Position numbers and translations under genes: made by a program | Source: a virus | IMG/VR virus record: IMGVR_UViG_3300030102_000030 | Coordinates: 1 to 23,596 of that record | DNA length: 23,596 nucleotides | Reading direction: 5' to 3' (one strand) | Shown here: positions 1-23,596 of the stretch, piece by piece | Numbering within the stretch: the stretch's first letter is position 1 | Layout: every line of letters begins with the position of its first letter | The notes under the pieces: model-generated | Told to the model about the DNA's origin: nothing | Databases searched by the model: none | The model's input: only the letters and a program-made list of their open reading frames with translations

Positions 1-24
1 AATTGCACTGGCAGGGTCTATCAT
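1..24 (-). CDS. Start of a further gene (MIDPASAI..., partial)
   Basis: Three bases after the TAG of the 120-aa gene, an ATG opens a frame that runs to the window edge and reads MIDPASAI. Many phage proteins in this neighbourhood begin MIDP(V/A/T)(S/T)A, so I treat this as the first eight codons of the next gene. Eight codons are too few to prove it or give a function. Confidence 0.5.
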
Positions 25-26
25 GT

Positions 27-389
27 CTACATTCCATCGTCATTCATTATCATTCTATTATGTTCACGATTCATGTATTTTAACTCCGTTTCCAGTAAAG
101 CTATTCTTTGTTTTAATTCATTAATGGAATTGAAGGAAGCAAGCATAGCTGCCATCTCTTCCCACACCTCATCACTGTCTTCCCACAGTTCTATTATGTC
201 TGTTCTACTTTCTTGTACATCACGTTTAAGGTTTACTGTATCTTCTACAGCCATGCGACTAGCAAACTGTGCTACATTCTCTTCTAGTGATGTTATTGTA
301 GCTGCCTGTTGAGATACCCACCAGACACCACCTGCAAGTTGTACAGCCATTGCCATAACAAGGGCTATAGGAAGTTTCATGTTTTCCAT
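27..389 (-). CDS. Membrane-anchored coiled-coil protein (120 aa; spanin- or holin-like?)
   Basis: A 120-aa protein with an N-terminal hydrophobic segment at about 6-25 (LPIALVMAMAVQLAGGVWWV). A long charged helix to the end follows (SLEENVAQFASRM, NLKRDVQESRTDIIELWEDSDEVWEEM, INELKQRIALLETELKYMNREHNRMI). One membrane anchor plus a periplasmic coiled coil is the layout of an inner-membrane spanin (Rz-like). No endolysin or outer spanin is seen in the window, so this stays a suggestion. The ATG at 389 overlaps the upstream TAA (TAATG). Met4 at 380 is an alternative start. Confidence 0.75.
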   Translation of the reverse strand: MENMKLPIALVMAMAVQLAGGVWWVSQQAATITSLEENVAQFASRMAVEDTVNLKRDVQESRTDIIELWEDSDEVWEEMAAMLASFNSINELKQRIALLETELKYMNREHNRMIMNDDGM

Positions 390-571
390 TATTTCTTTGC
401 TACCTGTGAGTTACGAATCAAGAAGTCTTCCCACATGGGTTTGATCATCTTATGATTCTCATCTACTTTGTATGACATGAGCAAGACTTTGGCATTGATC
501 TGGTATATCTGGAGTGATCCCCAACTTAATAGACCCAGTGCAATTACACCAATGACTTGCTCAAGTTTCAT
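389..571 (-). CDS. Small membrane protein (60 aa)
   Basis: A 60-aa protein with one hydrophobic segment at about 5-23 (QVIGVIALGLLSWGSLQIY) and a short polar tail containing YKVDENHKMIKPMWEDFL, which I recognise from small marine-phage membrane proteins. It is coupled on both sides by TAATG junctions. A part in host lysis (holin- or spanin-associated) or membrane contact on entry is possible from size and place, but not shown by sequence. Confidence 0.72.
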   Translation of the reverse strand: MKLEQVIGVIALGLLSWGSLQIYQINAKVLLMSYKVDENHKMIKPMWEDFLIRNSQVAKK

Positions 572-789
572 TATGCAGCTTTTTCTTCTGGTGTATCCAA
601 AGACTTTGTTAGCATATTGACAAATGCCTCACGTCCTACAGTCAACTGGTCTAGGTTAAATCTAGCACTAGATAGTTTACGATCTAAGTCTGAGATATGA
701 TTAACTATAACCTGTTGCTCTTGTGTTAAGTCTTCTACTAAATATTCTTTGTCGTTTATAACGATTGGGGTTTTTTCATTTTTTCCCAT
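571..789 (-). CDS. Small soluble helical protein (72 aa)
   Basis: Unknown function; a type common downstream of fibre genes in marine phages. It reads GKNEKTPIVINDKEYLVEDLTQEQ (a small beta hairpin), then VNHISDLDRKLSSARFNLDQLTVGREAFVNMLTKSL, an amphipathic helix that could form a coiled coil. The start at 789 is preferred over an in-frame ATG at 795: AAAGGAG ends only one base before the ATG at 795, but seven before that at 789. The stop overlaps the next ATG (TAATG). Confidence 0.78.
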   Translation of the reverse strand: MGKNEKTPIVINDKEYLVEDLTQEQQVIVNHISDLDRKLSSARFNLDQLTVGREAFVNMLTKSLDTPEEKAA

Positions 790-833
790 TGTCATTCTCC
801 TTTGTTATTTGTTTCTGATTAAGGTGTTAAGTA

Positions 834-1874
834 TTATGCTGTTCTATAAACTGCTGAAAAATATACTGGTCTACCATTAGTTAGTTGGTTTACATTTATA
901 TACCTATTACTGGTATCTACCCTATGATCTTGGGTAAAAATTAAATCAGCTCCACTATTTGTTAGATAAGTCATTCCTACTCTATCGCTTCCAGTGCCAT
1001 TATCAACCCATCCCCATCCTGATGCTAATTCAACTAATCCAGTTGTACTTTGGTCTTGGCTGTATGGAACACCACCAATTCGCAAATTACCACTATGACT
1101 TGTACTATCATTTCTTGTAATATTTCCTTGAAGCATTATTAGTTTTCCTATTTTTGTATAGGCTCCTGTGGCATTGTTAGAAGTTACAGTGGTAGAACCT
1201 GCTCTAAGTATTGGCGTCCAAGTACCCTCTTCGTAGTCATTAAGAGCATTTGCAGCAGCAGTATCTCCGTTGAATTTTAATCCATCACTATCAATTCTTA
1301 ATTCTTCTGACCAAGAAATTGAAGTGCCAGCTGTTCCTGACGCAGCTTGTTGAAATTTCATCGTATTATTATCAAAGAATAAACGACTAACAGCCGCAGT
1401 GTTTTTATAGACTTCACTATTGTCACTTTTAAATACATAACCAGTGCCTACCATTGCGTCATTAGCACCGCCACTTCTAAAAGCTAAATTACCACCACCA
1501 AACTCTAAGTTTCTCCATGTTCCAGATGAACTTTCTGGTGTAACGCCAATCCCGACATTGCCATTGTCATCAATACGCATACGCTCTGTATAACTACCAG
1601 TAAAAAATTGATGATTACCATTTCTTGCATAGTAAGCAATATCAGACGAATCGCTTAAAGCAGCCCTATCAATACTTTCAAGTGTAACACCAGTTGCTGA
1701 TGTCTCAACATCAAGTTGATGCGCTCCACCTTTTACACTTAAACTATTAGCAGGGTCAGTAAGTCCAATACCCACCCGATTAGCAGAGCTATCAATAAAC
1801 AGGGTATCTGTATCAAACTTTATGTCGCCATCTGCATTAGATACAAAGGCTGCTAAATCTCTAGCTCTGGTCAT
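834..1874 (-). CDS. Tail fibre, 346 aa
   Basis: A third distal fibre. The N-terminus MTRARDLAAFVSNADGDIKFDTDTLFID is a known marine fibre start. RVGIGLTDPANSLSVKG (33-49) and YTERMRIDDNGNVGIGVTP (95-113) are shaft repeats. Module B (KFNGDTAAANALNDYEEGTWTP) begins at about 200 and is shared with the 438-aa fibre. The tip domain (about 223-346) is beta-rich and ends RPVYFSAVYRTA, like the other fibre's aromatic C-terminus but otherwise diverged. GAGGAG precedes the ATG. Probably a receptor-binding fibre or an alternative tip; whether it assembles with the 438-aa fibre is unknown. Confidence 0.83.
   Translation of the reverse strand: MTRARDLAAFVSNADGDIKFDTDTLFIDSSANRVGIGLTDPANSLSVKGGAHQLDVETSATGVTLESIDRAALSDSSDIAYYARNGNHQFFTGSYTERMRIDDNGNVGIGVTPESSSGTWRNLEFGGGNLAFRSGGANDAMVGTGYVFKSDNSEVYKNTAAVSRLFFDNNTMKFQQAASGTAGTSISWSEELRIDSDGLKFNGDTAAANALNDYEEGTWTPILRAGSTTVTSNNATGAYTKIGKLIMLQGNITRNDSTSHSGNLRIGGVPYSQDQSTTGLVELASGWGWVDNGTGSDRVGMTYLTNSGADLIFTQDHRVDTSNRYINVNQLTNGRPVYFSAVYRTA
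1140..1280 (-). repeat. Shared fibre module B, copy 2
   Basis: Codes for about residues 199-245 of the 346-aa fibre and matches 2492-2635. The stretch over DYEEGTWTP is also clearly similar at DNA level. Confidence 0.75.
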
Positions 1875-1885
1875 CGGTTATCTCC

Positions 1886-2164
1886 TCAAGGTGTTTCTTG
1901 TGCATCCATTGCAGTTTCGTAGGCAGACTTAACTGCGCTAGTCCACACTGCATTGCACACTGCTTGTATTGCTGCGTCTTCACCACTAATGTCTGTATCG
2001 CCCCAAGTGTCACCGTCTTTGGTGCGGCAATGCAATACATGCCTGTGGTAAGAACGGCTAAGTTCTACACCATCGTCCTTTACGATAGTTGCTTTGCGAA
2101 CTTGGACATTTTTATGTTCGCCCCTGACTTCGCAGTCGTATTCATATTCTTTTGTTAATGCCAT
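1886..2164 (-). CDS. Small protein between fibre genes (92 aa)
   Basis: A 92-aa soluble protein of unknown function. The N-terminal half has beta-strands with Cys and charged residues (EYDCEVRGEHKNVQVRKATIVKDD), then HRHVLHCRTKDGDTWGDTD, and a helical C-terminus (AAIQAVCNAVWTSAVKSAYETAM). The two Cys and His in HRHVLHC could bind metal, but this is speculative. Start: AAAAGGAGA six bases before ATG, a strong site. Proteins of this look occur beside fibre genes in marine phages, and a fibre-assembly helper is one possibility. Confidence 0.72.
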   Translation of the reverse strand: MALTKEYEYDCEVRGEHKNVQVRKATIVKDDGVELSRSYHRHVLHCRTKDGDTWGDTDISGEDAAIQAVCNAVWTSAVKSAYETAMDAQETP

Positions 2165-2195
2165 TGTTTATCTCCTTTTGGCTGTGGACTGACTA

Positions 2196-2212
2196 CCCAT
2201 GATCCACATGGG
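2196..2212 (-). repeat. Small hairpin after the 438-aa fibre gene
   Basis: CCCATG / CATGGG arms (2196-2201 and 2207-2212) with a 5-nt loop in the 51-nt gap between the 438-aa fibre and the 92-aa gene. There is no T-run after it. It is a weak candidate for RNA processing or attenuation. Confidence 0.35.
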
Positions 2213-2215
2213 GTG

Positions 2216-3532
2216 TTATGTTGATGTTTCATACGCTACTGTGCATAACATATAAATACTTGCTGCATTTGATATTGTTTTAAAAACAGTAGTATTTGCT
2301 CCTCTAAGTCTTATATAATTTTGACCATTTAAAACTGATCCTATAAGAATGTCTGTTCCATAATTAGAAGTGCCTACTGGTCCATGAGCAGCACCACTAG
2401 TTCCATTAACTGCGCTATAAGGTAATCCCGATATATATGTATTCCCTGCGGCTCCAGAGACAGTAACATTTGCAAAAGTCGCAGTAGCTGTAACTAATCT
2501 TCCAACTTTAGTGTAAGTGCCAACACCAGTTGGCGAACTCCCTGCCGTTGTAGAACCAATAATAGTAGGCGTCCAAGTTCCCTCTTCGTAATCGTCTAAA
2601 GCGTTAGCGGCTGCTGTATCTCCGTTGAACGTTAGACCGCCTCCAGAGAGAACACGCAATTGTTCAGTGCCAGATCGACCAATAATTAATTCATTTGAAC
2701 CACCACTTTCAATAGTATTATAACCAGAGTTTCCATTTAACTGTAAACGTAGTTGAGGTGTTGTTTTTTCGATATGTAATGCTGCATCAGGGCCGTTTGT
2801 GTTATCTGTTATATGAACATTACCACTACTATTAATACGCATACGTTCTGTATAAGTTTCAGAACCAACATTTCCAGTAGTTGTATATAATGCCATTTGA
2901 GAAGCAGCAGGAGAACCAATAGCTGAACCTGCACCACCATTTACACTAAATTGTGAAAACGCACCTGACGAAGCAGATATAACTTGTTTTACATCAGCAG
3001 ATGAAGGAGATGTAGTTGTACCAAGAAGTAAGTCGCCACTGCTATCCAGACGCATTACTTCAGTTGGTGCATCGTTGTCACTACCATCGTTGGTCTTGAA
3101 GATTAAGTCACCCTTCTGATCATCAGATGTGCCATCGTGTGATGCCTGTATCTGAGCCAGTGTACTAATCTCACCACCTGATTGCTCACCCTTAAATGAT
3201 ACTGCACTTTCTCTACCACCGTCTGTATCTTCATGGGTAGGGTTCTTCAGTGTTACATTATCAAATGTTTGGTTAACTAGTTCAAAGGTATCAAATGTTT
3301 CAAAGTCAAGTACGTCACTTGCACTTGCACCTGTTGTTAATACAATGTCACTACCATTTGTGGCTGTATAGTCAGTACCATTTATAAGCCGTACACCATT
3401 GAGATACACATTAATGAAGTTACCATCTGTGTAACCGTTAGTGTTAAAAGTCGTTTGACTAGCAGTAGCAGTAAAGCTTTGTTTTCTTTGTATGCCCTGT
3501 GGTACTGGTAGTGGGCCTATATATCCTGACAT
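2216..3532 (-). CDS. Tail fibre, 438 aa
   Basis: A fibre assembled from recognisable pieces. MSGYIGPLPVPQGI (1-14) resembles the start of the 612-aa fibre. Residues 16-85 (RKQSFTATASQTTFNT...VYLNGVRLINGTDYTATNGSDIVLT) are a module common in cyanophage and T4-like fibres. Residues 98-166 are module A. YTERMRINSSGNV lies at 227-239, and module B (LTFNGDTAAANALDDYEEGTWTP) begins at about 300. The C-terminal domain after module B (about 322-438) is beta-rich, ends SIYMLCTVAYETST, and is probably the receptor-binding tip. It lies 10 nt after the 612-aa fibre stop, with AAGGAGA upstream. The host receptor is unknown. Confidence 0.83.
   Translation of the reverse strand: MSGYIGPLPVPQGIQRKQSFTATASQTTFNTNGYTDGNFINVYLNGVRLINGTDYTATNGSDIVLTTGASASDVLDFETFDTFELVNQTFDNVTLKNPTHEDTDGGRESAVSFKGEQSGGEISTLAQIQASHDGTSDDQKGDLIFKTNDGSDNDAPTEVMRLDSSGDLLLGTTTSPSSADVKQVISASSGAFSQFSVNGGAGSAIGSPAASQMALYTTTGNVGSETYTERMRINSSGNVHITDNTNGPDAALHIEKTTPQLRLQLNGNSGYNTIESGGSNELIIGRSGTEQLRVLSGGGLTFNGDTAAANALDDYEEGTWTPTIIGSTTAGSSPTGVGTYTKVGRLVTATATFANVTVSGAAGNTYISGLPYSAVNGTSGAAHGPVGTSNYGTDILIGSVLNGQNYIRLRGANTTVFKTISNAASIYMLCTVAYETST
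2492..2635 (-). repeat. Shared fibre module B, copy 1
   Basis: Codes for about residues 300-347 of the 438-aa fibre (FNGDTAAANALDDYEEGTWTP then GTYTKVGRLV). It matches the copy at 1140-1280 and joins shaft to tip domain in both proteins. Confidence 0.75.
3035..3241 (-). repeat. Shared fibre module A, copy 2
   Basis: Codes for residues 98-166 of the 438-aa fibre and matches the copy at 5067-5273. In one fibre it sits near the N-terminus and in the other after an added 60-residue domain, which shows module reuse in different contexts. Confidence 0.75.
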
Positions 3533-3542
3533 TATCTTCTCC

Positions 3543-5381
3543 TTAACAAGCCATCAATACACATGGCACTAAATATGAATTATCATCATATGTATGGCTT
3601 ACATTTGTTGATGTAACTTTTGCTATTGTTTTACTTCGAACAATGTCATCACCTTGTGGTTTAGCTGTGCCATCCCCTGCTGACATAAGTAGATCGCCTC
3701 TAGCAACTGTTGTGCCTTGAGCAATACGAATAACCATATCGCCTGTCATTGCTACGTTCATGTCATTGGTAAAAACATCATCATCGTCATCCCAATTTAC
3801 AAATACTCCTGCAACATTTGGATCACCTTCTACAGAAGATACCGCCATACAGTTTAACTGTTCATTGTTTTCTGTCCATGCATCTTGTGCTTCAGTTTCT
3901 TGACCTATTACATTTCCATTAACGTCAAGTATATCATCACCAACTTCTTTGGCTGCGTGTGTCCACACTGCCATTTGATCAAGGTTAGTCATTACTGTAC
4001 CTTTAACAATAGAGGTATCTTTTGTGTTATCTGCAAGCTGCGACCAACGTGATAAGTGACCACCATTGTATGATACAGTTGTACCTGATACAGATATGTT
4101 ACCTTCTTCAACACCTTGACCGTAAAATTGAAATATGTTTCCATCAGTACCCATTCTATTAAAATAGCCAACAGTAGCAGAAACTTTTTGACTAATTATA
4201 TAACCACCGCCAATAGTAACGTGTTCTTTAGTACTTGTATTGTTACCACCAACCGATCCTGCACCATCAAAGTCACCTTTCTTATCAAAACAAAAAGTGT
4301 TGTGTAAATTTTCTATTTCTAAACATTCCTGATTATTAACCTGAAGTCTTAAATGGTCTGTGGAGTGATTATATTGCCACATGCCTATGTTGCCATCACT
4401 TGTGTCTCCAAACTGAAGACTTGAGTAGCCTGATGTTCCACCAACAATTCTTAAAGCAGTGTTGTCAGATGTATCAGCACTGTCGTTCATTCTAATATCT
4501 TGAGGTGAAACAATAGTTAATGCTTCTGTATCTGTAGCCCCTGCCACTTCCCCTGCACTAGCTACATAAAATTTTAAGCTACCATTTTCTGAACCATCAG
4601 CAACGTTATCAGCTTTACAAAGAATTACACCATAATCCATTGCATTTCCTGCACTGTCTTTTCCTTGGAAATCTATTCTGCCAAGAAGATCATTGTCAGC
4701 AGGGCTTGCAGAGTTACGATAGAAAACTAGATCAGGCGCAGATGACGACCCTGCATCTGTATTTTCAATAATAATCTGATCAGTAGTATCATCCCCTTTT
4801 ATGTGGAGTTGGGCAGATGGGCTTGTTTCCCCAATCCCAACATTACCACCTTGTGCAAAAGTAGCAACAGTTCCTGAAGCGTCTTTTATAAACAAAGAGT
4901 GTGCTGAACCAGATTTTTCTATTGTAAATTTTGTTGTATTTTGATTTGCAAATATTATTCCTGTTGCTTCTTGTGTAGTAGAATTAGAAACTCTAATAAA
5001 AGCATCAGTTGCTTTTTGTATATCTAAAGGATGACTTACATTTGCTGTACGACCAATAGCTACCTGTTGAGATGAGTCAATCCTCATAGCTTCAGTAGGA
5101 CTAGCACCATCAGAACCGTCATTGGTCTTGAATATCAGATCGCCTTTTTCATCGTCTGATGTACCGTCATGTGAAGCCTGTATCTGTGCAAGTGTAGTTT
5201 CTTCTCCACCAGACTGTTGTCCTTTAAACGTGACTTTACCTTCACGTCCACCATCGGTATCCTCGTGTGTGTTATTTACAATAGTAACTTCTGGTGTAGA
5301 ATCTGTAGTTGTAATGTCTCCTGTTACATCTACAGTGTCTGCACTGATATTTACAACAGGAGTACCGATATATTTACTCAT
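3543..5381 (-). CDS. Tail fibre with distinct C-terminal domain
   Basis: A 612-aa fibre. The N-terminus MSKYIGTPVVNISADTVDVTGDIT is a common marine-phage fibre start. Residues 37-105 carry a module (NTHEDTDGGRE...QIQASHDGTSDD...DLIFKTNDGSD...AMRIDSS) also present in the 438-aa fibre. NVGIGETSPSAQLHIKG (180-196) is a typical shaft repeat. The C-terminal about 195 residues (from FQFYGQGVEEGNISVSGTTVSYN, about 417, to SHTYDDNSYLVPCVLMAC) form a separate domain. I recall it from many marine phage fibres; it resembles in pattern the self-cleaving intramolecular-chaperone (peptidase G2-like) ends. That assignment and any cleavage are uncertain. The acidic patch NWDDDDD near 529-535 could bind metal. 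Confidence 0.83.
   Translation of the reverse strand: MSKYIGTPVVNISADTVDVTGDITTTDSTPEVTIVNNTHEDTDGGREGKVTFKGQQSGGEETTLAQIQASHDGTSDDEKGDLIFKTNDGSDGASPTEAMRIDSSQQVAIGRTANVSHPLDIQKATDAFIRVSNSTTQEATGIIFANQNTTKFTIEKSGSAHSLFIKDASGTVATFAQGGNVGIGETSPSAQLHIKGDDTTDQIIIENTDAGSSSAPDLVFYRNSASPADNDLLGRIDFQGKDSAGNAMDYGVILCKADNVADGSENGSLKFYVASAGEVAGATDTEALTIVSPQDIRMNDSADTSDNTALRIVGGTSGYSSLQFGDTSDGNIGMWQYNHSTDHLRLQVNNQECLEIENLHNTFCFDKKGDFDGAGSVGGNNTSTKEHVTIGGGYIISQKVSATVGYFNRMGTDGNIFQFYGQGVEEGNISVSGTTVSYNGGHLSRWSQLADNTKDTSIVKGTVMTNLDQMAVWTHAAKEVGDDILDVNGNVIGQETEAQDAWTENNEQLNCMAVSSVEGDPNVAGVFVNWDDDDDVFTNDMNVAMTGDMVIRIAQGTTVARGDLLMSAGDGTAKPQGDDIVRSKTIAKVTSTNVSHTYDDNSYLVPCVLMAC
5067..5273 (-). repeat. Shared fibre module A, copy 1
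   Basis: Codes for residues 37-105 of the 612-aa fibre. Nearly the same protein sequence is encoded at 3035-3241. The DNA copies differ at many third codon positions. Confidence 0.75.
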
Positions 5382-5689
5382 TATGTCTGCTCCAATACGC
5401 TCAATACTACGTCAACACTACTTGCTGTGTCTGATGTTACCTTTACAGTGTCTGTTGTTTCTGCAATTATTTTTCCATCTAATACAGATAATGAAGAGTT
5501 TGCAGGGATAGGCACAGTTTTTACAATGTGCGTATCTGCAACTTTTACTGTAACTTTAATTTGACTAGATGCTACATTTGCAATGTTACATCCAATTAAA
5601 ACTGCAGTTGTACTTGATGGTACGGTGTAGACTGTTGCTTCTGAAGTTCCTACACCCGAACTTACATAATTTTTAAAAGTGTTTGCCAT
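5381..5689 (-). CDS. Small beta-rich tail-associated protein (102 aa)
   Basis: A 102-aa protein with sandwich-like strands (SEATVYTVPSSTTAVLIGCNIANVASSQIKVTVKVAD, IVKTVPIPANSSLSVLDGKIIAETTDTVKVTS, SVDVVLSVLEQT). This arrangement is common for a small protein found among fibre genes of marine phages. Its function is unknown; a fibre-associated or cap protein is plausible. Its stop overlaps the ATG of the 612-aa fibre by one base (TAATG), suggesting coupled, roughly matched expression. Confidence 0.78.
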   Translation of the reverse strand: MANTFKNYVSSGVGTSEATVYTVPSSTTAVLIGCNIANVASSQIKVTVKVADTHIVKTVPIPANSSLSVLDGKIIAETTDTVKVTSDTASSVDVVLSVLEQT

Positions 5690-5695
5690 TTTATT

Positions 5696-7252
5696 TTACC
5701 CTAAAGCTATTGCGAATGCAAGTGCAGTATCGTCAGATGCAGTTGAAGAAAAACCAGTTGCATTGTCTACATACGCAGTTGTTGCTACTTTTGTACTATT
5801 ATCACTCGAACTTTGTGTTGTTGCAGTTGTTGCTGCTGATATAGTACCATCCAATTGACCACTAAAAGTAGTAGCTGCTATTGCACCTGTTAGTGTTGCA
5901 CCAGTAGCACTTGTTACTAATACATCCGAATTGTTATATTTAAGTTTTACAAGTCCAGTGCCATTTGGATTAATATCAATGTTTCCATTGCTATCTGTAG
6001 ATGTAATAGCGTTACCGTTAATGTTAACGTTATCTACATCAAGATCAGTATTAATTACAACAGTACCTGTACCATTTGGTGATAGGTTAATGTCTCCGTT
6101 AGTATTGGTAGATGATATTGTGTTTGTGTCTACATTAAGATTACCAACACTAATGTCTCCACTAACATCTACACCATCTGCTGTTGTTTCAATTTTCTTT
6201 ACATTGTTGTGATATAGGTTAACTGCACCGTTAACATCCATATCCATGTATTTTTCAGTACCAGTATCGCTTTGTACTGTAATACCATCACCCTGTATTG
6301 TAAGCTCACCTGTAGTGTTTACGATACTTGTGTTTGTACCATTGTGTGTAATAGTAAGGTCATTACCTGTACCTACAACAATACTTGCGTTATCTGCAAA
6401 GTCTAATGCGTTAGCACTAGTATCCCAAGTCATGTCATAGGAAGCACCTTTGAATACTACATCACCATCTGACTTAATACGTACACGCTCTGTTGCTGCT
6501 GCACTTGTATTTGTTTTAAAAATAAGTGCGGTAGAGTTATCTGTAGCACCAAAGTTTGCTTCGGCTGCAGCTTCAATCTCTGCACCTACAAGTATAGCAT
6601 CTGACCCACTATCTTCTAGTGGAGCATTAAAACTAATCTTACCAATTGTATTACCACTGTCTACAGATATGTCAGATGTTTGTAGTGATAGTTGAAAACC
6701 TGTTGCTGCTGTAGCACCAAGACCTGTATCGGCTACGTGTGTAAGTTTAACATCATCATCTGCACCGAATGTAAGAATAGAGGCATCACTCTTTAGTCTT
6801 ACATCATCTGTCATAATAACTTCTGGCGAAGTAAATTTTACTGTAGTATCTGCTGCAACATCTAACTGACCATCTGCACTAGAGTTAATAGATAAGTCTG
6901 CATCACGAAACTGTAACTTATTGTTTGTAGCAACAGACATGTCTCCGCTAAAACTATCTATATATGCAACACCATCAACGTACAAATCCTTAAACTGCAG
7001 TGATGATGTACCCAAGTCTAACCCTGCATTGGTGCTTGGATTAATAGCTGTAGATGTTGCTACTAGTTGTTGGGCAGGACCAATAACTGTAATAGCACCA
7101 CCTTCTGCAGCAGTACCATCATGTGTGTGACCTGTAGAAGAATTAAATGCAGCTTCAATTGCGTCATATTCACCGTCAAAGTCTGCAGCGTTAATAACGT
7201 TACCGTCAGCAATGTTGTTTGCTGTATCGTTCCGTGTGTAACCTGTACCCAT
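5696..7252 (-). CDS. Proximal tail-fibre-like protein
   Basis: A 518-aa Ser/Thr/Asp/Asn-rich protein with repetitive short beta-strands. The N-terminus (GYTRNDTANNIADGNVINAADFDGEYDAIEAAFN...GHTHDG) is a marine-phage signature that probably docks to the tail. The middle has ALIFKTNTSAAATERVRIKSDGDVVF (242-268), an echo of the module in the downstream fibres. Two 26-residue repeats lie at 373-398 and 409-434. The C-terminus carries TQSSSDNSTKVATTAYVDNAT (479-499), a motif common in tail fibres. No receptor-binding domain is evident, so I infer a shaft or connector carrying the distal fibres. It starts a few bases after the nozzle-like gene stop, with GAAGG upstream. Confidence 0.82.
   Translation of the reverse strand: MGTGYTRNDTANNIADGNVINAADFDGEYDAIEAAFNSSTGHTHDGTAAEGGAITVIGPAQQLVATSTAINPSTNAGLDLGTSSLQFKDLYVDGVAYIDSFSGDMSVATNNKLQFRDADLSINSSADGQLDVAADTTVKFTSPEVIMTDDVRLKSDASILTFGADDDVKLTHVADTGLGATAATGFQLSLQTSDISVDSGNTIGKISFNAPLEDSGSDAILVGAEIEAAAEANFGATDNSTALIFKTNTSAAATERVRIKSDGDVVFKGASYDMTWDTSANALDFADNASIVVGTGNDLTITHNGTNTSIVNTTGELTIQGDGITVQSDTGTEKYMDMDVNGAVNLYHNNVKKIETTADGVDVSGDISVGNLNVDTNTISSTNTNGDINLSPNGTGTVVINTDLDVDNVNINGNAITSTDSNGNIDINPNGTGLVKLKYNNSDVLVTSATGATLTGAIAATTFSGQLDGTISAATTATTQSSSDNSTKVATTAYVDNATGFSSTASDDTALAFAIALG
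5951..6136 (-). repeat. Two coding repeats in the proximal fibre
   Basis: Two 26-residue units 36 residues apart, both matching N.(T/A)I(S/T)ST(N/D)(T/S)NG(D/N)I(N/D)(L/I)(S/N)PNGTG.V. They suggest repeated strands of a fibre shaft. Confidence 0.6.
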
Positions 7253-7258
7253 ATTATT

Positions 7259-9682
7259 TTACCTTCGTGTGTTGGTTGTGTACTCTAATGTAATAGCGTC
7301 TAGTGAAAATGGGGGGTCTACGCTATCTGATGTGTATTGTAGAGATACAACAAAAGCTGATCCAATTATTTGTGTTTCAAACAGTGTTTTTAGTTTGGAG
7401 CTATACACTGCAGATGATCCAAATGTAGCTTGACCCATAAATGCAACAGTTCCTGTGGCGTTATTAAAGTCAATCTTTGTTGGCTGTACACTATTCTTTT
7501 GGTCAAAGTCTAGTTTCAAACTTACGTCAAACGAAACACTACCTTGTGGATCAGTATACAAAAACATCTTGTAAAATGTCTTACGTATTCTTGGATCATT
7601 GATTGGCATATACGGTGTAGCAAAAGTTGTTTGAATGTTACTTCCATCAAAGCTGTTACCTTCTTCCATCTGGTATAGGTATCCATCATCGTTTGCAAAT
7701 ACAATTGTTTCTGCATTTTGAAAAAACCTACTGTCTGCTACGTATGCTCTTATTCCTCTTAAATCTGCCCATGACATTCCTTCGCCACCTTGACCTGCCA
7801 TCTGTGTACCAAGTATGCCTTGAGCGTTTGCTTGTCCTATATTATTATTGTAACCTAGTATTCTATACTGTGACTTATTACGTATAACTACACTTGTAAA
7901 AGATGTGTTGGCTGTAATAAAGTCTGTTACTTCTTTCTGTATTGTTTTAGATACAACACCTAATCCAAAGTCACCAATTCTTTCTGTACCACTTAGAAGT
8001 CGTAGGCCATCTGGACCAAGAAACATTACGTCACCACCAACTTCTTGTATTGTGTCTTTGTCTACACAACCAATGTCTGTAGTTACTGGTTGTAAGTTAA
8101 AGTCTCCTATTGTATTTCCTAGTAGTTGAAATATAGATGACTCAGTAAAGATAATAAGTTGTTGCCTAAATACTATTAGACCAGTGATGTTTGCTCCTAC
8201 AGATATTGTACCAGAACCATTGGCTGCTGTAAAGTCAGTATCTGTAAACGGTGCAGTAAATGTTAATAAATTATTTTTACCAAAAAATAACTGGTTCTTA
8301 AAACTTACTACAAACTCTGCTGCTCTTACATCTGTTGGTGCATCATTTAATGCTGTAAACTGAGAACCATTGTATAATGCAGGAACGTTGATACTATCAA
8401 CTATTGCAATTTTTTCTGTTCCTGTATAGTTATACCTAGAAAATCTAGTTTTACCACCATTTTCTCTTGACGTACTTAAAAAAGTTAGTGCCGCATCATT
8501 TGCAGGTGAACTAGCAAGGGCAGGATCAATCGCTATTGTAGCTCCACCTGATGTAACTGTTGGTGTTGCAGTTACTGTATATATTTTATCTACACCTGCA
8601 ATTTTAAATATATCGCCTAGTTGTGGTGTAGAGTCTAACCCATCTACTACTAAACTGCTACCTGTTTGAGATGCACCATTTACTAATACAGTTCCGTATG
8701 TAGGTACGTTTACAAGTGAGAACCCAGTGCCAGATGTTTTGATTAAACTTTCGTTTCTAGCCACAATAACTGAGTCAAGAAATACGCCACAACCTATTGT
8801 AAGATGTTTAGTAGTTGTGCTTGTAAACTCTACGTCATCTCCATTAGCAGGTGAAGCAGTAAGAGCAGGTGATATACCTATTGTTGCTCTATTTTCGTCA
8901 TCATCAAAGGTAACGCTTGCACCGATAGTGTATTCAGTTTTAAACTCTAATGCAGTGTCATCTGTAAGAACTAATGATAGTGTATCTGCTGCACTACCTA
9001 TTGTAACATTCGGTGATGAAAAAGCTTGTACTGTTGTTCCTCTTGGTATACCAGTACCAACAATTTCCATGCCTGTTTGTATTGTGCCTGTTATACCGTC
9101 TATTGCAAAAGTAGTAGTTTGAAATGTAAACTGTAAAGCTAAGTTATCTGCTACAGTTACGTTACTATTTAATACTACAGTAAAGTTACCTGCTGCCCCT
9201 GCTGTAACACTAGATACTGTAACGTTACTTCCAATACCTACCCCTGTTACAGCTTGCCCTTGTGCAATAGTGCCTGAAGCAACTGTATCTACAACTATAG
9301 TGTTGTCTGCTGTTACTGCACCGTTAACAAGAGCGGTTGGTCCATTTGCAGTGGCAATAGTAGATGTACCATTTATGTTTGCAGTACCGTGTACTAGTTT
9401 AAACTTATCACCTTGTTCTGGTGTTTTTCTAATATTAGCAATGTTTAAAGTTGTACCAGTTTGTGATGCACCGTTTACTACAGGTATACCATAGGGTGGT
9501 ATAATGTCTAAGTCATACTTATCATAACCTAGTATTCGTTTATATCCACCCTCAATAGATGGTTCAAAGTTTCTGAGTATTCGTGCAGAACCGGGCATTT
9601 GCATACCCTGCTGCAATGGACTCATGTTTGTTATTAGCCCACCGCTAAACTGAATGGGAAATGTTTGACGATTGGTAGGCAT
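7259..9682 (-). CDS. Tail nozzle / stabilisation-like protein with nested insertion
   Basis: An 807-aa protein likely forming the distal part of a short tail. The N-terminus (FSGGLITNMSPLQQGMQMPGSARILRNFEPSIEGGYKRILG) is the 'GG...N' entry of podovirus tail tubular B/nozzle and stabilisation proteins. From about residue 405 a propeller-like core appears: FVVSFKNQLFFGKNNLLTFTAP, ITGLIVFRQQLIIFTESSIFQLLG, IGCVDKDTIQEVGGDVMFLGPDGLRLLSGT. Between them lie two copies of a VNGASQTG domain (69-97 plus 249-289, and 333-404). The first is split by about 150 inserted residues that look like two further short repeats (G.AVTGVGIGSNVTV and GMEIVGTGIPRGTTV). The upstream ribosome binding site is weak (AGGGTG). 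Fibre genes follow. Confidence 0.83.
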   Translation of the reverse strand: MPTNRQTFPIQFSGGLITNMSPLQQGMQMPGSARILRNFEPSIEGGYKRILGYDKYDLDIIPPYGIPVVNGASQTGTTLNIANIRKTPEQGDKFKLVHGTANINGTSTIATANGPTALVNGAVTADNTIVVDTVASGTIAQGQAVTGVGIGSNVTVSSVTAGAAGNFTVVLNSNVTVADNLALQFTFQTTTFAIDGITGTIQTGMEIVGTGIPRGTTVQAFSSPNVTIGSAADTLSLVLTDDTALEFKTEYTIGASVTFDDDENRATIGISPALTASPANGDDVEFTSTTTKHLTIGCGVFLDSVIVARNESLIKTSGTGFSLVNVPTYGTVLVNGASQTGSSLVVDGLDSTPQLGDIFKIAGVDKIYTVTATPTVTSGGATIAIDPALASSPANDAALTFLSTSRENGGKTRFSRYNYTGTEKIAIVDSINVPALYNGSQFTALNDAPTDVRAAEFVVSFKNQLFFGKNNLLTFTAPFTDTDFTAANGSGTISVGANITGLIVFRQQLIIFTESSIFQLLGNTIGDFNLQPVTTDIGCVDKDTIQEVGGDVMFLGPDGLRLLSGTERIGDFGLGVVSKTIQKEVTDFITANTSFTSVVIRNKSQYRILGYNNNIGQANAQGILGTQMAGQGGEGMSWADLRGIRAYVADSRFFQNAETIVFANDDGYLYQMEEGNSFDGSNIQTTFATPYMPINDPRIRKTFYKMFLYTDPQGSVSFDVSLKLDFDQKNSVQPTKIDFNNATGTVAFMGQATFGSSAVYSSKLKTLFETQIIGSAFVVSLQYTSDSVDPPFSLDAITLEYTTNTRR
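8471..8686 (-). repeat. Second, uninterrupted VNGASQTG domain copy
   Basis: Codes for residues 333-404 (VNGASQTGSSLVVDGL...TPQLGDIFKI...ATIAIDPALASSPANDAALTF). It pairs with the split copy whose halves give VNGASQTGTTLNI...TPEQGDKFKL and ATIGISPALTASPANGDDVEF. Confidence 0.65.
8939..9391 (-). repeat. Insertion splitting the first VNGASQTG domain
   Basis: Codes for about residues 98-248 of the nozzle-like protein. The flanks at 9392-9478 and 8816-8938 together match the uninterrupted copy at 8471-8686. The insert holds two related units with the motif G.(A/E)(V/I).G.GI..G(S/T).V. The exact borders are uncertain by a few codons. Confidence 0.55.
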
Positions 9683-9685
9683 ACA

Positions 9686-10405
9686 TTAAAACACCCTAAA
9701 AGAACTAACTGATGTATTACTTTGTGTTATAGCAGTAGACCTAACATAGTCATATCTGTTTACGTACAGACTACGCATACTTTTTATTTCTTCCATAAAC
9801 CTTGCCTGTGTTACTTGTGCTTCCTGTGTTTCACCTCTAAACATATAGGCAAAGTGCATAGCTCCATTTACAATAATGTAGCGAAACTGTTCTGGTACAG
9901 TAGGAACATCTGTAGTGTTTAATAGATCAACAGGTAAACGATAATACTCATAAACATATTCATATGCTTTATCTGGATTTTTTACAAAGCCAAATTCTTG
10001 GTTGGGTGCTCTAAAAACAAAATCGGGCATTGATCTGTTTGCAGATGTATTATATTCTATATCTACATGTTTATCTAAATATTCTTCGTATGACATTACT
10101 TTAATACGTCTAGTATCATTTCCTAGTGTATCATTTCGTTTGATTCTAAAACTATCAAAGTCTATTGTTTTTGCATCTGTAGGAAATGCATATCGTACAA
10201 CACCTGCAGTCATAGTTTCATCTGCTGTTACATGGTTAAAGGGCCATTCATATTCGTGTTGGTTTATATAACGTATAGATGAATTTACTGCATCTTTAAT
10301 CATTGAGTATTCACCAGTGGCTGTACCAAAGTTAGTTGTTGTTAGCTCAACTTCATTAAGTCTACGGTTTACGTCATTGACAAGTCCAAGATAATCATAT
10401 GCCAT
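9686..10405 (-). CDS. Head-tail adaptor-like protein
   Basis: A 239-aa protein that probably sits under the portal and joins it to the tail, like P22 gp4-type or SU10-type adaptors. It begins with a helical segment (MAYDYLGLVNDVNRRLNEVEL), then IKDAVNSSIRYINQHEYEWPFNH, a pattern typical of podovirus adaptors in which helices precede 'EWPF'. A beta region (RFAFP-type VRYAFPTDAKTIDFDSFRI; EFGFVKNPDKAYEYVYEYYRLP) and a C-terminal helix (FRYIIVNGAMHFAYMFRGETQEAQVTQARFMEEIKSM) follow. AAGGAA precedes the ATG. Its position directly before the nozzle-like gene strongly supports the call. A tail tubular protein A (T7 gp11-like) is the closely related alternative. Confidence 0.82.
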   Translation of the reverse strand: MAYDYLGLVNDVNRRLNEVELTTTNFGTATGEYSMIKDAVNSSIRYINQHEYEWPFNHVTADETMTAGVVRYAFPTDAKTIDFDSFRIKRNDTLGNDTRRIKVMSYEEYLDKHVDIEYNTSANRSMPDFVFRAPNQEFGFVKNPDKAYEYVYEYYRLPVDLLNTTDVPTVPEQFRYIIVNGAMHFAYMFRGETQEAQVTQARFMEEIKSMRSLYVNRYDYVRSTAITQSNTSVSSFRVF

Positions 10406-10406
10406 A

Positions 10407-10754
10407 TTAACGTTCCTTCAGTCTTAACTTAATACTACGCTCTGCTGTACTTCCTGTATCATCTGTCATCTGACAAAAGAAAGTATACTCTACATTATTT
10501 TGTCCACCAGATATATTTATCGTTGCCACAGTATTAGTATTTGTCTGAGATACATTTTGAATGCTATCAGTTACAGCATTACCAGAAGCAAACGATAATG
10601 TTTCTCCTGCATTTAATCTTGTCTTTGTATTGTATAAAGATGATTTAACAAACCATATAACAGAGTTGATAGTTGCTGTGTCAAGAAATCGTGACCAATC
10701 TACACTGTAGTCTAATGTTTCATCTGGGTCTTTACTAGGCCAACGAAAACTCAT
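10407..10754 (-). CDS. Small beta-sandwich-like structural protein (115 aa)
   Basis: A 115-aa protein with the N-terminal motif WPSKDPDETLDYSVDWSRFL, which I recognise from a group of small phage structural proteins. It is followed by an immunoglobulin-like strand pattern: SVIWFVKSS, ETLSFASG, ATINISGGQNNVEYTFFCQM, ERSIKLRLKER. Such proteins lie between head completion and tail genes, and their precise role is unsettled. Start: GAGGA seven bases upstream of ATG. The adaptor-like gene begins immediately after the stop. Confidence 0.75.
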   Translation of the reverse strand: MSFRWPSKDPDETLDYSVDWSRFLDTATINSVIWFVKSSLYNTKTRLNAGETLSFASGNAVTDSIQNVSQTNTNTVATINISGGQNNVEYTFFCQMTDDTGSTAERSIKLRLKER

Positions 10755-10757
10755 ATA

Positions 10758-10943
10758 TTAATCCTCATTTGCATAAACAACACGATCTGCTGATGTAGGT
10801 TTTCTTTCTACAGAAACTCGTCTATCTTGTTGTTCTACTATTACTGTTCGTTCTTTTGTTGTAGTCAATGTTGCAGGATCAATGTATACAATCCTTGATT
10901 GACTTCTAACTAAAACTGTTCTTTCAAACTGCGTTGATGGCAT
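10758..10943 (-). CDS. Small charged beta protein (61 aa)
   Basis: A 61-aa protein of unknown function with alternating Val/Arg strands (RTVLVRSQSRIVYID, ERTVIVEQQDRRVSVE, ADRVVYANED). The three similar short strands look like a tiny repeat. It starts on the A of the upstream stop (TAATG), so translation is probably coupled to the repeat protein. Small genes of this type occur between head and tail genes in marine phages. Confidence 0.7.
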   Translation of the reverse strand: MPSTQFERTVLVRSQSRIVYIDPATLTTTKERTVIVEQQDRRVSVERKPTSADRVVYANED

Positions 10944-11782
10944 TATGCTGCCCTCGGTAATATAACAGTTCTACGTTTATTGTATCTGTGTTTAACTGCC
11001 TCGTAATCAAATTCAATTGATGTTACGTTTCCTACTGGTAAATTTACTATAGCAGAAGAAGACACACTTGCTAGTTTTTCAGTAATAACTACATTGATAC
11101 TACCAATTGTACCTGTTGCTGATACAGTTTGTAAACTCTCATCTACTGTAGCTTCTGGTTCTGTTACACTACCAGTTAGTTCTAGTCCTACTATTTCTGC
11201 TTTAGAAGATGATCTACCAGTTGCTGTAGGAGTAGCAAATGTACCAACTACTGTTCCTAATTTTTCAGATACATTTGGTTTAATTGTACCTATTGAAAAT
11301 GTAGCTGTTACATTTAATAAGTTTTCAGCAGTTTTAGCTTCTACTGTAGCTATTGAACCTGTAGCAGATACGCTTGCTAGAGTTTCACTTATATTTACTT
11401 TTAGTGTACCTATCGCACCTGTTGCTGATACACTGTTTAAGTCTTCATCTACCTGTGGTTCTATTGTGCCTATAGAACCTGTGGCAGATACACTTCCTAA
11501 TTCTTCTGCAACATTTTCTTTTACTGTGTTTATGCTGCCAGTAGCACTTACACCAGTAAGTGTTGCGCTATTGCCTATTCCTACAGAACCTATTGCACCT
11601 GTTGCTGATACACTGAGTAGGTTCTCAGATATGTCAATTTCAAAACCACCAACGCTTACAGTTTCTATTGCGCCAGTTGCACTAACTCCTGATAAGGCTA
11701 CATTGGGTGATACTTTACCGTATCTAGCAGACCCATGCCTACCTGTACCATACAGGGCATCAGAGGAGTCATAGAAAGACAT
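10943..11782 (-). CDS. Protein built of 20-residue VSATG repeats
   Basis: A 279-aa protein of unknown function, dominated by a tandem repeat of the form VSATG(A/S)IGT(V/I)...V.E.L.S. VSATG copies begin at residues 33, 58, 78, 98, 118 and 138, with degenerate copies near 158, 178 and 201 and a further copy at 220. From residue 58 to 158 the period is exactly 20 residues. Each unit has two short beta-strand patterns, suggesting a beta-solenoid or a repetitive fibre. The N-terminus (MSFYDSSDALYGTGRHGSARYG) and the basic C-terminus (VKHRYNKRRTVILPRAA) are non-repetitive and may be docking ends. It overlaps the next gene by 1 nt. A head-fibre or head-tail decoration role is inferred from position. 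Confidence 0.8.
   Translation of the reverse strand: MSFYDSSDALYGTGRHGSARYGKVSPNVALSGVSATGAIETVSVGGFEIDISENLLSVSATGAIGSVGIGNSATLTGVSATGSINTVKENVAEELGSVSATGSIGTIEPQVDEDLNSVSATGAIGTLKVNISETLASVSATGSIATVEAKTAENLLNVTATFSIGTIKPNVSEKLGTVVGTFATPTATGRSSSKAEIVGLELTGSVTEPEATVDESLQTVSATGTIGSINVVITEKLASVSSSAIVNLPVGNVTSIEFDYEAVKHRYNKRRTVILPRAA
11048..11686 (-). repeat. 60-nt tandem coding repeats
   Basis: In-frame repeats encoding the VSATG units. The regular core is 11297-11611, with units 60 nt apart. Codon choices differ between copies, so the protein pattern is better kept than the DNA; this argues for old repeats under selection rather than a recent expansion. Confidence 0.75.
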
Positions 11783-11785
11783 TTG

Positions 11786-12223
11786 TTAGGCAATACGTAT
11801 TACGGCAGTACTCGCTGCTGCTGCAGGAAATTCTATGGTTAAGTCACCTGCTGTAGCACTTACAGTACCACCAAAAGAAATTACGCATATTGCTTTGTTT
11901 GAAGCAGAGGAGTTGTAAATAATACAACCTGCTGCTGAAGTTGTTACGTTAGAAAAAACCTCATCTGTAAAATCTACTATAGCTGTAGTACCATCTACTG
12001 AAATAGCAGCACCATCTAAGTTTTGTCCACCTGCTGTGTAGTTAGTACCTGATGCTTCATCAGAGTTACCTGTAACATCTGAGTAATTAGTTGTTGCTGC
12101 ACCATATGTACCAGACTCACCGCTTTTAATTAATGCAAGTTTTAATGTATGGGTATCCAGATCATGAGTACCCCCTAGAAGTTCTGATTTAAAACTTGTA
12201 CACATAGCTGTTGTAATGCCCAT
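11786..12223 (-). CDS. Small phage structural protein (145 aa)
   Basis: A 145-aa beta-rich protein of a family widespread in phages and prophages. Recognisable features are an N-terminal TAMCTSFKSELLGGTHDLDTHTLKLALIKSG segment, then TYGAATTNYSDVTGN.DEASGTNYTAGGQNLDG, and a hydrophobic beta C-terminus ending AAASTAVIRIA. Its biochemical role is unknown. Its place between head and head-tail genes suggests a minor virion or fibre-like component. Start: AAAGGGA eight bases before the ATG. The next gene begins 3 nt after its stop. Confidence 0.8.
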   Translation of the reverse strand: MGITTAMCTSFKSELLGGTHDLDTHTLKLALIKSGESGTYGAATTNYSDVTGNSDEASGTNYTAGGQNLDGAAISVDGTTAIVDFTDEVFSNVTTSAAGCIIYNSSASNKAICVISFGGTVSATAGDLTIEFPAAAASTAVIRIA

Positions 12224-12248
12224 GTTTGAATCCCTTTATATACAGTTA

Positions 12249-12274
12249 GAGAGGCCACTCGAAAGCAGCCTCTC
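12249..12274 (-). terminator. GC-rich hairpin after the capsid/decoration pair (possible attenuator)
   Basis: Perfect 7-bp stem GAGAGGC / GCCTCTC (12249-12255 and 12268-12274) with a 12-nt loop, in a 61-nt gap. The strand read into the next gene continues CTAACTGTATATAAAGG, without a U-run, so this is not a canonical intrinsic terminator. A partial terminator or RNA-processing site that lowers expression of downstream tail genes relative to capsid is plausible. Confidence 0.45.
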
Positions 12275-12284
12275 AAATGTTTAG

Positions 12285-12764
12285 TTACGCAAGAGCGTCA
12301 CGAGCTACTTCATTAGCAGCCATGTCACCTTGATCGCTGATGTCCATCATTACAGCGTAAGCACGTAGCTTACCTGCTGTAAATGAAGCACCACTACCTG
12401 CTAATACAAAGTCAATTGTGTCAGCAGAAGTAGATGGAGCAAGTCCATCAATAGATACCTGCGGAGCATAGTCACCGTCAGACGCACCGTCAATGTCAAG
12501 TGCAGCAGCAAACTCATCAACATCACCACCAGTGAAGCCAAGAGCAGCAGTAGCATCTGTAGCCGTATTCATGGTTGCAGATTCTACAACTTGAAAACCT
12601 GCTGCCAATATTAATGTATCAGCAGGAACAGTAATTGCTTGGATAGTATCACCCGGAGCAATGCTGTTTGTTGTCAAGTCAATAGTAACATCGACATAGT
12701 ATGGGTTACGCCCACGCTGTGAATTGCCAGAAGCAGGATGTAGTAAAGCAGTAATATTAGCCAT
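12285..12764 (-). CDS. Small virion protein after the capsid gene (decoration-like)
   Basis: A 159-aa protein rich in Ala, Thr, Asp and Gly with alternating beta-strand patterns (YYVDVTIDLTTNSI, DTIQAITVPADTLILAAGFQVVE, TIDFVLAGSGASFTAGKLRAYAVMMDI). No signal peptide or membrane segment. Position directly after the coat gene and beta-rich composition suggest a capsid decoration or head-stabilising protein; I know similar proteins from marine phages, usually unnamed. Start supported by AAGGGGA upstream. A GC-rich hairpin follows the stop, which would separate this abundant head mRNA from the genes beyond. The function is inferred. Confidence 0.8.
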   Translation of the reverse strand: MANITALLHPASGNSQRGRNPYYVDVTIDLTTNSIAPGDTIQAITVPADTLILAAGFQVVESATMNTATDATAALGFTGGDVDEFAAALDIDGASDGDYAPQVSIDGLAPSTSADTIDFVLAGSGASFTAGKLRAYAVMMDISDQGDMAANEVARDALA

Positions 12765-12777
12765 TGTCTATATCCCC

Positions 12778-13842
12778 TTATCGCAAGTTGTAAAGCGCAT
12801 TAACCAACGCTTCAGGGCGTAGGATTTTGCGACCATATAGATGCATACCACGAACAATGTCAGCAAAGCTGTCAGGGTCACGATACGATTCTGTCTTATT
12901 GATCTGCTCTGCAGTTGCAACGGCTGAACTATGACCACCTACGATAACACCGTAGTTAGTTGCGTTTGACGCTGCGTTTGTTGCAGGACCAGTACCAAAA
13001 GTTGGTAGGTTGTTAGACACGTGTACTTGGAAACCGTGTAGGTTGTTTACAACAAGACCATTACGGATACCACCAGATTCACCGAAGTCTGCATTTTGAA
13101 GACGTGAGTCCTCATCACGAAGGATTTCCATGAACACTGGATCGACAACAAGCCAACGACCAGTTGTGTCAACATTTTGCTGATCTAGCTTACGAGCCAT
13201 ACGAGCAATAAGTTGTAGTGGGTTTGCTTCACCTGCAGTAGAAGGTGTAGCTGTTGCACCGCCAGTACGTGGCAATAGTGCAATTGACTGACCGCCTGTA
13301 CCTGCATTAAAGTCAGAACCGTCTAACTTCATGTTGGTAAGCAATTCGTCTGAACCTGCAGTTGATACCGCTTTAGAACCGTTAACAGTTGTGTTAGCAG
13401 TGTTTGCGTTACCGTGAATTGCAGATTGTTTAAAACCAGACATGTAACCAAGAACGTCTTGGTCAAACTGGTCAGATAGTCTATACGCAGCACGATCACT
13501 TGCAAGACTAGAAAAGTTAACGTGACTATGAGCTTCCTCAATATCATCAACTTTGAAAGCAAAGTAGTTAGCTTTGTCAATTGTTAATGAAAAGTCTTCG
13601 TCATCCAAATCTTGTGGAGTGATTGTTGTACCACGTGCATACGATTTCACAGTGATCTCAGGTTCTTTGATGATTTTTACTGAGTCACCCATTTGGGCAA
13701 TCTCACCAAAGTAATCTGAGTTTGTGATCGCTTCAACAACAGATGCCTTGCGGAATGCAAGTTGCACCTGTTTGGAATAGATTACTGGTGAAAAGTTACC
13801 GTTAGGTAAGTTACCGTAACCTGATGCTGTTGAAAATGCCAT
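12778..13842 (-). CDS. Major capsid protein
   Basis: Main shell protein, 354 aa, with the HK97-type fold expected. Visible landmarks: MAFSTASGYGNLPNGNFSPVIYSKQ at the N-terminus, QMGDSVKIIKEPEITVKSYARGTTI (about 50-74), DKANYFAFKVDDIEEAHSHV (about 87-106), RWLVVDPVFMEILRDEDSR (about 230-248) and VVNNLHGFQVHVSNNLP (about 263-279). These belong to the coat group shared by many marine podoviruses and P22-like phages. The start at 13842 is chosen over an in-frame Met 27 codons upstream because AAGGAG lies seven bases before it and MAFS... is the expected N-terminus. It follows scaffold plus its own predicted promoter, fitting the need for high expression. The next gene begins 13 nt after the stop. 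Confidence 0.93.
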   Translation of the reverse strand: MAFSTASGYGNLPNGNFSPVIYSKQVQLAFRKASVVEAITNSDYFGEIAQMGDSVKIIKEPEITVKSYARGTTITPQDLDDEDFSLTIDKANYFAFKVDDIEEAHSHVNFSSLASDRAAYRLSDQFDQDVLGYMSGFKQSAIHGNANTANTTVNGSKAVSTAGSDELLTNMKLDGSDFNAGTGGQSIALLPRTGGATATPSTAGEANPLQLIARMARKLDQQNVDTTGRWLVVDPVFMEILRDEDSRLQNADFGESGGIRNGLVVNNLHGFQVHVSNNLPTFGTGPATNAASNATNYGVIVGGHSSAVATAEQINKTESYRDPDSFADIVRGMHLYGRKILRPEALVNALYNLR

Positions 13843-13927
13843 TGTAATTCTCCTTATAGCATTGAGCACGACAGATGCAAAACTAACTATACTTATACAG
13901 AGGCTAACTCTACTAGGGTGCATTTTA

Positions 13928-13949
13928 TGTAATATTGGCCTATATTACA
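13928..13949 (-). repeat. Perfect hairpin within the capsid leader
   Basis: Arms TGTAATAT (13928-13935) and ATATTACA (13942-13949), loop of 6 nt. The flanking GGCC motifs (loop and 13957-13960) allow an alternative TGGCC/GGCCA pairing, so two competing folds are possible. It lies about 85 nt before the capsid start and is not followed by a T-run. Confidence 0.5.
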
Positions 13950-14005
13950 CACAATGGGCCATGAGACATTAGGTTGTCCGAAAGGATATGTTGTTTGCTA
14001 ATAAA

Positions 14006-14050
14006 GTAATAGGTACAGGTATCCATCTCTACAGGGGCTGTACCACTTAC
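14006..14050 (-). repeat. Imperfect hairpin at the start of the capsid leader
   Basis: On the minus strand GTAA-GT-GGTACAG pairs with CTGTACC-TA-TTAC: a 7-bp stem, a 2x2 internal mismatch, then 4 bp, closing a 19-nt loop. Coordinates of the core arms are 14012-14018 and 14038-14044. It falls near the 5' end of the predicted capsid transcript, where such stems can stabilise mRNA. Confidence 0.5.
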
Positions 14051-14056
14051 GATTCT

Positions 14057-14088
14057 ACATATAGTTATACTGATAAAAAACTATATGT
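14057..14088. repeat. Perfect 10-bp inverted repeat overlapping the promoter
   Basis: Arms ACATATAGTT (14057-14066) and AACTATATGT (14079-14088), loop 12 nt. The arms cover the end of the -35 box and most of the -10 box, and their centres are 22 bp apart, about two DNA turns. This geometry suits a dimeric repressor or activator site. As RNA it would fold only in transcripts entering from upstream, not in those started at this promoter. Confidence 0.6.
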
Positions 14089-14091
14089 CAA
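14064..14091 (-). promoter_or_regulatory. Predicted sigma70-type promoter for the capsid gene
   Basis: TTGACA (14091-14086, six of six consensus) is followed after 16 bp by TATAAC (14069-14064, five of six). It lies just after the scaffold stop and points at the capsid gene. Transcription would begin near 14057, giving an untranslated leader of about 215 nt before the capsid ATG. The spacer carries a run of six T. A 10-bp inverted repeat overlaps both boxes. It would be read by host RNA polymerase and would provide extra capsid mRNA. This is the best promoter match I found in a gap in the window; function is predicted only. Confidence 0.6.
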
Positions 14092-14094
14092 TAG

Positions 14095-14115
14095 TTATCT
14101 GGCATTACCAGATAA
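14095..14115 (-). repeat. Inverted repeat over the scaffold stop codon
   Basis: Perfect 8-bp arms (TTATCTGG / CCAGATAA) at 14095-14102 and 14108-14115 with a 5-nt loop. The stop codon TAA is the last three bases of the stem. The next T-run on the transcribed strand is about 14 nt further on, so it is not a textbook intrinsic terminator. It could be a weak terminator, an RNA-processing stem, or protection for the scaffold mRNA end. Confidence 0.6.
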
Positions 14116-14946
14116 ATCATATACGAAATTGCCTGTACGGATAGCTTCCATAATTTCATCAGACCGTTTTTCGTATTCTTGTGCAGACATTTTATTGACT
14201 TCAGATTCTAGGATTGCACCTGAACCATCACTTGTATCTGGTCTACTACGTGAGTTACGTGAGTTTACAGATTTAGCTACGTCTTTGTCTGTATTCTTTT
14301 TCTTCTTAGTACTAATGTTTTTATCTGCTTTGTACAAATCAATTGCCCTTGCAGCAGTACGAGCATCAGTATCATTCTCATATAGTGCGTCCTGAATTGA
14401 CTTAGGCTGTTCATTTACCCAGTCATGAAAGTCATCACTTTCTCGAATCTCGTCAAAGTCAGGGTGTAGCTTCATTAATTCTGCTTCAGCTTTTTCTCGT
14501 GCAGCAGTTTCACGCATTTCGTCTACTGCTTTTACACGTTGTTCTAGTTCTGCAGATTGCTCTTTAGCTTTTTTAATTGCAATTGTTTCTACAATTCCTG
14601 CTACATCTGGATATTTTTTAATCCAAGCATCTAAGTCTTCTTCAGATGTAGGAAGTTTCATTTCTTTTTTAGTGGCCTCTGATAGTTGGCTTTGAATGCT
14701 ATTAAATTTTTCAGACCACTCTTTTTCTTTTTGCTGCATGTGTCTACGTAGATCACCGTAGCGTTTCTTAAAAGATTTTTCTTCTGCACTTTCTGGTTCA
14801 GGTTCTTCCTGTTTAGCTTCACCTTTTTGTTCAGCTACTAGTTGTTCTAGTTCTTCTTCTTCTTTTTTAAGTCTATCTTCGTTGCTATATTTTTTATTAA
14901 TAAAAGCAGATTTAGTTTCTACTTTTTCTACCATTGCTTCTTGCAT
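14095..14946 (-). CDS. Scaffolding protein
   Basis: Predicted internal scaffold that guides coat-protein assembly into a prohead and then leaves. The 283-aa protein is highly charged and almost wholly helical, with long Glu/Lys coiled-coil stretches at about 20-100 and 120-160. It contains a conserved-looking core (LPTSEEDLDAWIKKYPDVAGIVETIAIKKA, then LMKLHPDFDEIRESDDFHDWVNEQP) of the type seen in marine podovirus scaffolds. A Lys/Ser/Arg-rich linker (about 208-236) precedes a short helical tail ending VYDLSGNAR, a plausible coat-binding end. No protease motif is seen. Start: AAAGGA seven bases before the ATG; a second Met at codon 5 is possible. It lies immediately upstream of the capsid gene, from which it is separated by a structured promoter region. 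The stop codon sits within a perfect hairpin. Confidence 0.88.
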   Translation of the reverse strand: MQEAMVEKVETKSAFINKKYSNEDRLKKEEEELEQLVAEQKGEAKQEEPEPESAEEKSFKKRYGDLRRHMQQKEKEWSEKFNSIQSQLSEATKKEMKLPTSEEDLDAWIKKYPDVAGIVETIAIKKAKEQSAELEQRVKAVDEMRETAAREKAEAELMKLHPDFDEIRESDDFHDWVNEQPKSIQDALYENDTDARTAARAIDLYKADKNISTKKKKNTDKDVAKSVNSRNSRSRPDTSDGSGAILESEVNKMSAQEYEKRSDEIMEAIRTGNFVYDLSGNAR

Positions 14947-14979
14947 TTACTTTTCCTTTACTGGGGCCACCGTAGCCAT

Positions 14980-15017
14980 GTTGGATGGGGGATGAGTAGC
15001 CAGAATATCTAACTAAT
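14980..15017 (-). other. Short GC-rich spacer upstream of the scaffold gene
   Basis: This is most of the 71-nt gap before the scaffold start. It contains a C-rich run (ATCCCCCATCC on the minus strand) that stands out from the AT-rich surroundings. I see no convincing promoter or terminator. An ATG at 14979-14977 opens a 10-codon frame (MATVAPVKEK) whose TAA directly abuts the scaffold ATG. It has no ribosome binding site, so I do not call it a gene. Confidence 0.4.
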
Positions 15018-15233
15018 TTATCGTGTAGCTAGTCCACGTCTTTTTGGCATTGCTGTTGGAGTACGTTTTACTCCTAAATCAGCAAGAGCCAATTCGTTTC
15101 CTAGTATCTTACTAAGAACCAAACCTTGTTGCGTACCACGCATTGCACGTACTACATCTTTTTCATCATCAGAAAGATCACGATAACGTGTAGATACTTC
15201 GCCTAAATATTGTTGATAGGTTTTGTCTGCCAT
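15018..15233 (-). CDS. Small conserved-type phage protein (71 aa)
   Basis: A 71-aa basic protein of unknown function, of a kind often found before the scaffold in marine phages. The N-terminal half (MADKTYQQYLGEVSTRYRDLSDDEKD) looks helical. The C-terminus is rich in Lys/Arg/Pro (VKRTPTAMPKRRGLATR), which suggests binding to nucleic acid or to an acidic partner. The ATG directly follows the TAA of the 1198-aa gene (TAAATG), with GGAG a few bases upstream inside that gene, so translation is probably coupled. Identification rests on context; no catalytic motif is present. Confidence 0.75.
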   Translation of the reverse strand: MADKTYQQYLGEVSTRYRDLSDDEKDVVRAMRGTQQGLVLSKILGNELALADLGVKRTPTAMPKRRGLATR

Positions 15234-18200
15234 TTATTTCTCCAATGAAAGTTTTATTTTACCTACTGCATAACAGATAGGTTCTAATATTGCACGATAA
15301 ACACGCCCTATGTTATCTCGTTTTCCGTTTTTCATTTCTGCTCGTAAGTCAGCAGTACGGTGTCTTGCAATATTTTCAAGAATAACTCTTACACTATTGT
15401 AATTCTTTTTGTATGCTAAGTCAATAAGCGGTAAGAAAATAGTATGGTATCCTACCTCATGTTCTTTTGTCATGTGACGTGCTGAGTATGCAAGCCATAT
15501 AGCATTACGATATGAGCCAAATCCATAGGCATCATTCATAGCGGTACAAACAATTTTGTCACTACTACCACCTCCTGATGACCCACCGCCACCGCCTCCT
15601 CCACCGCCAGAGGATGAAGAAGAGGAAGATGAGCTACCTTCGTTTGAACGAGCACTATCACGTTCAGCTACAAGATCGTTTAATTCAGGTGTCCACACAT
15701 TATTAGATGCTTTTAATGCAGCGTTAATATCATTTTGAATTTGTGTTTCACTACGGCCTGATGAAGCAATGTTAGTATCTTTGCTGCTTTTAGTTGTAGT
15801 TGTTTTAGTAGTAGTTGAAGGCTTGTCATCATCATCTCTTTTAGCTGCCTTACTACCACCCTTACTTTTACTTGTATCAGTAACAACTACTTCAGCAAAA
15901 ATGCCATCACCTTTTTCTGCACGTCCTTCGTTAATAGCTGTTTGTACACTACCACCATACTTTTCTGCCTGTTCCATATCGAACTCTGAAAGACCTAGTG
16001 ATCTACCCACAGTTTTGTCAAAACCACTTGCCGCATATTCATCTTTTTTATTGTTTGATCTGTTTACCATTGCAAAGTGATTTGCTACATTAACGTCACC
16101 ACGATCTACAGCAGCATCAAATGCAGTTTGTTGTTCATCGCTAAGTGTATTAGTTTCATATCCACCAGACAATTGTTTATTTGCTGTTGGGTCATATTTA
16201 CCTTTTTGTTCTGCGGGTTTGTCTGTTTTTGCTGCAGCTTGTTCTTTAGTTGCGGTAGAAAACATCTTACCATCATACTCAAACTGAGAAGTACCTGCAG
16301 CAATACCCAATCTTTTTTCTTCTGCACGTGCAGCAGCAAAGGCATCTTCAAAAGACATCTTGGCTGCAGTATCTGGTACAACATCTTTTAGTTGTAGTGC
16401 ATCTGTTGTTTGATCACCAAAAGCAGCTTCCATGTAGTTAGCTTCTTGTTTAGCCATTTCATCTTGAACTGTTTTAGTATCAACTTTAGGTGTTACTGTA
16501 GTTGGTGTTGTTCCTCTACCTGCTTCTCCCATATCCATTGTAGCATAGTCAGGTGCAGGAGTATCTGCTGTTTGTACACCACCAAACTCTCCTAGCTGTG
16601 CATCACCAAAACCTAACTCAGTTGGGCTTGGACCAGAACCTATTTTAAATGCTTCTGTAGTTTGGTCTTGCATTAGACCTTTTCCTGTGTTTGGATCAAC
16701 ACCCTCAAAAGGACTAGGTATCATTTTATCTGCATAGTATTCTGGGTATGCAGGATCATCTTTTTTGTCTACAGATGTTAAGTCTACTTTACCAAAGTCT
16801 TGTCTGTCAAAAGAAGGACCAACGTCAACTTGTTCTCCTAGTCCACCAAACTCACCAAGTTGTGCATCACCAAAACCTAATTCTGTAGGTGTTTGCCCTC
16901 TTCGTGTAGTTTGAACAGTTCCTGCTGCTTCTGGTCCTTCTAAAGCATCTACATCCCTAGATGTAAAACTTTGAACCGATCCCATACCAACTGCAGGTAC
17001 TGACGCTTCTGCAAGTGCTCTATCTACACCAATATTAATTAATGCATTAACTTGATCTTGTCGTACTTTCTTTTCTTGATTGGTTATATCTTGTTGTGTA
17101 ATTACATTACCACTTGTATCACCAGACAATGCAGCACGATCAGATGTAGTATCTGCTGTCATAAAACTACGTTCTGGTAAATCAGAAGTGTCTAACATAC
17201 CCAATACAGGCTCACGCACATCTAGGGCTGTTCCTATTCGTGCTCCTTGAGAGTATGACTTAGAATAATCAGTTAGACCCATAGGCTCTACAGATGGAGC
17301 TAAACGTGACATGTTTGGTGGTAGTATTTGAGATGTTTGTTCTCTGCCAAAATCAATAACATCTAAATAGTTTTCACCTGTATAACCTAAGAAATTTTTC
17401 TGTCCTTGTGTCAAACCGTCTAGTTGTTCTTTTAAAACAGTAGAAGGTTGGTATGCAATGTTTACTAAATCAACACGTGTTTGCTCTGGTGTTCTCCCAC
17501 CAATACCTGCCTTTGCTGCATTTAGTACATCTTGATTTACATAACTACCAAGTTCCTGCCCAATATAGTTAGACATAATTCGTTGTGCTTCTGCTTTAAC
17601 TTCTGGGTCTTGTGAGTTTAAATCTTGTTGAGCTTTTTGGTACTGTTCAGTAGTAACACCCTCTACTATACCACCATTTATTGCCTCAATACCTGCTTCG
17701 GTTATCTGACCATTAACACTGTATTTTCCTACAACCATACCACTGTTAGCAACTAAGTTTGCATTTTGAGCTTTTACTTTTTGCTCATCTGTAGAACCAA
17801 ACATACCGCCTAGAGTATCTACAATCTTACCAATTATACTACCAAACAAACCTTTACCACGAGCTTCGTAAGACTCAATCATCTTTTCGTATTCTGCTCG
17901 TTGTGCAGAACCCTGTGGTAATGCAGCTAGTCGTGATCTTGCCATAGCAAGTACTTTATTATCTTCTACTTTCATAAGTCCTGCCATGCCAACTGCAGCA
18001 AGAGGACTAATAAGTGAAGCTACACCCATAGCTAAGTTACGGCCAAACCCATTACGTTTATTTGCTTCAATTAAAAATTCTTCATTCGATAATGTATCCC
18101 ACTGAATACTGGTATCTTTTTTACTTCCACGATATGCTGTAAGTGCAGCATCTTTATCATCATCGTCATCTCTTGACGGTGTAACTGGTGCAGCAGGATC

Positions 18201-18830
18201 AGGAAGTTCGGGTACTTCTGTTATTTCATCTCCCTGTCCTTCATCTAATTCATATCCGGGGGGTATAGGATAAAGAGGTACACCACCAATAAACGGAACC
18301 ATAAGGTTTTGACCATCAGCATTTACATAGTTTTTAAACTCCATTTTTGCATCTGTCATTACTTCGTCAAATGTTACAGGACCAATTTCTTTTTGCATAG
18401 GTATATCTTGCTGTCGATCACCTAAACTAATCATACCATCATTATCAGGAACTAAACCACCTTCCTGCATGTTTAATTCTTTTTCTTCTCCATCTTTACC
18501 AATCTGCACAACCATAAGATCGCCCATGCCAAATGGCATGTCAGAAGGTAGTGTTGCTTCATCTGAATTGCCCATCAATCCCATTGCTTCCATTTTTTTC
18601 ATGCCCATGATAGCTTCATCACGCATACCTAAAAATGTTTTTAATCCATGATAACGTGTAGTTGCTTCATCCGAAACAAACTCACCTGCACTCATGTTAA
18701 CTTCTATGTCATCTCGTACACCTTCTTTAGTGCCGCCTACAGGAACTTCGTTGCCTGAGACTTCATCTATTTCGCCACCTTCATCATTGAGGCCACCTTG
18801 TTTGTACATTAAGTTGGGTCTATTCATCAT
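15234..18830 (-). CDS. Large mosaic protein with Ser/Gly linker and C-terminal domain
   Basis: A 1198-aa protein of unknown function, by far the largest gene here. The N-terminus (residues 10-90, QGGLNDEGGEIDEVSGNEVP...VRDDIEVNMSAGEFV) is a signature common in uncultured marine phages. A hydrophobic stretch lies at about 264-287 (GRNLAMGVASLISPLAAVGM) with a second amphipathic one at about 327-346. Residues 400-1060 are polar and low in complexity, including a duplicated 16-residue motif. A Ser/Gly run at about 1066-1090 leads to a compact C-terminal domain (1091-1198: KIVCTAMNDAYGFGSYRNAIW...GYHTIFLPL...RHRTADLR...ICYAVGK). I recognise that domain as a recurrent tail-end of otherwise unrelated phage proteins, of unknown function. 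Start: GAGGTGG upstream and an ATGA overlap with the preceding gene. Size, hydrophobic patch and head-module position suggest an internal or ejected virion protein; this is inference. Confidence 0.85.
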   Translation of the reverse strand: MMNRPNLMYKQGGLNDEGGEIDEVSGNEVPVGGTKEGVRDDIEVNMSAGEFVSDEATTRYHGLKTFLGMRDEAIMGMKKMEAMGLMGNSDEATLPSDMPFGMGDLMVVQIGKDGEEKELNMQEGGLVPDNDGMISLGDRQQDIPMQKEIGPVTFDEVMTDAKMEFKNYVNADGQNLMVPFIGGVPLYPIPPGYELDEGQGDEITEVPELPDPAAPVTPSRDDDDDKDAALTAYRGSKKDTSIQWDTLSNEEFLIEANKRNGFGRNLAMGVASLISPLAAVGMAGLMKVEDNKVLAMARSRLAALPQGSAQRAEYEKMIESYEARGKGLFGSIIGKIVDTLGGMFGSTDEQKVKAQNANLVANSGMVVGKYSVNGQITEAGIEAINGGIVEGVTTEQYQKAQQDLNSQDPEVKAEAQRIMSNYIGQELGSYVNQDVLNAAKAGIGGRTPEQTRVDLVNIAYQPSTVLKEQLDGLTQGQKNFLGYTGENYLDVIDFGREQTSQILPPNMSRLAPSVEPMGLTDYSKSYSQGARIGTALDVREPVLGMLDTSDLPERSFMTADTTSDRAALSGDTSGNVITQQDITNQEKKVRQDQVNALINIGVDRALAEASVPAVGMGSVQSFTSRDVDALEGPEAAGTVQTTRRGQTPTELGFGDAQLGEFGGLGEQVDVGPSFDRQDFGKVDLTSVDKKDDPAYPEYYADKMIPSPFEGVDPNTGKGLMQDQTTEAFKIGSGPSPTELGFGDAQLGEFGGVQTADTPAPDYATMDMGEAGRGTTPTTVTPKVDTKTVQDEMAKQEANYMEAAFGDQTTDALQLKDVVPDTAAKMSFEDAFAAARAEEKRLGIAAGTSQFEYDGKMFSTATKEQAAAKTDKPAEQKGKYDPTANKQLSGGYETNTLSDEQQTAFDAAVDRGDVNVANHFAMVNRSNNKKDEYAASGFDKTVGRSLGLSEFDMEQAEKYGGSVQTAINEGRAEKGDGIFAEVVVTDTSKSKGGSKAAKRDDDDKPSTTTKTTTTKSSKDTNIASSGRSETQIQNDINAALKASNNVWTPELNDLVAERDSARSNEGSSSSSSSSSGGGGGGGGGSSGGGSSDKIVCTAMNDAYGFGSYRNAIWLAYSARHMTKEHEVGYHTIFLPLIDLAYKKNYNSVRVILENIARHRTADLRAEMKNGKRDNIGRVYRAILEPICYAVGKIKLSLEK

Positions 18831-20551
18831 GCTACTAATCCACCTCTGTTAAATCTCAAAGCATCGTTTTTCGGATCAAACTCAAAATTTGTAATGTCTA
18901 CTTCTATAAGAGTTTTCATTTCTTCTGTATTTTCTAGTACATTTTTGTACGGCATAGTTTTTGTGCCTATTTTAATTTGGCCTTTTGTTTCTCTTGATAA
19001 AGTTCTTAAAACTTTTCTAAGAGCATCATCATAAAAAGGTTTAAATACTCTTTCAAAGTACTCTGTAGCTATTTTGTCTGCCGCCTCTGCATCGGTAGTT
19101 AATAACTTAAAATATTTTTCAGCAGTTTTTTGATCTTTTATACGATGGGCAATATCATCAAATGTAGAAACTCTTTGTGCTGCAATTTCTTTGTAACTAG
19201 GTACAAGGATTTTATCAATACCATTTTCTTTTGCATATGCAATGTTAGCTAATATACCCTTACGAACTACATCTGTTTTTGTTTTTACAGGCACAGGTTT
19301 TCTGGGATCGGTGTCAGGTGTATATCCTTTATATCCTTTGTTTATGTCTAAATTATCTTTTAACAAGTCATTATAGTTAGCCATTATTTCAGGCACAACA
19401 GAATCTATAGAACTATAAAAATCATCAACAAAACCTCTTTCTAAAGCATCATCTGCCATATTTAATTCATGTGGTTCAAGGTACGTGTCATCTACCTCAA
19501 GAATGTATCTATAGGCACGTTCTATTAATTGGTTTATATCTCTACCACTGACAATAATACCATTGTCTTTTAATCCTAAACGTGTTTCTTCTTTTATAAT
19601 GCGTTTACCTTCTTCTATATCTCTTCGCACTCTTGTACTTGTTTCTAGGTCTTCTATTTTTTTGTATGCGTTAAGGACTACAGCTAGGGCTTTTTCATTG
19701 CCTACTTTAAGTTCATATGAATCAGTAAAATCTTCAATGTTTGCTTTATGCCATTCTAATGCAGGTACTTTCATTGTTTCATATTCACCAACAGAAACTG
19801 GCCTTAGTTCGTCTACAAAACCACTAAAGGGCGTATACGTTTTTTTCATTATTGATTTCATTTCAAGGTCTGAAAGTTCAGCAATTTTATATAAATCACT
19901 TTGTATTTCTTCTACAAGCACCGCTTTATAGTCAGGTTCATCAAAAGGACTAATTACAGATAAACGTGTGTGAACTACAGTTTCTGGACTATAGTGTGTT
20001 ACGTGTTCGCCTAATGGAATACTACCTCTATCAGCATTTACGATAATTTCTTCATAAGTTTTTTCATCTGCAAAAATAGGTTGGCGTTGCTGATCTTCCC
20101 AATTTAAATCGTCATAATCTTCATCACGTACTTTTTTTCGTATTGTGTATTCTGTGTTTTTATTTTTTAAAATATCAAGAACTTCATCACGTGTATATTT
20201 TGTTTGCGGCTCAAACCCAAGTTCATAAAATTGTTTTTCGGCTTCTGTAACATTAGGAGCACGTTTACGTAAAAAAGCTTCAATGTTTTCACCTTTAGTT
20301 CCTGCTGCACCTATATCCATTTGTTCTGCAGTAGATATAAGAGGAGAGTACATTTTTCCAATAGTTGCATCATTGCTTGTATAAGGAGAGCTTTCTGGAC
20401 TCACCGTATTTTCTTCTTCTATTTTTTTACGTAGTTCTTCCCCCCTTCGTTTTAGTAAAGGGTTCATTTCTCTTTTAGGAATAGAACGAGCAGCTTTAGA
20501 TATATCTGCCCCTTTTGCTCCTGTTTCTATTATCTTACTAAGTAAGCCCAT
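18827..20551 (-). CDS. 574-aa protein with 'EIQSD' polyvalent-protein-type architecture
   Basis: Function unknown. The segment at residues 186-222, HYSPETVVHTRLS...DEPDYKAVLVEEIQSDLYK, matches the hallmark of a large phage and mobile-element family usually written 'LAHIR...VLFIEEIQSDWHQ', known from 'polyvalent' proteins. Other family landmarks occur in order: SPL...AEQMDIGAAGTKG at about 69-87, YTRDEVLDIL at 119-128, KGILANIAYAKENGIDKILVPS at 431-452, and a C-terminal FYDDALRKVLRTL...IKIGT...VDIT at about 506-553. The middle (225-400) is diverged and helical, and the usual Trp after EIQSD is Leu. It lies between portal and scaffold with a 4-nt ATGA overlap to the next gene, so it is expressed with virion genes. 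A packaged protein delivered with the DNA is possible but is inference. No catalytic residues can be named. Confidence 0.7.
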   Translation of the reverse strand: MGLLSKIIETGAKGADISKAARSIPKREMNPLLKRRGEELRKKIEEENTVSPESSPYTSNDATIGKMYSPLISTAEQMDIGAAGTKGENIEAFLRKRAPNVTEAEKQFYELGFEPQTKYTRDEVLDILKNKNTEYTIRKKVRDEDYDDLNWEDQQRQPIFADEKTYEEIIVNADRGSIPLGEHVTHYSPETVVHTRLSVISPFDEPDYKAVLVEEIQSDLYKIAELSDLEMKSIMKKTYTPFSGFVDELRPVSVGEYETMKVPALEWHKANIEDFTDSYELKVGNEKALAVVLNAYKKIEDLETSTRVRRDIEEGKRIIKEETRLGLKDNGIIVSGRDINQLIERAYRYILEVDDTYLEPHELNMADDALERGFVDDFYSSIDSVVPEIMANYNDLLKDNLDINKGYKGYTPDTDPRKPVPVKTKTDVVRKGILANIAYAKENGIDKILVPSYKEIAAQRVSTFDDIAHRIKDQKTAEKYFKLLTTDAEAADKIATEYFERVFKPFYDDALRKVLRTLSRETKGQIKIGTKTMPYKNVLENTEEMKTLIEVDITNFEFDPKNDALRFNRGGLVA

Positions 20552-20552
20552 G

Positions 20553-20792
20553 TTAATCCTGCTTTAGTACCTCATCACGTAAAAGTTTTAATCTTCGTAA
20601 TGTATAGATAGAACCTTGTGCTCTGTGCATTGCAATCGAATTATCAGACTGTTCCATAATACGATGCTGTTGATCTATTAAAAAATCTATGTAGTTACTG
20701 AACTGGCCCCACTGACGTTGGTTGCTCACCAACCCCTTGAGCTTGTTCAGGTGCTCCTTGTCCTTGATCATTTCCACTAAATCCTTGTTCAT
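20553..20792 (-). CDS. Small charged helical protein overlapping the portal 3' end
   Basis: A 79-aa, mostly helical, charged protein of unknown function. Its pattern (KLKGLVSNQRQWGQFSNYID, then IMEQSDNSIAMHRAQGSIYTLRRLKLLRDEVL) resembles small proteins found after the portal in other phages. It begins inside the portal gene in a different frame, and 98 nt are shared. The first Met (20792) has no clear ribosome binding site. The Met at 20771 has AAGGA about 10 nt upstream and is an alternative start. Either choice leaves an overlap, because the conserved-looking part already begins before the portal stop. The stop is followed one base later by the ATG of the next gene, which suggests translational coupling. 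A portal- or packaging-associated role is inferred only from position. Confidence 0.75.
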   Translation of the reverse strand: MNKDLVEMIKDKEHLNKLKGLVSNQRQWGQFSNYIDFLIDQQHRIMEQSDNSIAMHRAQGSIYTLRRLKLLRDEVLKQD

Positions 20793-22836
20793 TAGGTTGC
20801 GGAGCCATGCCAGTTCCTATGTTACCACCACCTGCTCCTGTTGGGTCTGCTGCATCTGCTCCTGCAGGTGCTCCTTCAGGTTCAGCAGGTTGTTGAAACT
20901 GTTTCATTAGCTCTGCTTGTATTGCTGCTTCGTTCATATTGTTAGTAACTTTGTCTGGGTCAAGTTCTAACGACTTAGCAATCTCCCTAATAATATACTG
21001 GAATTTTGCGAAAGGTGCAAGAGTTGGGTTACTTGCAATCTGCATAAACTGCATTAATCGTTGACTACGTACTTCGTTAGCCATAAGTGATTCTGTTCCT
21101 CGTGCCTTTACTTCAAGATCACCACGAATGTTTGGATCAAAATCAAATTGCATATTAAAACGATATAAACGTTCACCAAGTGGACGTAGTAGATAATCAT
21201 CTACATTTTTAATAACATTCTTAATTGCACCACTGGCAGCACCCATAAGCATACTGATACCACTAGCTGTACGCCCTACACCCTGCACACCTGTTTGTCC
21301 ATGTGCAAAGGATGGAAAGCCTGTTGACTCATCTGCAAGTACACGAGCTTTGTCAAATAGCTGCATGTTTTCACCAGAAACGTTTGGAAACTTAGTGCCA
21401 AAGATAGCTTGCCCCGGAGCACCACCTTGTCTTCGAAATACTTTACCGGGATATACTGACAAGTCTTGACCCGGAACCAAGTTAGTTTCATCTACTTCAA
21501 TTAACAAATTTCCTGACATAACTGCATTGTCTACAGCCATACGCATAAAACCATTCATCAACGTTTGGGTATCGTCCATATTTTCAGCAATACCAACACC
21601 AAAGAATGAGTATGGGTTAAGTTCATAGGGAGATGCTACATAAGGAATAGTAGCAGGTTTGAATGGATTCAGAACCATACGAATAAGTTTACCGTTACAA
21701 ATCCAAACGTTTGCCTGTAACTCATCCATTGCCATTAGCTCTTCTGGAATATCTACTCCCTGTTCCTCAAGAGTTTCCGTTTCTACCATACCCCAGTATT
21801 CAAGAACCTCATATCGTTCTACACCATGCTCTGGTGCATAGTCAGATAAATCATCTTCCCAATATTCTTTGTCATAGTTTTCACCTAACTTAATAGCTTC
21901 GTCAATAACTTGAGAACGAAAGTAAGGACGCTTCTTCAGATTACGCATCTGAGAACGTGAGAGTTTATGTCGTTCAATTACGTACTGAGCTTCGTCCATG
22001 TTATTTGCGTCTGGGTCTGGATAAAAGTTCCAGACAGATACATGGTTTACTTGCGGAACTGTTTTAAATGTAGGCTCGTATTCTCCATCATCATTCCAAC
22101 TAGGATATTCTTTGTCTACAGCAAATGGACCTTTCATAATCCCTGTTCCAAACAAAGCCATTTCAAATGCAGTGCTACGTAAATGTTTAGATGCATTTGA
22201 CTCTTCTAGTTGGTCATGTATTTTTTTCTGCATGTTTTTAGCTGCAACCATTGCAGGGCTAAACGTAACAGCAGTTGGTGTTTTACCTACACCCTGTTTT
22301 AGATTATCAATACCTTCAAACTTGTCGGACATTGGTCCTAGACTATCTGCAAGTGTTCTTGCTGTAGCACCTGCAGGTATTTCACGTCCATCTCCTGCAA
22401 ACCCATATGGGCTAACTGTTTCATCCATGCCGTTTGAACGTAACTGTTCTGGTTCTTGTGGATCAAAGTTAACATCTGCAACTACACCCTCTGGTAATTC
22501 AGTAGGGTCAATAGTTAGTGGAAATTTATTGTTTGCAAATAATACATCTACAATCTGACCGTATGCTGCAAGTGTTTTTGTTTTAGTTACCTTAATAAAC
22601 ACACGAGATTTTTCGGCTTCCGTAAACTGAACCTCTGGTCCGTATATACCACGATAGTTACGATAGGATCGTAGCCAACGTTCTTCGTCCTGTCTTCGGT
22701 AATCTTCTGCACGATTGTAACGTTCCATAATAAATGGAATGATATTTTCTGTCTGAGAATCCTCTGTAACATCTTCTTCAATATCGTCTAAGACAATTGA
22801 ATCATCTTCTATAAATGTTTCGTTTTCTTCTGCCAT
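20695..22836 (-). CDS. Portal protein
   Basis: Forms the dodecameric ring at the capsid vertex through which DNA enters and leaves, and binds terminase and the head-tail adaptor. The 713-aa length fits the long portals of P22-like and other podoviruses. The acidic N-terminus (residues 1-30) is followed by the ERYNRAEDYRRQDEERWLRSY-type helix typical of portals. The middle contains VSVWNFYPDPDANNMDEAQYV and the SPYELNPYSFFGVGIAENMDDTQ region, both characteristic of these proteins. The C-terminus from about residue 640 is low-complexity Gln/Gly/Pro/Ala. The start is supported by AAGGA followed by AAAGTAAATG. The last 98 nt are also read in another frame by the next gene. It lies directly downstream of the terminase gene. 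No tool search was possible, but context and sequence agree. Confidence 0.93.
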   Translation of the reverse strand: MAEENETFIEDDSIVLDDIEEDVTEDSQTENIIPFIMERYNRAEDYRRQDEERWLRSYRNYRGIYGPEVQFTEAEKSRVFIKVTKTKTLAAYGQIVDVLFANNKFPLTIDPTELPEGVVADVNFDPQEPEQLRSNGMDETVSPYGFAGDGREIPAGATARTLADSLGPMSDKFEGIDNLKQGVGKTPTAVTFSPAMVAAKNMQKKIHDQLEESNASKHLRSTAFEMALFGTGIMKGPFAVDKEYPSWNDDGEYEPTFKTVPQVNHVSVWNFYPDPDANNMDEAQYVIERHKLSRSQMRNLKKRPYFRSQVIDEAIKLGENYDKEYWEDDLSDYAPEHGVERYEVLEYWGMVETETLEEQGVDIPEELMAMDELQANVWICNGKLIRMVLNPFKPATIPYVASPYELNPYSFFGVGIAENMDDTQTLMNGFMRMAVDNAVMSGNLLIEVDETNLVPGQDLSVYPGKVFRRQGGAPGQAIFGTKFPNVSGENMQLFDKARVLADESTGFPSFAHGQTGVQGVGRTASGISMLMGAASGAIKNVIKNVDDYLLRPLGERLYRFNMQFDFDPNIRGDLEVKARGTESLMANEVRSQRLMQFMQIASNPTLAPFAKFQYIIREIAKSLELDPDKVTNNMNEAAIQAELMKQFQQPAEPEGAPAGADAADPTGAGGGNIGTGMAPQPNEQGFSGNDQGQGAPEQAQGVGEQPTSVGPVQ

Positions 22837-22846
22837 TTACTTTTCC

Positions 22847-23596
22847 TTAATAACCAAACACATTATCTGCAACTCTCATACCAGATGAAGAACTGCTATA
22901 TGGGTCATAATCAAATACGCTAAATCGTGGTCTTGACATTATGCCGTATCTTAAAGCATCGTACAAGTGATCTTCTGACTTTGTATCAACGTCTTCTGGA
23001 TTCTTTTTATCTATTGGTAATGCAGGTAACTGTGCTACTGTATTTATGCAGTTGTTAAAAAATACCATTCTAGGTTCTTCTGTAAACTCATCTATCTGCA
23101 AACGTCTGTGTATTTCGTTTTTACCTGCTACACGTGAGCCTTTTGATCTGTCAGATGGTCGCCAACGGCATCCCTTCTGTATCATCTGTTCTGCCAACGA
23201 AGGACCAGTATCACCACGCTTATGCCACAAAGAACTATCAAGCACTCCATACTTTATGTTTCCATCTTCTGCTTCTAGCTCTAGTACCATGTCAGCTAAA
23301 TCAGTGGCAAGTACTTTGCTAACATAAAGTTCTCTGTATACAATTATCTGTTCACTAGGTGAGACAGCAAACCAAAGTACGGCACTATAAGACCCATAGC
23401 CATAGTCGCAAGCTCTAAACTTGACCCAGTTACTGGGAATACGGTAAGGTTCAACAACATGTACATTCCTATCAAACTCTGTGAAGGCTGCGCCTTCTTT
23501 TATATCCCAATCACCATCAAGTAACTGTCTACGTTGCTGTTCTGGTAATGACAGTAGCATGGCTTCATAGTCACCTTGCGTTGCCAAGTATGGGTT
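22847..23596 (-). CDS. Terminase large subunit, C-terminal nuclease part (partial)
   Basis: DNA-packaging motor subunit that cuts concatemeric phage DNA and drives it into the prohead. Only the last 249 residues are in the window. The reading frame stays open to the right edge (the edge codons read N-P-Y-L before ATQGDYEAM), so the gene is cut by the window and a TTG near 23587 is not its start. An RNase H-like nuclease domain is visible, with three acidic motifs in the expected order: FRACDYGYGS (Asp about residue 64 of the visible part), GVLDSSLW (Asp about 120) and EDHLYDALRYG (Asp about 213). The segment DYEAMLLSLPEQQRRQLLDGDW is the usual link between ATPase and nuclease. The ATPase domain lies outside the window. 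The portal follows after 10 nt, the normal packaging order. Identity is secure; the subfamily is not determined. Confidence 0.95.
   Translation of the reverse strand, partial: NPYLATQGDYEAMLLSLPEQQRRQLLDGDWDIKEGAAFTEFDRNVHVVEPYRIPSNWVKFRACDYGYGSYSAVLWFAVSPSEQIIVYRELYVSKVLATDLADMVLELEAEDGNIKYGVLDSSLWHKRGDTGPSLAEQMIQKGCRWRPSDRSKGSRVAGKNEIHRRLQIDEFTEEPRMVFFNNCINTVAQLPALPIDKKNPEDVDTKSEDHLYDALRYGIMSRPRFSVFDYDPYSSSSSGMRVADNVFGY

Follow-up and report, generated by a model that had tools for sequence, protein, structure and literature searches.

How does a phage tail protein come to carry small domains nested inside another small domain, and what becomes of such an arrangement among its relatives? 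The question is raised by a minus-strand gene (7259..9682) of a viral record of 23,596 bases, IMGVR_UViG_3300030102_000030, which was analysed over its whole length (the window). The record also encodes a terminase, an SU10-type portal, a major head protein and an SU10-type adaptor; the adaptor gene (239 aa, 9686..10405, minus strand; SU10_adaptor, E 6e-21) is the upstream neighbour of the gene in question and is uncut here. The gene product, 807 aa long, was assigned to the tail nozzles of SU10/P22 gp10/T7 gp12-type fold by its match to phrog_5107 (E 9e-48) and by its AlphaFold2 fold. Its nearest isolate homologue, 79.7% identical across all 807 aa, comes from Roseobacter phage CRP-345, in which adaptor and nozzle genes are ordered as in the query and a putative tail fibre gene then follows. 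The accessible part of a study of HMO-2011-type phages lists CRP-345 among its isolates and describes this marine phage group as widespread (PMC9038755).

The predicted structure supports a podovirus tail nozzle of the SU10 gp17/P22 gp10/T7 gp12 type, in keeping with the earlier note, which had called the protein nozzle-like. The AlphaFold2 model of the 807-aa protein, made from 100 aligned proteins, has a pLDDT of 88.3 and a pTM of 0.82, and over the whole chain it matches the solved Pa223 tail protein (Z 30.1), the SU10 nozzle (Z 28.4, 12% identity), P22 gp10 (Z 24.7) and the T7 nozzle (Z about 22); Foldseek returns the SU10 nozzle with E 3.1e-19. An amidase function, after the name borne by phrog_5107 and by the RefSeq records for the HMO-2011 and CHOED homologues, was rejected, as Pfam at E up to 1 gives only DTP-pb9_B-dom and the fold is that of a nozzle. 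The label is found on the nozzle because the annotation of HMO-2011-like records carries that name; other RefSeq homologues are named “tail structure protein” or “phage stabilization protein”. In the public records of HMO-2011, CHOED and Slicky01, the nozzle homologues appear as “amidase” or “dimodular nonribosomal peptide synthetase”, neither of which is backed by the fold and Pfam result of the query.

The earlier note had described two VNGASQTG...SPAN domains lying side by side, the first split by about 150 residues made of two more related units. The domain pair is real. Of the two domains, A begins at aa 68 (nt 9481) and B at aa 333 (nt 8686), with the end of B close to nt 8480, and these positions fit the region 8471-9478 given at the time; a degenerate DNA pattern for VNGASQTG has two matches in the whole record and none in a reversed control, and A with its halves joined aligns to B with a local score of 131, against a maximum of 59 in 2000 shuffles. 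An HMM built from uncut A and B domains (47 seeds, the query's own B included) matches B unbroken at aa 330-401 (8480..8695, minus strand, as are all features of this gene; E 4.5e-43, the query B being one seed) and divides A, model positions 4-38 falling on aa 65-114 and 39-68 on aa 246-286. Following the N-terminal part (aa 1-60; 9503..9682), which is also present in base nozzles with neither A nor B, domain A as a whole extends over aa 65-290, with its first half at aa 65-96 (9395..9490, the boundary to the linker being approximate) and its second half at aa 248-290 (8813..8941, delimited by the HMM and by an alignment to T5 pb9 with Z 9.6). Between the halves lie a linker (aa 97-116; 9335..9394) and the two inserted units, C1 (aa 117-186; 9125..9334) and C2 (aa 187-247; 8942..9124), both placed there by a C-unit HMM with seeds taken from this nozzle family (aa 124-185, E 1e-20, and aa 187-247, E 5e-28). 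Where the description failed is in the adjacency of A and B, which we reject: about 40 residues of propeller (aa 291-329; 8696..8812), with predicted strands at 295-301, 304-309 and 312-316, intervene, part of which can be aligned with base nozzles. So separated, A and B are placed in two different loops. The remaining propeller and the C-terminal part occupy aa 411-807 (7262..8452).

The two inserted units are related to each other, their local score of 62 being reached by none of 2000 shuffles (maximum 61). B is likewise similar to C1 (score 56, reached by 3 of 2000 shuffles) and to C2 (53; 4 of 2000), and a comparison of the A/B-type with the C-type profile gives a probability of 79% (P 1.6e-5), whereas eight column-shuffled controls reach no more than 7.1% and a reversed one 0.2%. 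These profiles suggest that A/B-type and C-type units are probably distant relatives, a kinship that rests on the B matches and the profile comparison because A itself, aligned directly with C1 and with C2, scores no better than chance (860 and 1417 of 2000 shuffles, respectively).

How a domain can be interrupted in this way is suggested by the predicted structures. A second AlphaFold2 model, of aa 61-290 alone (A, C1 and C2), has a pLDDT of 91.4 and a pTM of 0.80, and in both models single long strands are predicted to run from A into C1 (aa 93-119, including the whole linker), from C1 into C2 (aa 182-199) and from C2 back into A (aa 244-260). Repeated units are thus present in the prediction, and the single continuous fold that the earlier note had named as the opposing outcome was not obtained. 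The best structural match of the A+C1+C2 model is T5 pb9 88-170 (76 residues, Z 9.6, rmsd 2.4, 21% identity), spread over model residues 1..228; we read this match, known as ranges only, as A aligned across both halves with the guests skipped, because so few pb9 residues reach both ends. B scores 30.6 bits against the Pfam family DTP-pb9_B-dom (PF21430; curated cut-off 27) in one stretch, aa 337-391, and has a further match, at 228-303, to a major-head-protein family (E 1.3e-7); for A of the query the same Pfam scan lists no stretch of DTP-pb9_B-dom. The ends of the A region are also aligned by the coat proteins of P22 (222-344; Z 7.9, rmsd 5.7) and Sf6 (223-345; Z 7.7, rmsd 3.5). C1 aligns with T5 pb9 (Z 7.9), the tail-tip proteins of phages chi (Z 8.3) and lambda (Z 6.0) and a JBD30 baseplate protein (Z 7.7), as well as with common small barrels, including F1-ATPase and aIF2gamma, at Z about 6-7. 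In the models, host domain and guests resemble variations on a single small barrel fold, which for the C unit is suggestive only. Other searches returned little: Foldseek of the A+C1+C2 model gave no PDB match at E < 0.001, the antibody chains listed having low probability and E values of 0.66 or worse, and found 17 predicted viral proteins whose TM-scores against the query are about 0.2-0.3; profile searches against the sequences of solved structures gave only antibody chains for the A region (E 0.21 or worse) and nothing at E 0.1 for the whole family; and the C unit matched no Pfam family at E up to 10.

Relatives without the insert, for which the earlier note had proposed to look, do exist, and together with the other forms they make up a natural series. 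Four IMG/VR scans, giving at most 80 each of 127, 597, 595 and 597 relatives, and 12 isolates were compiled; among 331 loci with a nozzle match, 37 without a clear start or stop were left uncounted. The resulting 295 full-length proteins (282 loci, some on the same contig, the 12 isolates and the query) reduce to 139 representatives after clustering, and the counts of forms hold among the loci listed and are not population frequencies. By HMM class, no A, B or C unit is found in 171 of the 295, and base nozzles of about 500-515 aa have neither A nor B; 46 proteins have A and B both uncut (651-723 aa, including the forms near 660 aa; the 723-aa form, L150, has a partial C-unit match close to its C-terminus). 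Two C units lie within A in 57 proteins (793-808 aa) and one in 4, and A instead holds a domain of the A/B type in 9 (722-729 aa). In three more proteins a C unit sits in B as well, two of them with one C unit in A and the third with two (866 aa), B being split at a place homologous to the split of A. A third unit occurs close to the C-terminus in another 3, and C units are present with neither A nor B in 2. Empty, single, double and triple forms thus all occur. A later scan for the guest in B listed 32 loci, 17 of which are nozzles with one C unit in A and one in B, two of them on contigs already in the set. The isolates HMO-2011, CRP-207 and CRP-1 have neither A nor B.

Two further observations were made on relatives. 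A FTYTGVTSTTFTGVTR-type piece of 56-61 residues stands at about the B site in 8 of 16 proteins compared (L212, L206, L235, L251, L201, L236, L198 and L214); a scan of this piece, made for L212 only, also gave matches to baseplate, fibre and virion families. CRP-212, CRP-235 and HTVC103P have other, different pieces at about that site. In L145 and L155, domain A is found in a reading frame apart from the rest of the nozzle, through either a sequencing error or a genuine frameshift.

We consider it likely that this is a nozzle of the HMO-2011 type with duplicated domains, A and B, in two loops, and that the hairpin of A takes guests which are swapped by recombination. Its decoration would consist of small beta domains resembling the B domain of T5 pb9; two of these, A and B, products of an old duplication, would occupy two loops in the first part of the propeller. 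Guests would enter A at the tip of one beta-hairpin, and their end strands would prolong the two strands of the hairpin; this continuity of strands would keep both folds intact and let the guests project as a stalk, presumably outwards from the tail. Guests, be they C units or a domain of the A/B type, would be gained, lost and exchanged via recombination between related phages, and C units would land in further tail proteins too. Projecting in this way, the guests may make contact with the host surface or with neighbouring fibres, and their exchange would then tune adsorption.

A purely structural role, in which the inserts brace nozzle subunits or hold the short tail fibres without host contact, is the strongest competitor, and we hold it to be rather unlikely. 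It draws on SU10, where, according to the accessible part of the structural study, the Ig-like nozzle domains contact neighbouring subunits and the short tail fibre (PMC9509320). However, relatives whose cores are 93-97% identical carry zero, one or two units, which argues that assembly can probably do without the units, and a bracing part might be expected to be more constant. Since the units look dispensable in this respect, we tentatively favour contact with the host surface over bracing as their role.

The history of the units was followed on a core tree of 66 proteins and 482 insert-free columns, 58 rows of which carry A and B; L169 (340 aa, its start possibly wrong) and the distant Bas95, counted above, were left out of the trees. 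Across the 58 A/B-bearing rows the state of A changed at least 14 times, and the starred branches by themselves require that uncut A changed 9 times, the A/B-type guest 5 times, a pair of C units 4 times and a single C unit 3 times. Overall, the states of A are clustered (16 changes including the outgroup, compared with a shuffled mean of 33.2), whereas the A/B-type guest is spread no differently from chance (7 changes, a count as low arising in 153 of 500 shuffles). In the trees of the units, 26 uncut A domains form one clade (100/100) separate from 45 B domains, so the A/B duplication predates the spread of the A/B-bearing group. With insert-free relatives at hand and the content of A varying, the order read from the query earlier, duplication and then insertion, is supported. 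The A/B-type guests also form one clade (100/100), suggesting that this guest arose once and became scattered. The C guests in B are one clade (94/93), yet they account for three changes on the core tree; as these guests group together, we do not claim that B was entered three times independently. Single C guests in A, C units of adaptors and those at the C-terminal site do not group by place in a tree of few columns. Because the guests in B and the A/B-type guests are each one clade, few insertions with spread and loss fit as well as many insertions; by these trees, the content moved or was lost many times, and each kind of insertion may have started only a few times.

Part of this record could also be produced by local tandem duplication within one gene, followed by loss and fast divergence with no transfer, for C1 resembles C2, and in the lineage of the query the first units and the second units each cluster (96/92 and 100/99), as if inherited. 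Within the lineage the inserts also evolve faster than the core: between the query and L065, A with its inserts has dN 0.33 and dS 1.44 and the core dN 0.08 and dS 1.01, with dN/dS below 1. We regard this explanation as improbable, on three grounds. First, C units occur in other genes. The adaptor of L073 (2062-2994, plus strand) contains an in-frame C unit of 71 residues, a site that is empty in L066, from loci 94-96% identical to L073, with a few base differences at the joints, and L367, another virus, has a C unit at the same adaptor loop; when the adaptor C unit was compared by tblastn with 50,697 phage records, nothing matched at E 1e-3. L372 (2611-3300, plus strand) and L373 have a C unit within a protein of another phage, assigned in L372 to Phage_min_tail (PF05939) by Pfam in two stretches, and L357 has an open frame, at least 1732 aa long and matching a virion structural family, that contains four C-unit matches, one of them partial. 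Second, close pairs are mosaic in their DNA. L053 and L081 are 96% identical over aa 1-60, 67% in A and then 80%, 83% and 89%, and L061 and L055 are 100% identical in the stretch separating A from B, compared with 89% and 92% at their ends. Third, distant nozzles often share C units more alike than their cores. Among 16 representatives with C units, with the last 330 aa of the nozzle as the core, the best C pair exceeds the core in 22 of 42 pairs whose cores are less than 60% identical, in 9 of 37 at 60-80% and in 1 of 41 above 80%. Picking the best of several possible pairs of units biases these counts towards C, and in L164 and L166 the core includes a C unit. In close pairs, therefore, the guests differ more than the core, and in distant pairs often less. 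The clearest case is L069 and L167, with 86% aa and 71% nt identity in the C unit and 48% aa and 58% nt in the core. As such distant units are only about 70% alike in DNA, any transfer of this kind was not recent; L069 and L167 perhaps have their C unit in common by transfer nonetheless. Recombination is the route by which we think the guests were exchanged.

That the length variants are artefacts of metagenome assembly is very improbable: most come from metagenome contigs, A lies in a separate frame in L145 and L155, and the 866-aa form rests on a single contig (L061 and L334 being one and the same), but the isolate genome of CRP-345 carries the two-unit form of 807 aa, the other main forms recur on several contigs and the inserts are in frame.

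Exchange of guests in the hairpin of A, the reading we prefer, can be set beside several known systems. The SU10 nozzle, gp17, has four Ig-like nozzle domains between blades 2 and 3, which straighten upon genome release, as the available text of that study reports (PMC9509320). The query resembles SU10 in the nozzle fold, in beta domains inserted in the propeller and in the adjoining SU10-family adaptor, and differs from it in the varying copy number and the guest within a guest seen here across relatives. The likeness to the B domain of T5 pb9 lies in the score of query B above the PF21430 cut-off and in pb9 spanning both ends of the split A; here, however, the protein is a podovirus nozzle with several copies, one of which hosts guests. 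The coat proteins of P22 and Sf6 have an insertion domain described as a six-stranded beta-barrel, the I-domain (PMC11243222, in the part accessible); their alignment with the ends of A, at Z < 8, may reflect a common arrangement only, and theirs is an insertion in a capsid protein, whereas the nozzle holds a changing set. For tail sheaths, the accessible text describes a conserved core with a varying number of additional, outward Ig-like beta domains, some built from two separate chain stretches (PMC9230969); that is another protein, compared there across diverse phages, whereas near-identical phages differ in content here. In the available part of a survey of domain shuffling in phages, the hotspots named are fibres, spikes, endolysins and DNA polymerases, with no mention of the nozzle there (PMC10684548). 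That phage tails carry accessory beta domains and exchange them is already known, as far as these sources are accessible (PMC9230969, PMC10684548). No publication was found for “nested domain insertion” with “phage”, and the titles and abstract openings covered, a scope outside which most subscription journals fall, hold no earlier description of a nested, changing nozzle socket.

The nozzle of a widespread marine phage group thus offers one hairpin with different guests in close relatives and naturally empty sites, which makes two questions testable: what purpose the accessory beta domains of tails serve, and how one domain can take in another without harm to either. More tentatively, phage tail genes may share mobile beta-domain cassettes that stack in standing nozzle sockets and tune host contact. 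If so, the ends of a cassette would adjoin and the A/B type would have its own receptive hairpin, allowing cassettes within cassettes, and the nozzle loops and the A hairpin would be sockets with a content that keeps changing between near-identical phages.

The swapping of small pieces appears to rebuild this part of the tail often. Elsewhere in the window, a gene at 10943-11782 (minus strand) encodes a 279-aa protein built from SVSATGAIGT-like repeat units, and two adjoining minus-strand genes (2216-3532 and 3543-5381) resemble each other over a long stretch around ASHDGTSDD...KGDLIFKTNDGSD, which may be a fibre module common to both.
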